Below, piece after piece: positions 1 through 64,000 of a stretch of 64,000 nt of DNA. The DNA lies in the IMG/VR virus record IMGVR_UViG_3300044613_001789, positions 1-64,000 of that record; one strand, written 5' to 3'. The notes under the pieces were generated by a model. The model was not told the DNA's origin. It worked only from the letters and a program-made list of their open reading frames with translations, and ran no database searches. Positions within the stretch are counted from its first letter, which is position 1. Each line of letters opens with the position of its first letter. The position numbers were made by a program, and so were the translations under genes. Origin of the DNA: a virus.

Positions 1-2
1 TC

Positions 3-1013
3 GATGCTTACATTCGTAATCATTTCGCTACTGATCGGAGAGTTCTTCTTTGGGCGAATATGGTCAAAGGAGTCATGCCCAAAGGCATCTCGGGGCGAAT
101 AGTTTGCTCCAACGACGCATTCCTCCTTGCAGGAGGCTACGATGAGAAATATTCCACATATTCGCCGGATGACAAGGATTTCCGCGCCCGATTGATCCGA
201 ATGGAAAATGAGCCCATCGAAATCGATCCTAAGTTCCTTAATGCCATTCGGCATACAGACAAGATGCGGTTCAAAGAATACCCAGAAGCAGCGGATTCAG
301 ACGCCGAAGAGTTTTCCATTAGCCAAACTAATAGAGTCGTGAACAACGGCTACTTCGGTTGTGCGATGGTACATCGCAATTTCGTACCGGAAGCCATCGA
401 ACTGAAGCCGTTGCCTACTCGCATTTTCGGCATCGGAGCCCATAAGACAGCGACTACGTCGCTGCATAATGCCTTCCAAATACTAGGCTACCCATCAGGA
501 CATTGGAAAAATGCACATTGGGCAAAGTCCATCTACAACCAGATCCTCCAGGAAGGAAGATCTCTCACGCTAGAAAAGTGCTATGCACTTTGCGATCTAC
601 CGATACCGTTTCTATTTCGCCAGCTCGATGTCGCCTATCCTCGCAGCAAGTTCATTTTGACTACACGTCCCGAGAAGGAATGGCTGGAGTCGGTCAGAAA
701 GCACTGGAATCCAGAGTTCAATCCACAGCAAGTGTATTGGAAGAACGATCCGTTCACTAAGATCATCCATAGGGCCGTGTACGGCCAGAACCACTTCGAT
801 CCCGAAGTGATGATCCAAAAGTACCGCCAGCACAACGCAGACGTGCTAGAATACTTTAAGGATCGTCCCGACGATCTGTTGGTGATGGATATGGCAGACA
901 CTTCAACGAGCCCTTGGGCAAAGTTATGTCCGTTTTTAGGCGTCCGGGTGCCGAATTGCCAATATCCAACTTCCAACGTAGCCCCGGAAAAACAAACGGA
1001 ATATGCAATATGA
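3..1013 (+). CDS. Glycosyltransferase-sulfotransferase fusion, 5' end cut by the window
   Basis: The reading frame is open to the window edge, so the gene begins upstream; the first internal ATG is at 60. The N-terminal part resembles the C-terminal portion of GT-A galactosyltransferase-like enzymes (GRIVCSNDAFLLAGGYDE, then a D-D-K-D-F-R-A-R-L acidic motif). The second half looks like a PAPS-dependent sulfotransferase: a 5'-phosphosulfate loop GAHKTATTSLHNAF and a 3'-phosphate-binding segment FILTTRPEKEWLESV. It probably adds a sugar and a sulfate to a surface or virion glycan. The family assignment is by motif only and the acceptor is unknown. It stands upstream of tail genes on the same strand. 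Confidence 0.75.
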   Translation, partial: DAYIRNHFATDRRVLLWANMVKGVMPKGISGRIVCSNDAFLLAGGYDEKYSTYSPDDKDFRARLIRMENEPIEIDPKFLNAIRHTDKMRFKEYPEAADSDAEEFSISQTNRVVNNGYFGCAMVHRNFVPEAIELKPLPTRIFGIGAHKTATTSLHNAFQILGYPSGHWKNAHWAKSIYNQILQEGRSLTLEKCYALCDLPIPFLFRQLDVAYPRSKFILTTRPEKEWLESVRKHWNPEFNPQQVYWKNDPFTKIIHRAVYGQNHFDPEVMIQKYRQHNADVLEYFKDRPDDLLVMDMADTSTSPWAKLCPFLGVRVPNCQYPTSNVAPEKQTEYAI

Positions 1014-1065
1014 TGAGATATTTCCAAACGCTTTGGCTATCGGTCTACTTTTTCTTTGCCGATGA

Positions 1066-1147
1066 GCTTGGTCTATCTCCACATCGGGCTAGACCAAGCG
1101 TCCGCCGTCGTAAGAAAAAGACGCGGCGGAGCCGCAGAGCGGCTTTG
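1066..1147 (+). terminator. Hairpin cluster with a possible terminator after the sulfotransferase gene
   Basis: Three consecutive inverted repeats lie in the 179-bp gap. The first is GCTTGGTCTA/TAGACCAAGC (1066-1075 with 1090-1099). The second is an imperfect GC-rich stem (about 1102-1129). The third is AGCCGC-AGA-GCGGCT (1130-1144) followed by TTTG. The last could be a weak intrinsic terminator; the T-run is short, so termination is uncertain. Confidence 0.4.
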
Positions 1148-1180
1148 TGACGCAAATCGGAAACCTATCTGATTTCTGGG

Positions 1181-1192
1181 TAAAATTAGCCT
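1181..1192 (+). promoter_or_regulatory. -10 element placed for a leaderless transcript
   Basis: TAAAAT at 1181-1186 is followed by exactly six bases and then the ATG at 1193. With usual -10 geometry the transcript would begin at the A of the start codon. No Shine-Dalgarno sequence precedes the gene. No convincing -35 is visible at 16-18 bp spacing, so the promoter is tentative. Confidence 0.4.
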
Positions 1193-1570
1193 ATGACTAC
1201 TCCTGCCAAATTTGCATACGACGTGTGGGTGGGGAATCACAAGACGTTCCATTGGCGATTCGCAACTTACCTAGACGACACCGAAACCTCAACAACAGCC
1301 TACCCCTTAACCGGAGTATCGGTGTTTTTCACCGTTTTTAACGGTGATACGAAACTGGTCGAGAAATCGACCACGGCAGGAACAGTGACGGTTTCCGGCA
1401 ACCAAGCGTCGGCTACGCTGACGCCGGCAGATACTCGCCTCATAGGCAACGCCGTCTATGAAGACGGCGTTAAGCCGACTTACGAAGTCGAGTTCCGGCA
1501 AGCCGGAATAGAGACTACGTGGCTTTACGGTAAACTTAACTTGAAGGGAGGAGATAACGAAGATGCCTGA
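1193..1570 (+). CDS. Virion structural protein, BppU-like N-terminal fold suspected
   Basis: A 125-residue protein with an alternating hydrophobic/polar pattern typical of a small beta-sandwich. The central segment GVSVFFTVFNGDTKL is of the kind found in baseplate/receptor-binding N-terminal domains (BppU-like). It is first in a run of tightly spaced virion genes and its 3' end overlaps the next small gene. Assignment to the BppU-like group is an impression from pattern and context, not a proven homology. The start at 1193 is the only one upstream of the conserved-looking part. Confidence 0.55.
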   Translation: MTTPAKFAYDVWVGNHKTFHWRFATYLDDTETSTTAYPLTGVSVFFTVFNGDTKLVEKSTTAGTVTVSGNQASATLTPADTRLIGNAVYEDGVKPTYEVEFRQAGIETTWLYGKLNLKGGDNEDA

Positions 1571-1724
1571 TGTTATCGTAATTCCTGATACAACTAACGG
1601 TCCTGATGTAATTGTCATTGTGCAAGAAGGTCCGGTTGGACCGTCAGGCACGGTGATTACATTCGGAACAGCTCCACCGTCTGGCGGCAACGATGGCGAT
1701 ATCTATCTACAGTATTCACCCTAA
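1563..1724 (+). CDS. Small collagen-like/tail-fibre module protein (53 aa)
   Basis: Starts at the ATG inside the end of the previous gene (8-bp overlap) and ends with TAA at 1722-1724. The product contains EGPVGPSG and then FGTAPPSGGNDGDIYLQ. Phage tail fibres commonly carry such a short GP-repeat followed by a G-T-x-P-P-x-G-x-x-G-D-x-Y motif. It probably forms part of a fibre or adaptor at the virion surface. The coding call rests on the motif, the translational coupling and the same-strand context. Confidence 0.6.
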   Translation: MPDVIVIPDTTNGPDVIVIVQEGPVGPSGTVITFGTAPPSGGNDGDIYLQYSP

Positions 1725-1738
1725 AGGAATAAAAACAA

Positions 1739-2158
1739 ATGGCAATTCAATTTAATGTTGCGACACGCAACGCAAGGCTTGACACAATCGAATCGACGAA
1801 CGGGACATCCTGTTCGCTGGAGATTCGTTCGGGTACTGTTCCAGCAAACTGTGCAGCAACACGGACTGGAACAGTGCTTGCCACAATCAACCTTCCATCC
1901 GACTGGATGGCCGCAGCGTCATCGGGTGCGAAAGCCATTGCAGGAACTTGGCAAGACTTGAGTGCCGATGCTACTGGTACGGCAGGTCATTTCTGCGTCT
2001 ACAACTCGCAAGCGACAAAGGACGGAACAACTTGCTTTATCCAGGGAACAGTTACAGCAACTAGCGGCGGTGGCGACATGGAAGTTTCTTCGACTTCATT
2101 CACCGCAGGTCAATCGTTCACGGTCAATACGTTTACCCTGACAGACGGCAACGCTTAA
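1739..2158 (+). CDS. Conserved phage structural protein
   Basis: A 139-residue protein beginning MAIQFNVATRNARLDTIE and containing NLPSDWMAAASSGAKAIAGTW. I recognise this pattern from a widespread phage virion protein family of unknown exact role, usually encoded among minor tail or head genes. AAGGA lies upstream of the ATG. It is rich in Thr, Ser and Ala, compatible with an extended beta structure. The function is not known. Confidence 0.65.
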   Translation: MAIQFNVATRNARLDTIESTNGTSCSLEIRSGTVPANCAATRTGTVLATINLPSDWMAAASSGAKAIAGTWQDLSADATGTAGHFCVYNSQATKDGTTCFIQGTVTATSGGGDMEVSSTSFTAGQSFTVNTFTLTDGNA

Positions 2159-2160
2159 CC

Positions 2161-2652
2161 ATGCAGCTAACAACAGCACAGCAAACGACGCTTCGCAACT
2201 TCGTTCTAGCCGATCCTGTTTTTTCGGTTCAGCCGCAAACTAACAGTGGTGCTCTGTTCATTGCCGAGGCATTGAATCAACCGACAGAACCAGCGTTCAT
2301 CGTGTGGAGGACATCTGTCTCCGTTGACGAGATTATGCGAAACGGCATGGACTGGGCACGAGTCGATAATCTTTCAGTAGGTAAGGCAAGAATCTGGGAT
2401 TGGATGAGTCGCCTTGGTTCGTTCGATGCCAGCAAGCCGAACGTACGAGCGGGTATTGATGCTTGTTGGGTTGGTACAGCGGCAGATTTGGCAGTACGTG
2501 CTTCTGTTTACGTTCATTGCAAACGAACAGCCAACGGGGTTGAAAAGCTACTAGCCACAGGCACGGGTAGTAATGCTGTTCCTGCGGTTACTTCAGCCGA
2601 AGGAACGCTATCGTACTTAGACGTAGTTCAAGCTATGGGTTGGTTCTACTAA
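2161..2652 (+). CDS. Conserved phage structural protein
   Basis: A 163-residue protein with the blocks RVDNLSVGKARIWDWM and GTAADLAVRASVYVHCKR, and GTLSYLDVVQA near the C-terminus. These blocks recur together in tailed-phage proteins encoded next to the family upstream (1739-2158), and the two usually travel as a pair. It follows after 2 bp. It is probably a minor virion component; nothing in the sequence points to an enzymatic function. Confidence 0.6.
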   Translation: MQLTTAQQTTLRNFVLADPVFSVQPQTNSGALFIAEALNQPTEPAFIVWRTSVSVDEIMRNGMDWARVDNLSVGKARIWDWMSRLGSFDASKPNVRAGIDACWVGTAADLAVRASVYVHCKRTANGVEKLLATGTGSNAVPAVTSAEGTLSYLDVVQAMGWFY

Positions 2653-2653
2653 T

Positions 2654-3145
2654 ATGCCAAGTAAAGTTTACAGAGCTACGGAAACTCCGATAGTTTTTCG
2701 CGATAGCGGTGGCGATGTCGTTATCACGCTGAATAACTTAGCATTCGGTGCTGGTCGCGTGTCGGCTCGTTATGATCGAGGTGCGGGTAGCCTAGCAGAG
2801 TCGCACGAGGTTACTGGAGTCTTTCAGTTTGAAACTGCACCAGCACTTGGTGAGGCTGTTGAGCTCTATCTATTCCAGTCCGATGGAACCTACATGGATG
2901 GAACGCTGGGCACGTCAGACGCTGCACTAACAGCGGACAAGAGACGCAACGGAATACTCATCGGTGCTGTGATTGTAGACACGACATCGACAGCCACGGA
3001 TATAGTCGCACGTTTTCAAAACGTACCAATCACCAGTCGATACTATTCCATCGGTGTCTGGAACGCATCGGCAGGTGACAACTTAGAGAACACAGCCAAC
3101 GCTTCACGAGTCATCGTTACACCAATGCCACCAGAGGCCCAATAA
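2654..3145 (+). CDS. Virion-associated protein of unknown function
   Basis: A 163-residue protein starting 2 bp after the previous stop and ending 2 bp before the next start, so it belongs to the same structural operon. Phage proteins with the layout seen here (an N-terminal TPIVFRDSGGDVVITL strand pair, then a central R-G-A-G-S-L segment) are common next to tail-fibre genes. No catalytic motif is visible. Confidence 0.55.
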   Translation: MPSKVYRATETPIVFRDSGGDVVITLNNLAFGAGRVSARYDRGAGSLAESHEVTGVFQFETAPALGEAVELYLFQSDGTYMDGTLGTSDAALTADKRRNGILIGAVIVDTTSTATDIVARFQNVPITSRYYSIGVWNASAGDNLENTANASRVIVTPMPPEAQ

Positions 3146-3146
3146 C

Positions 3147-4457
3147 ATGCTGCTGACATCCACCAGCGATAAAATCCGATTGGTCACTTCCGTAGCTGGT
3201 GATGTTCGCGTGCAAGCTAGCTACGTGGACCTCTCTGGTAGTACGGTTACACCTGGACGGCTTAACAGTTCTATCAGCACAGCTACGACGACCGATATAG
3301 TCGCAAGCCCTGCAAGTAGCACGCAACGAAAAATAAAGTACGTATCCATTTGGAACGACTCTAGCAGTTCAGCCAATTCGGTTACAGTGCAACACACTGA
3401 CGGGACGACAGTCGTCGATATTTACGTCGTCAGTCTGCCAAGCCAATCAGGATTGACCTACGTCGATGGGCAAGGCTGGACTGTAATCGGCAATTCTAGA
3501 CCGACAAACATTCAAACCTTTTCCGCAAGTGGCACATGGAACAAGCCGACCAGCTTCAACCCGGGCGTTGTTATGGTTCGCGTCTGGGGTGCAGGTGGCG
3601 GTGGCGGTGGGGGTTCGTCTCTGGCAACTGCGACCGTTACCAAGGGTGGCGGTGGCGGCGGCGGGGGTTGCTTTGTTGAAAGAATTTTCAGAGCATCTGA
3701 CCTTGGCGACGACGTATCGGTGACCATCGGTGCAGGAGGCTCAGCGGGCACGGGTGCAACGGCAGGCGGCTCCGGCGGCGATGGTGGCGTCGGCGGCAAC
3801 ACGACATTTGGCTCACTGCTGACCGGCTACGGTGGCGGCGGCGGAAGAGGCGGGCAAAACTCTGCGCTTGCGACTGGCGGTGGCGGCGGCGGTGGCGGGC
3901 ACTCTGCCGGTCAAACAGCCACCGCAGCGGTGGGCGGCAACGGGGGGCAGCCAATTTCGTCCGGGCCGGGTTTTGACATTCAAGGCATCACGGGGGCGGT
4001 TGGCTCGGGTAATAGTTATTACGGTCACTTCGGCGGGGGCGGCGGTGGCGGCTCGACAAATGCTGCCGCTTCAACCTCTGGCGGCGGGTCGCTTTTTGGC
4101 GGCGGTGGCGGCGGCTCGGGCGGTGGAACAAGCGCAGTTCCTGCGGCAACCAGCCCGACGACCGGCGGCGGTTTTAGCTCGTCTGTTGGCGGCGGGGGAG
4201 CGGCGGGCGTCTCAGCGGGTCCATCAGGCCCGTCACCTCTGCCCGGCGATGCGGGCGGGGCAACCAACGGCACAACGGGTGGCGCGGGTGGCGGCGGTGG
4301 CGGCTCGACTGTGCAGGCTTCCGCCAACGGCGCAGCGGGCGGCGCAGGCGGGCTCGGCGGCGGCGGTGGCGGTGGTGGCGGGCGTGGCAGCAATCCGGGT
4401 CTTGGCGGCGCTGGTGGCATCGGTGGCGCTGGATACTGTGTCGTAATCTCTTGGTAA
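3147..4457 (+). CDS. Glycine-rich tail surface protein, copy 1
   Basis: Residues 1-125 form a module (MLLTSTSDKIRLVTSVAG..., YVDLSGSTVTPGRLN) repeated in the next gene. They are followed by a short FSASGTWNKP strand typical of the start of phage glycine-rich domains. From about residue 145 the chain is dominated by long glycine runs ending in GYCVVISW. Such regions form polyglycine-helix bundles in tail adhesins (as known for T4-like gp38 tips). A host-recognition or adhesin role is inferred. The locally high GC reflects the Gly codons; the long antisense frames here are artefacts of this composition. Confidence 0.65.
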   Translation: MLLTSTSDKIRLVTSVAGDVRVQASYVDLSGSTVTPGRLNSSISTATTTDIVASPASSTQRKIKYVSIWNDSSSSANSVTVQHTDGTTVVDIYVVSLPSQSGLTYVDGQGWTVIGNSRPTNIQTFSASGTWNKPTSFNPGVVMVRVWGAGGGGGGGSSLATATVTKGGGGGGGGCFVERIFRASDLGDDVSVTIGAGGSAGTGATAGGSGGDGGVGGNTTFGSLLTGYGGGGGRGGQNSALATGGGGGGGGHSAGQTATAAVGGNGGQPISSGPGFDIQGITGAVGSGNSYYGHFGGGGGGGSTNAAASTSGGGSLFGGGGGGSGGGTSAVPAATSPTTGGGFSSSVGGGGAAGVSAGPSGPSPLPGDAGGATNGTTGGAGGGGGGSTVQASANGAAGGAGGLGGGGGGGGGRGSNPGLGGAGGIGGAGYCVVISW

Positions 4458-4463
4458 TAAAAA

Positions 4464-5762
4464 ATGTACCTAACGTCAACCAGCGACAAAATCAGAGTCA
4501 CAACAAGTTTATCGAACAGCGTCCTAGTTCACGCTTCCTATGTGGACCTGTCCGGTAGTACAGTCACACCAGGCAGGCTCAACACGAGCATAGCAGCGGC
4601 AACCACAACTGACGTAGTGGGCAGCCCTAGTGGGAGCGATAGCCGAGTCGTAAAGTTTCTATCGGTATGGAACGACCACAATTCAGCGGCTCAGACAATT
4701 ACAGTGCTGCATACGGATGGAACAACGACGGCGGATTTGTGGAGCGGTAGCATTCCTGCCCAGTCAGGATTGATTTTCGACGAAGCAAGCGGGTGGAAGG
4801 TGTCATCTCCGTTCCCTTCGGCGGACATTAAGACTTTTGATGCCCCGGGTGGAACGTGGACCAAGCCGACCGGTCCTCGCACCGGGCTGACCCTTATCCG
4901 GCTGTGGGGCGGCGGAGGCGGCGGCGGAGGCGGCGCGTCTCTGGCAACTGCAGTTGTCGCTAAAGGTGGATCGGGCGGCGGCGGGGGGCTGTGCGCCAGT
5001 CAGATTTTTCCGACCGATTCTCTGCCCGAAAAATTGACTGTCGTGATCGGATTGGGCGGCGGCGGTGGTGGCGGCGGCACGGCTGGCGCAGCGGGCTTGA
5101 GCCCGCTTTTTGGATCCCCGTCGTATGTTCGGGCAACGACCTACACGCTACTTTTCGCCCATGGCGGGGCTGCGGGGACGGGTGGTGCGATCAGCGCCGC
5201 GACTTCCAACGGCGGCACCGGGGCGGGCACTCATGGCGCCAACCTAGGAGCCATAAACAGCGCGGGGGCATCGGGACAGCCTATCAACGGCAGCAATTCG
5301 ACTGCGTTTGGCCCTGCTTGGGAAGGCGGCGGTGGCGGTGGCGGGTCCAGCAACAGCGCAACCGTGCCTCTCGTAACTGCGGGTAGCACTGCCCGGTGGG
5401 GTGGCGGCGGTGGCGGCTCTGGCGGGTGTCACAGCAGCACCCCCACCACCATCGATGCATCGGCAGGCGGCGGCACAGGCAACAGCGTTGGCGCTACGGC
5501 GGGCGGGCTTGGCGGTGCAGCGGGCACGAGCGGTGCATCGCCTACGGCAGGCGCAAACGGCATTGACACTACCGGCATCGTAGGCGGCACAGGCGGAGGT
5601 GGTGGCGGAACGACTGTCACGGCATCTACTGCGGGCGCGGCTGGCGGCAACGGGGGCAAAGGTGGCGGCGGTGGTGGTGGTGGCGGTGTCGGCATGAACC
5701 CCGGCGTCGGTGGCCGGGGTGGCAACGGAGGCAACGGCTATGGGATCATAATATCATGGTGA
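4464..5762 (+). CDS. Glycine-rich tail surface protein, copy 2
   Basis: A 432-residue paralogue of the gene just upstream: it starts MYLTSTSDKIRVTTSLSN, shares YVDLSGSTVTPGRLN and has the same glycine-rich C-terminal domain ending GYGIIISW. The N-terminal module is the best conserved part; the Gly-rich part differs in segment order and length, as expected for an adhesin diversifying after tandem duplication. The 3' end overlaps the next gene by 7 bp. Confidence 0.65.
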   Translation: MYLTSTSDKIRVTTSLSNSVLVHASYVDLSGSTVTPGRLNTSIAAATTTDVVGSPSGSDSRVVKFLSVWNDHNSAAQTITVLHTDGTTTADLWSGSIPAQSGLIFDEASGWKVSSPFPSADIKTFDAPGGTWTKPTGPRTGLTLIRLWGGGGGGGGGASLATAVVAKGGSGGGGGLCASQIFPTDSLPEKLTVVIGLGGGGGGGGTAGAAGLSPLFGSPSYVRATTYTLLFAHGGAAGTGGAISAATSNGGTGAGTHGANLGAINSAGASGQPINGSNSTAFGPAWEGGGGGGGSSNSATVPLVTAGSTARWGGGGGGSGGCHSSTPTTIDASAGGGTGNSVGATAGGLGGAAGTSGASPTAGANGIDTTGIVGGTGGGGGGTTVTASTAGAAGGNGGKGGGGGGGGGVGMNPGVGGRGGNGGNGYGIIISW

Positions 5763-5953
5763 CACGTTGGGCGTTACTGACAGCATCAGGTCAAGTCTTT
5801 AACGTGTGTGTTTGGGATGGGGTCGAGGCTTGGACTGCGCCGGTCCATCTCACTGTTATTGTGTGTCCCGATTACGCTGGCCCTGGTTGGCAATACGTCG
5901 ATTCGGAGTGGTCTCTGATTCCTCCTCCTGTTGAAGAAGGCGGGGGCGACTAA
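5756..5953 (+). CDS. Small tail-associated protein
   Basis: A 65-residue protein overlapping the end of the Gly-rich gene (ATG at 5756). The pattern NVCVWDGVEAW ... GPGWQYVDSEW ... PPP resembles small phage proteins that accompany tail fibres (fibre-assembly or fibre-tip type). Its coupling to both neighbours supports expression with them. The role is inferred from context. Confidence 0.55.
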   Translation: MVTRWALLTASGQVFNVCVWDGVEAWTAPVHLTVIVCPDYAGPGWQYVDSEWSLIPPPVEEGGGD

Positions 5954-5954
5954 A

Positions 5955-7799
5955 ATGGCGCGGATCGGTGCGTTTGATCGACATCTAGAACCGTTAGCAT
6001 GGTGGGAAGCAGAACTGATTCCTGCGGGCTGGTACGTCGATGAATTGCTCGTCGAGCCAGCTTCAGGTGTAACAGGTACGCTGTCTCGAACTCTAGACGG
6101 GGCAACACTCGTCTCTAGCGGAGAGTTGGTTACGCCGAGCACTTCGTCTGCGATTCTTATCCCAAGCTCGAATAACCCGAGCTACCGAAGCGGTTTCTAT
6201 TCTCCACGTCGCGGTGGCACACCGAAGTATCCAAGTCTATGGGACGGGTGCGTCGGTGCTTGGGCACCTTCGCTGGGGCAGTCGGGGTTGACAAGTATTT
6301 TTGATCAATCGCTGTATCAAAATCACGGAATCACAAGTTTAGCCAGTTCTGATTGGGTTGTTAGCGGCGGGGCAACAGCATTAAATCTAAATGGTACAGG
6401 CACTACAATTACTAATGCCTTGCGTACTATATCTGGTAACCTGACTCTATCTTTTTGGTTCTACAATACGGGAAATTTTACTGCTTACGCAACACCGTTT
6501 GACAGCGGTGTGTCACATTCAACTCGTGCCTGTTCTGTGTTTTTTGGTCCCAACAACAATTCAGTTTACTGTGCTTTTGGAGAGCCTGTCGGTGGTTCTG
6601 CCGTTGGTTCAGGTATGAATATGCAGCTGAATACATGGACTCACCTAGCAGTGACCGTAAGCGGAACGACTGCGACTATTTACAAAAACGGCGTATCGTT
6701 TGGTTCAGCTAGCTCGAATGTGGTTGGTTCAACATGGACAAATAACAGGTCAATTAGTATTGGAACGAATCCATCTGGTGGGGGGGCATCGTTCCAAGGT
6801 AATGTCGATGACTTCCGTTTGTATAACAGAGTTTTGTCGGTACGCGAAATCCAACTCTTTGCCAGAAAACGCGGCATCGCATACGAGCGTGCAAGCAGAA
6901 AGCTATCTGTCTCTTCTGCTCCTGCTCCTACTGGTTCGGTATCGAGCACGTTAGCCAACGCCACCCTTTCCTCGTCGGGCACGTTAGCAAGTGGGTTGTC
7001 TGGTACGGTATCGGCAGTGCTAGCCGATGTTAGCTTGTCCTCAACAGGTACGCTTGCGTCTGGTGCAACGGGCACACTAACAAGCACGCTGGATGCAGCA
7101 ACAATAGCTTCCACTGGCACGGTCGGAAGTGGAGTAACGGCAACAGTATCGGTTACGCTAGCAGCGGCAACGGTATCGGCTTCTGGTACGCTTGAGGCTG
7201 GCTTAACTGGTAGCACCAATAGCACACTCACAAACGCAACGCTATCGTCTTCGGGCACTGTCGCTGCGGGTGCTTCAGGTACGGTAACGCGTACACTGGA
7301 CAACGCAACGCTATCAGCAACAGGTGGTGCGGCTGGTTCCGTAACTGGTTCAGTTTCGGCAAGCCTAGCGGCTGTTACTTGCTCGGCAACCGCAACGCTT
7401 GCGGCTGGACTAAGTGGTAGCGTCACAAGAACACTCGCTGACGTTGTAGCGTCGGCAACTGGCACATTAGCTGCCGGTGCATCAGGTAGCGTCACACGAA
7501 CACTCGCAGATGCTACGTTATCGTCCACTGGTTCTTTCAGTGCTGGGCTAACAGCACAAGTCAACCGAGCACTTGATTCGTGCGTTGTATCGTCATCTGG
7601 TACAGTCGCAAACGGTGCTACTGGTTCGTTATCAGTTCAGCTTGCATCGGCTACGTTGGTTAGCGGCAATGTTGCTCTGGGTGGCTTCCGGCTAAAGGTT
7701 GCGGGTGAATGGAAAGATGCGATGGCATTTGTAAAAGTAACCGGCACTTGGAAGAGTGCAACACCTTTCGTAAAAGTCAGCGGGGTTTGGAAACAGTGA
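5955..7799 (+). CDS. LamG-like domain virion protein with a long repeat stalk
   Basis: The start at 5955 (one base after the previous stop) gives MARIGAFDRHLEPLAWWE, a common beginning in this family. Residues about 130-305 look like a concanavalin/LamG jelly-roll: LTLSFWFYNTG, the strand WTHLAVTVSGTTATIYKNG, and a closing VDDFRLYNRVLS. Residues about 320-565 are a run of repeats of roughly 25 residues with the core G-T-V/L-S-x-T-L-A-x-A-T-x-S-S-T-G-T-L. The C-terminus carries two copies of FVKVxGxWK. It is probably a carbohydrate-binding tail appendage with a repeat shaft. Confidence 0.65.
   Translation: MARIGAFDRHLEPLAWWEAELIPAGWYVDELLVEPASGVTGTLSRTLDGATLVSSGELVTPSTSSAILIPSSNNPSYRSGFYSPRRGGTPKYPSLWDGCVGAWAPSLGQSGLTSIFDQSLYQNHGITSLASSDWVVSGGATALNLNGTGTTITNALRTISGNLTLSFWFYNTGNFTAYATPFDSGVSHSTRACSVFFGPNNNSVYCAFGEPVGGSAVGSGMNMQLNTWTHLAVTVSGTTATIYKNGVSFGSASSNVVGSTWTNNRSISIGTNPSGGGASFQGNVDDFRLYNRVLSVREIQLFARKRGIAYERASRKLSVSSAPAPTGSVSSTLANATLSSSGTLASGLSGTVSAVLADVSLSSTGTLASGATGTLTSTLDAATIASTGTVGSGVTATVSVTLAAATVSASGTLEAGLTGSTNSTLTNATLSSSGTVAAGASGTVTRTLDNATLSATGGAAGSVTGSVSASLAAVTCSATATLAAGLSGSVTRTLADVVASATGTLAAGASGSVTRTLADATLSSTGSFSAGLTAQVNRALDSCVVSSSGTVANGATGSLSVQLASATLVSGNVALGGFRLKVAGEWKDAMAFVKVTGTWKSATPFVKVSGVWKQ
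6930..7665 (+). repeat. In-gene repeats encoding the about 25-residue shaft motif
   Basis: About nine to ten degenerate units of 75-80 bp encode the pattern G-x-V-S-x-T-L-A-x-A-T-x-S-S-T-G-T-L-A-x-G. The DNA copies have diverged through synonymous and conservative changes, so the repeat is clearer in protein than in DNA. Confidence 0.6.
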
Positions 7800-8518
7800 C
7801 TTCTGACGCCGATTTAAGCTGGCAAATATATCGTGCAACGCTAAAGCACGGCGACGAAGCCAAAGTAGCCGAGTCCCTCGGCCTATCGCCGTTCGCCTTG
7901 AAGCAATTGTTAGCTGACGATCCCGTATTGCGGAACGCAATGGATGCTGCCTTAGCTGACCGGTTGCCGGCAGTTCTAAACGACTTGTCTGAGGAATCAA
8001 AAGCAATCTGGGCCAGTTTGTCGGGTCCGGTTACGGACGACGCCAAGCAAGCGGCTATGATTGCTCTGGCAGGAAAAGGAGAACGGGAGCGTAAGAAGCT
8101 GTTGGCCTGGGCTTTGCTAAACAATAATTTTGATGTAACCGGGGCTTGCCGTAATCTCAAGATAGCAATCCGAGAATTCGAACGCTGGAGTAAGAATGAT
8201 CCAGAGTTCGCTGAGATGATTGCCGATATCCAGGCAGCCAAGCGGCATTTTGTCGAAGGCCGGTTGATGGGGCTTGTGTCGGCAGGATCGGAAAAGGCAA
8301 CTTTATTCGCTGCGGAACGCCTGATGAAAGATGTGTACGGTAAAGTCCTAACCGTAGAAGGAAATGTGAATATGCATCACAGTACCATCGACTTAGGCCG
8401 ACTGCCTATCTCAATTAAAAGCAGAATCTTCGAGTTACTCGAAGAAGCGAGCGTCATTACTCCGGACGGCTTAATTTCTTATGACCTAGTCGCAGAAGAC
8501 GTAAAAAGACTGAATTAA
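7796..8518 (+). CDS. terS: Terminase small subunit, putative
   Basis: A GTG at 7796 overlapping the upstream TGA gives a 240-residue product starting TSDADLSWQIYRAT after the initiator. An N-terminal helix-turn-helix-like segment (ESLGLSPFALKQLL) is followed by a second (NFDVTGACRNLKIAIREFER). Then come EFAEMIADIQAAKRH and GSEKATLFAAERLMKDVYG, the usual order in small terminase subunits (DNA-binding helices, oligomerisation helices, 'Gn..A..f.Lk..y' motif). It should bind packaging sites and recruit TerL. It lies 13.4 kb from terL, with the accessory zone between. An HTH regulator is a less likely alternative. Confidence 0.65.
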   Translation: MTSDADLSWQIYRATLKHGDEAKVAESLGLSPFALKQLLADDPVLRNAMDAALADRLPAVLNDLSEESKAIWASLSGPVTDDAKQAAMIALAGKGERERKKLLAWALLNNNFDVTGACRNLKIAIREFERWSKNDPEFAEMIADIQAAKRHFVEGRLMGLVSAGSEKATLFAAERLMKDVYGKVLTVEGNVNMHHSTIDLGRLPISIKSRIFELLEEASVITPDGLISYDLVAEDVKRLN

Positions 8519-8519
8519 C

Positions 8520-8615
8520 TAGACTTCTGCGACGATTTCTGTTAAAATGCGAAGAGCCGAAAGGTGTTCACCCTTTCGGCTCTTCTAAACACAAACGATA
8601 GGAAAAGTATCATCT
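8520..8615 (+). promoter_or_regulatory. Promoter and hairpin leader of HNH gene 1
   Basis: TAGACT (8520-8525), a 17-bp spacer and TAAAAT (8543-8548) followed by GC. A 14-bp stem starts two bases later: 8551-8564 pairs with 8572-8585, loop 7 nt. The predicted start of transcription falls within the left arm, so the mRNA would begin with a hairpin. A 30-nt spacer (TAAACAC..., AGGAAAAG) leads to the ATG at 8616. The other two HNH genes have the same layout with a different stem sequence. Confidence 0.65.
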
Positions 8616-9311
8616 ATGTCTAATTACATTCTAATACACGGCATCCGTATTGCCAAGACTTTCGAACCAGAAACCTTCGGTCGTCTCACGACCATCGGTC
8701 CTCGGTTTCTGCTTCCAGTAGGCACAAAATGGGAATATGCGCCTCGCCAAGTCTGTAGGTGTGTCTGCGGCAATATAACCATAGTGCACTCCGCTAGCCT
8801 AATAACAGGAAACACAGAGAGTTGCGGCTGCAAACACAAAGAAAAAGTATACAGACATGGAGGAGTATCAGGTCGCAACAGGTCTGAGTACGCCAGTTAT
8901 GTTAGTATGTTGTCACGATGCACGAACCCAAACACCAAAGATTATCCAAATTACGGAGGACGCGGAATCCGCGTCTGCGACCGATGGCGAGAACCCAACG
9001 GCCAAGGTTTCCTTAATTTCCTTTCAGATATGGGAGCAAAACCATTCAAGAATTTAACTGTAGAACGGAAATTAGTAAACGGTAATTATTGCCCAGAAAA
9101 CTGCTGTTGGGCTACGAATACAGAGCAAGCCAGAAACAGGCGAAGCAACCTGAACTTAACTCACGACGGAAAGACTCAGTGCTTAACTGCCTGGGCTGAA
9201 GAACTAGGCATGACGCGAAGCACACTGAAAAGCCGTCTACAAAGGGGTTGGTCAATCGAAGAAGTATTGACCGCCCCCGTTCGCAAACCTAAACAAAGTC
9301 CGAAACCGTGA
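8616..9311 (+). CDS. HNH homing-type endonuclease 1, active site probably degraded
   Basis: A 231-residue free-standing HNH-family protein: an N-terminal cysteine-rich finger (VCRCVCGN ... SCGCKHKE), then NYGGRGIRVCDRW, a segment ending in YCPENCCWATNTEQARNRR, and a C-terminal DNA-binding part (WAEELGMTRSTLKSRLQRGWS). Such proteins cut DNA to promote their own spread. In paralogues 2 and 3 the catalytic core reads SIDRIDVNG; here it reads TVERKLVNG, losing both Asp residues, so nicking activity is doubtful. It lies alone between terS and a leftward gene, with its own promoter. Confidence 0.8.
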   Translation: MSNYILIHGIRIAKTFEPETFGRLTTIGPRFLLPVGTKWEYAPRQVCRCVCGNITIVHSASLITGNTESCGCKHKEKVYRHGGVSGRNRSEYASYVSMLSRCTNPNTKDYPNYGGRGIRVCDRWREPNGQGFLNFLSDMGAKPFKNLTVERKLVNGNYCPENCCWATNTEQARNRRSNLNLTHDGKTQCLTAWAEELGMTRSTLKSRLQRGWSIEEVLTAPVRKPKQSPKP

Positions 9312-9321
9312 AACGGCTTAC

Positions 9322-9654
9322 TTAATCCCCTAAAAGTTTAGCCAGATCGAGCTTTACCGGCACCCGTTGTACGACTTCCTCTTCTCCAAAAAGCGACGGC
9401 GCGTAATGAATCACGGCACCCAGATCCCCATTCGTTACACGAATCCAAGTGCTGTTTTCGTAAATTCGGGGCTCCGCATTGCCGCCACCGGCGGCGAATG
9501 TAGCCACTACTTCTTTGAGTGTGTCTACCGTCAATTGGGTTCCATACGGACTTCCCCCAAATACGTTGATTGTACAATCAATCCCCACGTCCCCGATATC
9601 CAATGTCTCCAGCTTGTCAGCTAATTCACGTAACTGGACTGCTAACTTTTTCAT
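9322..9654 (-). CDS. Hypothetical protein, end of the leftward small-gene operon
   Basis: The start at 9654 forms an ATGA overlap with the stop of the upstream gene; an alternative in-frame ATG is at 9663. The product (110 aa) has an amphipathic N-terminal helix (KKLAVQLRELADKLETL) followed by a beta-rich part with a Gly-Gly-Gly turn. No family is recognised. It ends 10 bp from the convergent HNH gene 1. Confidence 0.6.
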   Translation of the reverse strand: MKKLAVQLRELADKLETLDIGDVGIDCTINVFGGSPYGTQLTVDTLKEVVATFAAGGGNAEPRIYENSTWIRVTNGDLGAVIHYAPSLFGEEEVVQRVPVKLDLAKLLGD

Positions 9655-9962
9655 TCTTGCCATTGTTTGTTCTTTCGATAGTAATTGAGCAGTCGTCGGC
9701 GATGCCGACTATAGAATTCTGCCCGTCTGTTTTGTTGAGTCATCATCGGTTGATGGGTCACATTGTAGGTGACCGTCATCAGGATTACGGCATCCCCGCC
9801 GCGTTTACAAATGAAGTTATACAGCACGCAACGAACGTGGAACTCAGTGTCGTATTCAACCAAGGCACCGATTTTCAGAATTCGAGCTTCCGGTATCTCG
9901 ACTTCGCCGTTGACCCGCTCATGGATGCGGTCGTATGCATGGTCGCTGATTACGAGATACAT
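9651..9962 (-). CDS. Hypothetical protein, possibly DUF4258-like
   Basis: The ATG at 9962 is preceded by AGGAG about 12 bases upstream; the frame stays open further upstream, but that would run through the promoter and hairpin of HNH gene 2. The 103-aa product begins MYLVISDHAYDRIHERVNG, like the start of small DUF4258/RelE-fold-like domains (H-A-x-x-R-x-x-E-R), and ends in a basic tail (RHRRRLLNYYRKNKQW). The family link is weak. Confidence 0.55.
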   Translation of the reverse strand: MYLVISDHAYDRIHERVNGEVEIPEARILKIGALVEYDTEFHVRCVLYNFICKRGGDAVILMTVTYNVTHQPMMTQQNRRAEFYSRHRRRLLNYYRKNKQWQE

Positions 9963-9986
9963 TGCATGGTCATCTCCTATTAAAAC

Positions 9987-10080
9987 TGGACATTTGGGTT
10001 GAGGTGTGGTAAAATGCGAAAAGCTAGTGAACGCGAATTCACTAGCTTTTCTAACCACGTAAAATAGGTAAGTATTTCAA
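9987..10080 (+). promoter_or_regulatory. Promoter and hairpin leader of HNH gene 2
   Basis: TGGACA (9987-9992), a 17-bp spacer and TAAAAT (10010-10015) then GC. The 14-bp stem 10018-10031 / 10038-10051 has a 6-nt loop. A 29-nt spacer starts TAACCACGTAAAATAGGTAA and ends at the ATG (10081). Stem position, stem length and spacer match the leaders of HNH genes 1 and 3, but the stem sequence is different. Confidence 0.7.
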
Positions 10081-10779
10081 ATGGCTGATTACATTGTAGT
10101 GCATTCGGTAAAAGTTGCAACGGAATTTGTCCCGCAGACCTTCGGTCGTTTAACGACCATTGGTCCGATATTCTGGTTGCCGGTCGGATCGACAAAAAAG
10201 CATAGAAAGTACCAAGTGTGTCAGTGTGTTTGTGGGAATATAGTTTCATTAAGCGTGGCTGATTTAGTCACGTCACGAACGCAAAGTTGCGGCTGCCTCC
10301 ATAAAGAGAGACTGCGGCAACGTCTAACAAAACACGGAAGATCGCATACCCGCGAACACGTAGCATGGACATGCCTCATCCAACGATGCTATAACCCAAA
10401 TGACTGCGGATACGCTAACTACGGAGGACGCGGAATCCGCGTCTGCGATAGGTGGCTGGAACCGGACGGACAAGGGTTCATAAATTTCATCCAAGACATG
10501 GGTGAACGCCCATCTAAGGGACATAGCATCGATAGGATCGATGTAAATAGCCATTACTGCCCGGAAAACTGCCGATGGGCAACACGCACAGAACAGAACA
10601 GGAACCAAAGAACTAATCACGTATTGACTTTCAACGGTAAAACCCAATGCCTTGCAGCATGGGCAGAAGAGCTAGGGTACCACAAAGGTTTAATACGAGA
10701 CAGATTATGTTTACTAGGCTGGTCTATAGACAAAGCCCTAAAAACACCACCTCGTTCTCGTAAACAGAAACCACGTTAA
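10081..10779 (+). CDS. HNH homing-type endonuclease 2
   Basis: A 232-residue paralogue of HNH genes 1 and 3, sharing the N-terminus (MADYIVVHSVKVATEFVP, then FGRLTTIGP), the Cys-rich finger (VCQCVCGN ... SCGCLHKE), NYGGRGIRVCDRW, an intact SIDRIDVNSHYCPENCRWAT core and a C-terminal helix-turn-helix-like region. It is oriented against the surrounding leftward operon, between the FkbM methyltransferase and the small genes at 9322-9962, as expected for an inserted mobile gene with its own promoter. Its stop codon overlaps that of the convergent methyltransferase. Confidence 0.85.
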   Translation: MADYIVVHSVKVATEFVPQTFGRLTTIGPIFWLPVGSTKKHRKYQVCQCVCGNIVSLSVADLVTSRTQSCGCLHKERLRQRLTKHGRSHTREHVAWTCLIQRCYNPNDCGYANYGGRGIRVCDRWLEPDGQGFINFIQDMGERPSKGHSIDRIDVNSHYCPENCRWATRTEQNRNQRTNHVLTFNGKTQCLAAWAEELGYHKGLIRDRLCLLGWSIDKALKTPPRSRKQKPR

Positions 10780-11423
10780 ATTTCGTCCCAGTGGTCGCGA
10801 TGGATAGCTATGCAGTCTCCCCAATCGACATCATTTAACATCTCTATGGCTTCCGCCATAGAGATCCAATTAGATGCCCAGTAGCGGCTCTCGGCGGCAA
10901 ATCGGTAGCGATATTTACTGCCCAGTAATCTAATCGCCTCTTCTGTCACCCCGGCAAGTGATTGCAACAAGCACTTGCCGCCGTGGTACTCAATTGATAT
11001 TCTGGGAGGCTTTATATCTCCTAGTGATCTAATAACGGCGGGTTCCCCGCCTTCGCAGTCCACCTTGATAAAATCGAAGGGCCCGAATACCTGCCAAATG
11101 GTATCCAACCGCATGGTATCGACCTTTCGGATATCAATATGCCGATCCCAGCCAAAAGTTTTAGAGGCTTCATTAGGCCAGGATGGACTAGAGCTACTGA
11201 ATCGGTCGTCATGTCCTACATAAAATAGGATTCGGTCCTCCACGTCGCTTACAGCGACCGGCAGCACGACAGCGGCCCCGGCAGCCAACACCGCTTCGCG
11301 GTGCTCTGCTAAGGGCTCCGCCGCAATAACGGTAGCCCCGGCCTTGGCCGCTTCAGCGGTCCAAGCCCCGGTGTTCGCGCCTATGTCACAAACTAACCAA
11401 CCCGGTTTCAAATCAATCAGCAT
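10776..11423 (-). CDS. FkbM-type SAM-dependent methyltransferase
   Basis: A 215-residue protein with the AdoMet-binding motif VCDIGANTGAWTAEA and the FkbM signature FDFIKVDCEGGEPAVIRSLG, followed by PPRISIEYHGG. The family methylates hydroxyl groups of sugars or small molecules. In a phage it may modify a virion glycan or host polysaccharide. It is translated from the leftward small-gene operon; its TAA overlaps the convergent HNH gene 2 stop. The substrate is unknown. Confidence 0.75.
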   Translation of the reverse strand: MLIDLKPGWLVCDIGANTGAWTAEAAKAGATVIAAEPLAEHREAVLAAGAAVVLPVAVSDVEDRILFYVGHDDRFSSSSPSWPNEASKTFGWDRHIDIRKVDTMRLDTIWQVFGPFDFIKVDCEGGEPAVIRSLGDIKPPRISIEYHGGKCLLQSLAGVTEEAIRLLGSKYRYRFAAESRYWASNWISMAEAIEMLNDVDWGDCIAIHRDHWDEI

Positions 11424-11424
11424 G

Positions 11425-11490
11425 TTATTTACCCTTTGAGAGCGCCGCGACCAGAAAGGCCCCGACTAGAAGTTCAATTATCACATCCAT
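11425..11490 (-). CDS. Putative 21-residue membrane peptide
   Basis: An ATG at 11490 with a strong AAGGGG Shine-Dalgarno seven bases upstream opens a 21-codon frame ending TAA at 11425. The product is MDVIIELLVGAFLVAALSK plus GK, essentially one transmembrane helix. It fits exactly between its neighbours in the operon. Short length means coding is uncertain; the RBS and hydrophobicity are the evidence. Confidence 0.4.
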   Translation of the reverse strand: MDVIIELLVGAFLVAALSKGK

Positions 11491-11492
11491 TT

Positions 11493-11810
11493 TCAATCCC
11501 CTTGATTCAGAATTTCATAACTGGTTTCCGACGCGGCCACTATAGCCGCATCAATCATCGCATCAAGTGCGATAGTGTCATTGGCCAAGGCACCGGAACG
11601 CCTAGCTCCGTATCGTTGCACAATGTGCCGTATAACCCAGTCTGGATGCATCCGGCTACTTTTGTGCATGTACGGCCACAGATGCGGTTCTACCGCATTT
11701 TGGAGCCTTTGGGCGGCCTTGTCTAGACGGTCCTGGGTTACTAGCGGCTTTAGCCGCTCTCTAACCAGGGACTCGTCGGCCATTGTTCGGTCGAATTGGA
11801 TTGAGTTCAT
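11493..11810 (-). CDS. Hypothetical protein
   Basis: A 105-residue product from the ATG at 11810, preceded by GGGGATTATTGAA, a variant of the operon's recurrent ribosome-binding cassette. It is helix-rich, starting MNSIQFDRTMADESLVRER and ending with a short alpha-helical DAMIDAAIVAASETSYEI. The translated start coincides with the end of the upstream gene. No family recognised. Confidence 0.6.
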   Translation of the reverse strand: MNSIQFDRTMADESLVRERLKPLVTQDRLDKAAQRLQNAVEPHLWPYMHKSSRMHPDWVIRHIVQRYGARRSGALANDTIALDAMIDAAIVAASETSYEILNQGD

Positions 11811-11811
11811 T

Positions 11812-12021
11812 TCAATAATCCCCATCGCAGAGTATTCGGACGTGCCGATGATGTGTCGGAAGCGGAACCAATTGTACCGGCTTGATAGTCTGCTGTAGGC
11901 CCATTTGAATCAATTGGGTTTCAACCATAGTGATAGCCAATTGTACATTGTCTGCCGTAACGACTAAAGCCGTCCCGACAGGGTAATGTCCCTTAAAATC
12001 TGTACAGGTCCAGGTTTTCAT
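11812..12021 (-). CDS. Hypothetical protein (69 aa)
   Basis: The ATG at 12021 follows AAGGAGAGG at about 12 bases. The product MKTWTCTDFKGHYPVGTALV... is a small alpha/beta protein with a predicted helix VQLAITMVETQLIQMG and a C-terminal strand. It overlaps the upstream gene by 4 bp and ends 2 bp before the next start. Unknown function. Confidence 0.6.
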   Translation of the reverse strand: MKTWTCTDFKGHYPVGTALVVTADNVQLAITMVETQLIQMGLQQTIKPVQLVPLPTHHRHVRILCDGDY

Positions 12022-12254
12022 CTGCGGTAAGTTCCTCTCCTTGCAATTGGGAAGTAAATCCAAGGCCGGACTTTCATTGCAGTCCGCCAATCCATCAAGC
12101 TGACGCAAAAGCAACCCGGTTGCCGGGTAGGCCAATTGAATTCCTCTAGGTCGTCATCCTTGCAGACATCGCCCCTAGTTCGTTTATATGCCATCAAGGC
12201 AGTTTCACCCTCTCGCCGGTATCGTTGATACCGGCTTAAATCGTCTTTATTCAT
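12018..12254 (-). CDS. Hypothetical basic protein (78 aa)
   Basis: Starts at ATG 12254 (or the adjacent ATG at 12257) after GAGGAAA. The product is highly charged at the N-terminus (MNKDDLSRYQRYRREGETAL) and aromatic near the C-terminus (WPTRQPGCFCVSLMDWRT). Overlaps both neighbours by a few bases, indicating translational coupling. Unknown function. Confidence 0.55.
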   Translation of the reverse strand: MNKDDLSRYQRYRREGETALMAYKRTRGDVCKDDDLEEFNWPTRQPGCFCVSLMDWRTAMKVRPWIYFPIARRGTYRR

Positions 12255-12492
12255 CATTTTCCTCGACTCCGTAAATCTCTTTCCTTGCGATAGCCGCCAT
12301 TTTTTCATTGCGAGCGCGAACATGATTCATGTTGTTCGTGCCGTCGTTCGGTCGTTCAATCCAACCTGTAGTCCCGTTGCCTGTAACAGGCCCGATAAAC
12401 GTAGCCTCAGGATCAATGAACCGAATGGACCGCTTAATCCGATTAGCGGCGGCTAGGGTGAATTTGCGTTGTGTCGAAAAAACGTAATACAT
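12247..12492 (-). CDS. Hypothetical protein (81 aa)
   Basis: The ATG at 12492 is seven bases after GGAAG. The product begins MYYVFSTQRKFTLAAANRIK and contains the turn-rich GPVTGNGTTGWIERPNDG, compatible with a small alpha/beta DNA- or nucleotide-interacting protein, but no family is recognised. Ends inside the start region of the following gene. Confidence 0.6.
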   Translation of the reverse strand: MYYVFSTQRKFTLAAANRIKRSIRFIDPEATFIGPVTGNGTTGWIERPNDGTNNMNHVRARNEKMAAIARKEIYGVEENDE

Positions 12493-12510
12493 TTTCAAAC
12501 TTCCTTCAAA

Positions 12511-12675
12511 TTAGAGACGGGAAACGAGGGCACCGAGCACGAAGCCGACCAAGCCGGCTATCAGTGCGGTGTAGTAAGTTAGGCGGCGGATGCCGTCTAC
12601 GGAATACCGGCGTTCGGAAGCGGCATAGCCGCTTAGGTAGGCCGATTGTTCGATATCATCAATTGGGGTATTCAT
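12511..12675 (-). CDS. Small single-span membrane protein (54 aa)
   Basis: Begins at ATG 12675, overlapping the upstream stop as ATGA; ends TAA at 12511. A hydrophilic N-terminal half (MNTPIDDIEQSAYLSG) is followed by a C-terminal transmembrane helix with glycine spacing (LIAGLVGFVLGALVSRL). The junction with the upstream gene is identical over 19 bases to another junction at 13409-13427. Probably a tail-anchored inner-membrane protein of unknown role. Confidence 0.6.
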   Translation of the reverse strand: MNTPIDDIEQSAYLSGYAASERRYSVDGIRRLTYYTALIAGLVGFVLGALVSRL

Positions 12676-12887
12676 GTTGGGATTGCTTTCGGTTGGAGTC
12701 GAAGTAGAGCGGCAACCTTTGCTTGCTCTTTACTGTCAGCATAGACCGCGAAGCGGTCACGCCATTCGTGATCGGCGTTGCCGATTGGGCAGCATTCGGC
12801 AACCCACCATCGATTGCGGATATCGATGTGTCTATCGGCTCTCCAATGGCGACCGTCGTCTAGTTTCCAGAATATGGTTGAGTTCAT
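12672..12887 (-). CDS. Hypothetical protein (71 aa)
   Basis: The product is rich in Trp, Arg and Asp (MNSTIFWKLDDGRHWRADRH) and ends KAIPT, the same five residues as the gene at 13409-13618. That ending is encoded by the shared junction GAAAGCAATCCCAACATGA. ATGA couplings on both sides. No family recognised. Confidence 0.6.
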   Translation of the reverse strand: MNSTIFWKLDDGRHWRADRHIDIRNRWWVAECCPIGNADHEWRDRFAVYADSKEQAKVAALLRLQPKAIPT

Positions 12888-13165
12888 GCGAAATTAGCCT
12901 CATAACAGTAGTAATTGAGAATGGCTTTCGACAATCCGCGAACGGATCGCTTATTGGTCACCGCGACCAAACTTTGACCGTTGTAAACGGTCCCGTGAAA
13001 CTGGGCACAAGCTGACTCTGGCGAATCAGCTTCGACGATCAATACTAGGCTGAAGCGGTTCGCTTCGAAGCTGTTTTTAGGATTCGGGGATGCAGAACGC
13101 ATCGATTGGTTGGCGGCATTCCATCCGGTACGGATGACGTAGTAGGTTTTGAGTGGTTTCGGCAT
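12884..13165 (-). CDS. Hypothetical protein (93 aa)
   Basis: The start at 13165 has AAAGGA eight bases upstream; the open frame further upstream is not needed. The product starts MPKPLKTYYVIRTGW and carries an alpha/beta alternation (SLVLIVEADSPESACAQF), which may be a small ferredoxin-like fold. Function unknown. It ends with a 4-bp overlap with the next gene. Confidence 0.6.
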   Translation of the reverse strand: MPKPLKTYYVIRTGWNAANQSMRSASPNPKNSFEANRFSLVLIVEADSPESACAQFHGTVYNGQSLVAVTNKRSVRGLSKAILNYYCYEANFA

Positions 13166-13169
13166 GGGT

Positions 13170-13412
13170 TTATCCTTTGTGTAGAGAATCCAAATTGACT
13201 TCAAGCCGTTTGCCGTCAATTTCTTGACGACCGCGAATACCAGCATCGTTCGAGCAATTGCACCCGGCGATACCGCACAAAGTACGCTTGGCTTTCTTGA
13301 TTTGGTTGGCGTTGGGATACGCCACGGCAGTATGGTAGATATGGCTGAGGACTTCGCAGCGTAGATTTACGCTGGTATTGTGGAAATCGTTGGTGAGGGT
13401 TATTAGTCTCAT
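13170..13412 (-). CDS. Hypothetical protein with four cysteines (80 aa)
   Basis: ATGA-coupled to the upstream gene at 13412. Contains RTLCGIAGCNCSNDAG, a C-x4-C-x-C cluster that could bind a metal; a further Cys is near residue 19 (LRCEVLSH). Starts MRLITLTNDFHNTSVNL. Unknown function. Confidence 0.55.
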   Translation of the reverse strand: MRLITLTNDFHNTSVNLRCEVLSHIYHTAVAYPNANQIKKAKRTLCGIAGCNCSNDAGIRGRQEIDGKRLEVNLDSLHKG

Positions 13413-13618
13413 GTTGGGATTGCTTTCTGTAATAGGTTAGCGAATTCGGCGAACTGGGCTAGCGTCAGATCGGTATCGACAGCATCCGCGAACGGATGCG
13501 ACAGCCGCACGGAAACAAAATCCTTCGCGGGATTGTGCATATAGAAGCGAGTCACCGTCAGATCGCCCACTGAGGCGATCACTTCGCTTGATTTGACCGG
13601 GTTCAGGCGGTATCTCAT
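13409..13618 (-). CDS. Hypothetical protein (69 aa)
   Basis: Starts at 13618 with an ATGA overlap; a beta-rich product (SSEVIASVGDLTVTRFYMHN) with a C-terminal helix LAQFAEFANLLQKAIPT. Its last 19 bases plus stop match the 3' end of the gene at 12672-12887, although the proteins are otherwise unrelated. Unknown function. Confidence 0.6.
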   Translation of the reverse strand: MRYRLNPVKSSEVIASVGDLTVTRFYMHNPAKDFVSVRLSHPFADAVDTDLTLAQFAEFANLLQKAIPT

Positions 13619-13893
13619 TCTGATTCCTTAAATCCTACTAATTGGCGAAATGTGATTGGGCAGAAATAGGCCGAGGTCTGTAGCCCGTGATGGACCGGCT
13701 TCCGGCGATACAATTCAAAGGCTTCCATCTGGACGCCACCGCAATAGGTGCCGGTAACCCGGCGAACGCCGTAATTTTGCATGGTATCCCCGAAAAACTT
13801 CATGGCCGGGCGGCTAAAGAAGTTCGAGTTCGGATTGTATTCCTGGACGAAATACTTCAAATCAGAAGCGGTTTTAATTTGACTAGCTAACAT
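13615..13893 (-). CDS. Conserved phage protein of unknown function (92 aa)
   Basis: The ATG at 13893 follows GGAGATTATTGGA. The core NFFSRPAMKFFGDTMQNYGV, then ELYRRKPVHHGLQTSAYFCP is a pattern I know from small proteins conserved in many unrelated tailed phages, usually in early-gene regions. No catalytic residues stand out. The frame is open upstream but the RBS cassette fixes the start. Confidence 0.65.
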   Translation of the reverse strand: MLASQIKTASDLKYFVQEYNPNSNFFSRPAMKFFGDTMQNYGVRRVTGTYCGGVQMEAFELYRRKPVHHGLQTSAYFCPITFRQLVGFKESE

Positions 13894-13978
13894 TCCAATA
13901 ATCTCCAAAAGGTGGGTAAGGTAAAACGGTAACCGGGACCGGCTAGCCGGGCGAGCTAGCCGGGAATCGGGTATCGTC

Positions 13979-14521
13979 TCAGTAATCCGAGAACAGGTCA
14001 CGCAATTCAGTCAATTCAGCTTCATTGAAGAATCGACGGAATTTCAGGGCAGTTTGCAGACAGGCTTCATAAACCTTAGCCGCCTTGCGGCTATCGGTAT
14101 CGTGGCCCAATTCACTAGCCCAATCTTCAAAGCAAGCGAAGTACACCACATCGGAATCCATCAACAAGCAATAGAAAACATCGGCTTTCGCGGGAGGCGC
14201 TAACGGTTTCGCCCTTAACCTGCGATACATATCGTTTTTGTAGTCGATTGTATGATTCAGTCCGGTTTCGCACGTTTCGGCTACCGCATCGCGGTAGATA
14301 ACAAGGTTATTCCCGTGCTGATATTTAGGAATGTGCCCAACACCTTGCGAGTAATCGGTAGAGAATTCCGTCCGCCCGGCTTTCAGGGTTATAACCCAGT
14401 TGAGGTTGCATTGCTTTTCGTCGCGAGATCGCGACCTAGAAAACGGCACAAAGGTAGCCGAGTATTCGACTTTGGCGGTTAGCTCGTCGAAGCGAGCTTG
14501 GTTGAATGTTGCGGTTGTCAT
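13979..14521 (-). CDS. Conserved phage protein of unknown function (180 aa)
   Basis: The ATG at 14521 is preceded by CTTGGAGATTATTGAA. Contains WVITLKAGRTEFSTDYSQG, then a C-terminal domain PPAKADVFYCLLMDSD ... FEDWASELGHDTDSRKA ... VYEACLQTALKF. This arrangement is widespread in phages and mobile elements with no assigned function. The surrounding small genes share its RBS cassette. A gap of 85 bp separates it from the next gene. Confidence 0.65.
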   Translation of the reverse strand: MTTATFNQARFDELTAKVEYSATFVPFSRSRSRDEKQCNLNWVITLKAGRTEFSTDYSQGVGHIPKYQHGNNLVIYRDAVAETCETGLNHTIDYKNDMYRRLRAKPLAPPAKADVFYCLLMDSDVVYFACFEDWASELGHDTDSRKAAKVYEACLQTALKFRRFFNEAELTELRDLFSDY

Positions 14522-14552
14522 TTCAATAATCTCCAAGGAAAAAAGGGTTAAA

Positions 14553-14732
14553 TCAAGAATTGAACAGTTCAGGATACACATTAACGGGGTCCGTCCGATC
14601 AAGACCTCGCATCATTTCACTGACCACGGAAAACGGCATCCAATTAGGTAGTTCCAGTATTACGGCATCGGTAATGCCATAGAATACTTGCCATTTTCCG
14701 GTTGTCTCGCATTTGTGTGCGTGGTATTTCAT
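14553..14732 (-). CDS. Hypothetical protein (59 aa)
   Basis: The start at 14732 lies after the 19-base sequence CTTGGAGATTATTGAAATG, identical to that of the gene at 13979-14521. The product MKYHAHKCETTGKWQVFYG... is compact, with a LPNWMPFSVVSEMMRGLD helix. Unknown function. Confidence 0.6.
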   Translation of the reverse strand: MKYHAHKCETTGKWQVFYGITDAVILELPNWMPFSVVSEMMRGLDRTDPVNVYPELFNS

Positions 14733-14750
14733 TTCAATAATCTCCAAGTG

Positions 14751-14867
14751 TTAGTAGTAAACAGTCCAAAATCCGTTGAAGAAAATATCAACGGATTCAA
14801 TTCCGTCAAGGTCACTTAAATTCGGCGTGATTTTCCATTGTCCGTCAATCCATCCACGATAAAGCAT
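14751..14867 (-). CDS. Hypothetical mini-protein (38 aa)
   Basis: ATG at 14867 with AAAGGA about ten bases upstream, TAA at 14751. The product MLYRGWIDGQWKITPN..., ending NGFWTVYY, has a Trp/Tyr-rich beta character with no low complexity. It exactly fills the gap between its neighbours. Coding is supported by the RBS and packing only. Confidence 0.5.
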   Translation of the reverse strand: MLYRGWIDGQWKITPNLSDLDGIESVDIFFNGFWTVYY

Positions 14868-14897
14868 AATTCGCAATCCTTTGCGGGGTAAAAAGTG

Positions 14898-15179
14898 TTA
14901 TCGGTAAATCTGCGAATGCTGGGCTTCCAGCCATGTCAGCATCGCTTCATCACTACAAGCGGCTAAAATAAGTCGGAGGTTCGGACTATCCTTGCCGTAT
15001 TCAAGGCGATACCGAGACGTTACCAAATGCGCTTCATCCTCGTCGAGATGCTGAATTAGGATTTCGATTCCATCAGGTACGGATTCGCTTTCCCATCTCA
15101 TCACATAGCAGACATTCAGCATATCATCGACGCCCTTAATCCAGTTTGCGATGATTCGGTTGTAAACTAGCATTCGCAT
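14898..15179 (-). CDS. Hypothetical protein (93 aa)
   Basis: Begins at ATG 15179 after GAGGGAAATAAA. The product is mixed alpha/beta with a long acidic helix region (LIQHLDEDEAHLVTSRYR) and ends EAQHSQIYR. Follows a palindrome-rich spacer. No family recognised. Confidence 0.6.
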   Translation of the reverse strand: MRMLVYNRIIANWIKGVDDMLNVCYVMRWESESVPDGIEILIQHLDEDEAHLVTSRYRLEYGKDSPNLRLILAACSDEAMLTWLEAQHSQIYR

Positions 15180-15229
15180 TTTATTTCCCTCAAATTTGGG
15201 TTATCTCGTTAAATCGTCATTTTGGCCCA

Positions 15230-15287
15230 TTAGACGCGTTCCGCGTCTAACTGGTGTGGTTATAGCTATTCGGACGCGGAACGCGTC
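15230..15287. repeat. Two related palindromes between small genes
   Basis: TTAGACGCG-TTC-CGCGTCTAA at 15230-15250 (9-bp arms) and GACGCG-GAA-CGCGTC at 15273-15287. The cores are reverse complements of one another, so the pair can also form a longer stem. No T-run follows on either strand, so a simple intrinsic terminator is unlikely. Confidence 0.55.
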
Positions 15288-15541
15288 TACGGTGCCAATT
15301 TGGAGGTTTGGAGGGCTTTTAAGTCCCCGCACTCGGCAGCATGGCAAAAACAATCGGAAAATTGTCGCATAGCGTCGGCTAGGTCGGTTGCCAGTTGCGT
15401 TTCCAGGCCATAGTGAACGGCGTAGCCGTTTCGATGTTTGGTGACATATAGCCGGATATCGTCCTGCCGGATAACAATCGTTCCGGTAACTTTGACTTCC
15501 TGTTGGATGCCTTGCCAGTCGCGGTAGTTGTATCGGTACAT
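15287..15541 (-). CDS. Hypothetical protein (84 aa)
   Basis: Start at 15541, AAAGGAGAAAACTGA upstream is a strong ribosome-binding site. The product begins MYRYNYRDWQGIQQEVKVTG and has a C-terminal helix with two Cys and two His (DCFCHAAECG). Unknown function. Confidence 0.6.
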   Translation of the reverse strand: MYRYNYRDWQGIQQEVKVTGTIVIRQDDIRLYVTKHRNGYAVHYGLETQLATDLADAMRQFSDCFCHAAECGDLKALQTSKLAP

Positions 15542-15565
15542 TCAGTTTTCTCCTTTGTGTATTTC

Positions 15566-15985
15566 CTATCTTGCTGAATCGAGTTGATGTTGAAAATGGG
15601 CGGCTAGCTCTTGGGATAGCTGGGCGTTTCGGGCTTGCTGTTCAAAGTAGGCGTTTTCAAATTGTCCCGGCTTACATAGTCGCAGAGGATAAAAACTACC
15701 TAGTTGAGCATCCATTAGGATTTGCTTGGATTCCTCAAGGCTTGCCTTGCTGTATTCAGGCAATCTCTCACAAATCAAATCGTGGAGCATGTTGGCGAAT
15801 CGGCACGCCGTTTGGAAGTAGTTGCAATGGGCGATACACGCCCCTGTATTCGGATCACTAACAGTGAAATCTTTAGCCCCTACTTCACGGACGACGAAAA
15901 AGCATCCGGGCACCCTATAGGCGGGGTAACTGATGCGAGTCAATCCATCTTCACATAAAACAGATAGAATTGTATTGGTTTTCAT
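15566..15985 (-). CDS. Hypothetical protein (139 aa)
   Basis: A beta-rich N-terminal part (RISYPAYRVPGCFFVV) with several cysteines and a helical, glutamine-rich C-terminus (ARNAQLSQELAAHFQHQLD). Lies in line with the operon, 25 bp before the next gene. No recognised family. Confidence 0.6.
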   Translation of the reverse strand: MKTNTILSVLCEDGLTRISYPAYRVPGCFFVVREVGAKDFTVSDPNTGACIAHCNYFQTACRFANMLHDLICERLPEYSKASLEESKQILMDAQLGSFYPLRLCKPGQFENAYFEQQARNAQLSQELAAHFQHQLDSAR

Positions 15986-15994
15986 GATATTCCA

Positions 15995-16411
15995 TTAGCG
16001 TAAAACGAGCGGGTAAAAAGAGTACACTGGCAATCCGGCTTCCCGGCGTGCCATTGCATCAAGAGCTTTATAGCAATCATATTCCGAGTCGCCCCGGCTG
16101 GGTTCGCTTGACATTCCGGGCTTGAAAACTCGCCCGATGCTGCAAAGCGCCCGGTATTCGTCGGACCATTGGCCGGAATGCCATTGGGAGAGATGCCAAT
16201 ACGCGGCGACTAGCAATGAATCCAGCGATACGTACGAGCTTTCACCTATGTAGATCCAATCGTCATTGTCGCCGGGATAGTCGCTTATCAGTCTCGCAAG
16301 CAAGTCTAATGCTTGCACTGTTTTGGCGTAGGTTAGCGGCGGGTTCCGGTGGAAGATCGATTTGTAGATTGCCGTATGCAATGCTTTGATTTTCGGAATG
16401 TGGTTTTTCAT
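15995..16411 (-). CDS. Hypothetical protein (138 aa)
   Basis: The ATG at 16411 follows AAGGAAATTTGAA. The product begins MKNHIPKIKALHTAIYK and is mainly helical (KTVQALDLLARLISDYPGD). Upstream open frame discarded because it overlaps the previous gene and has no RBS. Unknown function. Confidence 0.6.
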   Translation of the reverse strand: MKNHIPKIKALHTAIYKSIFHRNPPLTYAKTVQALDLLARLISDYPGDNDDWIYIGESSYVSLDSLLVAAYWHLSQWHSGQWSDEYRALCSIGRVFKPGMSSEPSRGDSEYDCYKALDAMARREAGLPVYSFYPLVLR

Positions 16412-16427
16412 TTCAAATTTCCTTGGT

Positions 16428-16757
16428 TTAGAGGTATCTTTCGGCAATATCGCCCCACGAACTCACAATAAATCGGCTTTTGTAGTAACAAATTGTGAGA
16501 TCGTAGGTTTCGCCGGTGTGGAGGTATTGGATAGTAAATACATCCTGCCCATAATCGCTAGTAGTGCCCTCAACTCCGAATGTACCCAAATCAGGGTATC
16601 GGGCTTCCGTTAATTGCAGGGCGTGAGCTACGGCATGCGATGGATGCGCATATCTGTATTCAGGGGAGATAATCAGTTTGTCGAATTGTCGCTTGGCATA
16701 GTTGCGGGCTTTCCGCAGATAGTCCAATCGGGATTGTGTGCTTTGTTGCTGGATCAT
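16428..16757 (-). CDS. Hypothetical protein (109 aa)
   Basis: Starts MIQQQSTQSRLDYLRKARN, a basic N-terminal helix; the C-terminal half is beta-rich (DVFTIQYLHTGETYDLTICY). Packed 16 bp upstream of the following gene. Unknown function. Confidence 0.6.
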   Translation of the reverse strand: MIQQQSTQSRLDYLRKARNYAKRQFDKLIISPEYRYAHPSHAVAHALQLTEARYPDLGTFGVEGTTSDYGQDVFTIQYLHTGETYDLTICYYKSRFIVSSWGDIAERYL

Positions 16758-16770
16758 GGTTTATTCCGTT

Positions 16771-17112
16771 CTAAAGTACGTTAGCTAGTGATTTTCGCAG
16801 CGACCGGAATATAGAAAGATGGAATTTCAAAGCGGATAGCATATCTTGAATTGTGCTGAATTGTTGCTCCAAAATACCGCAATTGTCCGCCATTTCGTTA
16901 TCGGTGGTATATTCCAGCAATACACGGAACCCGCCACCGTCGCGGGTATTTCTTTCCACTACTCCTGATATAGAATAGTTCGTGCGGATATAATACCGGC
17001 GTTCTATCGCCGAACTGTCACATTCGACAATGCATTCAGTATGTAGTCCGGATTCTATTAAGTGCGATTGTAATTTGTCCTGTACAGTATCGATACGGGT
17101 TTTGGTTGCCAT
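16771..17112 (-). CDS. Hypothetical protein (113 aa)
   Basis: Start at 17112 after TTGGAGATATC. Its 5' region contains a perfect hairpin (17140-17157) and a tRNA-like element (17162-17206). The product begins MATKTRIDTVQDKLQSHLIE and ends with a helix LKFHLSIFRSLRKSL. No family recognised. Confidence 0.6.
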   Translation of the reverse strand: MATKTRIDTVQDKLQSHLIESGLHTECIVECDSSAIERRYYIRTNYSISGVVERNTRDGGGFRVLLEYTTDNEMADNCGILEQQFSTIQDMLSALKFHLSIFRSLRKSLANVL

Positions 17113-17139
17113 GATATCTCCAATCTAAAGGTTAACAAC

Positions 17140-17157
17140 GGTCGTCACATGACGACC
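17140..17157 (-). other. Perfect hairpin in a 5' untranslated region
   Basis: GGTCGTC/GACGACC with a 4-nt loop (the loop ends can add an eighth pair). It follows directly after the tRNA-like element on the leftward transcript and precedes the RBS of the 16771-17112 gene. No T-run follows, so it is not an obvious terminator. Confidence 0.55.
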
Positions 17158-17161
17158 CCAG

Positions 17162-17206
17162 AGCATACGGCGGGACTCGAACCCGCCGCTAACCGGCTTG
17201 TATGCT
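17162..17206 (-). other. tRNA-like minihelix (acceptor stem plus T arm)
   Basis: Read leftward: a 7-nt strand AGCATAC (17206-17200), a 12-nt linker, a T arm GGCGGG-TTCGAGT-CCCGCC (17187-17169), then GTATGCT (17168-17162), which pairs perfectly with the first strand. The TTCGAGT loop is the canonical tRNA T loop. No D arm or anticodon arm is present. The element overlaps the TAG of the upstream gene by 2 nt. It could be an RNase P or RNase Z processing signal, a relic of a tRNA, or an attachment-site core copied from a host tRNA 3' half. Confidence 0.55.
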
Positions 17207-17474
17207 ATACAATCCAATCGGCATAAGCGCCGACGCATCCATCCCGCCAACAATAATCGGAGCCCGCCCAGCTATCAACGGGCATTCCTTGGATTCCAAG
17301 AGCTTTCTTGATTCGTCGGCTTACGGTTCTATCGCTTGCGGTTGTAGGCACTACAACCGTGCGACGGCGCACCCAACAGTAGTTGCCACTCCAAGAGCCC
17401 CCTTCGTTCCAAAGGTCAGTACATTCGGCACGAATGAAGGCAATTGGGGTACTTTGTTCGCAGATCATTATCAT
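17205..17474 (-). CDS. Hypothetical protein (89 aa)
   Basis: Starts MIMICEQSTPIAFIRAECTD with an internal alternative ATG two codons later. Contains SDRTVSRRIKKALGIQG and a C-terminal Trp/Cys-rich segment (GSDYCWRDGCVGAYADW) recurrent in small phage proteins of unknown function. Overlaps the upstream gene by 4 bp; its stop lies in the tRNA-like element. Confidence 0.6.
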   Translation of the reverse strand: MIMICEQSTPIAFIRAECTDLWNEGGSWSGNYCWVRRRTVVVPTTASDRTVSRRIKKALGIQGMPVDSWAGSDYCWRDGCVGAYADWIV

Positions 17475-17719
17475 TTTCGGTTACTTTCTTGGAGTTCAGC
17501 CATTATGTCGGCCAATTGGTTATCTAGTTCCGGATAGCTATTCCCATACAATTGCACAAATAAGCTGGGGTACAATTCAAAAACCGCAATCGCTTTGGTA
17601 TCGGCCAACAATCGATTCAGGCCAAATCTATTCCGTAGGTCACATACGTCAAGACGTAGGATAGGCATTCCGCCTATGCCTATATCTTCATTCGTGGCAT
17701 ACCATATTTCTCCGTTCAT
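17471..17719 (-). CDS. Hypothetical protein, first gene of the leftward operon
   Basis: The 82-residue product begins MNGEIWYATNEDIGIGGMP. Its Shine-Dalgarno GGAG (17731-17734) is the 3' arm of a small hairpin CTCCA/TGGAG (17731-17742), so initiation may be repressed when this folds. Directly upstream is the terminator of the large structured RNA. No family recognised. Confidence 0.6.
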   Translation of the reverse strand: MNGEIWYATNEDIGIGGMPILRLDVCDLRNRFGLNRLLADTKAIAVFELYPSLFVQLYGNSYPELDNQLADIMAELQESNRK

Positions 17720-17748
17720 TATTTACAATTCTCCAGTTGGAGTAAACG

Positions 17749-17777
17749 AAAAAAGGGAGCCAACAATTGGCTCCCTT
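17749..17777 (-). terminator. Strong intrinsic terminator, leftward
   Basis: An 11-bp perfect stem AAGGGAGCCAA/TTGGCTCCCTT (17753-17763 with 17767-17777) with a 3-nt loop, followed on the minus strand by six T (complement of 17749-17754). It ends a transcript coming from 18.5 kb that contains no protein gene, which is the main evidence for a separate RNA gene there. Confidence 0.8.
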
Positions 17778-18555
17778 GAAACCGACAATCTAGCATTGCA
17801 CTAGAAAGGAGCGGTCTAAACTGAATCGGATTAACTAATTCCTATCGTCTAGATTCTCATATCGGTGGGTTGTTTTGTATTTCGTAGTCTCTATTCCTAT
17901 CGCCCATTCTGGGTTAGCAAACTGCTAACAATTCCTAGTTGCTAGCCATTACTTTGTTTGCTGTCATTTCCTTAATTCGATAGTTGGAGTCATTTTCGCG
18001 GACTCCACAATACTTTCCCTATAGCTCTATTGTGGTGACATTGCCATATCGTAAGGTAGTCCCCTAAGAAAGGTTTGCTACGATATCGCCCACAATCGCT
18101 AACTAGGTTATCCGTTCCCAAAATACGGCAGAACGAACAACCGAGAAACTATTGTTTCGCGACTAACGGGAGTGGACTACTTTTGAAGGTAATCCTATCG
18201 ACCCTCCCGATAGATTAGACGATATTGCTATTCGTCATTCCCCAACCAGTATATGGGGATTAGTGGCTATCCAAATTGTCAAAGATCGGACGGTTTACCA
18301 ATACAGCCAACTATTCGGTTGGGTAATACGGTGGGGTTGTTTCCCATGCGTAGGGTATCGGTAAACCAGGAATGGCGGACTAGGCCGGATGCGTAAGCAG
18401 TCGAAAGCGACTCCTATAACGAGTAATCGGTATATCGGAGATACTGGAAACCGCTTCCCGTATCCTAGGGCCTTTAGGCCCTTCGTCGCCTAAAGGCGAC
18501 CCGGTTTCCATCAGCTTCTCAGCCGGTTTCCACCGCGTCACCGTTTCCCGGCGAC
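17749..18555 (-). ncRNA. Large structured non-coding RNA, about 800 nt
   Basis: No convincing coding frame exists on either strand. Read leftward, the region contains many perfect helices, nested and adjacent: 18445-18453/18502-18510 (9 bp) enclosing hairpins 18467-18482 and 18485-18500; 18292-18299/18360-18367 (8 bp); 18307-18311/18318-18322; 18195-18200/18208-18213; 18239-18244/18254-18259; 18029-18035/18090-18096 enclosing 18046-18053/18079-18086; 17985-17991/18001-18007; 17913-17919/17923-17929. On the minus strand two 5' hairpins have GNRA-type loops (GGAA near 18530, GAGA near 18517). A promoter precedes it and a terminator ends it. Size and phage context recall the large 'ornate' phage RNAs GOLLD and ROOL, but I cannot show homology. 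It could instead be a giant leader for the downstream operon. Confidence 0.65.
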
Positions 18556-18561
18556 GTATGC

Positions 18562-18590
18562 ATGATATCGGCAGCCACTAGCCAAAGCAA
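18562..18590 (-). promoter_or_regulatory. Promoter of the large RNA
   Basis: On the minus strand, TTGCTT (18590-18585), a 17-bp spacer and TATCAT (18567-18562) followed by GC. The expected start is near 18555. The rightward promoter at 19398-19426 has nearly the same hexamers (TTGCAT, 17 bp, TATCAT). Confidence 0.55.
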
Positions 18591-18646
18591 TAGCCAATAT
18601 CCTAGAATTCTGCCAAGAATTACCAAAATAAGGCTCTGGACCAACA

Positions 18647-18678
18647 AAAACACTAGGAAACAATCTTCCCAGTGTTTT
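18647..18678. terminator. Bidirectional terminator upstream of the large RNA
   Basis: AAAACACT/AGTGTTTT (18647-18654 with 18671-18678) with an inner GG/CC pair. T-rich tracts follow on both strands (TTTTCT rightward, TTTTTG leftward). It would insulate the RNA promoter from transcription arriving from the right. Confidence 0.5.
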
Positions 18679-18746
18679 CTAAGATTCCCAGTACCATTCC
18701 TCACTAGACACTTAGTATTTGCGAAAGGGCTTAGAGGCCAAAAACC

Positions 18747-18771
18747 TAAGTCTTTACTACATAAAGACTTA
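18747..18771. repeat. Inverted repeat TAAGTCTTT/AAAGACTTA
   Basis: A perfect 9-bp stem with a 7-nt loop. On the minus strand the sequence GGTTTTTGG follows, so it might act as a weak leftward terminator in addition to the one at 18647-18678. Confidence 0.4.
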
Positions 18772-18812
18772 CGAAAAACGAGAAATAAAAATACCGGTCA
18801 AGGGGTAGCCTA

Positions 18813-18956
18813 GGCCTGCATAGCAGGCCTAGGCATAGAGGGCCTGCATAGCAGGCCTAGGCATAGAGGGCCTGCATAGCAGGCCTAGGCATAGAGGGCC
18901 TGCATAGCAGGCCTAGGCATAGAGGGCCTGCATAGCAGGCCTAGGCATAGCAGGCC
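18813..18956. repeat. Five tandem copies of a 28-bp palindromic unit
   Basis: Four identical 28-bp units (starting 18813, 18841, 18869, 18897) and a fifth (18925) that diverges in its last two bases, then a partial copy. Each unit contains the hairpin GGCCTGC-ATA-GCAGGCC and the palindrome GCCTAGGC. There are no spacers, so it is not a CRISPR array. An iteron-type replication or partition site is possible. It lies 220 bp upstream of the RNA promoter. Confidence 0.85.
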
Positions 18957-19397
18957 ACATGGTAACCGAACTTAAGGTGCAAGGGAGTTAGGCAGATGCT
19001 GCATTCGTAGGCAAGGGGGGTCATATTAGCCGGGCTTATATCCGGCTTGCCGGATGGGCGGATGGTTCAGACCCCCTAATATTTTTATCAAAATATTAGA
19101 AACACCGGCTCCTTGGACGGCTCCGCCGTCCTGGATACCGGCTTTCGGGACCGCTTCGCGGTCAGGTGATACCGACTCGTCTACCATCCACAAACCTATT
19201 ACCGTCTCGTTTGAAGCCGAATACGAGCCACAAATGTCCAGTTTTAGGCTTTACGGTGTAGAATCTTCCATTATTTTTTTATATTTAGAAAAATGAAAAG
19301 TGCCGAAATTGCAGGGATTATCACTCCCCACTCCTATGTCCGGTAGCCCTAGAACGCATTCTGCGTTAAGGCGAAAAGTACGCCGTAATTAGAATAC
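18957..19397. other. Non-coding block with strong hairpins
   Basis: No gene is visible in these 440 bases. Features seen: GGGGGTC/GACCCCC (19016-19022 with 19070-19076) enclosing ATCCGGC-TT-GCCGGAT (19040-19055); an AT-only-core stem CTAATATTTT/AAAATATTAG (19076-19085 with 19090-19099); GGACGGC-TCC-GCCGTCC (19115-19131); GACCGC-TTC-GCGGTC (19149-19163); and a run of seven T near 19275. The mixture of GC hairpins and an AT stem beside tandem repeats would fit an origin region, but this is speculative. Confidence 0.45.
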
Positions 19398-19426
19398 TTG
19401 CATCAGTCGCCGGTAGTAGTTATCAT
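19398..19426 (+). promoter_or_regulatory. Promoter directly abutting the start codon at 19433
   Basis: TTGCAT (19398-19403), 17-bp spacer, TATCAT (19421-19426); an overlapping CATAATGC starts at 19424. With the TATCAT hexamer the transcript would start at 19433, the A of the ATG, leaving no leader and no Shine-Dalgarno site. Confidence 0.55.
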
Positions 19427-19432
19427 AATGCT

Positions 19433-20170
19433 ATGAGCACTTCAATCAGCGACTATACGGCTTTCAAGCAGGCGTGCTTGACTGCGGACCTGAACACCTT
19501 CAAGCAGCACCCGGATATCGTTCCGATATTCGAGCATACGTCTGCCGAGCAAGGAGAAGCGTATCTCCAGGTAATCAGGGAGCGGTATCCGCTCCTGCTG
19601 GCCGCCCTACCTAGACTGGTAGTCAATGATGAGATTGGCGGAGCCAATCGCTGTATCACCCTCAAGGATGGCCCTAGCGTGAGCCCTAGCACGCTCCGGT
19701 ACGTCAAGGTACTAGGAGACTTGATCTACGCTGGGCTAGCGTCAGGAGACGCTATAGTGGAGATTGGAGGGGGTTACGGTGGCCAAGCATTGGTCATCCG
19801 AAATAAGATACTCTGGCAGAGTTATACCATTTTTGATTTACCGGAAGCCGGATCGCTCCAGGAGCGATACTTAGCCGAGCACGACTTGACGGTAGAACAT
19901 GGAGAATTGTTCGTCGGCAGCCGGGTTACTGATTGGGACTTCTGCATTAGCAACTATGCATTCTCCGAATGCAATAAGCAGATGCAGGATTGGTACTTGG
20001 AGCACGTAATCCTGAAGTCGAAGAAGGGTTATATGACCTGTAACTTCATCAGCAGCCAGTTTGGGGTCGATAGCTATTCGCAGGAGCAGCTACTTTCCCT
20101 TATCCCGAATTCCTGGCTAGAAGCGGAGAATCCGCTAACGAGCCCCGCTAACGTCGTCATCCGTTGGTAG
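19433..20170 (+). CDS. Sugar O-methyltransferase-like protein
   Basis: A 245-residue protein with the AdoMet-binding signature AIVEIGGGYGGQALVI followed by YTIFDLPEAGSLQERYL and ISNYAFSECN. This order is that of the putative sugar O-methyltransferase (NanM-like) family found in polysaccharide clusters. It probably methylates a glycan of the virion or host. Its likely promoter makes a leaderless mRNA. The 3' end overlaps the convergent gene by 36 bp. Confidence 0.7.
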   Translation: MSTSISDYTAFKQACLTADLNTFKQHPDIVPIFEHTSAEQGEAYLQVIRERYPLLLAALPRLVVNDEIGGANRCITLKDGPSVSPSTLRYVKVLGDLIYAGLASGDAIVEIGGGYGGQALVIRNKILWQSYTIFDLPEAGSLQERYLAEHDLTVEHGELFVGSRVTDWDFCISNYAFSECNKQMQDWYLEHVILKSKKGYMTCNFISSQFGVDSYSQEQLLSLIPNSWLEAENPLTSPANVVIRW

Positions 20171-20557
20171 AACAACCGGTTTGATGGTGTTTCGGTTGAT
20201 TACCGGCCACTTGAGTTGATCCCTACGTTCGGGATCAACTTGTGTCCAGGATTCCTTCAGCATAGGACTGGTTACCACCAGTAGCTTACCGTTGATATGC
20301 CATATGACCTCGTAGACGCCCGGTGTACGGGTTCTTGGGCGTCGGTTGAAGTAGTCTTGATCGTCAACCAATACCCAGTCCTGTACCCGATACTTGCCGT
20401 TACCCGGTATCTTCTCCCAGAAAATCACCTGGTCGTAGACGTGGACGCCCTTGGCGTCATAGTAGTGATTCAGTTCCAGCAAATCGACATTCCGTTGTTC
20501 TACGCCTGGGCGTAGACCGGGAACGGAGCAGAATAGGCATAGGAACAGGATTTTCAC
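20135..20557 (-). CDS. Conserved protein typical of planctomycete phage-like regions
   Basis: 140 residues; the N-terminus MKILFLCLFCSVPGLRPG could be a short signal peptide. The core NVDLLELNHYYDAKGVHVYDQ, FWEKIPG and ESWTQVDPERRDQL matches a pattern I associate with short proteins frequent in planctomycete genomes and their phage-like segments. The function is unknown. It shares 36 bp with the convergent methyltransferase gene and follows the upstream gene after no gap. Confidence 0.6.
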   Translation of the reverse strand: MKILFLCLFCSVPGLRPGVEQRNVDLLELNHYYDAKGVHVYDQVIFWEKIPGNGKYRVQDWVLVDDQDYFNRRPRTRTPGVYEVIWHINGKLLVVTSPMLKESWTQVDPERRDQLKWPVINRNTIKPVVLPTDDDVSGAR

Positions 20558-20902
20558 CTAGTTATTCTCCGGATCAAAGCCTTCCATGAGTGACGAACGA
20601 AGGATAGCCATCATCGTCTCCGACGCTACCTTACCCGTGACGGCTTCGAACTGTTTACACAGTTCGATAGCCATCGTCTCGTATACCAGCTTCCGGGACT
20701 CCGATTCACCGAAATCAGGTGAAAAGCACGCAGCAATGAAGCTGGCAGCCACAGTACACATAGCGGCTGCCGCCGCTCCGGAGCGATTTGGATCGGCTTC
20801 CCGTTCGTCGAGACTTTGCATCACCGGAGACACGGATTCAGTCAATTCCGCAGCAAAAGACTCCACCATCTCTTCAAAAACCTGCTTATCATAATTCGAC
20901 AT
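20558..20902 (-). CDS. Hypothetical protein (114 aa)
   Basis: Helical throughout, with an acidic N-terminus (MSNYDKQVFEEMVESFAAEL) and an Ala-rich middle (SGAAAAAMCTVAASFIAAC) that might be a membrane-associated helix. Begins at 20902, divergent from the HU-like gene; TATAGT on the minus strand near 20942 may be its -10. Unknown function. Confidence 0.55.
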   Translation of the reverse strand: MSNYDKQVFEEMVESFAAELTESVSPVMQSLDEREADPNRSGAAAAAMCTVAASFIAACFSPDFGESESRKLVYETMAIELCKQFEAVTGKVASETMMAILRSSLMEGFDPENN

Positions 20903-20965
20903 GCTATATTCCCTAATAGACTTTGTTCCAAAACCACCCTTACTATAGCGTATTAACTACCAGAG

Positions 20966-21610
20966 ATGGCCGCAAAAAAAGAAAAATCCGTCACAGTTGA
21001 GACTATTTCGACCGCAATCGCCAAAAAGCTAGGCGCGAGCCGCGCCGAAGTGCACATGGTCGTCAAAGAAGTCTTCCCCGAGCTGTTTGCACAGCTCCAA
21101 GAAGTCGGATTAGTAAAAATCCCGCATTTCGGTAAGTTCCGCTTCAAAATTCCCATCAATTCCGGTCATCCTCGCCCTCTGATTACCTTCCGGCAGAGTC
21201 CTACATGGTCAAAATGGGCTAAAGCCACCATGAAAGACCCCAAATATAAGCCTTTCATCGAATTTATCGTCGAAAGAGATACCGCCGCCCACGATATCAT
21301 CGAAAATCGCCGTGTACGGCGGGTTGAATGGATCAAAGGCATCCGACAAGCCGCCTGGGATCGTGAGCGAGTTCGCATTGCGACCAAGCTCGGAGAAATG
21401 CTAGGGCAGACTATCGATCCGAAAACCATCCCCCAAGAGGCGTTGACGCCTCCTCGCATCCGTTACATCCGGCTGCCGGATCATCCGGTGGGGCTACGTG
21501 ACATACTAGTAGCTCACGGAGTGTTGGAGCCGCTTGATCCACCCGTCCCTGAGAATCCAGAAGACGCCAACCAGCAGAATCTCCAACCAGTTGAAAACCC
21601 TCCCGAGTAA
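20966..21610 (+). CDS. HU/IHF-family DNA-binding protein with a long C-terminal extension
   Basis: Residues 8-95 follow the HU/IHF pattern: VETISTAIAKKLGASRAEVH (first helices), LVKIPHFGKFRFKIP (the G-x-G/F-G-x-F beta turn) and LITFRQSPTWSKW (the terminal F-x-x-S-x-x-L/W strand-helix). A further 120 residues follow, basic at first and then Pro/Asn/Glu-rich. HU proteins bend and compact DNA; in a phage it may serve replication or packaging. Located just upstream of terL. About 200 bp of its 3' end are antisense to the 21411-21899 gene. Confidence 0.7.
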   Translation: MAAKKEKSVTVETISTAIAKKLGASRAEVHMVVKEVFPELFAQLQEVGLVKIPHFGKFRFKIPINSGHPRPLITFRQSPTWSKWAKATMKDPKYKPFIEFIVERDTAAHDIIENRRVRRVEWIKGIRQAAWDRERVRIATKLGEMLGQTIDPKTIPQEALTPPRIRYIRLPDHPVGLRDILVAHGVLEPLDPPVPENPEDANQQNLQPVENPPE

Positions 21611-21899
21611 CCATCCTGTCCAGTTCCTCGAAAGCCGGGAAGAACTTCACCCAGTCGGTATCCACCGACGCTACTATGTTAATCAGATCAAAGGCCAGAC
21701 GAGCACAACTACCATGCCGGTTCTCAAGCAACTGGCGAATGGCTAGCATCTCCGCTTCGCGGAGTTCAAGTCGGGTGTACTGTGTCCGCATACCGGTAAT
21801 CGGCTTACCTTCCATCTTGTTCAGAAGGGCAGTGGCCCTTCTCTCGATAGATGCCAAATACTTTTCAGTGACTTTCTGATCCGGAACGAATTTAGCCAT
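21411..21899 (-). CDS. Hypothetical protein convergent with and overlapping the HU-like gene
   Basis: The start at 21899 has GAGG nine bases upstream. The product MAKFVPDQKVTEKYLASIER is a helix-rich protein with LELREAEMLAIRQLLENR and a C-terminal GFQLVGDSAGWRLLDSQG. The last 67 codons are antisense to the HU-like gene. The protein-like quality continues into the overlap for at least 25 residues, so either the overlap is real or one 3' end is shorter through sequence error. Function unknown. Confidence 0.5.
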   Translation of the reverse strand: MAKFVPDQKVTEKYLASIERRATALLNKMEGKPITGMRTQYTRLELREAEMLAIRQLLENRHGSCARLAFDLINIVASVDTDWVKFFPAFEELDRMVTREGFQLVGDSAGWRLLDSQGRVDQAAPTLRELLVCHVAPPDDPAAGCNGCEEASTPLGGWFSDR

Positions 21900-21963
21900 T
21901 ATTATGCACCTCAAGTTAGATAAGAAAACCTTATCTTAACCAAAGTAGGGGTACTGTTCAACT
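21900..21963 (+). promoter_or_regulatory. terL promoter element and hairpin leader
   Basis: TATTATGC at 21900-21907 matches the TANNATGC element; no good -35 is seen. A hairpin AGATAAG-AAAAC-CTTATCT follows (21918-21936), then a 27-nt spacer beginning TAACCA and containing AGGGGTA and TTCAA before the ATG. Order and spacer resemble the HNH leaders. Confidence 0.45.
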
Positions 21964-23388
21964 ATGCAAATTGACTACTACAAAGAAAAGGCGGACTTGT
22001 GCCGCCAAAGCTACTTTCACTTCGTGAAAGCATTTTGGCCTTATGTCTCCACCGAGAAGCTACAAGTCAACTGGCATATTCCCTACCTTTGCGACGAAAT
22101 CCAGCGAAATACCGAGCGAATCTTCGAAGGAAAGCCGAAAGAAGCGGATTTAATCTGCAATATCAGCCCCGGAACCTCAAAATCCTCGATTTTTACGGTC
22201 CTCTATGTCCCTTGGGTATGGACCCGGATGCCGGGATTTCGGTACATCGGAACCAGCTTTGCTGAAGATTTAGCCTTCGAATTGACGGTAAAAAGCCGCC
22301 GAATCATCCAATGCCCCCTATATCAGAAGCTATTTCCGGAAATAGTCCTCAGAGAAGACCTAAATAACAAGTCCATTTGGTCAAATACCCTCGGCGGCGA
22401 CAGATACGCCGCCGGTACGGGCGGTAATATCACAGGTCGCCACGCTCACTGTATCGGCATCGATGATCCTATCGATCCAAAAGGCGGGTGGTCGAAAGCA
22501 AAGCTGCTGGAAGCAGCCAAATACGTCTCAGAAACGCTTCCTAGCCGTAAGGTAGACAAAGCCGTCTCTTGGACGTACCTAGTGATGCAGCGTATCTCGA
22601 TCATGGACCCGACCGAGGTGATGCTAACCAAGTTCCCGAACATCAAGATTATCTGCCTCCCAGGCGAAAAGACCAGTGCTATCCATCCGCCGGAGCTAGC
22701 TGCTTACTATAAGGATGACTTATTTGATCCAGTCAGGTTAAGTAGAAGTGTTCTCAACAGTATCAGGCAGGAATTAGGGGAATATGGCTACGCCGGTCAG
22801 ATCTTACAGCAACCGATACCGCCCGGAGGCGGTGCCATTAAGGTAGATAGGATCATCACCGACCATATCGCGGCACCGGCAGACCGGGATTTCAAGAAAA
22901 TCGTCCGAGCATGGGATAGGGCATACCTCACCGAAGGTGGGGATTACACGGTAGGAGTAAAGCTAGGCATCCTAGAAAACGGCCAAGTATGGATTTTAGA
23001 TATCAAACGGGGCCAATGGAGCACGGATGAACGAGAAAAGATCATCCTGCTGACGGCACATACGGACGGTAAATCCTGTAGAGTAGGCATGGAGCAAGAG
23101 CCCGGCTCCGCCGGGCAAGAAGCCGTAATCCACGCTAGCCGCCGGCTAATGGGCTTCATTGTCAACGTCGAGCGGTCATCCGCTCGCAAGGACATTCGGG
23201 CCGATTTATTTGCCACGCAAATAAATCTAGGCAATGTGCATACGGCGATACGCGGGAAGGTATGGGAAGAGTACGTCGAGGAGCTAAAACACTTCCCAGA
23301 CGGTATCCACGACGACCAAGTCGATGCCAGCTCGCTGGCTTTCCAGATCTTGACCAAGCCTACTGTACGCCTGGGCGTACTTAGATAG
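21964..23388 (+). CDS. terL: Terminase large subunit
   Basis: A 474-residue packaging motor. The ATPase Walker A-type loop is NISPGTSKSSIFTVLY (about residues 62-77), and the Walker B region is CIGIDDPIDP (about 160). The RNase H-like nuclease domain shows KIVRAWDRAYLTEGGDYTVG, MEQEPGSAGQEA and the metal-binding FPDGIHDDQVDASSLAF near the C-terminus. It cuts concatemeric DNA and pumps it into the prohead at the portal. Followed after a short convergent membrane gene by the portal gene. The start fits the leader described above. Confidence 0.95.
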   Translation: MQIDYYKEKADLCRQSYFHFVKAFWPYVSTEKLQVNWHIPYLCDEIQRNTERIFEGKPKEADLICNISPGTSKSSIFTVLYVPWVWTRMPGFRYIGTSFAEDLAFELTVKSRRIIQCPLYQKLFPEIVLREDLNNKSIWSNTLGGDRYAAGTGGNITGRHAHCIGIDDPIDPKGGWSKAKLLEAAKYVSETLPSRKVDKAVSWTYLVMQRISIMDPTEVMLTKFPNIKIICLPGEKTSAIHPPELAAYYKDDLFDPVRLSRSVLNSIRQELGEYGYAGQILQQPIPPGGGAIKVDRIITDHIAAPADRDFKKIVRAWDRAYLTEGGDYTVGVKLGILENGQVWILDIKRGQWSTDEREKIILLTAHTDGKSCRVGMEQEPGSAGQEAVIHASRRLMGFIVNVERSSARKDIRADLFATQINLGNVHTAIRGKVWEEYVEELKHFPDGIHDDQVDASSLAFQILTKPTVRLGVLR

Positions 23389-23596
23389 GGTCTTCGGGAG
23401 GCGACAACAACGTCGTTATGATGGCTCCGGCAGCTACCGTAGCCAGTATCGGCCAAGTCAGAGCCATGCAGGCGGCAACCGTATGCCGCACGGCGGCATT
23501 CACCCACGGCTCTCTGCCGGTGACATTAAGCACTCGCTCCAGCCTCAAGTACAGGAATACAACCCCGACCGCGTAAACAAAACCAAGTATAAGCAT
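23381..23596 (-). CDS. Small two-span membrane protein
   Basis: The ATG at 23596 has AAAGGA eight bases upstream and a promoter whose start would leave a leader of about 15 nt. The 71-aa product has two hydrophobic segments (LGFVYAVGVVFLYL and LTWPILATVAAGAIITTLL) separated by a charged loop. It sits alone, antisense, between terL and portal and overlaps terL by 8 bp. Role unknown; it might be a holin-like or superinfection-related membrane protein. Confidence 0.65.
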   Translation of the reverse strand: MLILGFVYAVGVVFLYLRLERVLNVTGREPWVNAAVRHTVAACMALTWPILATVAAGAIITTLLSPPEDPI

Positions 23597-23617
23597 AGTG
23601 TAATCCTTTCTGCCTAC

Positions 23618-23646
23618 ACTATAGCACAGTCGAGGCACCTTGGTAA
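23618..23646 (-). promoter_or_regulatory. Leftward promoter of the small membrane gene
   Basis: On the minus strand TTACCA (23646-23641), 17-bp spacer, TATAGT (23623-23618). Predicted start near 23612, 15 nt before the ATG. Confidence 0.6.
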
Positions 23647-23654
23647 CGGAAAAA

Positions 23655-23685
23655 TTGCACATTAACCCTTGTTCTGTTACAATGC
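23655..23685 (+). promoter_or_regulatory. Portal promoter
   Basis: TTGCAC (23655-23660), 17-bp spacer, TACAAT (23678-23683) followed by GC. It directs rightward transcription into the portal-capsid block, with a leader of about 28 nt. Confidence 0.55.
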
Positions 23686-23717
23686 AGAATCAGAGTTCCT
23701 AATCCAAGGCAGCCGCA

Positions 23718-25211
23718 ATGACACCGACTTTCCAATTCTTAACGAATCTATACGACCGTGCATTGGCAGGCATTCCCGTCATGGACGGGATTGACGGCAC
23801 TCGGGATCTAGATAAAGAGTGTGGCTACCAGAACTTCATCAATGACAACGATTACGTGCGTATGTTTCGGAGAGGCGATGTCGCCTCCCGTGTTGTGACG
23901 CTAGAACCAGACGAATGCTGGCAACAATACCCCAAGATATACGAGACGGAAGAGGAACGAGATACCGAGTTCGAAAAGGCGGTAGACCGCCTAGAAGCCA
24001 AAACCCGGTTTTTCTCCTATCTTCACCGTTTAGACCGCATTAGCGGCATTCTCCGCTACGGCGTGATGCTCATCGGCATGGACGATGGAGCATCTCTGGA
24101 AATACCGGCACCCGGCTACGACGAGCATAAAATGCTCGACGGTCCTGGCACCGACACAAATATTATCTACTACCGAGTCTTCACAGAGGCTTCCGTCAGC
24201 GTATTGGAGTGGGAGACAGATCCTACCAATCCACGGTTCAATCATCCTCTGTATTACAACCTGAACTTCAACGAAGTTACCAATTCTAGCAACACGTCGT
24301 ACACGACGGAGAGAGTCCACTGGTCCCGTATCCTCCATGCCGCAGACAATTTAATTGAGTCTGAAATCCTCGGCCAGCCGAGAATGGAGAATGTCTGGAA
24401 CCGGTTGATGGACTTACGCAAAGTCGTCGGAGGTTCCGGCGAGATGTTCTGGAAGGGCGGGTTCCCTGGACTATCCTTCGAAGTCGATCCAAAGCACGGT
24501 GAATTCTCCACCGAAGAGCGAGACGCTCTACGCGAAGACGTGAAGATGTATGCAGAGGGACTCCAGCGATACATCACTATGGTCGGAGTATCGGTCAAGT
24601 CAATTGCTCCGCAAATTGCGGACCCTACGAGCCACACTGACAATCTTCTAAAACTGATCGCCATGACTAAGGCGATCCCTATGCAGACTTTCATGGGCTC
24701 CCAGCAAGGGCAGCTAGATAGTCCGCAAGATACGATTACATGGCGTGAGCGGATCATGCTCCGAAAGGAGCGATACGTCACACCATCTTTGATCCGGCCA
24801 TTCATCGACCGGCTAATCCAGATCGGTGCTTTACCTACTCCAGTACCCCAAGAAGATCAACCGTTGCCTTACATGGTCAAGTGGGAGCCGATGGCTCCTC
24901 TTAACATCATGGAACAGGCCAAGGTCGCTAAGGACTTCTCCGAAGCCTTAGCCCGGTACGCTACTGCCGGTGCCGAAGCTATTATCCCTCGCCCTGAGTT
25001 CTTAGGCAAGGTGATGGGATACTCCGGCCAACAGGTACAGGCAATAGAGTCGGCTCCGCCGACTGAGCATTCGTTGGTATTCAAGCAACTTGAGGGCATG
25101 ACCGGCTCCGCCGGTGGAAATGCCCCTAGTTCTATACCAAAGGTGCCGAAACCAGGAAATAAACGCGACCCGTCCAAAACCCCAACCAACGCCGTCCAAC
25201 GGTCGAGCTAA
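23718..25211 (+). CDS. Portal protein
   Basis: 497 residues. It has the layout of the DUF1073-type portals: an N-terminal CGYQNFINDNDYVRMFRRGD, RVVTLEPDECWQQYP, then RISGILRYGVMLIGMDDG. Further on come the stem-forming helices and QLDSPQDTITWRERIMLRKERY before a Pro-rich C-terminus. Twelve copies would form the vertex ring through which DNA enters. It lies immediately between terL and the protease/scaffold and capsid genes, as expected. Confidence 0.85.
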   Translation: MTPTFQFLTNLYDRALAGIPVMDGIDGTRDLDKECGYQNFINDNDYVRMFRRGDVASRVVTLEPDECWQQYPKIYETEEERDTEFEKAVDRLEAKTRFFSYLHRLDRISGILRYGVMLIGMDDGASLEIPAPGYDEHKMLDGPGTDTNIIYYRVFTEASVSVLEWETDPTNPRFNHPLYYNLNFNEVTNSSNTSYTTERVHWSRILHAADNLIESEILGQPRMENVWNRLMDLRKVVGGSGEMFWKGGFPGLSFEVDPKHGEFSTEERDALREDVKMYAEGLQRYITMVGVSVKSIAPQIADPTSHTDNLLKLIAMTKAIPMQTFMGSQQGQLDSPQDTITWRERIMLRKERYVTPSLIRPFIDRLIQIGALPTPVPQEDQPLPYMVKWEPMAPLNIMEQAKVAKDFSEALARYATAGAEAIIPRPEFLGKVMGYSGQQVQAIESAPPTEHSLVFKQLEGMTGSAGGNAPSSIPKVPKPGNKRDPSKTPTNAVQRSS

Positions 25212-25215
25212 TAAA

Positions 25216-25566
25216 ATGAAAGACTTCAACACACTAGCCGCATTATCAATGGCAGCCGCTCTCCGTCAAGGGGATCGTAGGGAGGCTTTAGCCTCCGCGT
25301 TGGACATCACCGATGACCTCGATGTGGTGAATTCAGGTATTGAGCCTGGGAAAAAGTACAATGATACTGAATTAGCTGACCTTATCGAGTCGCACATGCG
25401 ACAAATCGAGAAGGGCAACGCCAATATGAATTGGGCACTCTATATCCCCACCGTCGTCGGTGCTGTAGCTGCCTGGGTAGAAGATATCGCCACTGGAGAA
25501 TCTGATGGAAAAGCTGATAGCCAACCTTTCGAACAAAGTTCAAGAGAAGACTCTTCAGGGTCGTAG
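25216..25566 (+). CDS. Hypothetical protein between portal and protease genes
   Basis: Starts at ATG 25216, four bases after the portal stop. The 116-aa product has an N-terminal helix (MKDFNTLAALSMAAALRQGD), an acidic middle and one hydrophobic segment (YIPTVVGAVAAWVEDIA). The last 62 bp overlap the next gene in another frame. Possibly a scaffolding or morphogenesis accessory; no family recognised. Confidence 0.55.
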   Translation: MKDFNTLAALSMAAALRQGDRREALASALDITDDLDVVNSGIEPGKKYNDTELADLIESHMRQIEKGNANMNWALYIPTVVGAVAAWVEDIATGESDGKADSQPFEQSSREDSSGS

Positions 25567-26731
25567 CTACCTCGTAGCTCCGGTTTCGATGTTGGTTGAA
25601 GGCGTTTGGCCCGGCTCCGCCGGGCCTGTGCTTTATGAAGAAAAAGACATCACCGCCTCTATTTCTGCTTGGAATGCTCGTCCAATTACCATCGGACACC
25701 CTGAAGATAATTCAGGTAACAAGGTTTCCGGATGCACGCCCGAGATGCTGGATAGTCGATCTATCGGCATGGTACTTAATACTAAGTACAACCGGAAGAC
25801 CAAAAAGCTACAAGCCGAGGCTTGGTTCGATGCCGAAAGACTCAGCAAGGTCAAAGGGGCCGAAATAGTGCATTCTGCACTCTTGGCCAATACTAAGCTC
25901 GAAGTCAGCACCGGATTGTTTGTAGAAGCTCTCATGGCCAACGGCAACTACAACGGTAAAGATTACATCGCCAAGGCAACGGCTTTCAAGCCAGATCATC
26001 TAGCGATCATTCTTGAAGGTGAAGGGGCTTGTTCTCTCAAAGACGGAGCCGGGCTACTGGTCAACAAGTCGGCCAAGCCGACTAGAGCAGACGAAGTGCC
26101 TGTTTTGATTGCGAATGCAGTGAATGCCGCTTACGACAAATACGATCCTACCGGCGATTCTACTTGGGCGTATGCCCAAGATATCGACCAGAATTCTGTC
26201 ATTTTCTCGATGGTAGCCAATGGGCAGACAGAATACTTCAAACAAAATTATGAAATTGAAAATGAATCAGTTAAACTAATAGGAGAAAAGGTCAAGGTGA
26301 CCCGCAAGGTATCCTATTCCGTTCAGAACCAAAAAGAGAAGATGGAAACACAAGAAACCCCAGCCGCTCCAGCGGCACCTGTCGCAGAAGCCAAGCCGGT
26401 GAAGCTAGTGTGCAATTCGGTTGCAGAGCTACTTGAACATGCCGCACCTTCCGTTAAGAACCAAATCGATGATGCAATGGCAGTAGTCGCGAAGAGTCGC
26501 GAAGAACTGATTAACAAGATCATCGCTAACAGCAAGGACACTTTCACTTCCGACGAACTCGCATCTTTGCCTACAGCACAGTTGCAAAAGTTCGCAAGTG
26601 TTATCAGTTCTGCTGTAGCTCCAGCCGCTCCTGCTAAAGCACCTGTCTATGCAGGTGAAGCATTCGTCGGCAACCAAGCTGCTCCGGCCAAGGTCGAAGT
26701 AAGCCCCCTTGTTCCACTCTCCACATTCTAA
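25505..26731 (+). CDS. DUF2213-type prohead protease/scaffold fusion
   Basis: 408 residues. The N-terminal domain has the DUF2213 pattern: GRSYLVAPVSMLVEGVWPG, then ISAWNARPITIGHPED and LQAEAWFDAERLS, with STGLFVEA. This group is usually the capsid maturation protease. The C-terminal third is helical and Ala/Lys/Glu-rich, typical of a fused scaffold (APAAPVAEAKP, SREELINKIIANSKDTF). It lies just before the decoration and capsid genes. The nuclear start is needed for the first conserved strand, so the overlap with the upstream gene is accepted. Confidence 0.75.
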   Translation: MEKLIANLSNKVQEKTLQGRSYLVAPVSMLVEGVWPGSAGPVLYEEKDITASISAWNARPITIGHPEDNSGNKVSGCTPEMLDSRSIGMVLNTKYNRKTKKLQAEAWFDAERLSKVKGAEIVHSALLANTKLEVSTGLFVEALMANGNYNGKDYIAKATAFKPDHLAIILEGEGACSLKDGAGLLVNKSAKPTRADEVPVLIANAVNAAYDKYDPTGDSTWAYAQDIDQNSVIFSMVANGQTEYFKQNYEIENESVKLIGEKVKVTRKVSYSVQNQKEKMETQETPAAPAAPVAEAKPVKLVCNSVAELLEHAAPSVKNQIDDAMAVVAKSREELINKIIANSKDTFTSDELASLPTAQLQKFASVISSAVAPAAPAKAPVYAGEAFVGNQAAPAKVEVSPLVPLSTF

Positions 26732-26761
26732 TTTCCAGAACCAGAGGAATTTGATACTACT

Positions 26762-27226
26762 ATGGCATTAGCAGCAGCAAACACAATTTTGAAGGATTCG
26801 TTCGGTCTGGATGTTCCTGACGTAGAACGACCTATCAGCGCCGGAACGACAACCGCTCCGCTCAAGCCGGGCAATCTTGTCCGAGTTTTGTCGAGCGGTT
26901 CGTATGATCTCCAAAACACAGCAATCGGCCAAGCGGCTACGATTTTGTTGTGCGAAGACAAGTTCCAAGGCGATCATACAACCGGCGGCGGCGTAGACAA
27001 GATTTACGCATCTGGAGCACGAGCAAGAGCAGTGCATCCAATGCCCGGTATGCTCGGTTACGTCCGAGTCCCTACATCCCAGACTTTGGTCGTAGGCGAT
27101 GAAATGATGTACAACAACGCAGGTCAGTTGGTCAAAGCCAGCGGTTCTCCGTTGAAGATCGTTGCTATCTCCGAAGAAGCGATCACAACCACAGCCGAAG
27201 ACCTCGTACTCGTTCGCTTCGCGTAA
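26762..27226 (+). CDS. Putative head decoration/structural protein
   Basis: A 154-residue protein directly upstream of the capsid gene. The central GDHTTGGGVDKIYASG and RVPTSQTLVVGDEMMYNNAG with the closing LVLVRFA indicate a beta-barrel rich in turns, like head decoration proteins encoded in this position. Function by position and fold impression only. Confidence 0.6.
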   Translation: MALAAANTILKDSFGLDVPDVERPISAGTTTAPLKPGNLVRVLSSGSYDLQNTAIGQAATILLCEDKFQGDHTTGGGVDKIYASGARARAVHPMPGMLGYVRVPTSQTLVVGDEMMYNNAGQLVKASGSPLKIVAISEEAITTTAEDLVLVRFA

Positions 27227-27259
27227 CCCACAATCAAGAAAGAACCAAAAACAAGAATC

Positions 27260-28381
27260 ATGGAAACACAAGTTCAAGTTGATAGCGGATTCTCGGCAAC
27301 GGACAACGGCTTGATTGCCAACGGTTCCGTCGCCCAGAGACTCCTTTCCACTGGCGGTAACTACGACTCCCTTCGACCATACGTTGGCGAAGACGGAAAG
27401 TCGTATATTTCCGTGCATAACGGAAAATACGACAGCAACGGCAAGCCGTTGTACGAAGCAAAGTTCATCGGTAATGCCGGTGCGGTTCTTTCGAAGAACG
27501 AATGGCAATACCTAGATGCCGCCGTTGTTCGCGTAGCGAAGCCTCGGTTGCAGTTGGTAAACTCTATGCGTGCCGCTGGGATGACTGAATCTTTCGCGAA
27601 CGCATACAACTTCGGCGTATATCAATACGAACGAGTTAGCGATATCGACGATGCGTCGGTTTCGATGAGTCCGAAGAGTCGTTCGACGATTGATCGTCCT
27701 ACGACCGACATCGTCAACTTGCCTTTGCCGATTGTTCACAAGGAATTGTCCTTTGAAGCTCGCGAATTGGCTATCAGCCGAAATCGCGGTCAAGCGATCA
27801 GCACAACCACTTTGGAAATGGCTTCCGAGCGAGTTGCTGAAACCATCGAGAAGATGGCTTTAGGAACTTGGGGCACATACGCATACGGTGGCGGAACTCT
27901 CTACGGTTTGACGAACTTCCCAGGTCGTCAAACAGGAGCGTTCTTGAACCCAACAGTTGGTGGATGGACTCCTCAGATGTTGTACAACAGCGTCATCGAG
28001 ATGGTTAAGAAGCAACAGGATCAAAACCAGTTCGGTACATACGATTTGTACTTCAGCACCGGTTTGATGCAGTACATGCTTCGCGATTACTCTGCCAACT
28101 ACTCCGGAAGCAACTTGCAGAACAAGATCGCCGAACTTTCGGTTATCAACAGTGTTCAACAACTTGACTACCTTACCGGAAACCAGTTGGTTTTGGTTCG
28201 CCGAAGCCCACAAACTGCTTCGATCCTCGTCGGAATGGACATGCGATTGGTTCAGTGGAACACCGATGGCGGCGAGACACTCAACATGCGGTTGATGGCT
28301 TTGATGGTTCCTTTGATTCGTCAAGACAAGAATTCGCAATCAGGTATCGTTCACTACACCGGCAACGCAACTACTGCCTAA
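27260..28381 (+). CDS. Major capsid protein
   Basis: 373 residues. The order SVAQRLLSTGGNYDSLRPYV, KNEWQYLDAAVVRVA, IVNLPLPIVHKELSFEAREL, LYGLTNFPGR and the C-terminal VQWNTDGGETLNMRLMAL is that of a common HK97-fold capsid group. It follows the protease and decoration genes and is followed by a strong terminator, as usual for the most abundant virion protein. No separate cleavage site can be read from the sequence. Confidence 0.85.
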   Translation: METQVQVDSGFSATDNGLIANGSVAQRLLSTGGNYDSLRPYVGEDGKSYISVHNGKYDSNGKPLYEAKFIGNAGAVLSKNEWQYLDAAVVRVAKPRLQLVNSMRAAGMTESFANAYNFGVYQYERVSDIDDASVSMSPKSRSTIDRPTTDIVNLPLPIVHKELSFEARELAISRNRGQAISTTTLEMASERVAETIEKMALGTWGTYAYGGGTLYGLTNFPGRQTGAFLNPTVGGWTPQMLYNSVIEMVKKQQDQNQFGTYDLYFSTGLMQYMLRDYSANYSGSNLQNKIAELSVINSVQQLDYLTGNQLVLVRRSPQTASILVGMDMRLVQWNTDGGETLNMRLMALMVPLIRQDKNSQSGIVHYTGNATTA

Positions 28382-28413
28382 GCAGTAGTTGAAAGTTGAC
28401 CAGTTTTCAATCG

Positions 28414-28454
28414 AACCACTCGGTATGAGTTATAATTGTACCGAGTGGTTTTTT
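28414..28454 (+). terminator. Terminator after the capsid gene with a -10 box in its loop
   Basis: A 12-bp stem AACCACTCGGTA/TACCGAGTGGTT (28414-28425 with 28439-28450) followed by TTTTTT. The 13-nt loop contains TATAAT (28431-28436), placed to start a transcript just after the stem for the 28478 gene. No clear -35 is present, so the promoter is less sure than the terminator. Confidence 0.8.
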
Positions 28455-28477
28455 CTTACGTTTGTAGGTAATTTGCA

Positions 28478-29842
28478 ATGGCCGATACAATTCGAACCAA
28501 ACGGGGCACCACAAGTGCCTGGAATGCTGCTAATCCAGTGCTCGCCTTGGGCGAGCAGGGGTATGATACGACTACCAAGCAAATGAAAATTGGGGATGGG
28601 GTGACGGCTTGGAATTCGTTGGCGTACTTGGACATATCGGCAACGAATCTAACGACTGGTACGCTACCTGATGCTAGGTTGTCGGCAAAGGTTAAATCCC
28701 TGGCTGACCTAGCAACACCAGCATCGACTAGCCTGCTTGCGATGAATGCGAGTGGGGCTTTGGTTGCTGGTGAGAGTGTCGGCATGAACACCGAAGCTGC
28801 TGGCGTAACCGTTTTAGATATTGGCCTTGCTACTTCAGGATGGCCATCTTTTAAACACATTTTGCAATCGATTGCAAATGATGGTGCACCGGGAACATTT
28901 AATCACATCTACGCTATCGGACTCAATACGAGCGTTGAATCCTTTCACGGCAACACAATACCGGGAAAACCGACGGCTATACTTGCTTTCGAAAGCAACT
29001 ACCCCGATGTTGACGGGCTTGGCCCTGAAATGTATATGGAGTTTGCAAACCTCCAACGACCGTTTTACGCTCGCTCAATCTTCGATCCTGCAACCACAAC
29101 TATCGCGGCAGGAAGCAACGGAGCATCGCTCCCTCAATCAACAATCAATGTTGCTTCGACAACGAAGTTTCCGCAGTACGGATGGATAAAGATCGGTTCA
29201 AACACGATTGAGTACACAGGAAAGACATCGACTAGTTTTACGGGTTGCACTGGAGGTACTGGATCGCTTGCAACTGGAAACGCTGTCGAGAGTTTGTTTC
29301 GCGATAACTCAACAGTGCACATTGATATTGGCACTGACGGCCAGGGTTCGTTTTCTCTTTTTGCAGGAAAGCTAAATCCTTCGAAACTAGCATACGCTCC
29401 TCAGTCTGGAGGCTTTTTCTTTCGCGATAACGTATCGCTCCAAAGTGGTGGCGTTTTGGTGCTTTCGGCTGCTTCGATTCCTGTACTGAACGCTAATGGT
29501 TCAAGCTATTCTCCTGCTCGTCGGTACTACTCTGAAGACTTTGCCGGCGACTCGACAATCACAATCACTGCTGATTTCGTTGACGTATTTCGTGCTCGGA
29601 TCACAACTTCTGGTACACCGATCTTCGCTGCACCAACCAATCCAACAACCGGCCAAGAACTTACGATCATACTGTCGAATCGATTCGGTGGCACGACGAT
29701 CAGTGGGCCAACTTGGGATGCAGTTTTTAAGATGGCTGCGTGGGGGACTAATCCAAGCCCTGGTGCGAATCGGAAGATAACGTTTGTTTATGACGGAACG
29801 AATTGGACTGAGATATCGAGATCGGAGTTGATTGCAAACTAA
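28478..29842 (+). CDS. Tail fibre with Mtd-type N-terminal domain
   Basis: 454 residues. The N-terminus RTKRGTTSAWNAANPVLALG, then GYDTTTKQMKIGDGVTAWN is the trimerising head-binding module found in many fibres (major tropism determinant N-terminal type). The middle and C-terminal parts are beta-rich and Ser/Thr/Gly-rich, ending with a small domain (GRIDSV-free, ITFVYDGTNWTEISRSEL) common at fibre tips. Probably a receptor-binding or neck fibre. It has its own terminator-promoter upstream. Confidence 0.75.
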   Translation: MADTIRTKRGTTSAWNAANPVLALGEQGYDTTTKQMKIGDGVTAWNSLAYLDISATNLTTGTLPDARLSAKVKSLADLATPASTSLLAMNASGALVAGESVGMNTEAAGVTVLDIGLATSGWPSFKHILQSIANDGAPGTFNHIYAIGLNTSVESFHGNTIPGKPTAILAFESNYPDVDGLGPEMYMEFANLQRPFYARSIFDPATTTIAAGSNGASLPQSTINVASTTKFPQYGWIKIGSNTIEYTGKTSTSFTGCTGGTGSLATGNAVESLFRDNSTVHIDIGTDGQGSFSLFAGKLNPSKLAYAPQSGGFFFRDNVSLQSGGVLVLSAASIPVLNANGSSYSPARRYYSEDFAGDSTITITADFVDVFRARITTSGTPIFAAPTNPTTGQELTIILSNRFGGTTISGPTWDAVFKMAAWGTNPSPGANRKITFVYDGTNWTEISRSELIAN

Positions 29843-29894
29843 TGTCAACCCTCACAGACCTAGCAGACCGAACTAACTAAACACGGAACAAACT

Positions 29895-30050
29895 ATGGCT
29901 TGGACATCATCAGACCCGGAAACAAATCAACTACTTTCTGCTTTGCCAATCGACCTCGCAGATGTTGCTACGTCTGATGATACCCCCCCCGTACTCAAAG
30001 GTACTTCCATGCACAAGACAAGACCAATCGCGACCGAAGGCCGACCGTAG
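29895..30050 (+). CDS. Possible small protein (51 aa)
   Basis: ATG at 29895 to TAG at 30050: MAWTSSDPETNQLLSALPID... then LADVATSDDTPPVLKG. The frame crosses a run of eight C (29983-29990), where a one-base length change would switch frame. No RBS of note. The call is tentative. Confidence 0.35.
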   Translation: MAWTSSDPETNQLLSALPIDLADVATSDDTPPVLKGTSMHKTRPIATEGRP

Positions 30051-30062
30051 CCAAAACCCCCT

Positions 30063-30086
30063 CTACGCCTAGGGCGTAGCTATAAT
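30063..30086 (+). promoter_or_regulatory. -10 box with adjacent palindrome upstream of the lysis group
   Basis: TATAAT at 30081-30086 is directly preceded by the palindrome CTACGCC-TAG-GGCGTAG (30063-30079), which occupies the -35/spacer space. This could be an operator or simply a hairpin. The leader to the ATG at 30131 would be about 40 nt. Confidence 0.45.
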
Positions 30087-30130
30087 AGTATACGTTTCCA
30101 ATTCCACCCTCTAGCCTTCTCAAAAGTATT

Positions 30131-30328
30131 ATGGCAAAAGAAGTAGTAGAAAAAGCCCCGAAGCGAAAGTTTGAACTCCTCGGTGGTTTGCACCACGTTG
30201 GAGATAAAACTTTCAAAGCTCCCGCAGTGGTCGAAAGCGACGATGACCTCGTCAAGATTTACGGACCTGAGAAGTTCCGCGAAGCCTTCGCACCCGTAGT
30301 GTCGGAGCCGGTAAAGGAACCCAGCTAA
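30131..30328 (+). CDS. Conserved small phage protein (65 aa)
   Basis: The product MAKEVVEKAPKRKFELLGGL..., ending SEPVKEPS, contains KTFKAPAVVESDDDLVKIYG, a pattern of short proteins often found beside phage head or lysis genes. It starts the small rightward group 30131-32781 and shares its last base with the next start codon. Unknown function. Confidence 0.6.
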   Translation: MAKEVVEKAPKRKFELLGGLHHVGDKTFKAPAVVESDDDLVKIYGPEKFREAFAPVVSEPVKEPS

Positions 30329-30603
30329 TGTTTTTCGGTCGCAGAGCCAACAGGCTATCCAATTCCGAGCGCCTCCTAGCAGTTCGCGTAGGGCGAGAAA
30401 AGCTAGCCGCTGCCGGCGGAAATAGCGTCGAATTCGAAAGGCTTGTGAAATCAGATGCTCGGACACAAGCAATTGATCCGGCATTAGTCGCACTGTTCAT
30501 TCAGATAGCGATAGCTGTGTTTAAGTATTACATGAGTCGTAACGCCTCAGCATCGGCTATTGCCGATGAGACAGATGCTCAACTTTTGAAAAAGGTAACC
30601 TAA
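30328..30603 (+). CDS. Small membrane protein (91 aa)
   Basis: Basic N-terminus (MFFGRRANRLSNSERLLAVR), then a hydrophobic helix ALVALFIQIAIAVFKYYM near residues 54-71. The first gene in a series of three single-span proteins preceding the papain-like protease. A holin or pinholin role is possible but unproven. Confidence 0.55.
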   Translation: MFFGRRANRLSNSERLLAVRVGREKLAAAGGNSVEFERLVKSDARTQAIDPALVALFIQIAIAVFKYYMSRNASASAIADETDAQLLKKVT

Positions 30604-30606
30604 GCT

Positions 30607-30930
30607 ATGGATTTACAGCAAATCATCACATGGGCAGGCGGATTGTTGATAGGCACCGGTGTTGTGTGGACCGCTTGGCGGTACATTCAACCGTTGCTTC
30701 CGGCCAACAAAGACCGAGATGCGACCATCGAGAAACTTATCCAAACCGTCAATCGCCTTACAGAAGACCCAACCGCCCCCGATGTCATCTCGGTCCCTGA
30801 CCGAGCTACAGCCTTGGCTTACTGCGAAGCGATTCTCCGTCACCTAGAAAAGAAACCTGACCCCAAGAAAGGCGTAGACGCCTTGATTGTTGTCATGTCC
30901 CAAATAGCGGCTCCCGCTCCGAAGGAGTAA
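30607..30930 (+). CDS. N-anchored membrane protein, holin candidate
   Basis: 107 residues, with an N-terminal transmembrane helix (ITWAGGLLIGTGVVWTAWRY) and a charged cytoplasmic-type C-terminal domain ending KKPDPKKGVDALIVV. The topology and place before a lytic-type protease suggest a holin or accessory lysis protein. This is inference from context. Confidence 0.5.
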   Translation: MDLQQIITWAGGLLIGTGVVWTAWRYIQPLLPANKDRDATIEKLIQTVNRLTEDPTAPDVISVPDRATALAYCEAILRHLEKKPDPKKGVDALIVVMSQIAAPAPKE

Positions 30931-30935
30931 TTGCC

Positions 30936-31319
30936 GTGAAAGAGTTATTCCCGAAAGGGGCTATGATACTAGGTGGTCTGTTGTTGATAGCGGCAGGCCG
31001 CTTTCCTGCGACTGGGCCTAGTGGTCCCGTAGCTGCATTCAAAGATCAGACGTTGTTTGTGCTCTACGAGAAACAAACACCAACGGTCGATCAAGTGATT
31101 GCTATCCGAGGAGCAAAGGATTTCGTTTCCTCTGCCGGATTTGCTGGTTATTTATTGATCGACGACGATAACGCCGCTTTCAGCGGTCTAATTAACAAAG
31201 CCAAGGAAAGGGGCGTAGAGCCTCCATTTTTGGCTGCCGGAAAGCCGGAAGCCGGGAAGATCAAAGAGTTTAAGAAAGTAGTGCCGTGGAAAACTGGATT
31301 CGAGGATATCCTGAAATGA
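30936..31319 (+). CDS. Membrane-anchored protein before the protease
   Basis: 127 residues. A short transmembrane or signal-anchor segment (GAMILGGLLLIAAGRF) is followed by a domain with alternating strands and helices (QTLFVLYEKQTPTVDQVI ... AGYLLIDDDNAAFSGLI) resembling a thioredoxin-like or small alpha/beta fold without CxxC. Its stop overlaps the protease start as ATGA. Confidence 0.55.
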   Translation: MKELFPKGAMILGGLLLIAAGRFPATGPSGPVAAFKDQTLFVLYEKQTPTVDQVIAIRGAKDFVSSAGFAGYLLIDDDNAAFSGLINKAKERGVEPPFLAAGKPEAGKIKEFKKVVPWKTGFEDILK

Positions 31320-32230
31320 ACGACGAACAAGAACCATTGCAATTGTTCGACGGTGCTGCTGTCGGCACCGGGCTTCTTATGCCCACTGCCGAGGCTGTCA
31401 AGGAATCCCTCAAAGCAGAGGAATACCCGGAAGACTGGTTCCTCGAAGATAAGGACATCGAAAAGTCGCTCAAAGGCGACACATACAAGACTTTTCGCAG
31501 AATGCGAAGTGGTTTAATCATTAACCAAGGGTCAATCGGTAAATGCAATGCAAGTGCAGTTGTGGCTGCTATGCATAACACCCGTATGCGTGACGGTATG
31601 ACCGGCACCTTGTTTGCTGATAGCCACCTCTACATGAATATTAATCGAGGCGTAGACGGAGGCTCTCAGTTAGTAGACGCATTGCATTGGTTGACATCCA
31701 AGGGCGTATCTCCCGTCAATCTGCAAGTCAACGGTCGTGTGGTCAAGTTCCCTCTGACGGCTTTTAGCCGTCGCCAAGTCGCTCCAGCGGTCCTACAAGC
31801 AGCGGACGCCGCTGCTCCGACCTTTCAGACCTGGGAGCCGTATCGCGTGCCTGTAAGCTCTTACGAGCGGTTTAACAGGGCCGTAGCATCGGCCTTAGCC
31901 AGAGATCACCAAATTATCATCGCGTTACACGCGAGCAATGCCTTTATGTCGTTAGATAGCAAAGGTTACATTCGCCAAGGTCAAGGATACGGGAACCATG
32001 CCCTAGTCGCACATAGTGCGAAGTGGGTAGGTTCCAAGGACGATCTCGTCCATCCTGACATCCAGAACTCTTGGGGGCCGGCTAAGAATCCAGATCTAGG
32101 CCGCGTTGGCGGCCAAGGATGGGGCGAAGACGGATTCGGAAAAATCACGATGCGCAGCTTGTGGCAATGTGCCAAAACCCACGTATTCTGGGTCTACACT
32201 GGCTCCAAATTCAATCCAGGTGCCGCATGA
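31316..32230 (+). CDS. Papain-like (C1-type) cysteine protease
   Basis: The ATG at 31316 overlaps the upstream stop (ATGA), giving 304 residues. The C1-type catalytic set is visible in order: Gln71 and Cys77 in NQGSIGKCNASAVV, His228 in GYGNHALVAHS, and Asn251 in DIQNSWGP. No signal peptide. The gene follows three small membrane proteins and is coupled to a thioredoxin-like lipoprotein. It may be a lysis enzyme acting on a protein-rich cell envelope, or a virion maturation or anti-host protease. Identity as a papain-fold protease is well supported, its role is inferred. Confidence 0.75.
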   Translation: MNDEQEPLQLFDGAAVGTGLLMPTAEAVKESLKAEEYPEDWFLEDKDIEKSLKGDTYKTFRRMRSGLIINQGSIGKCNASAVVAAMHNTRMRDGMTGTLFADSHLYMNINRGVDGGSQLVDALHWLTSKGVSPVNLQVNGRVVKFPLTAFSRRQVAPAVLQAADAAAPTFQTWEPYRVPVSSYERFNRAVASALARDHQIIIALHASNAFMSLDSKGYIRQGQGYGNHALVAHSAKWVGSKDDLVHPDIQNSWGPAKNPDLGRVGGQGWGEDGFGKITMRSLWQCAKTHVFWVYTGSKFNPGAA

Positions 32231-32781
32231 AATATTTGCTACTTTTCCTTTGTCTGCTGTCGGTAGGATGCATTCCTGTTGTTGCCGACAACCCGCTCGT
32301 CCTAGACGAGCCTATTGTTCTGACTTCCGATACGCTGGTTGCTCCTGAAGTTACCCCGCAAGTTACCCCGCAAGTGGAGCCGCCTAAATCCAAAGTAGAG
32401 CCGGTAGTCGTTAAGCCTGCTTACCGTTGGACGTATCCGGGCGACCTGGGTACACATCTACGAAGTGTACACGGAGTAGATGTAATCGGTATGTCGCGAA
32501 GCGAGATGCTGCAAATACACGACGATCTCCACAATTCGCAGCTAGCAGTAAAAGCCCCGGCAGCCGAGGAATATATCGTCATCCAGTATACAATAGACTC
32601 TTGCGGTTGGTGTAAGTATGACGAGAAGAACATATTCCCTAAGTGGGCAGCCCATGGGTGGAAGTTCCAAAAAGTCAACGAAACAGCTAACCCGCGAGGC
32701 GTTTACCCTCGCTATGAGATCCGGTGGGTAGGCGGTAAGACGGCGACACACTCAGGCTCTTTGAGCACCTGGAAGAACTAA
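32227..32781 (+). CDS. Lipoprotein with thioredoxin-like CxxC domain
   Basis: ATGA-coupled to the protease gene. The N-terminus MKYLLLFLCLLSVGC is a lipoprotein-type signal with Cys15 as the likely lipidated residue (lipobox slightly atypical). A Pro/Val linker follows with a duplicated VTPQ. Residues about 114-170 look like a thioredoxin fold: YIVIQYTIDSCGWCKYDE with Cys126-x-x-Cys129, then GWKFQKVNE. It would act outside the cytoplasm in thiol-disulfide exchange, possibly keeping the neighbouring cysteine protease reduced. Confidence 0.7.
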   Translation: MKYLLLFLCLLSVGCIPVVADNPLVLDEPIVLTSDTLVAPEVTPQVTPQVEPPKSKVEPVVVKPAYRWTYPGDLGTHLRSVHGVDVIGMSRSEMLQIHDDLHNSQLAVKAPAAEEYIVIQYTIDSCGWCKYDEKNIFPKWAAHGWKFQKVNETANPRGVYPRYEIRWVGGKTATHSGSLSTWKN

Positions 32782-33173
32782 TGCCAGCAACGACAACCGA
32801 AGAAGCAGTACAAAGAATCATCCAATACGATGCGTCCGTCATCCCTGACGTACAGCCGTTTATTGATGATGCTATTTTGATTGTGAATGCGGTTATCGGC
32901 ACAAGTTCATCGCTGTCGGATGCCCAGTTGGAATTGGTAGTTCGCTACATTGCGGCCCACCTTATGGCGGTTACCGACGTTCGGGTATCGATGGAACAGG
33001 TCAAGAGTCTGATGGTGCGGTACAACCAGCACCTAGACAAAGGCTTAGGGATCACGACTTACGGCACCACGGCTATGTTGCTGGATACCACCGGCAAGCT
33101 AGCAGCTTGGAATAACCGAGTTATTACAGGCGGGGGCATGAAGCAATTCTTCTGGGCAGGAGAAGCATCGTAA
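32781..33173 (+). CDS. Head-tail connector (adaptor), DUF4054-like
   Basis: A 130-residue helical protein sharing one base with the upstream stop. The pattern of N-terminal helices with DAQLELVVRYIAAHLMA, then a long helix SMEQVKSLMVRYNQHLDKG and a C-terminal small-residue tail, is that of gp6/DUF4054-type adaptors. It is expected to sit under the portal ring. Followed by the other connector genes. Confidence 0.65.
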   Translation: MPATTTEEAVQRIIQYDASVIPDVQPFIDDAILIVNAVIGTSSSLSDAQLELVVRYIAAHLMAVTDVRVSMEQVKSLMVRYNQHLDKGLGITTYGTTAMLLDTTGKLAAWNNRVITGGGMKQFFWAGEAS

Positions 33174-33641
33174 ATGCAAATTATCAAAACCGTTCAAAAG
33201 GATAGTCTTGTCTACTGGCCGTATGCCGGTGCTGATATGTACGGGCAACCGATCTACGGCGCTCCGGTCGTCATCAAATGCCGATGGGACGAATGCTTGA
33301 AACAAGTATTCGACGCTGACGGTTCCCCGGTATTCTCTAAGATTGAACTTATAACCCAGATTCGGTTAGCACCGAAAGGATTAATCAAGAAGGGCAAAAC
33401 GATTCCGGTAGACGATTCCGGCTACAACGGTGAAACCCCCAGCTCCGTCATGGACGGAGACGTGTTAGACGGAGGCGGCCCTGGCGACCCGTCTACTGCT
33501 ACTTATGACGGCGGGGAGCCGGACACGATAGTCTACGCATACAACCCGAGAAACCATCCCGATGTTTTTGAGATCATAGCAGTGGAGGTTACGCCGATGC
33601 TACGACGACGAAACGTAACATTATTTGAGGCATACGCATGA
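33174..33641 (+). CDS. Head closure/connector protein
   Basis: 155 residues starting 1 bp after the adaptor stop. Begins with the strand-rich QIIKTVQKDSLVYWPYAG, has an acidic Gly/Asp-rich loop (MDGDVLDGGGPGDPS) and ends with EIIAVEVTPMLRRRNVTLFE. This is the usual position and character of the head-closure (stopper) protein. Identification by position. Confidence 0.55.
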   Translation: MQIIKTVQKDSLVYWPYAGADMYGQPIYGAPVVIKCRWDECLKQVFDADGSPVFSKIELITQIRLAPKGLIKKGKTIPVDDSGYNGETPSSVMDGDVLDGGGPGDPSTATYDGGEPDTIVYAYNPRNHPDVFEIIAVEVTPMLRRRNVTLFEAYA

Positions 33642-34297
33642 CATGGCTAAATCAACTAAAAGGATGCGACGATCTCAAAGCGTTTCTTCATCATATGTCT
33701 GTCTGCGTCATTGTGTCAAAACCAGGCGGAGCCATTTTGTGGACAAACAAGGCATTTGAAGAATGGAGTGGTTATTCCTCCGAGGAGTTACAAAGAGCAG
33801 GCTGGAAACAAATAGTCGTATCCGGCGCTGATTTTGACCGTGATCCGGATGCCTCAGAACAATGGGAAGCATATTCCCCAATATACAGTATACGGACACG
33901 ATACAACAGAAAAGATGCATCGCCTTGTTGGGGTACTCTAACCGCTATGCGGTTCCCTCCGATAGGTGACATTGAGTTTTGTGTGTGTACGTGGATTCCT
34001 CATCAAGAAACAACCAATGCGGCGTTAGACACCGCTTTGGCCGCCATCCAGAAATCAGAGAAAGCCACCAAAGAACTAAGTGATTCATTCGCCGCCTACT
34101 CGCAAATAAGCACGGAGCAACGATTTATCGTGACCGCTACAGAACTAGCTAAGAAGTACCCGAAAGTTACGTGGGCTATCATAGCTTTCGGTTTCGGATT
34201 GTTTGGGTTGAACAATGCTCTAGAGATCCTCAAAACCATCCATTTAGTGCCACCTGTCGTCACTTTGACGGCACCGACTATCCCCCAATCACCATGA
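33638..34297 (+). CDS. PAS-domain membrane protein
   Basis: 219 residues, ATGA-coupled at both ends to connector genes. Residues about 14-120 have the PAS pattern: SVCVIVSKPGGAILWTNKAF, EEWSGYSSEELQRAGW, a Trp-rich strand and a closing IEFCVCTWI. A helical linker (125-165, coiled-coil-like) and one transmembrane helix (AIIAFGFGLFGLNNA, about 178-196) follow. It has no kinase or cyclase domain. It could sense redox, light or a ligand at the host membrane, but any role is unknown. PAS is an unexpected domain among head-tail connector genes. Confidence 0.65.
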   Translation: MTWLNQLKGCDDLKAFLHHMSVCVIVSKPGGAILWTNKAFEEWSGYSSEELQRAGWKQIVVSGADFDRDPDASEQWEAYSPIYSIRTRYNRKDASPCWGTLTAMRFPPIGDIEFCVCTWIPHQETTNAALDTALAAIQKSEKATKELSDSFAAYSQISTEQRFIVTATELAKKYPKVTWAIIAFGFGLFGLNNALEILKTIHLVPPVVTLTAPTIPQSP

Positions 34298-34683
34298 AAA
34301 TAAAAGCCAAGGTCGAGGGTATTAAGGAGCTGCGAGCAGCTCTGGCAAAATACAACAAAGACTCGGCTAAGGCATACCGGGAAGGGCTAGCTATCGTAGC
34401 TAGGGAATTGCTCCGCAATGCCCAGTTCAATACTCCAGTGGATACCGGAGCCCTCAAGGCGTCCGGGCAGTGGTGGATTATGGGTTCTGGGTGGAATTCA
34501 GTAGCCGTAGTCGGCTTTGGTAACCCGGTAACTGGCTTTGTGAAGAATGGACGCCCCCGCGTCCCTGCGGACTATGCGGTTTTCCAGCACGATCTCCCGT
34601 ATGAGCGAAAATATCTAGAAGAGGCCGTAAACGACATCGAAGACAGAGCAACCACCCTTTTCTGGCAAATTCTAGCAGTATGA
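34294..34683 (+). CDS. Tail completion/neck protein, HK97 gp10-like
   Basis: The ATG at 34294 gives 129 residues and an ATGA overlap with the PAS gene. The pattern is that of the HK97 gp10 family: a helical N-terminal part (GIKELRAALAKYNKDSAKAY), then ELLRNAQFNTPVDTGALKAS, a GF-containing beta part and YERKYLEEAVND. It joins head and tail or completes the tail. Confidence 0.7.
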   Translation: MKIKAKVEGIKELRAALAKYNKDSAKAYREGLAIVARELLRNAQFNTPVDTGALKASGQWWIMGSGWNSVAVVGFGNPVTGFVKNGRPRVPADYAVFQHDLPYERKYLEEAVNDIEDRATTLFWQILAV

Positions 34684-35075
34684 CAATTCGCACCCCAGCG
34701 GAAGTATTCCGCTCCGTAATTCTGACTAGAGCCACCCAATTGGGATATACGGTTTACGTCAACCACATGCAGGATACCCCCGACAAAGCCATTGTCGTCG
34801 TAGACGAAAGGGGGCTCCTCGACCAACGCACTCTCAGAGACACACAAACGGCCCAGGATCGCGTCGAAGTCCAGGTACGTGCCCAGAGCCACGTTGACGC
34901 CGGGAACGTGTTACCGACGCTCTGGGAAGACGTATTGAGGCACGTTTCCGCCACGTCCACTTATGGCGGAATCGTGCAATGTATCACGAAAGCTAATACA
35001 ATGGGATGCATGGGGCAAGAGCCGCAAACTCGCCGTTGGCGATTCAATCAAGCGTTTTTCATGGTGATATCTTAG
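34680..35075 (+). CDS. Tail terminator-like protein
   Basis: 131 residues, ATGA-coupled. Begins with RTPAEVFRSVILTRATQLGY, then strand-forming VYVNHMQDTPDKAIVVVDE and DRVEVQVRAQSHVDAGNVLP, characteristic of the tail-terminator proteins located between the neck gene and the tail tube. Identification by order and pattern. Confidence 0.6.
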   Translation: MTIRTPAEVFRSVILTRATQLGYTVYVNHMQDTPDKAIVVVDERGLLDQRTLRDTQTAQDRVEVQVRAQSHVDAGNVLPTLWEDVLRHVSATSTYGGIVQCITKANTMGCMGQEPQTRRWRFNQAFFMVIS

Positions 35076-35076
35076 T

Positions 35077-35532
35077 ATGTCGAACACAATCCTTCGTAAC
35101 GGCCATCGTACCTTAATCGAAATCGTCGGTTTGACTGCCCGATTCGAAGAAGTTTCGCTCAACCCATTCGGGATTGAGGCGGACGATTCGGTCGAACAGA
35201 CCAACATGCGAACGAACAACTGGCGAGGATTCCTCGGCGGTGCTCTTTTGACTGCGACCGAAATGTCGGTCAAGGTGCATTACGCACCCGGTGCTATCGA
35301 GCAAATAGTTCCAATTCTACGAACTAATCGCGCCGTCCGAGTGATTTTCCCAGACGGTGCTAACGTACTCGTCTATGCCATCGTCCAGTCGTTCGTCCCA
35401 GACGAACACACAACCAACGAAAAGCCAACGGCTACGTTGACCTTACGTCCGTCCAACCTCACAACCAGCAACCCACCTGCCGAAATTGGACCTGTTTACG
35501 CTACCGGAACTACAACAACTGTAGCTCCGTAA
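35077..35532 (+). CDS. Major tail tube protein
   Basis: 151 residues, beta-rich, with LRNGHRTLIEIVGLTARFEE near the N-terminus and an Ala/Thr-rich C-terminal tail ending ATGTTTTVAP. It lies between the terminator-like gene and the frameshifted chaperone pair, the standard place for the tail tube subunit. Confidence 0.7.
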   Translation: MSNTILRNGHRTLIEIVGLTARFEEVSLNPFGIEADDSVEQTNMRTNNWRGFLGGALLTATEMSVKVHYAPGAIEQIVPILRTNRAVRVIFPDGANVLVYAIVQSFVPDEHTTNEKPTATLTLRPSNLTTSNPPAEIGPVYATGTTTTVAP

Positions 35533-35556
35533 TCTTTTCTCTTTACGGACAGTGTG

Positions 35557-35913
35557 ATGTTAAAGTTTAGTGCTAAGACCAAGTTTGAGGAAGTAACCTT
35601 GGAGAGTGACGCTGGCGAAGTGGTTTACACCATTCACCAGCTTACCGGAGCCCAAGCTGACGACTATAGAGCCGCCCAGGCGGCTAAGTTGAAGTTAGAC
35701 GGTGCCGGTAATGTGATCGAAATCACCGATTTCAAGGGTCAGTTCACAGAGCTTCTCAAGCGATGCGTCAAGGGGCCGGATGGTAAGTTAGTCGAGTTCT
35801 CGACTCTAGGCGGATGGCCTGATGAGACGCTTCAAGGGCTTCACGAAATCGCCTTGAAGATCAATAAGATGAATCAGGACAAAGACGAGGAAGTTGACCC
35901 AAAAAAGTCCTAA
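35557..35913 (+). CDS. Tail assembly chaperone (G-type), zero frame
   Basis: 118 residues from the ATG at 35557; a GTG codon directly upstream is less likely. Acidic, with LTGAQADDYRAAQAAKLKLD and TELLKRCVKGPDGKLVEF. The penultimate codons contain a -1 slippery heptamer. The G-type product coats the tape measure protein before tube polymerisation. Confidence 0.75.
   Translation: MLKFSAKTKFEEVTLESDAGEVVYTIHQLTGAQADDYRAAQAAKLKLDGAGNVIEITDFKGQFTELLKRCVKGPDGKLVEFSTLGGWPDETLQGLHEIALKINKMNQDKDEEVDPKKS
35901..35907 (+). promoter_or_regulatory. Programmed -1 ribosomal frameshift site
   Basis: The heptamer A AAA AAG at 35901-35907, in phase with the chaperone frame (CCA AAA AAG), is a canonical -1 slippery sequence. 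It is two codons before the stop of the zero frame, and the -1 frame is open into the next segment, exactly upstream of the tape measure gene. Confidence 0.85.
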
Positions 35914-36221
35914 GTGACTCAGAGTACCTTTGGTACTACGTGGCACACGAAACAGGCTGTCCAAGTGTCCAAATCCTCAAGGAGTATCTTACTTACGAGG
36001 ATCTGGAAAAATGGATGGCCTATTTTTATAGACGGAAGCAGGAACGCGAAAAGCAGGACTGGTACTTAGCGTCTATTGCTCACATAGTAGCATGTACGAT
36101 GGGTCAGAGTAAAACGAAGATCGAAGACCACTTACTGAAATTCAGCAATGAAACTCCAGCCCCTAACCCCGACGCCTCTAAGGCGATGTGGTTGAAGGCT
36201 CTAGGGATTAAAGAAATATGA
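35907..36221 (+). CDS. Tail assembly chaperone extension (T-type), -1 frame
   Basis: The -1 frame continues after the slippery site as VLSDSEYLWYYVAHETG and further to IKEI, giving a G-T fusion protein. There is a GTG at 35940 but no ribosome-binding site, so translation most likely needs the frameshift. The extension is rich in charged helices (LTYEDLEKWMAYFYRRKQER). It ends 4 bp inside the tape measure gene. Role: binds tape measure and tube subunits during tail assembly. Confidence 0.8.
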   Translation, partial: VLSDSEYLWYYVAHETGCPSVQILKEYLTYEDLEKWMAYFYRRKQEREKQDWYLASIAHIVACTMGQSKTKIEDHLLKFSNETPAPNPDASKAMWLKALGIKEI

Positions 36222-38533
36222 GCGGCCCATCTCGCGAACTACCTCCATTAGTCGTAAAGATTACGGCGGATCCGTCTGTATATCTCAAGGCGTTAGATAA
36301 AATGGTCCGGGCTACGCAGAAAGCAGCGGCCCAGATAGAGAAGAGTTTGGGCAAGGCGGCTAAAGGCGGAGGTCCGGGCGGCCCTCCGCGAGGTCCAGGA
36401 GGCGGAGGTAAGTTAGGTTGGCGAACAGAGGTTAAATGGCTCGGCAAGCACTTAGACGGCAGACGTAAGTTCGGTCAAGATTTATCTAAGATGATCGACA
36501 AACAGACCAGAGAGCAAGCCCAACAGCACTCCAAGAACCTCGGAGACGAGATATCCCGCGAACTCAAAGCTCAGCGCAGTCGCAAACAGATATCCGATCA
36601 GCGTGCCGCTGAAGAACACCGGCAGCTCCGTCGCCAACGGATGCGACAAGTAAGCCGTCTGAAGGAAAAGGGAGTTACCGGACGCAAGGCCCGCATGGCG
36701 GGCGGCGGGCGTATGGGTGCCATGATGCAGGGTCTAGACGGCGGTAGTATGATGGGTGCCCGTGCTGATATGTACATGCATAAGCAGTCATTAGGCGGCC
36801 TTTTAGGCGGTGTGGCTAGCTTCCTGAAACCAGCAGCGGAGATGGAAACCTACGCCATAACAATCGGTCAATTTTCTAAGAGTGCCGAAGAAGCTAAAGC
36901 CACCTTAGCTGAGATGCAGGAATTTGCATTGATATCTCCATACTCTATGGAATCCGTAGTCCAAGGCACATCTCTGATGATGCGATACGGCATGGCTGCT
37001 GGTGATGCTGTCAAGATGACTAAGATGCTGGGTGAGGTAGCCGGAGGCAATAGTGCCAAGATGGAACTGTTGGCTCTCGCAGTCGGCCAGACGACTTCTA
37101 TGGGTAAGCTAATGGGGCAAGAACTCCGTCAGATGACGGAGCACGGCTTCAATCCATTACAGATAGCAGCGGAGCAAATGCTAGGACCGCTCGCCGATCC
37201 TAAGGCCGTCAAGGAGAAGGTGCTAGAACTCAGCAAGTTGATGCGAGCAGGTAAGATCGACGCCGGATTGGTCACTGCCGCATTGGAGATATCTACATCC
37301 AAGGGAGGTAAATACGCCGGGCAAATGGAGAAGCAGGCTAATAGCGTATCCGGCCTAACTTCACAGATCGTAGAGTCGCTCAAGATAGCAGCAGCAGTGA
37401 TAGGTCAAATATTCGAGGATGATACTAAAAAAGCATTAAAGTCCGTGCTTAAGTATGTTACTGATATCATTAAATACTTACGTGACCCCAAGAATAGGGA
37501 ATTTATTAAGGCATGGGGATACTTCGTCATTAAAGTAATTGCTGCTATAGCTGCGTTTCACGCACTAGGATATGTTATAGCTAAGGTCAAATGGCTTTTC
37601 GGGTCATTGGTAATGGTGTTGCAACTGTTGCTTCCGTTGTTTAATTTACTTAAATGGGCAGTGATGGGAATAGCTAGAGCTGCTATCGGCCCTGTAGTAG
37701 CCTCATTCTTTACTATGTACGGGGCTATTATTGCAACAACTGTCGTTGCATTAGCATTAGGGGCGGCTCTCGCCTATGTAATGTATCATGCAAACGCAGA
37801 CATCCAGAAATACAATGAAGAGCTAAAGAAATCCAATGAACTAACAGATAAGTTATCCAAGCATCATGCATCAAAACACGTACAAACGATGCTTGAGATC
37901 CGCACCGAAAAAGATCCTGCCAAACGCAAGGAGCTAGCAGAGAATGCCTTGAAATCGGCCAAAATAGAACTACAAGGCAAGGAGAGCCAGATATCGCAAC
38001 AAGAGCAGCTAGTAGCCAGCTTAGAGCCTACGATAGCGTCAGCATATCAAGGTGGACGTAAAGTATGGGAAGGAGAATCCGCTACTTTAGAGCAACTGAA
38101 ACAACAGAGAGAAGCCCAGGCTAAACGAGTCGCAGAACTACAAGGCATTGTATCACCAGCCGCCCCCGGTGCCGGAGGATTGGTGACCCCGGATGCCCCA
38201 GACTGGGCTAAAGACCCAGCTAGTGCCGCAGCACACTTCAAGTCGTTCCTTGGAGGAGGGGATGCCGAAGACGGCGACAACATGCCCAGTACACAATCTG
38301 CTTACCGTAGAGGATCAAGCGAGCACGCTCTAGCCCTATACAACCACGATGCGATGAGTATAGGTGAATCTGCTGCTGCTCGCGAAGAAGCAGAGAAGAA
38401 GCAGAAGGAAAAAGAAAAGATCGATTTACTACAGCAAATCGCAACTAACACTAAAATACAGGCTGGATTAAATTCAGTAGGTACGGTAGCCGGTGACATG
38501 GTCGCTGGTTTCCTGTCCGGAGGTAGAAAATGA
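36218..38533 (+). CDS. Tape measure protein
   Basis: 771 residues. A Gly/Arg-rich N-terminal part, then the tape-measure domain (FSKSAEEAKATLAEMQEFAL, then SPYSMESVVQGTSLMMRYGM, and GQELRQMTEHGFNPLQIAAE at about residues 200-330). A cluster of hydrophobic, membrane-capable segments lies at about 430-530, followed by long helical coiled-coil stretches. It sets tail length and probably forms a membrane channel during DNA ejection. Short for a siphovirus tape measure, predicting a tail of order 100 nm by the usual residues-per-length rule. Confidence 0.85.
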   Translation: MSGPSRELPPLVVKITADPSVYLKALDKMVRATQKAAAQIEKSLGKAAKGGGPGGPPRGPGGGGKLGWRTEVKWLGKHLDGRRKFGQDLSKMIDKQTREQAQQHSKNLGDEISRELKAQRSRKQISDQRAAEEHRQLRRQRMRQVSRLKEKGVTGRKARMAGGGRMGAMMQGLDGGSMMGARADMYMHKQSLGGLLGGVASFLKPAAEMETYAITIGQFSKSAEEAKATLAEMQEFALISPYSMESVVQGTSLMMRYGMAAGDAVKMTKMLGEVAGGNSAKMELLALAVGQTTSMGKLMGQELRQMTEHGFNPLQIAAEQMLGPLADPKAVKEKVLELSKLMRAGKIDAGLVTAALEISTSKGGKYAGQMEKQANSVSGLTSQIVESLKIAAAVIGQIFEDDTKKALKSVLKYVTDIIKYLRDPKNREFIKAWGYFVIKVIAAIAAFHALGYVIAKVKWLFGSLVMVLQLLLPLFNLLKWAVMGIARAAIGPVVASFFTMYGAIIATTVVALALGAALAYVMYHANADIQKYNEELKKSNELTDKLSKHHASKHVQTMLEIRTEKDPAKRKELAENALKSAKIELQGKESQISQQEQLVASLEPTIASAYQGGRKVWEGESATLEQLKQQREAQAKRVAELQGIVSPAAPGAGGLVTPDAPDWAKDPASAAAHFKSFLGGGDAEDGDNMPSTQSAYRRGSSEHALALYNHDAMSIGESAAAREEAEKKQKEKEKIDLLQQIATNTKIQAGLNSVGTVAGDMVAGFLSGGRK

Positions 38534-39546
38534 CGACAACCCCACTCCCAACAACGACGTTTCCGCCGTTGCCGTTTAATCCACTAATTACACCCAGAGT
38601 CGTAGGCCCGCTAGCCACTCGCTTCCAGCGAGACGAAGACGGCCACCGCACCTACGAGATCGACTGGCACGTACAGACGGCGTTATATGAGCATAATATA
38701 GCTCATATTCTAGCTAACTGGCCGTTGTTTGGAGTTGGGCATCCGTACCAATTATCGCCATTATGGCCAGAAAGCATCGGCGTAGATACCTGGGCGTTCT
38801 TGACGCCCACTCTCAACATCGCCCCGCATCCCGACGTAGCCGAGTATTCGAAATGTCGTGACTGGGTAGTCACGCAGGTGTGGACTACGAAGCATTCATG
38901 GCGGTGTAACGTATTCCCAGTGGAGAATCCCCTTCTGGAGCCTGTTCATTTAACAGGTGATTTCGTTCACGAAACCCGAGAGATGACGGTAGACAAAGAC
39001 GGTAAGCCGCTACGATTCCCGAACTTCGAGCCGATTACCGGCCCTCTTACTGAGAATAGAATATCCTATCCTACGCTCAGTATTACATTCAACTCTGCCG
39101 GACTGCCTATCACAACGTACACCCTATTGATGAATAACGTCAATGATGCGGTACTTTGGGGCTTACCTCCGCGATGCGTTCGGTTTGTGGATGCTAAGTG
39201 GGAACGAAAGGTGTACGGTCGCTGCGGCTACTATTTCACAATCACCTACACATTTGAAATAAATCAAAACACATTCGACAATGAGATTCCGGCTCAAGGT
39301 TCTATGGAAAGGGTCAACTTGTCCGCTGACTATATGAACCCAGAAAGTTTCATCCGAGCCAAGTCAAAAAGTGGAGAGAACATTTCTGTTCCGTTGGATA
39401 TCAACGGAAGCCGCCTTGAAAAGATAGGTATGACTCCGGGCGGCGATCCTATCTGGAGATACCCGCAGCACATCCTTAAACCAAAAATCTACAAGGAAGG
39501 TAACCTACTTCTCCTTGGCATTCCATCGGATATTTCAAGTCTATAA
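38530..39546 (+). CDS. Tail tip/distal tail candidate
   Basis: 338 residues, ATGA-coupled to the tape measure gene. Starts with a Thr/Pro stretch (MTTTPLPTTTFPPLP), related in composition to the mucin-like genes downstream. The body is beta-rich and aromatic. Genes right after the tape measure normally encode distal-tail or hub proteins, so that role is inferred. Confidence 0.55.
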   Translation: MTTTPLPTTTFPPLPFNPLITPRVVGPLATRFQRDEDGHRTYEIDWHVQTALYEHNIAHILANWPLFGVGHPYQLSPLWPESIGVDTWAFLTPTLNIAPHPDVAEYSKCRDWVVTQVWTTKHSWRCNVFPVENPLLEPVHLTGDFVHETREMTVDKDGKPLRFPNFEPITGPLTENRISYPTLSITFNSAGLPITTYTLLMNNVNDAVLWGLPPRCVRFVDAKWERKVYGRCGYYFTITYTFEINQNTFDNEIPAQGSMERVNLSADYMNPESFIRAKSKSGENISVPLDINGSRLEKIGMTPGGDPIWRYPQHILKPKIYKEGNLLLLGIPSDISSL

Positions 39547-40025
39547 TGTCACATCATGAATCCGTCAATCCGTCTCAAATAGGTGCTTCCGGCGACCGGG
39601 CTACTTTCATCCTGAAAGCCGTTTACCAAGAATACGCCACCTCGCGGGCGATATCCGTCACACATGCTTACGACTTCGTAAACGAGGACGAGGAGTCTGC
39701 TTGGCAGACTGTACAGCGTATCAGTCCGTCGAAAGAACAACCGATCAATTTAGGGCATCTAGAAGGAAAGTATCCTATACTGGTACTTTCCCACGACTTA
39801 CCGAAGCTCGCTCCAAATACCCCGGATATCCTCAAAAACGCACAGGAAGCCAACACCATCGTCCTCACCAACGCCGATGGCGTTGTTGTCGGACTGTTAC
39901 GGGCAAAGCGGTCTACGGTAGTCGAATATCCATTTCCAGTATTCGCCAAGTCCACTACGGCGACCACCCTTTTAAGCATTACTGCGATCCCGGTGAAGCC
40001 GTATGAAAACATACCGACTAAGTGA
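39546..40025 (+). CDS. Tail-associated protein of unknown function
   Basis: 159 residues starting at the last base of the upstream stop. Mixed alpha/beta with an N-terminal part (RATFILKAVYQEYATSRAIS), NTIVLTNADGVVVGLLRAKR in the middle and a beta C-terminus. It overlaps the next gene by 23 bp. No family recognised; structural by position. Confidence 0.55.
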   Translation: MSHHESVNPSQIGASGDRATFILKAVYQEYATSRAISVTHAYDFVNEDEESAWQTVQRISPSKEQPINLGHLEGKYPILVLSHDLPKLAPNTPDILKNAQEANTIVLTNADGVVVGLLRAKRSTVVEYPFPVFAKSTTATTLLSITAIPVKPYENIPTK

Positions 40026-42423
40026 AGCGGATCGCCAGCTATTAGAAAATTTACTTAGACAAGATGGCGCTGCGCCTCCTACTCGTCCACGCGGTGATAG
40101 CGAGATAGAGGTAGCGGTAGACGAGAACGAATACTGGGCAAAGCCGCCTGCTGGTTCCGGTATTCCGGGTGCCGTGTCTGTCGGAGGCACAGTGACGCCC
40201 TCCGGAGTCTATTGCGCCATCTACAAGCGGAGACTAGGCGAACCGAATCTAGTTCAGATGAAGTACCCGGACAATACTCCGGTACTTCGCCCCGTCTACA
40301 ACTATTCTCCTGTCGGTGTTATGGATATGTCTCCCATATCCCAACACAACGACGGGACTTGGGTTGTAGGAGCTACTCCGGTACGCCCATCCCGCAACTG
40401 CGGCTGTTCGGGCTACGGAGTTTGGGTCGCCAACTCTAATTTGATTTGGGAATGGCCTACCGGTCAGTGCGGTGACGCTACGACTACTGCCGCACCCGGA
40501 ACTACGGCAGCACCGTCTTCAACAACAACGACTACTAGCCTTCCTGTTCCTACGACGCCTAGTTCGTATTGCCAAGACTATCGCTGCATGCTGGTATGCG
40601 GCACACCGTCGCCGCCTACGGCGGCTCCTACGACCACAGGAAGCGGAACAACCAGCGAAGCCCCTCCGACTACTACATTCGCTCCCGGATTGATCTACTA
40701 CTTAGCGTCAGGAGCATCCTGTCCTGGTGGCTGTACCTGCTACGGTTTAGGAGATCCTTGTTGGGAAGAAGCGGCGGAAGTGTTATCTGTCTGCGGCGGA
40801 GTCATTACAACTCTTCCGCCGACTACCTGGAACCCTTCGGATAACGCATGCGCTTGGGCAGTAACAGCTATCGGAACTATCCCGCCGCTCACACGGCGAT
40901 ACGCCCATAAGATGCCGGATGAGGCATGGGCACTATGCGGCCCGACGCTCACATCCTACGGTGAGATCTATCCGCTCGGGTTCGATCAAGCCGGCTACCA
41001 GAAGCACAATAATCAAGATAAAGTAGGTATCTACCAAACCGGCTACGTCTTGATGGCAGCGAAACATAGTGCCGTCACCGACAAAAAGCTAATATACGCA
41101 ATGTCCTATTCAGGACAAACGGCCAGTTGGTCCGGCAGTCCATACATCATCACCGATGCAGCTACCAGCACTTATCGAGTCTACTGGGAATCCACAGGCG
41201 AATCCCTACGGCCCATCGGGCACCATGTGCCCCCGGTATGGCTACCGCAAAGCCCGTCTGCTGATTACCTCAAGAGTGTCGGCATTACGCAAATCAATTC
41301 ATCCGTCTACGCCTTTGACGCCAGCTTCGCAGGCGAGGGGCGATACGGCGATGAGGTATTAGCGGAAGGGTTCCTACAAACGCCGGTGCTTACTCAGCCT
41401 CAGTTAGCGAGACACGCTACCGTGTCGAGCCCCGGTAACTGCGGCTTCGTTCGTCCTGATTTCTGTCCTACTGCCGCCGGTGAATGCTGGGTAGGTCCGT
41501 GTGCTCCCGGCGCTAACCACCTGACTCCTACCGATCAGATTTGTTTCCTAGATAAGTGGCCTAGAGGGACGACTACTGGCGGACCCTACTTAAATCCATG
41601 CGTAGACGTAGACGGTAATATTTGCAACTGCCCTACGACCTTCCCGCCCGCTGCTACTTCGGCGTGTCCGCCGACTACTTCCCTCGGGCCGGTGCCGTGT
41701 GCCGGTTACTGTGAGTACCTAAGTGACGGTATCCGATGGAACTTGATGAAGCCGGGATGCTCTAGTGAACTTTCGTGGTGCGGGTGCGCTCAGCCTAGCT
41801 GCGAAGTCGCAGCACCTAATTCTAAAACTTACACCCTGTGCTACGATACCAGGACACCGACTACCTCCGCCCCGACGTGCAAATGTTGCACGCCGACAAC
41901 CACTATCGGTCCTACCTGCTCCCATTCGCTCTGTCATTACGAAGTATCCGCAGGTAAATGGACGCTAGTAACGGCTAAAGGTACCTGTCCTCCTGAATGC
42001 CCTTGCCCTGAACCGGAAACCCTGTTACCGCCAATCCACTCCTGTAGCAAACTAAAGCTAAGGTGCGGACCCGCACCTGACTACCGGGAAATCAAGATTA
42101 CGTTTATCGACTGGGTAGAAGTCACTGATGTTAAGTCGCCGTTCTTCGGTAAGAAAAAGGCTACCGGCACCGTATTTTGGGCTACCAATCCTAAGTTACT
42201 TGGTAAGACGGTAACGCTGTACGATCATTGGTGCATCCTGGATGCACCTAGCGAAGACTTAGAGGGCTTCAAAATGATCGCATCGTGGGGCGTCACGGAA
42301 TCCGAGGCGTGCAATGCCGCCCCCGGCGATCCGACTCCGTATCACTGGTCGCTCACCGACCGCTGCTGCGACGGTATTTCTGGTTCGCCTGGAGGAAACA
42401 ACATCGACGGAGGTGGTCCGTAA
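40003..42423 (+). CDS. Cysteine-rich, Thr/Pro-linked tail protein (806 aa)
   Basis: Modular: small cysteine-rich domains (for example CPGGCTCYGLGDPCW and CKCCTPTTTIGPTCSHSLC) are separated by mucin-like linkers such as TTAAPGTTAAPSSTTTTTSL. About forty cysteines occur, many as C-x-C or C-x2-C, compatible with disulfide- or metal-stabilised modules exposed on the virion. The linkers would be flexible and possibly O-glycosylated, which fits the glycan-modifying genes of this phage. Probably a tail tip, stalk or adhesin. Confidence 0.6.
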   Translation: MKTYRLSEADRQLLENLLRQDGAAPPTRPRGDSEIEVAVDENEYWAKPPAGSGIPGAVSVGGTVTPSGVYCAIYKRRLGEPNLVQMKYPDNTPVLRPVYNYSPVGVMDMSPISQHNDGTWVVGATPVRPSRNCGCSGYGVWVANSNLIWEWPTGQCGDATTTAAPGTTAAPSSTTTTTSLPVPTTPSSYCQDYRCMLVCGTPSPPTAAPTTTGSGTTSEAPPTTTFAPGLIYYLASGASCPGGCTCYGLGDPCWEEAAEVLSVCGGVITTLPPTTWNPSDNACAWAVTAIGTIPPLTRRYAHKMPDEAWALCGPTLTSYGEIYPLGFDQAGYQKHNNQDKVGIYQTGYVLMAAKHSAVTDKKLIYAMSYSGQTASWSGSPYIITDAATSTYRVYWESTGESLRPIGHHVPPVWLPQSPSADYLKSVGITQINSSVYAFDASFAGEGRYGDEVLAEGFLQTPVLTQPQLARHATVSSPGNCGFVRPDFCPTAAGECWVGPCAPGANHLTPTDQICFLDKWPRGTTTGGPYLNPCVDVDGNICNCPTTFPPAATSACPPTTSLGPVPCAGYCEYLSDGIRWNLMKPGCSSELSWCGCAQPSCEVAAPNSKTYTLCYDTRTPTTSAPTCKCCTPTTTIGPTCSHSLCHYEVSAGKWTLVTAKGTCPPECPCPEPETLLPPIHSCSKLKLRCGPAPDYREIKITFIDWVEVTDVKSPFFGKKKATGTVFWATNPKLLGKTVTLYDHWCILDAPSEDLEGFKMIASWGVTESEACNAAPGDPTPYHWSLTDRCCDGISGSPGGNNIDGGGP

Positions 42424-42998
42424 TGGGAACGAAGCGATGTTGCTGCGGGTGTCCGCTAATCACTAAGCCGTGGAGACGGGCTAGCCTCAACTTTTTAGGA
42501 ATGGATTTCGAAGTGGAATTTCCAGAAACCCCAGATGAGGCTTGCTGTCAGCAAGAAATAAGCGTTTGTAAGGATATCGGGGAGCCGGTGCTGCTCGGAG
42601 ACTGCTACATAGATGCCTATGATTGGACGCTCATTAATCCCGGTGACTACCTAAGCATGACTGGTCCTTGGTGCGATTGGCCTTTAGTTGTTCTGCCGCT
42701 TACGGCAGTGGACTCCTGCTGTAATTCGTCTAACTATAGGATTGAATGGAAAGGGAGAAATAGGATCAGATTTTGGGTTTGGAAACAGGCTTATGTTAGA
42801 TTCACTATCTGCTATTGCCGAACGGCAGATGGTAAGCCGGGCTACCGGATGAAGGTGGAGATAAATTGGCGTATAACTTTAATCCAAAATCTTTCCCGGT
42901 TAATTAAGTACCGGCACCGTAAGTACACTCGCGTTTGTTGTGAATCCGGTACCACAGACGGTCCTGAACCTACCACCAACGCTCCTGAGCCACAATAA
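42423..42998 (+). CDS. Cysteine-rich tail-associated protein (191 aa)
   Basis: The ATG at 42423 overlaps the upstream TAA (TAATG). Begins MGTKRCCCGCPLITK with four cysteines in the first ten residues; further pairs at EACCQQEISVCKD and VDSCCNSSNYR. Ends in a Thr/Pro tail (GPEPTTNAPEPQ), like its neighbours. Likely a virion surface component. Confidence 0.6.
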   Translation: MGTKRCCCGCPLITKPWRRASLNFLGMDFEVEFPETPDEACCQQEISVCKDIGEPVLLGDCYIDAYDWTLINPGDYLSMTGPWCDWPLVVLPLTAVDSCCNSSNYRIEWKGRNRIRFWVWKQAYVRFTICYCRTADGKPGYRMKVEINWRITLIQNLSRLIKYRHRKYTRVCCESGTTDGPEPTTNAPEPQ

Positions 42999-43006
42999 GG
43001 TAATAA

Positions 43007-44161
43007 ATGTCTACTATATGTTGCGAAGGTACCTGTGAATGGATCTGGTTGGCCGCCTCTAGCACCTGGATCGAAGAAACCTTTAACTGTAATGTCGGGG
43101 AGAATGGTTGTACGTGCCCCGACGGACCTCCGCCAACTCCAGGTAGCGAGGATCTAGAGCGGCAGGTATACGGATTGTGTCAAGGTGAATGCGAGGGGTG
43201 GACAACCACCCCTGCGCCGACGACTACGCCGGCTCCTACGACGACGCCGGAGGCGACGACTACTGAGACTCCTACTACGACGCCGGAGGCGACGACGACG
43301 CCGGCTCCTACGACGACGCCGGAGGCGACGACTACTGAGACTCCTACGACGACGCCGGAGGCGACGACTACTGAGACTCCTACTACGACGCCGGAGGCGA
43401 CGACTACACCGGCTCCCACGACGACCGAAGAGCCTTGGACGACTACTTCTACAACCACGACAACAAAACCCCCGACGACGCCGGAGGCGACGACTACACC
43501 GGCTCCTACTACGACGCCGGAGGCGACGACCACGCCGGCTCCTACTACCCAGCCACCGACTACGCCCCCCGGAGGAACCACAACGTGCGAGCCGGGGTCG
43601 CAGTCATGTATCTCTGATCCTCCGGAGCCGGGGTGGACAGACAATAGCGGAGACAACATACCGAATACTCCGTTCTTACGACATGGACAACTGGGTATGA
43701 CGCCTTGCTCTACCCGACCGCCTCTGATTCCAGTCTTCGATCCTGCTTGCATCGGATCTTGCTCCGAGATCGCTTTGATACCTGGATGCCTAGATCCGGC
43801 CAACTTCTATGTCGAGCAGTACTGCACTGACGAAGAGGTCGTCACTTGTTTCGGAACAGGCACTATCCGTGTACCGTCTCGCTGGAACATAGTAGGCTTC
43901 GACGGATTCGGCCAGACGAATTTCGATAGAGCCGGTACATGGGAATCCGGGATACTAGAGCTTACTCCTTCGTGCAACGAAGACGAAGGCGATAATCCTA
44001 TGATAATCGAGGTATCTCGATTAGCGGAAGATATCATCTTGGTCGAAGATTGCAAAGATGTCTACGGGGCCAGCATAGGGCCACTAAAAATTAGCATTCC
44101 TGATATTATTCAAGTCTGCGTCACCCGAGACGGAACAACGTCAGCACCATGTCCGATCTAA
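43007..44161 (+). CDS. Mucin-like tail stalk protein with Cys-rich ends
   Basis: 384 residues: N-terminal Cys-rich module (MSTICCEGTCEWIW, then GENGCTCPDG), then about 125 residues of Thr-Pro-Glu-Ala repeats (TTTPEATTTPAP and TTTPEATTTETP), then a C-terminal globular part with further cysteines. The repeat region resembles mucin-type stalks. Glycosylation by the phage's own transferases is a possible consequence. Confidence 0.6.
   Translation: MSTICCEGTCEWIWLAASSTWIEETFNCNVGENGCTCPDGPPPTPGSEDLERQVYGLCQGECEGWTTTPAPTTTPAPTTTPEATTTETPTTTPEATTTPAPTTTPEATTTETPTTTPEATTTETPTTTPEATTTPAPTTTEEPWTTTSTTTTTKPPTTPEATTTPAPTTTPEATTTPAPTTQPPTTPPGGTTTCEPGSQSCISDPPEPGWTDNSGDNIPNTPFLRHGQLGMTPCSTRPPLIPVFDPACIGSCSEIALIPGCLDPANFYVEQYCTDEEVVTCFGTGTIRVPSRWNIVGFDGFGQTNFDRAGTWESGILELTPSCNEDEGDNPMIIEVSRLAEDIILVEDCKDVYGASIGPLKISIPDIIQVCVTRDGTTSAPCPI
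43198..43569 (+). repeat. Tandem DNA repeats encoding the Thr-Pro stalk
   Basis: Degenerate 24- and 36-bp units built from ACGACGCCGGAGGCGACGAC and GAGACTCCTAC-type blocks. Nearly identical blocks indicate recent slippage or unequal recombination, so repeat number probably varies between related phages. Confidence 0.75.
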
Positions 44162-44550
44162 GTCCGCTAGAGCAATATATCACCCAAATGCTGGCCAAGC
44201 ATAACCTAACTGCCGGGGCCGTATCGCTTATGCCTGAAGTAGTGGCGGCAGAGCCGCCTGCTATGTCGGCGACGGCGTTAGGGCCACAGTTATGGCGAGA
44301 GCTATTCCTTCAGGTGTTTACACCTTCTGAATTGATGAGCTGGAAGAGCCGAATTCCTCGCTACGGGTGCTCCTGTAGTTCGTTCTATGGCAACTGGGAA
44401 AAGTCGAATCCTCCGACTTTTCCGTTGACGTTTAGTTGGAAATACCGGCTCAAGGCTGCTGTCAACGAGAAGTTGAAGCAGCCGCAGTTGACGGAAGAAC
44501 AGGCTAGGGAGTATTGGCGCAGTCAAGGATTACTTGACTCTACTATCTAG
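44149..44550 (+). CDS. Hypothetical protein closing the tail module
   Basis: 133 residues overlapping the stalk gene by 13 bp. Helical N-terminus (LEQYITQMLAKHNLTAGAV), a small Cys cluster (RYGCSCSSFYG) and a helical C-terminus. It ends just before the promoter at 44534-44562. Unknown function. Confidence 0.55.
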   Translation: MSDLSPLEQYITQMLAKHNLTAGAVSLMPEVVAAEPPAMSATALGPQLWRELFLQVFTPSELMSWKSRIPRYGCSCSSFYGNWEKSNPPTFPLTFSWKYRLKAAVNEKLKQPQLTEEQAREYWRSQGLLDSTI

Positions 44551-44562
44551 ATTAGCTATACT
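44534..44562 (+). promoter_or_regulatory. Strong sigma70-type promoter
   Basis: TTGACT (44534-44539), a 17-bp spacer and TATACT (44557-44562). It lies at the 3' end of the preceding gene and should transcribe the 44595 gene with a leader of about 27 nt containing AAGGA. Confidence 0.75.
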
Positions 44563-44594
44563 GATCCTTTCTACTTCCACAACAAGGATATCTT

Positions 44595-46619
44595 ATGCCT
44601 CGATACACGATAACTATGGCAACTTTCGATGACTTTTCGGGAGTTTTCTTTTCTATTCAGGCTCTTAGGATGTACCACGATCTCACGGATTGTGAGATCG
44701 TCATCCTAGACAACAATCCAAAAGGACCGCACGGTCAAGACTTAAGAAACTTCGTCAACAACTCCCAGAACGCTTCTGTTCCTATTCGTTACCACGAATT
44801 TGCGGAGAGCGTCGGCACATCGGCTACCCGGCATAAATTATTTGATTTAGCTCAAGGGGAACTCGTTGTTGTTATGGACTGCCACGTCCTCCTAAAAGCT
44901 GGTGCCATTGCGAAGATGAAGCAGTTCTGGGAGTCTGCGGACGCCGACATGAAGAAGAATATGTTCACAGGTCCATTGCTCATGGACTGTATGCAACATC
45001 ACCAGACGCATTTCGAGTGCATTTGGCGGGCGGAGATGAACGGCGTGTGGACGACCGCTTGGCGCAAGGAGGGTAAGTATTGGATAGCTTCCGAAGCCGA
45101 AAACGGCACCAAGGTCCAGATGCGAGAACTCCTAACCGGTAAACTCGGTTTTGAGTTCAAGCATACGTGGTCCGGTCACGAGCACGCAGCGAAGAAGCTC
45201 GGCTTCGAGTTGGCCGGATGGGGTGACGATAATGATATCTTCGAGGTGCCGGCACAAGGGCTTGGTATGTTCGCTGCCGCGAAAGAACACTGGTTAGGTT
45301 TTAATCCGCACCATAAACATTTTGGAGGTGAGGAGTGCTACATCCACGAAAAGTACCGGCAAGCCGGTAGGAAGACCTACTGCCTACCTTGGATGGCTTG
45401 GAACCACCGTTTTGGTCGCCCCGAAGGACCGAGATACCCGATTACCCGCGAAGGTAAGATGCGGAACTACGTGCTTGAGTTCCAAGAGCTAGGGCTTGAC
45501 CTAGAGCCTATACGCCACCACTTCATCGATGAGATCAAACTCAAGCCGGAGTTATGGGATAAGCTAATCGCTGATCCCATTAACTTTGACCCCTATTCTG
45601 GGTGGGCGGCTAACACCGCCCCCGAAACCATGAAGCCGGTGCTGAAGTCGAATTTCGGTATGCCGTTGCCGTTAAACATCGACGATCTCAACAGCATGGC
45701 CGTTGAGATCTCCGCCAATAAGCGAGATCTAGAAAACCACTTTCAGAAGTTCTATGAATACGGCGGACTGTGTAATTCAGCGTTGGAAATCAGTAAGCGT
45801 CGTGAAACGACGATGTGGTTGGCTGCTGCCTTGGTTCAGGGGGCCAAACGCTGTGATCGCACCAAGTGCGATAAGGAGAAGTGCGATAAGCAATGCCGGA
45901 TGCCTCGGCTAGTGTCGTACCAAGCGGAGCGAGATACGCTCCTAGAGCTTATCAAGGAAGCCGTCGAAGGGAAGCTCCAGTATACGGATGTTGATAATCC
46001 AATCACCAATCCAGTGCCGAAGGTAGAAGGTAGGTTTGATTGTCTGTATATTCACTCCCGGCATACCTTCGCCGACTTGTCGGCGCAGTTAGCCGAATTC
46101 GGTCCCCGAATCGATAAGTACATCATGCTTAACGGTACTTCCGGTAGCGGCGGCTCCGGCATCAAGGGAGAGGACGGAAAGACGCCATCGATGCTACATG
46201 CCATCAAGATGTTCGTCAAGACGAACCCAGAATGGTTTGTCGTCTATCATACGGAAGCCCAGTACGGGATGACGGTGCTGTCTAGGGTGCAAGAGGACCG
46301 TGGAACGGTCATTACGCCTTGGCCGATGACGGATGATAACGGGGTTGCATGTGGTCCCGGCGCAGAGCTTAAAAAGATCCTAAAAACGATAGGCATCGAG
46401 TCTACTGCTGATTGCGCCTGCAACCGACATGCGGCTAAGATGGACGCAGACGGGCCTGATCTATGCGAGAAAAACATAGAAGAAATCCTCGATACTTTGA
46501 AGAAGGAAGCCGATAACCGGGGACTGGGTACCGTATTCGTCAGGCCGTTCGTCAAGATGGCAGTCATGCGAGCCATTAAGAAGGCTCGCAAAAAGATTGC
46601 TTCTGGTGAGTGCGGCTAA
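44595..46619 (+). CDS. Large glycosyltransferase with C-terminal extension
   Basis: 674 residues. The first 290 follow a GT-A (GT2/GT27-like) layout: an N-terminal strand YTITMATFDDFSGVFFSI, EIVILDNNPKG, the metal-site-like VVVMDCHVLL, and GGEECYIHEKYRQAGRKTYC. A Cys-rich segment (CDRTKCDKEKCDKQC) separates it from a second domain (FDCLYIHSRHTFADLSAQL) and a basic C-terminus (AVMRAIKKARKK). It probably glycosylates virion or host structures. Own promoter; it converges with the leftward glycan genes, stop codons overlapping. Confidence 0.65.
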   Translation: MPRYTITMATFDDFSGVFFSIQALRMYHDLTDCEIVILDNNPKGPHGQDLRNFVNNSQNASVPIRYHEFAESVGTSATRHKLFDLAQGELVVVMDCHVLLKAGAIAKMKQFWESADADMKKNMFTGPLLMDCMQHHQTHFECIWRAEMNGVWTTAWRKEGKYWIASEAENGTKVQMRELLTGKLGFEFKHTWSGHEHAAKKLGFELAGWGDDNDIFEVPAQGLGMFAAAKEHWLGFNPHHKHFGGEECYIHEKYRQAGRKTYCLPWMAWNHRFGRPEGPRYPITREGKMRNYVLEFQELGLDLEPIRHHFIDEIKLKPELWDKLIADPINFDPYSGWAANTAPETMKPVLKSNFGMPLPLNIDDLNSMAVEISANKRDLENHFQKFYEYGGLCNSALEISKRRETTMWLAAALVQGAKRCDRTKCDKEKCDKQCRMPRLVSYQAERDTLLELIKEAVEGKLQYTDVDNPITNPVPKVEGRFDCLYIHSRHTFADLSAQLAEFGPRIDKYIMLNGTSGSGGSGIKGEDGKTPSMLHAIKMFVKTNPEWFVVYHTEAQYGMTVLSRVQEDRGTVITPWPMTDDNGVACGPGAELKKILKTIGIESTADCACNRHAAKMDADGPDLCEKNIEEILDTLKKEADNRGLGTVFVRPFVKMAVMRAIKKARKKIASGECG

Positions 46620-47224
46620 TGCCATGCACCACAAGCGCACGGACCTTCATCCATATCGCAACGGATACCTCCGTTGCTTCTATAGGTAGCGGCAGGTAGG
46701 TCTTCTTTCTTGTACCGGAGATCGAGCAGCAATTGCTGCTCATCTCCAAAGTCGAACTGATTGTCGTTGCACATTCGCCCGTAAACCGCAAACTCTTCTA
46801 TCCTATCAATAGCTCGTAACGCGATCCCGTCGCTAACAACGTCTCCGACGTTCCAACCGCGAATACGGCAGACTTCGGCAGAACTTAGGTTCCAGCCGTC
46901 CGCAATCACGATAGGATTCTTAGCGTCGATCCAATAGACCGGCTTGCCGGTCTTAATAAGTGATTTCACGAATCCTAGGGGGACTCCCTCTACCGCCACC
47001 ACTACTACGGCATCAATATCCATCTCAATGCTGACACCTAAATCAAACAATCTGATTTCGTAACTGTTCTGTAAATGACCAACAACCACGCCCTTCATTC
47101 CGTTCATGTAGCAGACTGTTTTAATCTTATCGGCAAAAGGTAACGCAGCCAAGGCCGCCTTGACGGCGGCCACTTGATCCGGGTGCCGTAAGTTGTAGAT
47201 ATTGCCGGTTAGCAGTATTCTCAC
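46616..47224 (-). CDS. Hypothetical protein in a glycan gene group
   Basis: 202 residues with alternating strands and helices beginning MRILLTGNIYNLRHPDQVAA; VYWIDAKNPIVIADGW in the middle and a Cys-containing C-terminus. The N-terminal pattern might belong to a nucleotide-binding Rossmann-like fold, but no signature loop is complete. It follows the GT2 gene with a 4-bp overlap. Confidence 0.5.
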   Translation of the reverse strand: MRILLTGNIYNLRHPDQVAAVKAALAALPFADKIKTVCYMNGMKGVVVGHLQNSYEIRLFDLGVSIEMDIDAVVVVAVEGVPLGFVKSLIKTGKPVYWIDAKNPIVIADGWNLSSAEVCRIRGWNVGDVVSDGIALRAIDRIEEFAVYGRMCNDNQFDFGDEQQLLLDLRYKKEDLPAATYRSNGGIRCDMDEGPCACGAWH

Positions 47225-47958
47225 TGCATACCTCCCCTGAAAATGGATGCCATCTCATAAATGCTTTTCATAACAGCACTATAGCCCGGTTTCACCGGGC
47301 CAGTGACCCGAGCTTCCGGAATTTCTCGATATTTCCAGACGCCTGCGTCAATATGTCCGGATGAATGGTTGTCACCGGTAGCTTCCCAGTTGTAGATGTA
47401 ACTAGGATACTTCTGCTGCCGAGGACCGCCGAAGCGGTCTTGTAGCCGTTGGAGGAAATGCGTATCGAAATCCGCTCGCAGGGTATCTTGGTTCAGATAC
47501 CCTCCGATCTCCTCTAAGGCATCAGTGCGGTACGCACTACTAGCCCAGAAGCGACCGCCGGATTGCTCTATCTGCATCCGTCCGCCCCAGGACGAGAACA
47601 CTTCCTTCGGATACGACCACGGATGATCCTTTAGGATCGCTGCGTGCTGGGAGAGGTGGTCCGGCAGGTATCCGTCGTCATCGTCCATGACGCAGACGTA
47701 ATCGTAGTGCAGGCCAACACTGTTGAAGCCTAGATCATACTTCGCCATTAGCGATCCTGCTCGCATTGCCATAGGCTCGAAAAATACTGCCCTGCCCTTT
47801 ACGTCCATCATCGCTTTATCCGGCAGTGGATTCACCCGGTCGTCTACGACGACCAAGGTAGCCGGTCCATCGTAATCCTGATCGTAGAATGCCTGAATCA
47901 AGGATTCCAGCCATTCTTGGCGATGGTTGTAAACTGCCGTCAAACATAAGAAGCTCAT
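47221..47958 (-). CDS. GT2-family glycosyltransferase
   Basis: 245 residues. N-terminal GT-A start (MSFLCLTAVYNHRQEWLESL, TLVVVDDRVNPL), then the metal-binding YVCVMDDDDGYLPDHL (DXD-type) and a C-terminal half with DFDTHFLQRLQDR. Transfers a sugar from a nucleotide-sugar donor; acceptor unknown. Coupled by 4-bp overlaps to both neighbours. Confidence 0.7.
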   Translation of the reverse strand: MSFLCLTAVYNHRQEWLESLIQAFYDQDYDGPATLVVVDDRVNPLPDKAMMDVKGRAVFFEPMAMRAGSLMAKYDLGFNSVGLHYDYVCVMDDDDGYLPDHLSQHAAILKDHPWSYPKEVFSSWGGRMQIEQSGGRFWASSAYRTDALEEIGGYLNQDTLRADFDTHFLQRLQDRFGGPRQQKYPSYIYNWEATGDNHSSGHIDAGVWKYREIPEARVTGPVKPGYSAVMKSIYEMASIFRGGMQ

Positions 47959-48257
47959 AAATACTTTTCTTTCAATAGGGTTGCGTTGATGCTTTCCAGC
48001 AAGGTGCCGGTAGCCGGAACCTTGATGCCGAGTCCCTCGAATCCGTTCACGTCGAGCGGATTGAAGATTGGTTCGTTACGTGATGCCCGTAGCCGGTAGA
48101 CTTCTACCCTAGCCTTGCTGCCGGGTATCGTGTCTGTAGGTTCCTGGTACAGAGGCAGCTCCTCGCTGCCGATTGTACCGAACACTAGCAAGGCTTCCGC
48201 CTTGCTGGCGGGGATATGCCGTTGGTGCGTAGGTAGGAAATCGTGATGCGTTGGCAT
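47955..48257 (-). CDS. Hypothetical protein (100 aa)
   Basis: The ATG at 48257 overlaps the TAA of the upstream ATPase-half gene (TAATG). Starts MPTHHDFLPTHQRHIPASKA; beta-rich middle (ARVEVYRLRASRNEPIF). Unknown function, possibly linked to the glycan genes downstream. Confidence 0.55.
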   Translation of the reverse strand: MPTHHDFLPTHQRHIPASKAEALLVFGTIGSEELPLYQEPTDTIPGSKARVEVYRLRASRNEPIFNPLDVNGFEGLGIKVPATGTLLESINATLLKEKYL

Positions 48258-48841
48258 TAGAGTTCGATTACATTTCCTTTGGAGAATTCTGGGAAGTGAG
48301 TGACCATGATTATCTGGAAACCGGTTTCTTGACACAAGGACTCTAGTAGATTTACTAATCTAGGCCGGTGCCCGGCAGACAGGAACCTAAAGGGCTCATC
48401 CAAGATGAGCACCTTGCTAGGTTGCGGTACGCTTAGGATTAGCGTAGCTAATCGCAGAGCGAATGATATCACATCTACTACTCCACCGCCACAGGCGGTG
48501 AGTGGGTCGTATTCGTTACCGGCAGCGTCATTAAGAACGCAACGGGCTTCGGTTTGTTCTCGCTTCTGCTCGAACACCAAAGCAAACCGATAGCGGTTCT
48601 CAGGGAAGACGGCTTCTAGGCATCGGGTAACCAAGGCAGATATGGAGTGCTGGCACTCCTGCTGACAGGCTACCGCAATATCCGTTACCTTTGATCCTAC
48701 GGCGGCTAGAGCGGTTTTCCGCTCTTGTAGCCACAGGATCTCGGTTTCGGTATCCTGGAGTTTCTGGAGCAGGGCGTCTCTAGCCGCTACCTTAGTCGCC
48801 AAGGCGACTGCTTCGGTTTTGAGGTAGTGTTCGAGTTCCAT
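48257..48841 (-). CDS. Rad50/SbcC-type ATPase, C-terminal half
   Basis: 194 residues: an N-terminal coiled-coil (KLQDTETEILWLQER), then the ABC signature-like CGGGVVDVISFALRLA (117-131), Walker B KVLILDEPFRFLS (143-153) and the switch histidine in IIMVTHFPEF (about 182). It lacks a Walker A, which is encoded by the 50809-52026 gene, so both proteins must assemble into one ATPase head. It would partner the SbcD-like nuclease (49530-50423), as in T4 gp46/47. Confidence 0.75.
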   Translation of the reverse strand: MELEHYLKTEAVALATKVAARDALLQKLQDTETEILWLQERKTALAAVGSKVTDIAVACQQECQHSISALVTRCLEAVFPENRYRFALVFEQKREQTEARCVLNDAAGNEYDPLTACGGGVVDVISFALRLATLILSVPQPSKVLILDEPFRFLSAGHRPRLVNLLESLCQETGFQIIMVTHFPEFSKGNVIEL

Positions 48842-49063
48842 CTATACGATAGCCCGGTATTCGTTTCTTAGTTTGCCAATCTCTTCGCTCAGTTGATCCA
48901 GCTCCTTTTCGGCCTTGCCGATTTCAGCTACGGCCTCTTCAAGAGACTGAATGCCGAAATCGGCATTCAGTCGCTCCATGAGCGACTTCTGCCTACCGAT
49001 GATCTGGTCCCGTTCTGACTTGAGCTGTTCCAGCTCCTTCTTGACTTTATCCAGGCTTTCCAC
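48842..49063 (-). CDS. Small coiled-coil protein of the Rad50/SbcC set
   Basis: 73 residues, almost entirely heptad-like coiled coil (LDKVKKELEQLKSERDQI ... EKELDQLSEEIGKLRNEY). Its stop codon directly abuts the start of the C-terminal ATPase half. It might be a detached piece of the Rad50-type arm or a separate clamp factor. Confidence 0.6.
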   Translation of the reverse strand: MESLDKVKKELEQLKSERDQIIGRQKSLMERLNADFGIQSLEEAVAEIGKAEKELDQLSEEIGKLRNEYRAIV

Positions 49064-49100
49064 AACCGCAATCCTGTTTCACTAGGGTACACTTACCGTT

Positions 49101-49367
49101 ATGTTTGAATGGACAAGGTATCGACCTAGCCATTGGTATTTCGCAGGTCGCTTTAGCGACTACTTCGAGGCATTCTACGCAAATGACTTCTACTTGGAAA
49201 TCGGTATTAGGCGGATTGGTCATAGCGTGACTCTCTTTACGATCTCACGACATTCTTTAATATGTAGATTCAGCTCTGTCAGTCCCATCCATTCGACAGT
49301 CGCAAATCGCTGGATGATCTTAAACATGTCAGGTGCCGCAGCAATCAACTTAGCATCGGGACCGTGA
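49101..49367 (+). CDS. Doubtful small rightward gene
   Basis: An ATG at 49101 lies seven bases after TACACT, as in a leaderless transcript. The first 45 residues look protein-like (MFEWTRYRPSHWYFAGRFSD), but the second half is antisense to the TPGPW gene and no -35 is present. It may be spurious or shorter than the open frame. Confidence 0.25.
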   Translation: MFEWTRYRPSHWYFAGRFSDYFEAFYANDFYLEIGIRRIGHSVTLFTISRHSLICRFSSVSPIHSTVANRWMILNMSGAAAINLASGP

Positions 49368-49540
49368 ACGTCAATGTCCGCTCCATACTCTCCGCACGCT
49401 GATCCGTCACTATGGATTTGCGGCTCAACCTTGTCGCCATTGGAATGGAAACCGTAATCGCCAATCGCAACCAATTTGTAACAGTCTAAATTATCATAGT
49501 ACTTCCACACCCACGGTCCCGGCGTATGTTTACTTTCCAT
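49220..49540 (-). CDS. TPGPW-type conserved phage protein (Ea22-like)
   Basis: 106 residues starting MESKHTPGPWVWKYYDN and containing GPDAKLIAAAPDMFKIIQR. The TPGPW start and the A-x-L-I-A-A-A-P-D motif mark a family common in phage early regions, without known biochemical function. It lies in the recombination block with an 11-bp overlap to the nuclease gene. Confidence 0.7.
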   Translation of the reverse strand: MESKHTPGPWVWKYYDNLDCYKLVAIGDYGFHSNGDKVEPQIHSDGSACGEYGADIDVHGPDAKLIAAAPDMFKIIQRFATVEWMGLTELNLHIKECREIVKRVTL

Positions 49541-50423
49541 TTACCAGATGCTCCAATAGATCTACGTAGACAACTCGTTCCTGTCCGGTACTATGCTCCA
49601 CCTGAGCAGCAAGCTGCTCCCGGAAGCTGGCTTTCGTTACCTGTAGAGTAGCCAAAGAATCGGTTACCGATTCTTCTGCCTTAGCCGTTACGCTCTCTTG
49701 CCACTTAGGCTCTAGCTCAGGGAAGCGTACCGCTTCATAGGAGCCGTCTGCGTAGACTAGCCCTAGCAGCGGTATATGGTCCTGTTGTGCTGACGTGGTC
49801 GCAAATAGCGACCCGTGGTTCAAGAACTTACCGGCTTGCCATGCAATATGGTTATCGCCTACAGCGATGAGATTAAAGTATTGCATCAATTCGGTAGCCT
49901 TGCTGACGTTGCTCTCGTCGGTTACACCGACGTAGGCATTGGCCGCCGTTGCCCACATATACTTGTGAATCAGGCATACGGCAGGTACGCCTTCTAGAGC
50001 AGACTCGCCCGGAGGCGAGTAGTGCTCCCAGGGCATACTGAACAAGGCTACGGCATTCCGCATGTTGCCTATTACGCGCCAAGTGTTGGCCGGTATGTCG
50101 AAGACAATACCGGCTTTCACTAACGCGCCGTAAGCTCCTTGCATACGGTCTTCGTAGCGATGGTTGATGAGGTCGTGCTGACCGGGTATGACGTATAACT
50201 CGAAATCCTTGAGGGCGGAGATTGCCCAGGAAACAAGGGAGCTAGGCGTATCAGCACGATCAAAAAGATCGCCGGCGACGGCAATCGGGATGGACGGGTA
50301 GGCGGTTCGGAGTTGATGGAACCGGGCTTCCATTACGTCGTACCAGGACTTCTCGGCCCGTGAAACGGGCACGGTAGACCGAAGGTGCCAGTCGGAATTT
50401 GTGATTAGGATGGGAATTTTCAT
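49530..50423 (-). CDS. SbcD/Mre11-type nuclease (gp47-like)
   Basis: 297 residues from the ATG at 50423. Calcineurin-type metallophosphoesterase motifs in order: NSDWHLR (D-x-H), AVAGDLFDRADTP (G-D-x-x-D), VIPGQHD (G-N-H-D variant with Gln), CLIHKYMW and VGDNHI. With the split ATPase it should form the exonuclease/endonuclease that resects and processes DNA ends during recombination-dependent replication. Confidence 0.8.
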   Translation of the reverse strand: MKIPILITNSDWHLRSTVPVSRAEKSWYDVMEARFHQLRTAYPSIPIAVAGDLFDRADTPSSLVSWAISALKDFELYVIPGQHDLINHRYEDRMQGAYGALVKAGIVFDIPANTWRVIGNMRNAVALFSMPWEHYSPPGESALEGVPAVCLIHKYMWATAANAYVGVTDESNVSKATELMQYFNLIAVGDNHIAWQAGKFLNHGSLFATTSAQQDHIPLLGLVYADGSYEAVRFPELEPKWQESVTAKAEESVTDSLATLQVTKASFREQLAAQVEHSTGQERVVYVDLLEHLVNGK

Positions 50424-50635
50424 GGTACTTTCGGTGTCTCCGGTAACGGCATCCAGTGAGTGCAGGGATACCATCCGTCGTGTGTTTCCATTGCGATAGC
50501 ATCACCCTCTGTTTTGTGTCCTTCGTACCAACCAAACTCAACGTCGCCAAATCCTTCTTCGTCGATGCGGCAGCAGAACAAAACGAATTCGTGTTCTTTT
50601 GGTAACTTTTCGGTTATAGGTATCCAGTTGCTCAT
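50420..50635 (-). CDS. DUF551-type protein
   Basis: 71 residues: MSNWIPITEKLPKEHEFVLF near the start and HWMPLPETP near the end, the diagnostic frame of the DUF551 family found in many phages. Function unknown. ATGA-coupled to the membrane gene upstream and overlapping the nuclease gene start. Confidence 0.75.
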   Translation of the reverse strand: MSNWIPITEKLPKEHEFVLFCCRIDEEGFGDVEFGWYEGHKTEGDAIAMETHDGWYPCTHWMPLPETPKVP

Positions 50636-50805
50636 TGTCTGTCCTTACTAAGTTCGTACCAGATGAAAAAAGCATTAGCCAAGGAATAACAAAACCACGC
50701 TCCCGCGTGCGGGTAGTCCTTGTCCACGTAGTTACCTACGGCAACTATCAGATAGAGGACTATGGAAATCGCCATAGCTGCCGTGGTTAGGGTTGCTGTG
50801 CTCAT
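50632..50805 (-). CDS. Small two-span membrane protein (57 aa)
   Basis: ATG at 50805 with GTGGAG six bases upstream; the stop overlaps the DUF551 start (ATGA). Two hydrophobic segments (MAISIVLYLIVAVGN and AWFCYSLANAFFIWYEL) flank KDYPHAG. Similar short membrane proteins with a K-D-Y-x-H-A-G-x-W motif are frequent in phage genomes; unknown role. Confidence 0.65.
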   Translation of the reverse strand: MSTATLTTAAMAISIVLYLIVAVGNYVDKDYPHAGAWFCYSLANAFFIWYELSKDRQ

Positions 50806-50808
50806 ACT

Positions 50809-52026
50809 TTACTCCACAGTAAATTTGTCAATTTTAGTAAAACAACCGGCAGGATTTGCACCTGCGAATTTAGTCTTGTCGATCTGCCTAATGCTTCCGG
50901 CTTCGGTTGTTGGAACCCACCCACACCGTTCACACGGTGCCGGTTTACTTAATTCCCTGACCGATTCCTCGGTCTTCTGAATCCTACCTGCTAAAACCGT
51001 CAGATCGATTTCCTGGATCGTTTCGATGATCCCTTTGAGCACCGAAATCTTTTGTTTGGACGGAATTACTATAGCGTCCAATCCGGCCAACGTATCCAGA
51101 ATTTGGCGATTTTTCGACATAATTTGGATGCCGGCTTCCTGGTGGTCGGATGCGATGACGGCTAATCTGTCTCGGTAGCTTCGCACCCCGATAAACCCCT
51201 CTAGCTTCGCGATTCTCGCGTCCAGAGACGGCAGTGAGTCAAAGGCCGCCTGGGCGGCCAGAATCGATTCTAGCCCCTGTTTTGTGGCTTTACGGGCATC
51301 TACCGCTGCGGCATACGCTCGGATGGAATCCAGGCACTGGATCTTGGCGTTTAGGAGCCGTATCGACCACGCATAAGTCTCGCATTCGGTATTCGCCGCT
51401 GCTAAATCGGCACGCCGATTACTTAGCTCCGACTCTTGTTGCGCCAAATCCTGTAATTGCTTTAGCAATTCCTGCTTCCGGTCTAGGTTCTGGTACGGCA
51501 GCAAGTCAATCTTGTATCGGATTAGCTTATGTTGTTCGCTGTCAATTAGAGTTCCTAATTTGGCAGACTGCGTCCGGAGCCAACTAATCGACTTGTCGAT
51601 GTCGTCGAGGGCTACTATGCGGTTTATTTCCTTAGCTAACTGCCCGCCAGTCAACGCTAACAGAAATACGGAATCCATTTGACTCTGAAAATTAACGTCA
51701 GTTAGCATTAGCCGATCTGATACTGCTTTCGGCTGCTGCTTGGCACAGGCTAAGAACTTTTCTTGTCCTACCTTATAGCCGTATTCCTTGGCGTTCTTGA
51801 ATCTGATGACTCCGCCGGCTTTCGTCAGGACGCCCACTTGGAGCGAGGTTTCGCCGTGGGTCACTAATCCGCTTGAGGATTCGTGCAACGCAATGAACCT
51901 CAAAGCACGAATGATAGCTGATTTCCCGGTGTCGGAGGCACCGACCACTACGTTAAGTCCTGGGTTTACCGTCAGCAACAAATCCCGGTGAGCCTGAAAA
52001 TTGACTAGTTTGATCTGGCGAATCAT
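50809..52026 (-). CDS. Rad50/SbcC-type ATPase, N-terminal half with zinc hook
   Basis: 405 residues: MIRQIKLVNFQAHRDLLL, Walker A VVGASDTGKSAIIRAL (29-36), then a long coiled coil, ending in a zinc-hook-like Cys365-x-x-Cys368 in PAPCERCGWVP. The chain stops shortly after the hook; the returning coiled coil and Walker B lie in separate genes. It should dimerise through the hook and combine with the C-terminal half and the SbcD-like nuclease. Confidence 0.8.
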   Translation of the reverse strand: MIRQIKLVNFQAHRDLLLTVNPGLNVVVGASDTGKSAIIRALRFIALHESSSGLVTHGETSLQVGVLTKAGGVIRFKNAKEYGYKVGQEKFLACAKQQPKAVSDRLMLTDVNFQSQMDSVFLLALTGGQLAKEINRIVALDDIDKSISWLRTQSAKLGTLIDSEQHKLIRYKIDLLPYQNLDRKQELLKQLQDLAQQESELSNRRADLAAANTECETYAWSIRLLNAKIQCLDSIRAYAAAVDARKATKQGLESILAAQAAFDSLPSLDARIAKLEGFIGVRSYRDRLAVIASDHQEAGIQIMSKNRQILDTLAGLDAIVIPSKQKISVLKGIIETIQEIDLTVLAGRIQKTEESVRELSKPAPCERCGWVPTTEAGSIRQIDKTKFAGANPAGCFTKIDKFTVE

Positions 52027-53243
52027 AGGATTTCTCCATATTGATAAAAGCTCTGCTTCGGTAGGTTCCGTGTCCAGAAAGCCCGTTGCAGACCAGCCTC
52101 ATACATCTGCAAGATCCCCAGATCCAATTCGGCTAGCGAATCGATGCCGTTGTACAGCATCAACTCCCGGCGGTTGGCCAAGTGTACCTTGTTCAGGCCA
52201 TAGGTGTCAGAGTCCTCAAAATACTTATCCACGTTGTGGGCGTAAAACGCCTGTCCCAGGCGAGCAAACGCCTGAAACTTCAAACCGGCTACGCCCGGTT
52301 GCGGGTCGTGCATGTGGGCAGCGATCACGTTATCCCATACCCAGTTCTTAACCGTTACCCCGTATTTCGTTCTCGACCATCGGTCTTCGAACTTCAAGTT
52401 AGCCGCTATCTTCCGGCAGTCGGAAGTCAGGTACGCCTTCCAGGCGTCTACTAGAGCATCCGTCATACTGAATGCCACGCACCTAGTCTCGTCTCCGACG
52501 AGCCACGCTACCGAAGCCGTATAGACTTTAGATGCCTGCCTCTCTGGCTTCAGGCTATTGGTTTCGTAGTCGAATGCCGTAAGCGGCGATAAGCTCGCTT
52601 CGGCGAGCAGTTCCTTGATCTCGGCTATCGACTCTGGCATCTGAACCATCTTGGCGTAGTCAGCTATGTGGTCGCCGTAAGGGCGACCCTCAGAATTAAA
52701 CGCCTTTAGCATTTGGCGGGTATGGTAGATTTCGCTGACGGCTGGATTCTTACCTAACGCTATTCTGCCAATAGGGAATACCCAGGCATTCAGTTCCTTG
52801 CTAGGAATCCCTTGCCAAAACCATCGATCTGGCATCTCGGCATTCTGATCCCATAGCCAATGGATGACGGATTTCAATGCCGTCTTCCCCCAGATCAATA
52901 CCTTCTCCGGTTGTAGGCGTTTGATCTCGGAGATTAGCAGTGGTTGGCAATGTTTCCAGGGTTCTTCTCCCGCCGTGTCGGATTCGGAGTAGCAGGCTTG
53001 GGCAGGAACGATCACTAATTCGCGTAGCGAATGTCCGATCTTTCGCAGGTTGCCTTCTATCCGTTCGTATTGTGCCGGTGAGATGTTGCGGTCAGCACTA
53101 GGCTTATCGACCACTATGACGGCTTTAGCCGTCCCTGGTCTGGCTTTCTGCATCCCGTGGGTGCATTTGCGGAGCAGGCCACATGCTCCGCATGCCGGGG
53201 CTATCGGTTTCGATTTGGTGTGTTGGGTGAAAAATGTGAACAT
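52023..53243 (-). CDS. Uracil-DNA-glycosylase-like domain fused to 3'-5' exonuclease
   Basis: 406 residues. N-terminal about 190: UDG-superfamily fold with early cysteines (CGACGLLRKCTHG) as in iron-sulfur family 4, PEKVLIWGKTALKSV and VFPIGRIAL; the usual motif residues for catalysis are not clear. C-terminal part: DnaQ-like proofreading exonuclease of family A polymerases with ExoI LTAFDYETNSL, ExoII KIAANLKFEDRWS and ExoIII LYNGIDSLAELDL. The polymerase at 61592-62989 lacks an exonuclease, so this protein probably supplies proofreading in trans. Confidence 0.75.
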   Translation of the reverse strand: MFTFFTQHTKSKPIAPACGACGLLRKCTHGMQKARPGTAKAVIVVDKPSADRNISPAQYERIEGNLRKIGHSLRELVIVPAQACYSESDTAGEEPWKHCQPLLISEIKRLQPEKVLIWGKTALKSVIHWLWDQNAEMPDRWFWQGIPSKELNAWVFPIGRIALGKNPAVSEIYHTRQMLKAFNSEGRPYGDHIADYAKMVQMPESIAEIKELLAEASLSPLTAFDYETNSLKPERQASKVYTASVAWLVGDETRCVAFSMTDALVDAWKAYLTSDCRKIAANLKFEDRWSRTKYGVTVKNWVWDNVIAAHMHDPQPGVAGLKFQAFARLGQAFYAHNVDKYFEDSDTYGLNKVHLANRRELMLYNGIDSLAELDLGILQMYEAGLQRAFWTRNLPKQSFYQYGEIL

Positions 53244-54278
53244 CTATGACTGGATTACCTCCGCACTTACGCAATAGCAGCAACCGTCACTCTTTACCCG
53301 AATCATGGTTTCGCATACCTCTATCGGAGCTGCGTACCGCAGCACGTTAGGCAGGACTTCCGGGTTGGTTTTCACCAACAACGTAGGGCCGGTATAGTCT
53401 AAATCCCTATCCTCTTCGAACCAACCGCTACCACTGTCGGCCCGAACTAACAGGTTTCCGTTCGATAGGGTGAATTCAATCTGCTTTCCTTCTGCCTTCT
53501 CTGCGACGAACGGCATCGCCCTGGCGATGATATCAGCAACGGATACCGGCAGCAATACAGACTGCTTGGCAGTCTCCGTGAAAATGGCGCCGATGTTCGG
53601 GTACGCTTCGGCTATTAGCCGAACTGATACTATGACGCCTGCATAAGTTCTGAAGTGAACCCAGTTATCGCCATAGGCGATAGCCGCTAGCCCCAAGCCA
53701 TCTAAGCCTTTCAGGCTTTCGGCTCTCACTAGCACGGCTCCCTCTTTGCGACCTGTCGCAACTAGAAACCGGATTGCCTGACGGCAATCGGTAGCCTGGA
53801 TGCCCTTGGGGCCAAATGCTACACAAGTCAAAGCGAATGTAGCCGAATCCTTTGCCGCACATGGTGCGACCCTGGCTATGGCTTCCCCGAAGATAGGCGG
53901 AAGATCGACGTATTCGGTAGCCTGCTCGACTTCTTCGAGCGGTAGGACGATATCGTCCATCTTCGGGATCTGTTGTTTGCGGCGGTCGGAGCCGCCTTTT
54001 AGCTTAATTTTGTCAGCTTCGCAGGTAATCTCTATTTCGTCATCTGGAGATTTGCGTAAGGTTTGTAGTAGGGTTTTCGAAGGAACGGCACCGTAGCAGT
54101 CGAAAGGAACGCCCTCGGCGTTCGCTAGGGGACTGGAGCAGCATATCTCGCCGTTGTAGGTATGGACAATTCCGTTCCGGAATACGAAGCAGGAACTTTG
54201 CTCCATGTTGTCCTTGCTACTTAGCCCCAGCGAACACGCTTCCAGCGTGCGTAGCAAATCGGCTCTAACGAACTTCAT
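53244..54278 (-). CDS. Sliding clamp (DnaN/PCNA-like)
   Basis: The start at 54278 (MKFVRADLLRTLEACSLG) is preferred over the upstream ATG at 54320 because it begins at the first conserved strand. 344 residues with three repeated beta-alpha-beta units, for example DEIEITCEADKIKLKGG and KQIEFTLSNGNLLVRAD, and a C-terminal strand ETMIRVKSDG. As a ring it would tether the polymerase; the clamp loader is at 59847-60788. Confidence 0.75.
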   Translation of the reverse strand: MKFVRADLLRTLEACSLGLSSKDNMEQSSCFVFRNGIVHTYNGEICCSSPLANAEGVPFDCYGAVPSKTLLQTLRKSPDDEIEITCEADKIKLKGGSDRRKQQIPKMDDIVLPLEEVEQATEYVDLPPIFGEAIARVAPCAAKDSATFALTCVAFGPKGIQATDCRQAIRFLVATGRKEGAVLVRAESLKGLDGLGLAAIAYGDNWVHFRTYAGVIVSVRLIAEAYPNIGAIFTETAKQSVLLPVSVADIIARAMPFVAEKAEGKQIEFTLSNGNLLVRADSGSGWFEEDRDLDYTGPTLLVKTNPEVLPNVLRYAAPIEVCETMIRVKSDGCCYCVSAEVIQS

Positions 54279-54774
54279 CGGGAGGGCTCCAGCGGAAAGT
54301 AATGGCGTTGCCATTCTCAAGTTCGGGATACTTGTTCGTTTTTATAGGAAGCTCGGCCATAAAGCCGAGCGACCGGAAAAACAACTGCATCTCGGTGTAG
54401 TCTTCTGGAACATCGGCTTCGTATTCCTGGATGCCGTGTAAGTTGCCGGTTGCGTAGAGCGGCAATAGGATTCGGGTGCCGATACGGTTACGACGTACTT
54501 CTGGGTGAATAAGGATTCGGGCTATCCGAATCACGGGGCGGTTAAGCACCGCCGCGACCACTACACCGACGATGTTGTTGGTAGCGCCGTGTACGGCGAC
54601 TACAACTATGTACCGGTTGCGTTCATCCTCAACATCTAGCTTCGATGCCCACCATCTACGGGTTTTCGGGGCTTCGGAGAACAAATGGTCGAACTCCTCG
54701 ATACCGGGGAGATCGACCATTTGGGCCTCGCGATAGTGCGCATAGCATGCTAACGAAGGTTTGTCATCTTGCAT
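54265..54774 (-). CDS. GNAT acetyltransferase
   Basis: 169 residues. The acetyl-CoA motif is ARILIHPEVRRNRIGTRILL (the R/Q-x-x-G-x-G/A type, here R-R-N-R-I-G), followed by QLFFRSLGFMAELP, which is motif B. It might modify a host or phage protein; target unknown. Overlaps the clamp start by 14 bp. Confidence 0.7.
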   Translation of the reverse strand: MQDDKPSLACYAHYREAQMVDLPGIEEFDHLFSEAPKTRRWWASKLDVEDERNRYIVVVAVHGATNNIVGVVVAAVLNRPVIRIARILIHPEVRRNRIGTRILLPLYATGNLHGIQEYEADVPEDYTEMQLFFRSLGFMAELPIKTNKYPELENGNAITFRWSPPDEVR

Positions 54775-54783
54775 CGTTGTTAC

Positions 54784-55467
54784 CTATTTTTTCCTGAACG
54801 CTGTGTTCGCTGGTGTATTCAAAGCTCTTTCCACCGACCATCCTCTTCGTAGTCTTTCCTCTAAGGTTCCTTTATTGATGCCTTTTTCCGCAGCCCAGTC
54901 CGCTTTGCATTGCGTCCTGCCGTCAATTGTCCAATTGCGGTTACGTCTTGTGTTGCGGCTTTGCTCCCAGTCAGTAGCCCACCTACAGTTACCCGGCTCA
55001 TAGTTGCCATTCACGTCTATTCTATCTATCGAATGCTTATCGGTAGGTCTTAATCCAATGTCCTCTAGGAAATTCAGGAAACCTTTTTCCTGGTCTAGCC
55101 ATCGGTCACAGACGCGGATTCCGCGTCCTCCGTAGTCTGCATATCCGTTTCTGTTCGGGTTCGTGCATCTTTGTAGCATATTTTGCCATATAGAATATTC
55201 TGGTAGATGCCTTTTTCTGTGTTTGGTCGTCCTTGCTATTGTTACATCCCTTTTGAGGCAGCCGCAGCTTTTAGTGTTCCGCGAGACAAGCGAACTAGTC
55301 TCCACTACTAGGATGTTCCCGCATTCGCATTGGCATACTTGGAAAGATCTGTCTTGTCCACGTCTGGGTAAAATGAATTTAGGACCGATAGTTGTCAAAC
55401 GGTGTGTAGTCGCAGGAACAAATTCCGTTGCAACGCGAACGGAATGGATTACAATGTATGTAGCCAT
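54784..55467 (-). CDS. HNH homing-type endonuclease 3
   Basis: 227 residues, paralogue of the genes at 8616 and 10081: MATYIVIHSVRVATEFVPAT, a Cys-rich finger (VCQCECGN ... SCGCLKRD), DYGGRGIRVCDRW, an intact catalytic core SIDRIDVNGNYEPGNCRWAT and the C-terminal helix-turn-helix-like part. It lies alone between the GNAT and resolvase-like genes of the replication block, in the same direction, with its own promoter and hairpin leader. Confidence 0.85.
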   Translation of the reverse strand: MATYIVIHSVRVATEFVPATTHRLTTIGPKFILPRRGQDRSFQVCQCECGNILVVETSSLVSRNTKSCGCLKRDVTIARTTKHRKRHLPEYSIWQNMLQRCTNPNRNGYADYGGRGIRVCDRWLDQEKGFLNFLEDIGLRPTDKHSIDRIDVNGNYEPGNCRWATDWEQSRNTRRNRNWTIDGRTQCKADWAAEKGINKGTLEERLRRGWSVERALNTPANTAFRKK

Positions 55468-55539
55468 CTGAAATACTACCTTATTTTATGTGGTTAGAAT
55501 ACCCAAGCGGTTGACTCCCGCTTGGGTATTCGCATTATA
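55468..55539 (-). promoter_or_regulatory. Promoter and hairpin leader of HNH gene 3
   Basis: Read leftward: TATAAT (55539-55534), GC, then a 14-bp stem (55531-55518 with 55510-55497, loop 7 nt), then a 29-nt spacer TAACCACATAAAATAAGGTA... to the ATG at 55467. Geometry equals that of the other two leaders. No good -35 at 17 bp. Confidence 0.7.
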
Positions 55540-55551
55540 ACACAAAAAGGC

Positions 55552-56088
55552 TTATCGTCTTCCATTTTCAATCGCAGATTTGAGTAGTGTTTTGAGCGAG
55601 GGGTCCGTTAGGAACAGGTGGTAATTATGCGCTATCAGGGCGTCTTCCGGCGATTCTTCGCCGAAGTCGCTGACTAATCCCAGGGCTGCCGCCGGCATCA
55701 CGATTACGGCGTCCCGGCGATCCCGTTTGTGGATGACGGCCCAATATGGAGTACCAGCGAGGGATGCCGATTTCTTGGCCTGATCGATAAAGTCCCAGAA
55801 GCCTCCAGAAGTCTTTTCATAGAGATCCGCTACGCTAACTCTGGGGTAGCCTCGCTTCAGTTCCCAAGTCGTGTAATCCAGCAGCACTTGAGCCTCGCCG
55901 CACTGGGCGGCAATATCACCTGCTGCATTGATTGTGGTCTGCCCGTTCTTAGCCCGTTGGGTAGCCCTACCGCCCGACTGACTGGATCTCCAGAACCAAT
56001 CATCATTAGTTCCGTCGCTCCACCACAGCGAGATTTCGCGGCACACGTCTCTTTCAAACTGGCCACCCTTGCCATGCCCTTTAGCCAT
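55552..56088 (-). CDS. PD-(D/E)XK nuclease, Holliday-junction-resolvase-like
   Basis: 178 residues. N-terminal GKGGQFERDVCREISLWW contains the conserved Glu; SSQSGGRATQRAKNG, then NAAGDIAAQCGEAQ (catalytic Asp) and TTWELKRGYPR (E-x-K) complete the restriction-endonuclease-like core. Phage nucleases of this type process branched or recombinant DNA. The specific activity is inferred. Confidence 0.6.
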   Translation of the reverse strand: MAKGHGKGGQFERDVCREISLWWSDGTNDDWFWRSSQSGGRATQRAKNGQTTINAAGDIAAQCGEAQVLLDYTTWELKRGYPRVSVADLYEKTSGGFWDFIDQAKKSASLAGTPYWAVIHKRDRRDAVIVMPAAALGLVSDFGEESPEDALIAHNYHLFLTDPSLKTLLKSAIENGRR

Positions 56089-56383
56089 TGTTAATGGACT
56101 CCCACTTCGCCTTAACCAGAGGTCGCTCCTCGACCATTTGCTCGATCATCTCCCGCCGGTACATGGCAGCATAACGAGCGTGGTTACGCTCACTCAGCGT
56201 ACCGCAAAGGAACTGAAGCAAGTGCCGGTCCTTGATACGCATTACGTGCGTAATCATCTGTGGCCGAGGCTGTTGTTTTTTCTCCAGCTTATTCCAAATG
56301 CGTAGGTTCCGGCGAACCTGTGCCTTCAGTTTAATTTCATCCTGCTTTCGGATGATTTCCTTCAGCCGTTTCTTCTCATTCAT
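56081..56383 (-). CDS. Hypothetical basic protein (100 aa)
   Basis: Strongly charged, helical product (MNEKKRLKEIIRKQDEIKLK, then RRNLRIWNKLEKKQQPR) with an 8-bp overlap to both neighbours, coupled to the flap nuclease and resolvase-like genes. DNA- or protein-binding is plausible, no family recognised. Confidence 0.55.
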   Translation of the reverse strand: MNEKKRLKEIIRKQDEIKLKAQVRRNLRIWNKLEKKQQPRPQMITHVMRIKDRHLLQFLCGTLSERNHARYAAMYRREMIEQMVEERPLVKAKWESINNG

Positions 56384-57218
56384 AGCTAGGCATTCCTAAT
56401 TCGTAATAAGCGCCGATGTTATCGGCTAGTCGCAACCATTGAATCCTACTGGTCTGCTCGACCAAAGGTTTGATCTCCGCACCCTTGAGCGGCAAGTATA
56501 CCAGCGGCATGTTCTTACTATAGACCGATAAGTTGTCTACAAAGGTCTTGTATTTGGAATTTTCTTCCTTTATTTGACCCCGTAGCCATTTGCAGGCGGT
56601 CTTCTCCGCAACGCCCGGCAAGCCGGGCACATTGTCACTGTCGCATCCTGCCCATGCCTTAGCACTTGCCCACTGTACCGGCGGAATGTCCCATTCCGTA
56701 ATGAAATCGACTTCGGTGTAGAGATTACCCTTAACCGGATTATAGAGCCGAACATTCGGCTTTAGGCATTGATACAAGTCTTTATCGGACGATACCATTA
56801 CAAATTCTAATTCCGGATGCTTTTGGATGGCTGCCGCCATCATGTCGTCGGCTTCGTAGCCTCTCTGCATCAGAAGGTTCTTAGCACCCATCATGTGCAA
56901 TAGGCCAGGAAGCTGATCGATTTGCTGATACATCCCCTGACGCTTCTCAGCGTCACTAGGACTCTCTTGGGCTCGCTTGGCTTCCCGGTTGCCTTTGTAT
57001 TCCGGGTACAATTCCTTCCGTTTGCTGTGTTTAGAATCGAAGCAGAATGCGAGATTCCAAGTATCGAACCGCCGTTCTAGCTGTTCGCAGGTCTTCCATA
57101 TCTGGAAGAGAGCACCCGTGAAACGGGTAGGGTCATCAGGGTGCGTCAAATCGCCGACAGTAAACAAGGCTCTGTGTGCCAGATTGTTCACGTCGATAAG
57201 GATAAAAGGTTTATTCAT
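56376..57218 (-). CDS. 5'-3' exonuclease/flap endonuclease
   Basis: 280 residues, FEN-type: N-terminal ILIDVNNLAHRALF, CFDSKHSKRKELYPEYKGNR, the metal ligands in RGYEADDMMAA and VSSDKDLYQ, and the H3TH region GCDSDNVPGLPGVAEKTA. It removes RNA primers and flaps at the replication fork, substituting for the 5'-nuclease domain absent from the phage polymerase. Confidence 0.9.
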   Translation of the reverse strand: MNKPFILIDVNNLAHRALFTVGDLTHPDDPTRFTGALFQIWKTCEQLERRFDTWNLAFCFDSKHSKRKELYPEYKGNREAKRAQESPSDAEKRQGMYQQIDQLPGLLHMMGAKNLLMQRGYEADDMMAAAIQKHPELEFVMVSSDKDLYQCLKPNVRLYNPVKGNLYTEVDFITEWDIPPVQWASAKAWAGCDSDNVPGLPGVAEKTACKWLRGQIKEENSKYKTFVDNLSVYSKNMPLVYLPLKGAEIKPLVEQTSRIQWLRLADNIGAYYELGMPSYE

Positions 57219-58275
57219 AGCGGTTTTTCCGAATTACTTGCATTTGGCTCATGTAGTCCGTGAAGCTGGCTGTCAGGAGATCCTGAAGCTGTGCTTCCTT
57301 ATCTTCAGATTCGATGCGAGAGATCAACTCTTCTCGGTAGTAGGTCTTCTCTCCAAACAGCTCCGGTATCTTGTACCGTCCGCCGGTAATGTACTTATTA
57401 TCGACCAGCCACTTAAGAGAGCTGCCGATATTGTCGATCCCGTGAGTCGGGTAGAACTCCTCGTCGAATATTAGCTTCATCCCATTCACCCGGTTCTTAT
57501 GTACCTTGACAGATACGTCGTCCCCAATTTGGACTTTCTTTCCGTTGATTTCCCTCTCGATCTTAGTCTTTAACTTGGTTTCGAGTTCTACGTGAGCCCA
57601 GAACTTGATAGCCCGTCCGCCCGGTACAACGTCTTTCGGTGAGTAGGGGTTGGCTTTCTGTACGTTATCTCGGTGTTGACTAATTCCTATCAAGATAGAA
57701 TTAGTCTTAACTAGCTTCGGCACTAGTAACCGCAAGCGGTTAGAGTGGATTTTACCGTGCTCCATTGCGTAGGAGCCGTCTGGATCTTTATCCTCTGCCC
57801 GTTTCTTGCTGTCCTCTCCGATCTTTTTGATCGCCGACGCCGGTAGCCATGCTTCGAAGGAATCGACCACGATTACAGAAGGAGTCTTGATGATCTCGTC
57901 TAACGCATCGTAGAGGTGATCTAAGCTCTTTGCTTCCATCGCCTCTAGCTTCGCAGCTAGCTTCGATCCGAAAAACTTCTCGCAGTTGAAGTTCGACCCG
58001 TTCTCCCCGTCGAATATGACGCAGCGATGATCGGCGTAGAGCGGCGAGTTCGCCGCCTCCGCCATTAGCATCTTGGCGTGAAAGGATTTCCCGCTGCCGG
58101 AATCCCCGTGCAACCAGACAAACATGCCCGGCGATACGGATTTACCGATCTGGCCGGAGACGTGGAGATCCATCACGTCGCATCCGAGGCTCAGGTCTGG
58201 GGATGATAGTGCCGTCGTGGACGGCATCGCGGCGACGGCGTCTTCTAGTTGTTCGATATTTGATTTCTTAGCCAT
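57211..58275 (-). CDS. RecA/UvsX-like recombinase
   Basis: 354 residues. Walker A FVWLHGDSGSGKSFHAKM, Walker B-type strand SVIVVDSFEAW, and LIGISQHRDNV with the L1/L2-like region VVPGGRAIKFWAH. It is the strand-exchange protein acting with the SSB and Rad50-type genes. It overlaps the nuclease gene by 8 bp. Confidence 0.8.
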   Translation of the reverse strand: MAKKSNIEQLEDAVAAMPSTTALSSPDLSLGCDVMDLHVSGQIGKSVSPGMFVWLHGDSGSGKSFHAKMLMAEAANSPLYADHRCVIFDGENGSNFNCEKFFGSKLAAKLEAMEAKSLDHLYDALDEIIKTPSVIVVDSFEAWLPASAIKKIGEDSKKRAEDKDPDGSYAMEHGKIHSNRLRLLVPKLVKTNSILIGISQHRDNVQKANPYSPKDVVPGGRAIKFWAHVELETKLKTKIEREINGKKVQIGDDVSVKVHKNRVNGMKLIFDEEFYPTHGIDNIGSSLKWLVDNKYITGGRYKIPELFGEKTYYREELISRIESEDKEAQLQDLLTASFTDYMSQMQVIRKNRYE

Positions 58276-58474
58276 TGTTTTCCTCTACCAGTCTGATTAA
58301 GCCTTGTTCCAAGGCAGTTGGGATATGGACGTGTTTATTAAAGCTGTCTTCCGGATCGTCGTAGAGTGCTTTGTCGTCCACTAGCCCAGGAAACCACTTA
58401 CCCTTCCAATAGAACATATCAGGGCGTTTCTCTAGCCGAGCACCTGTAGCCACCACAACGTATTTCTTTTCCAT
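58268..58474 (-). CDS. Hypothetical protein (68 aa)
   Basis: ATG at 58474 after GAGGAAATT; the open frame further upstream would run through the terminator and is discarded. Product MEKKYVVVATGARLEKRPDM... with KGKWFPGLVDDKALYDDPED. It lies between SSB and recombinase genes, overlapping the latter by 8 bp. Unknown function. Confidence 0.6.
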   Translation of the reverse strand: MEKKYVVVATGARLEKRPDMFYWKGKWFPGLVDDKALYDDPEDSFNKHVHIPTALEQGLIRLVEENNG

Positions 58475-58486
58475 AATTTCCTCGAT

Positions 58487-58522
58487 AAAAAAAGCCGCCT
58501 GCCTATTCCTAAGCAGGCGGCT
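58487..58522 (-). terminator. Intrinsic terminator after the SSB gene
   Basis: Leftward: AGCCGCCTGC/GCAGGCGGCT stem of 10 bp (58513-58522 with 58493-58502), loop 10 nt, followed by seven T (complement of 58487-58493). It lies between the SSB gene and the rest of the operon, so it would raise SSB expression relative to downstream genes by partial termination. Confidence 0.8.
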
Positions 58523-58554
58523 CAACCCACCAACACACAACTCACACAGTTGTA

Positions 58555-59388
58555 CTACTTATCCCAGTCCGCGTCAAACGGTGCCGAGTCGTCGGCTGTG
58601 GCGATAGCCGCCACAGCCTCTTCCTTAGCGGCCTGAACCGCTTTGCTCTGTCCTGCTGCTGCCATTGGCGAGCAGTCGATAAATCGACTCTTAGCCTCGT
58701 CATACGGTAGCTTCTTCAGGCAAGCATCGAGGTCAACGGCATCCTTGATAAGATCCGATACCTTCACCGTTTTACCGGTAGATAAGGTGATCGAGCCGCC
58801 GTGCTTGTCGAAATCAAACGACGTAGCCTTATAGAACGTCTTACCCTCGAAGCTGGCAGCTTCCCAGTTGAAGGTAATGATGCTACCTTCAGTCGGATGC
58901 ATGAAAGCCTTAGCATGCTGTTGATTCGGGCGCTTCGCCTTGTTGACGGCGGCCTTCATCAGTTCTTCGGTGAAGTTGCGGTACGAGTGATCGAGTACCA
59001 GCAACTTCTCTACGGGCGTGTCGTCGTAAGTGATAACAAAGACGTTGAACATCCCCAAACGCTGTGCGCGTTTCTTGATGTTGTGCGACCGAAGATAGTC
59101 TTCGATAGGACATTTCTCGCCGAACGTCTGAACACAATCGAAGTAGCGGTTCTTGCGATCTGGTCCCAGATCCCGGTGCAGGTAGCAATCTCGTGTGTAG
59201 TACAACTTTCCCGGTTCCGTCCGTGGGGAGTTCGTCGTGACGTAAGGCACGACCACCAACTGAACCAAACCCGCCTTGTCTACCTTCCATCGGCGATCCT
59301 TGGGAATATCGACAGGGTAATAGCTCTGTCCTCCTCCCATACGAGGAAGTTCGCCTTCCAAATTCAAATCATCAAATTCGTTACTCAT
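58555..59388 (-). CDS. Single-stranded DNA-binding protein (gp32-like)
   Basis: The start at 59388 (MSNEFDDLNLEGELP) is chosen; the frame is open further. 277 residues. A Cys/His cluster (YTRDCYLHRDLG ... FDCVQTFGEKCPIEDYL) recalls the zinc site of T4 gp32-type proteins; the C-terminus is acidic and aromatic (DDSAPFDADWDK), the usual partner-binding tip of SSBs. A terminator follows the gene. Assignment by pattern and place. Confidence 0.7.
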   Translation of the reverse strand: MSNEFDDLNLEGELPRMGGGQSYYPVDIPKDRRWKVDKAGLVQLVVVPYVTTNSPRTEPGKLYYTRDCYLHRDLGPDRKNRYFDCVQTFGEKCPIEDYLRSHNIKKRAQRLGMFNVFVITYDDTPVEKLLVLDHSYRNFTEELMKAAVNKAKRPNQQHAKAFMHPTEGSIITFNWEAASFEGKTFYKATSFDFDKHGGSITLSTGKTVKVSDLIKDAVDLDACLKKLPYDEAKSRFIDCSPMAAAGQSKAVQAAKEEAVAAIATADDSAPFDADWDK

Positions 59389-59794
59389 CCGAGTCAACTC
59401 CGTATTGGCCGGTTGTAAATCCACGAATCACCAGTTCGGCCAAATACTTACTGGCGCTTCGTTTAACGTCGAGTGCGTTAACAATAGCTTTTGTGCCGTT
59501 CACGGCAAGTTTAGCCTCGATGACTGCATCTGTCAACGCAACCACCTGAGCATCACATTCAATTCGGGAGGCGATGCCTCCCTCTGTGACTTTCGCAATC
59601 CCGTATTCAATTGGTGCGGCACGCACCTTCATTTCCAACTGGGCCTTGAACAAGCCCAAGGCTTGTTCGGCCTTGTGTAACTTGTACAGGTCATCTGCAA
59701 GAGACGATTCCCATGCTCCTGTGTCGCTAGCTAGCGACGAGAGAGCTTCAGGTAACTTGTCTACGGTAAGATCTAAATCTACTGTTTTCGTCAT
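59381..59794 (-). CDS. Conserved phage protein of the replication block
   Basis: 137 residues, helical, with RAAPIEYGIAKVTEGGIASR in the centre. The pattern R-x-x-P-x-x-Y-G-x-x-K-x-T-E-x-x-I recurs in many phages next to SSB or recombination genes; its exact role is unknown. It overlaps the SSB start by 8 bp and probably is the first gene of that transcription unit. Confidence 0.65.
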   Translation of the reverse strand: MTKTVDLDLTVDKLPEALSSLASDTGAWESSLADDLYKLHKAEQALGLFKAQLEMKVRAAPIEYGIAKVTEGGIASRIECDAQVVALTDAVIEAKLAVNGTKAIVNALDVKRSASKYLAELVIRGFTTGQYGVDSDE

Positions 59795-59839
59795 TGTATC
59801 AATCCTCTTGGACTAGGTTGGTCATGGGCTAACGGTAAT

Positions 59840-59866
59840 ACTATAGCTACCTACTTGCCCAAGCAA
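59840..59866 (-). promoter_or_regulatory. Possible leftward promoter for the SSB unit
   Basis: Minus strand TTGCTT (59866-59861), TATAGT (59845-59840), spacer 15 bp, shorter than optimal. GAGGA lies nine bases before the ATG at 59794. The -10 abuts the clamp-loader stop codon. Confidence 0.4.
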
Positions 59867-60788
59867 GGTAATAATTTGCTAAAAATCCCGGTTTTTTTGA
59901 ATCGAAGAACGGATTCTTCATTGCCGTGATGACTTTCGCCGCCCTGGCGGCGTTTTTGCCCTCTTTCATGCAAGTCGCTGCGTACCGCAGCAGCATCCAC
60001 CGGGCAGTCTCGACTTCGTCGTCCGTCATCTTGGATAGGTAGTCGGTGTAGAGGCTCTCCCAAGACTCCTTGCCCGGCCACATGATCGCCTTGCAAATGG
60101 GAAACAGGTCGTGAGATTCATCGCTGTCGATAGCACAGATCCGTTTCACGGATTCGGATTCGAAGCCGGCTGCGATGCATTGCTCCAGTAGCACTAATGC
60201 TCGGCGTGCCGAGCCTTGTGCGGAAGAGGCAATTACCTGTAGCGTCTCTCCAGAAAAGTCGTTAGCTCGGGCTTCCGTCTCTAGAACGCGTTGCATTAGA
60301 TTCACTAATTCGGCAGTAGTTAAATTAGCTAACGGCATGCCAGTGATCCGCGAGCGGATCGCCTTGTCGATTTTCTCCGGTTGCGAGGTGCAGACGAAGA
60401 AGTAGACGTAAGCCGGGGTGTCTTCAAACACCTTCAGAAGCCCCTGGAACGCTTGCTTAGAGCATGAGTGGAACTCATCGAGAATATACACCCAAGGACC
60501 GCCTCCGAGCGGCTTATAGGCCATGTTGTCCTGTATCGACCGGATATCATCGATACCGGTCTTCTGGCCCATGTTCATCTCGATTATGTTTCTAGGGTCG
60601 GTGCAACCGACCTCTGCTGCCATAATCCTGGCTAATGTTGTCTTGCCTACGCCAGGCTCCCCGTAGAAGCCGAGAACGTGAGGCACGTTCTTGTCCTTGA
60701 TGAACTGCTTCAACTGGCTAACGGCAACGGCTTGGCCGATGACGGCATCGAGGGACTTTGGCCGGTATTTTTTGTATAGTTCAAGCAT
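59847..60788 (-). CDS. Clamp loader AAA+ ATPase (DnaX/RFC small subunit-like)
   Basis: Start at 60788 (MLELYKKYRPKSLDAVIGQ). Walker A FYGEPGVGKTTLARIM, Walker B VYILDEFHSCS, sensor FFVCTSQPEKI and the SRC-like box SSAQGSARRALVLLEQ. 313 residues, close to RFC small subunits. Loads the clamp encoded at 53244-54278. Confidence 0.85.
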   Translation of the reverse strand: MLELYKKYRPKSLDAVIGQAVAVSQLKQFIKDKNVPHVLGFYGEPGVGKTTLARIMAAEVGCTDPRNIIEMNMGQKTGIDDIRSIQDNMAYKPLGGGPWVYILDEFHSCSKQAFQGLLKVFEDTPAYVYFFVCTSQPEKIDKAIRSRITGMPLANLTTAELVNLMQRVLETEARANDFSGETLQVIASSAQGSARRALVLLEQCIAAGFESESVKRICAIDSDESHDLFPICKAIMWPGKESWESLYTDYLSKMTDDEVETARWMLLRYAATCMKEGKNAARAAKVITAMKNPFFDSKKPGFLANYYLAWASR

Positions 60789-61377
60789 ACTCTCTCCAAA
60801 ACAAATAGGCATCAATTACTCGTTCTAGTTCCGCTTCTAAGTCTAGAAGCGTACCGTCATTCCGTATAATGTAGTCGGATTCCTTGACGGGGTCTATGGC
60901 TACCTCGGATTCGTGTGTCGGGTCAGCCGGCTGTTCTCGCGTGCTTTGCACGCATATCAGCAGGCTGTCGGGTTGTGCGCGGAGGAAGGATACTTCGTTT
61001 GGGAAACGGATGCCCTGGATCGCTGTCCGTTCGTCGAGTCGCATTCGGGTATCCATGATCTTCAACCAGCAGTCTTCGCCGTGGAAACGGCGACCGCATT
61101 CGGTGCCGAGGAGCCGTAGATAGCGTCGAACGTCATCTGAATGACGTTTGACGTAATCGACCCCGAACACTGTCACCGCTGTGTTAAATTCCTCTGATGT
61201 ATAAGTAACGTCGTGATCGTTCACTCGTATGACTGGATTTAGGATCGCTAGCTGTTCGTAAACCGGATCACTGAAGCCCCGAACGGTGAAGCCGTATTTC
61301 TTATGCAGGATCTTGCAGCACTCGTCTTTTCCTGCATTCCGGTTTCCGCAGAATCCGATTACTTTGGGTAGGTTCAT
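60781..61377 (-). CDS. Deoxynucleoside monophosphate kinase
   Basis: 198 residues. P-loop VIGFCGNRNAGKDECC, then a lid-type region and DYIIRNDGTLLDLEAELERV at the C-terminus, the order of phage dNMP kinases (T4 gene 1-like). It raises dNTP precursor supply. Overlaps the clamp loader by 8 bp. Confidence 0.75.
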   Translation of the reverse strand: MNLPKVIGFCGNRNAGKDECCKILHKKYGFTVRGFSDPVYEQLAILNPVIRVNDHDVTYTSEEFNTAVTVFGVDYVKRHSDDVRRYLRLLGTECGRRFHGEDCWLKIMDTRMRLDERTAIQGIRFPNEVSFLRAQPDSLLICVQSTREQPADPTHESEVAIDPVKESDYIIRNDGTLLDLEAELERVIDAYLFWREYA

Positions 61378-61595
61378 GGCAGCTCTCTATGCTTGCGTAG
61401 AAGTTTCACGGCATTGTATATGACTTTGAGATCCTCCCCTCGCATGGCCATTCCTGTGTTTACACAGGGCAGTTCCAGCATATCCTGTAAGGCATCCAAG
61501 AGACGCGGAGCGTCTTTTTTTAACTCCTCCGTGTTCGTTGGTCCGAAGCAGACGGTATACGGTTCTAGGTTACAGGTTATTTTTGTTGGCATCAC
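61374..61595 (-). CDS. Hypothetical protein (73 aa)
   Basis: MMPTKITCNLEPYTVCFG, then helical (LLDALQDMLELP ... NAVKLLRKHRELP). ATGA-type overlaps with the polymerase and the kinase. Unknown function. Confidence 0.55.
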   Translation of the reverse strand: MMPTKITCNLEPYTVCFGPTNTEELKKDAPRLLDALQDMLELPCVNTGMAMRGEDLKVIYNAVKLLRKHRELP

Positions 61596-62989
61596 TTCTC
61601 ATCTCCTCTGTAAGCTACTTTGTCGCTCCAACTAACGTCGCTGACTTCTACTTCTACCTTTAGATCCAGAATCAACCAAGGCCATTTTTTCCTGAGCTTG
61701 GTTGTCATAATCTCGCTGGCCATGCCAACATATTCATGCAACTCTGCTCTCGGCACTAGGGCCAAGAGCGAATCGTGGATCTCCATAAACGGACGCGATA
61801 GCATCTTCCTCTCCTCAATCTCCTTCTGGATATCGATAATGGATTGGAGTAGGCAGTGAAAACTACTCCCCTGAACCGGGGCATTGATGATGAAATTCCG
61901 TGTCTCTACGCCCCGCCAAAGGAATCCGGTCAAGTTGTAGAAGTACCCCTTAGCCAGATACTCCCGATACCAGTCTTTCTTCCACTGTGCATACGTCCGA
62001 TACCGTTTGCCCCAGAAGTCGTCTTCGACCGACTTGATATGCGAGACGAAGGTGTCACTGTCCATGTTAGCCACCCATTTCTGTTCGCCTTCGTCGAACT
62101 CAATGCCCAGTCGCTTGATGCCCACCGACGAGAGATGCTCCAGCATCCCAGTCTTCCCTGCCGTCTTCCATAACCTCCTAGCCACATCAACGTAGTAGTT
62201 GCCGTAGAACCAACCGAACACTGCATCTCCTTTGGCTGCGGTACGCAGCGTTTTGGCTAATGCCTTGTTCTCGGTAGCCCAGTTATCATCATATTTGAAG
62301 CACTGCTTCGCGGTAGCCGAATGCATATCGAAACCACTTTCGAGGTTATCGATCATCGTTGTGTCTTTGTGGTAGCAGGCGGCTACGTGAACTTCTAGAG
62401 CCGAGTAGTCGATTTCGACTATGTACCACCCTTCCGGGGGGCATACGCATCCTTTGACGTACTTAGTGACTGACTTGTTACGGGAAGGCAGATTGTTGAG
62501 GTTCGGGCTGTCTGCGGAACCTCTGAATGATTTCACGTTGTGTAGGTTCAAGAACCCGTGCACCCGCCCCTTAACGCAATCGCGTTCTAGGGCATCGAGG
62601 TAGGTTCCTTTTAGCTTGTAGAGTTTTTGCAACTGCAAAAACTCAGCGACGTAGTCAGAGTCGAGAAGTAGCAATGCATCCTCATCGAGGATGTATTTCT
62701 TAGACTTTTTTGACTTCTTAGCTCCCGGTAGCTTTAGAAAATCATACAAAACCCATCCCAGTTGATCTCTGGAGTTCAGGTTGCATTCCGCACCATAGCG
62801 TCTCTGCTGGATTCCGTAATACTCATGCTTACGGAGCTTGGATTCGCGTTCGCGAATTTCAGCCTGGACTTCGCGTTGGGCTACGGCAAGTTTGTCTACA
62901 CTGACCGGCAACCCTTCGGATTCTATTTTCGAAAGGGCGATGGCCCCTTGCGTGAACAAGCGGTATGCGCTTCGCGTTGCTGGTTTCAT
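61592..62989 (-). CDS. Family A DNA polymerase, polymerase domain only
   Basis: 465 residues. Motif A YIVEIDYSALEVHVAA, motif B (O helix) TLRTAAKGDAVFGWFYGN and motif C FMEIHDSLLALV are all present. The N-terminal 100 residues correspond to the thumb start; no exonuclease or 5'-nuclease domain is included. Proofreading and flap removal are probably provided by the 52023-53243 and 56376-57218 proteins. The SPO1-type spacing between Lys and Phe in motif B is a known variant. Confidence 0.9.
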   Translation of the reverse strand: MKPATRSAYRLFTQGAIALSKIESEGLPVSVDKLAVAQREVQAEIRERESKLRKHEYYGIQQRRYGAECNLNSRDQLGWVLYDFLKLPGAKKSKKSKKYILDEDALLLLDSDYVAEFLQLQKLYKLKGTYLDALERDCVKGRVHGFLNLHNVKSFRGSADSPNLNNLPSRNKSVTKYVKGCVCPPEGWYIVEIDYSALEVHVAACYHKDTTMIDNLESGFDMHSATAKQCFKYDDNWATENKALAKTLRTAAKGDAVFGWFYGNYYVDVARRLWKTAGKTGMLEHLSSVGIKRLGIEFDEGEQKWVANMDSDTFVSHIKSVEDDFWGKRYRTYAQWKKDWYREYLAKGYFYNLTGFLWRGVETRNFIINAPVQGSSFHCLLQSIIDIQKEIEERKMLSRPFMEIHDSLLALVPRAELHEYVGMASEIMTTKLRKKWPWLILDLKVEVEVSDVSWSDKVAYRGDEK

Positions 62990-63246
62990 ACTTCAGGCCA
63001 CCCAAGCAATGTCCTTAATTTATTCCTTACAGAAGAAAGCCTAATCAAGTCCTTCTCGTATGACTCGGTAACGAATTTCTCTCGTTTGTTTCGATAGGAA
63101 TTTTGTGATCTCAACGACTGCAAACACGCATGGGTGTTCTCAATGGCTGTATCGCACGCAACTATTGCCTCGCGTATGATTTCTGCATCAACGCTAACGA
63201 ATGTAGGTTGATGCCCTTGCATGGGTATAAGTGGGTGTCCTTCCAC
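62986..63246 (-). CDS. Hypothetical helical protein (86 aa)
   Basis: Starts MEGHPLIPMQGHQPTFVS (an internal ATG after eight codons is an alternative). The rest is helical and charged (NSYRNKREKFVTESYEKDLI). ATGA-coupled to the polymerase. Unknown function. Confidence 0.55.
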   Translation of the reverse strand: MEGHPLIPMQGHQPTFVSVDAEIIREAIVACDTAIENTHACLQSLRSQNSYRNKREKFVTESYEKDLIRLSSVRNKLRTLLGWPEV

Positions 63247-63248
63247 GG

Positions 63249-63479
63249 CTATTTCTTTCCTATCTGCCCGCGTGCGTTCCGCACGGTTGCCGTATTTCCC
63301 TTCACCGTGACGCTACCTGCTAGACGCCCTCGGGCGTCCCTTAACTGAATCGTCGATTGCTTTACGGTAGCCGTGGCGATGATTCGACCTTGGCTATCGC
63401 GGAAACGGATTCGGTCATCGGCGGAAGCCGATGCTGTGAATAGTATCACAAATGATACAAAAGTGATTAGTGTTTTCAT
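63249..63479 (-). CDS. Secreted repeat protein (76 aa)
   Basis: Signal peptide MKTLITFVSFVILFTASASA with an A-x-A cleavage site, then three short repeats of the type RDxxGRxxxTxTVK (FRDSQGRIIATATVK, RDARGRLAGSVTVKG, RNARGQIG). Exported; possibly binds an envelope component. Shares one base with the upstream stop. Confidence 0.65.
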   Translation of the reverse strand: MKTLITFVSFVILFTASASADDRIRFRDSQGRIIATATVKQSTIQLRDARGRLAGSVTVKGNTATVRNARGQIGKK

Positions 63480-63835
63480 CAGTATTTCTTTCCTCCGACC
63501 TTGGCCCGATTCTCGGGCTTGTGGTCAAGTCGCTGTTGGTTGTAGGCTGCCTTTTCTTCTAAGATCGTGCCGAGAGGTATGCCTAAGAACCCGGCCAGAT
63601 CGAATACACGGATCAAAACGTCAGCAAGTTCGACGGCGACCATCTCCCGGTGCGGGAGCTTGTCGTCTTTAAGTCCTTTGCGATGTCCTTCGAGAGCTTC
63701 CGCACATTCGCTAACGATCAATGCCAACTTGGTTGGCACCACTAGCGGATTGAACTCTTGGTCCCACCAACCGGCTTTACGGTTGTTCTCGTGCGTCTCG
63801 ACGCATAGTTTGTCTAATACTTCTGCTGTATTCAT
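63479..63835 (-). CDS. MazG-like nucleotide pyrophosphohydrolase
   Basis: 118 residues, all-alpha NTP-PPase pattern: LIVSECAEALEGHRKG (E-x-x-E-type) and VAVELADVLIRVFDLAG (E-x-x-D). In phages this group hydrolyses noncanonical dNTPs or modulates (p)ppGpp. It is coupled (TAATG) to the small gene upstream. Confidence 0.75.
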   Translation of the reverse strand: MNTAEVLDKLCVETHENNRKAGWWDQEFNPLVVPTKLALIVSECAEALEGHRKGLKDDKLPHREMVAVELADVLIRVFDLAGFLGIPLGTILEEKAAYNQQRLDHKPENRAKVGGKKY

Positions 63836-63987
63836 TAAATGAACCTTGAAATTAAATGGAATCGCCCACGATGTGGGCTACCGGCAACCGCCACATATTT
63901 CGAAGGCAACTCGCCCAGAAACTCCTGCTCTCGCAGTACGATATAGTTTAGCCGGCATATCTGGCTGTCTCTCTCGAATTCCGACAT
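63835..63987 (-). CDS. Hypothetical protein (50 aa)
   Basis: ATG at 63987 with GGGA six bases upstream; TAA at 63835 overlaps the MazG start. The product contains RDSQICRLNYIVLREQEF and GSPHRGRFHLISRF, basic and compact. Coding is supported by RBS and coupling only. Confidence 0.5.
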   Translation of the reverse strand: MSEFERDSQICRLNYIVLREQEFLGELPSKYVAVAGSPHRGRFHLISRFI

Positions 63988-64000
63988 ATTTATCCCAATT

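Follow-up and report, generated by a model that had tools for sequence, protein, structure and literature searches.

A large structured noncoding RNA beside a dif-like site in tailed phages with probable planctomycete hosts

The window, i.e. the whole stretch of 64,000 nucleotides analysed here, belongs to a phage record of 64,201 bases with genes for terminase, portal and tail, and the same phage also encodes its own DNA polymerase, clamp, clamp loader and UvsX-like recombinase. No tRNA was detected by ARAGORN in the 64-kb window. As a separate observation, the family A DNA polymerase appears to be split, with 52023-53240 and 61592-62989 matching different parts of phrog_17 (PHROG). Codon scoring delimits a gene-poor stretch of 1.7 kb (17720-19432) between leftward small genes, which end at 17719, and a rightward gene that starts at 19433. 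Two other gaps of the window, 32231-32780 and 42424-43006, were considered as noncoding regions and rejected, both being open frames. The layout found in the phages at the gene-poor stretch follows the order XerCD dif-like site, tandem hairpin array and structured RNA. The features of the locus are given below, where L003 and L004 designate two diverged phages carrying homologues of the RNA and L052 a fourth, very diverged lineage of which about half is covered.

17205-17474, minus strand: downstream gene of unknown function, 89 aa, which the three phages retain with 89-95% identity between the proteins
17471-17719, minus strand: first leftward gene past the terminator, 82 aa, function unknown; L003 and L004 have other genes in its place
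17749-17777, minus strand: intrinsic terminator and RNA 3' end, with an 11-bp stem, a 3-nt loop and a T run; one compensated change (AA/TT to TA/TA) in L003 and L004
17749-18640, minus strand: well-supported part of the structured noncoding RNA (z -10.9, 25 double changes, homologues in L003 and L004)
17784-18280, minus strand: conserved 3' domain, closed by the long-range helix 15 (18271-18280/17784-17793); identity of 82-96% per 100 nt
18007-18155, minus strand: central domain, helices 22-27, including helix 26 with five double changes
18291-18368, minus strand: 5'-domain arm, helices 12, 13 and 14, with seven double changes (three, three and one)
18641-18801, minus strand: probable continuation of the RNA at its 5' end; its start is close to a TTGAC motif shared by all four lineages
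18747-18771, minus strand: hairpin 3' of the array, found in all lineages; its stem is largely different in L052 yet still pairs
18813-18956, no strand assigned: tandem array of 28-bp hairpin units; other phages have, at the same position, units of different sequence and length
18961-18971, minus strand: right-half remnant of the dif-like site (GTTCGGTTACC); the site is intact in L001, L003, L004 and L052
19016-19099, no strand assigned: block of conserved structure that lies upstream of the dif position and comprises AGGGGGTC...GACCCCCCT and a hairpin at 19076-19099

The minus strand of 17749-18640 has a minimum free energy of -317.2 kcal/mol, compared with -258 +/- 5.4 for dinucleotide shuffles (z -10.9), and the plus strand of the same region gives a z of -6.8; the numerous helices reported in a preliminary description of this DNA are thus beyond chance. 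Homologues of the RNA are present in L003, with 85% identity in the best aligned piece, and in L004, with 80%, the remaining copies of the region being nearly identical, and the lineages available for comparison were three full-length ones (window, L003 and L004) and half of a fourth (L052). RNAalifold on the three-lineage alignment gave a consensus of 270 pairs in 35 helices, in which pairing holds in 95.8% of the alignment cells. Double-sided changes with pairing kept were counted at 25 pairs, compared with 10.1 +/- 2.5 in shuffled alignments (none of 500 reached this value) and with 1-5 in slid-partner controls, so that covariation, which the preliminary description had proposed to look for, is indeed found in homologous phage contigs. 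It is clearest in helix 26 (18043-18055/18078-18089), where five successive pairs are replaced on both sides in the relatives; together with helix 25, it makes up the nested example singled out beforehand (18029-18035/18090-18096 around 18046-18053/18079-18086). A covariance model, R1, was built on the central domain (18007-18155). Most core pairs are invariant because just three full-length lineages, two of them mutually close in the core, could be compared, and such pairs are uninformative on covariation in either direction. Immediately before the terminator, the molecule is closed by two long-range helices, 1 and 15, and identity amounts to 0.82-0.96 in the 3' part of the RNA and 0.57-0.87 in its faster-changing 5' part. 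Loops of GNRA type, said to be confined to the leftward strand, proved a weak argument, as they occur in few hairpin loops of the conserved structure. We are highly confident that this locus encodes a genuine RNA (or other nucleic acid) of conserved structure.

Regarding the strand, one-sided changes in the 203 pairs predicted for both strands left a G-U on the minus strand in 15 cases and on the plus strand in 7, which is a modest bias, and the intrinsic terminator is oriented leftward (minus). The strong leftward terminator claimed at the outset is present at 17753-17777 with its T run and one compensated pair. A leftward structured RNA ending at this terminator is well supported as a prediction from covariation, strand preference and conservation.

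The RNA had been assigned to 17749-18555 (about 800 nt), which is too short, as conserved structure reaches upstream to about 18800. The block 18702-18801 is 86-87% identical to L003 and L004, and the diverged L052, whose terminase is 70% identical, displays the same layout over the 5' extension and also folds strongly (z -7.8). A possible long-range pairing between AATACYAAG and TTGGTAATT, read by eye, is found in all four lineages. The promoter proposed as the RNA's own, TTGCTT-17-TATCAT at about 18562-18590, falls inside the least conserved block of the conserved RNA and is loosely kept in the relatives, and the bidirectional terminator proposed as an upstream insulator, a hairpin at about 18650-18679, fails to form in L003 and L004. 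Since conservation resumes beyond the promoter-like block and the second hairpin is lost in the relatives, the 5' end of the RNA would be placed upstream of 18640; its length is at least 0.9 kb and would probably reach about 1.05 kb. The preliminary description had overlooked the greater length of the RNA, the array of hairpins and the dif-like site that lie 5' of it, and the leftward operon close behind the terminator.

On the 3' side, the first leftward gene, led by GGAG, begins about 20-35 nt past the terminator in the three phages and is a different one in each, encoding 82 aa in the window, 67 aa in L003 and 89 aa in L004. The 89-aa protein of the gene kept in all three (17205-17474) also occurs in the distant phages L020 and L021 at 36-37% and is without known family; structure comparison of this protein gave no convincing fold match. 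As there is no space for a separate promoter past the terminator, the leftward genes are probably reached by readthrough, and a leader or readthrough arrangement is possible in view of the short distance at which the operon begins. The RNA could then be a giant cis-acting leader whose fold sets termination or readthrough of the small leftward genes, by attenuation or processive antitermination, an alternative that we consider rather unlikely. The position of the gene and its GGAG directly behind the terminator in all three phages would agree with it, as would the conservation of the sequence directly past the terminator (CTCCAAYTGGAGAAT), but the immediate downstream gene is different in each phage and no conserved alternative antiterminator pairing was identified. 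To our knowledge, known attenuators are also far smaller than this RNA, which counts against a leader. The swapped downstream genes argue instead for an RNA retained for itself.

On the 5' side, the units of the array measure 28-29 bp, 38 bp in L052 and 17 bp in L129, and their sequences are unrelated while hairpins form in each. Several viral contigs were observed to stop at or near tandem hairpin arrays. An intact dif-like sequence, ACGTCYGATAATGTTTRTTATGTTCGG (first base T in L004), lies just 5' of the array in L001, L003, L004 and L052. The site, ACGTCCGATAATGTTTRTTATGTTCGG, is made of two inverted arms flanking about 6 bp, as expected of a dif, and we take it to resemble the dif of E. coli. 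In the window strain and in L016, whose locus is otherwise almost identical to that of L001, a 38-bp deletion has removed a segment that includes the dif core; as both retain the RNA, the RNA is independent of the core. A dif-like site followed by an array was also found in L129, and a dif-like site at the contig end in L133, the other end of which is ordinary coding sequence. Both contigs stop before any RNA, and a search through the L129 array for its missing RNA side returned nothing new. No tyrosine integrase was detected in six phage records.

An exact scan for the dif core through about 85,000 prokaryote genomes returned 34 places, 32 of them labelled planctomycete. With up to 3 mismatches, a dif-like match was present in 50 of the 58 Pirellulales genomes, exactly one copy being found in 48, compared with 2 genomes for a reversed-pattern control; a GC-skew sign change at the site was seen in one of five genomes. 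In a rumen Thermoguttaceae (L193, G013:C124, 1522-13941), a filamentous prophage with a Zot-like gene, a secretin gene and a weak G2P-like match lies between two direct dif copies 12.4 kb apart, and the dif-like site thus behaves as expected of a XerCD dif, which filamentous phages use for attachment. The core CCGATAATGTNTNTTATGTTCGG, carried by L001, L003, L004, L052, L129 and L132-L168, is a strong candidate for the dif site of Pirellulales planctomycetes on the basis of its sequence distribution; dif prediction had failed for Planctomycetes in a 2011 survey (PMC3025954). Four contigs, one viral from the rumen and three from genomes (L132, L138, L149 and L158), share the flank beside the dif core, and this common flank suggests another putative dif-integrating element. 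Because the dif-like site is almost confined to Planctomycetota, is usually present in single copy and flanks a filamentous prophage, the host of the phage is probably a planctomycete. Among 397 Pirellulales genomes, no homologue of the RNA was found by DNA search, and a covariance model gave one weak match (E 0.001 per genome), which was put down to chance since it falls within an oxidoreductase-like reading frame.

The linkage of a large structured phage RNA to a dif-like site is unusual. It may be envisaged that the site, the array and the RNA of about 1 kb form one element, through which an integrase-less tailed phage would exploit the XerCD and FtsK of its host with the giant RNA as regulator, although we regard this as improbable. 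Equally doubtful are the outcomes that might be linked to dif, namely integration at the host dif, dimer resolution or lysis timing, with an RNA timing recombination or division by analogy with Rcd. Rcd is a regulatory RNA of about 70 nt encoded within the cer site of ColE1, and the phage RNA is likewise encoded beside a XerCD site; unlike Rcd, it measures about 1 kb, lies outside the dif-like site and outlasts the loss of this site. The intact core that four phages (L001, L003, L004 and L052) carry immediately 5' of the array and the RNA, the sites of L129 and L133, the six records in which no integrase was detected and the filamentous prophage flanked by the same site would all be consistent with such an element. 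On the other hand, the window and L016 variants keep the RNA despite the lost core, no integrated RNA-carrying relative was found among the 397 Pirellulales genomes, and the L129 and L133 contigs stop short of any RNA.

The helices could also form as single-stranded DNA or cruciforms in a DNA-level element such as a replication origin or a packaging or recombination structure, as the adjoining palindromic arrays and dif-like site would allow and as compensatory change by itself, which cannot separate RNA from DNA, would permit; this is very unlikely given the directional terminator, the stronger folding and more numerous G-U changes of the minus strand, and long nested helices across 500 nt, which are typical of RNA. 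Finally, it is hardly credible that the structure is incidental to a coding sequence or to a decayed gene. The 47-aa plus-strand frame at 18075-18218, which is open in all three lineages, would speak for this, but it shows no codon-position bias in its changes and a poor codon score, and none of the four minus-strand frames of at least 25 aa is conserved, all being broken in relatives, which together with the poor codon scores over 17720-19432 agrees with the initial view that the region holds no convincing protein gene.

The RNA was also compared with known families. At the Rfam gathering score, no match was obtained in the window or five relatives, with GOLLD, ROOL, OLE, HEARO and group I and II introns included, and Rfam 15 at E up to 10 gave sub-threshold matches to unrelated families only and none to GOLLD. 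These model searches uphold the initial statement that the RNA can be assigned to neither GOLLD nor ROOL. A group I or II intron, considered as a candidate, was rejected as being without Rfam match. A search of a phage DNA collection gave no match, and scanning viral contigs for exact motifs from the RNA gave the same lineages and chance matches. Many broad terminase relatives have noncoding gaps upstream of the terminase, mostly with near-chance folding, and none of these gaps matched the RNA profile or model. No protein partner for the RNA was found.

As in GOLLD, the RNA is phage-encoded, exceeds 800 nt and combines an elaborate fold with a conserved 3' and a variable 5' region (GOLLD size and regions from PMC12286853). 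GOLLD, however, often lies near or contains phage tRNAs, whereas this RNA has no tRNA anywhere in 64 kb and adjoins a dif-like site and a hairpin array in a phage of probable planctomycete host. Like ROOL (PMC12286853), it is a large RNA from a phage or prophage that has neither a conserved ORF nor a known protein partner, but it is longer, has no tRNA island and matches no Rfam model. It is large and elaborate like OLE, which is bacterial and has known Oap partners, but it occurs in a phage and has no match to Rfam. The general features of large structured phage noncoding RNAs, i.e. a phage-encoded molecule with covarying structure, no ORF and a defined 3' end, are all present. The best reading is that of a large phage RNA of the GOLLD and ROOL kind which forms a separate new family, set apart by the Rfam models. 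A further trait of GOLLD is its homo-oligomeric RNA cage. Phage RNAs as large as GOLLD and ROOL can form RNA-only cages, the task of which is unknown (PMC12286853).

According to the explanation that we favour, the phage noncoding RNA would be transcribed leftward up to the terminator at 17749-17777, accumulate as a discrete molecule and act in trans through its fold, possibly as a scaffold or an RNA or RNP particle during infection, a role also proposed for GOLLD and ROOL; a fraction of the polymerases would continue past the terminator and transcribe the leftward operon. We place slightly better than even confidence in the trans-acting particle, and cage behaviour like that of GOLLD and ROOL may be envisaged by resemblance. 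The size of the RNA, its long-range closing helices, its slow 3' and fast 5' domains and the varying downstream genes favour a trans-acting structural RNA, which persists although the downstream gene differs in each phage and although the dif core is gone from the window strain. Directly observed at this locus are the structure with its compensatory changes, the terminator, the synteny and the lack of any conserved coding on the minus strand. That the RNA is expressed, where its 5' end lies, that it acts in trans and what it does at the molecular level are inferred.

Only a small number of RNA classes reach this size, and no task is known for those from phages, GOLLD and ROOL. An unrelated third family from another host phylum would help to show what such RNAs share, and its sequences are new material for folding in vitro and for cryo-EM. 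The candidate dif of Pirellulales, for its part, would fill a gap and offers a way of linking uncultured phages to planctomycete hosts.
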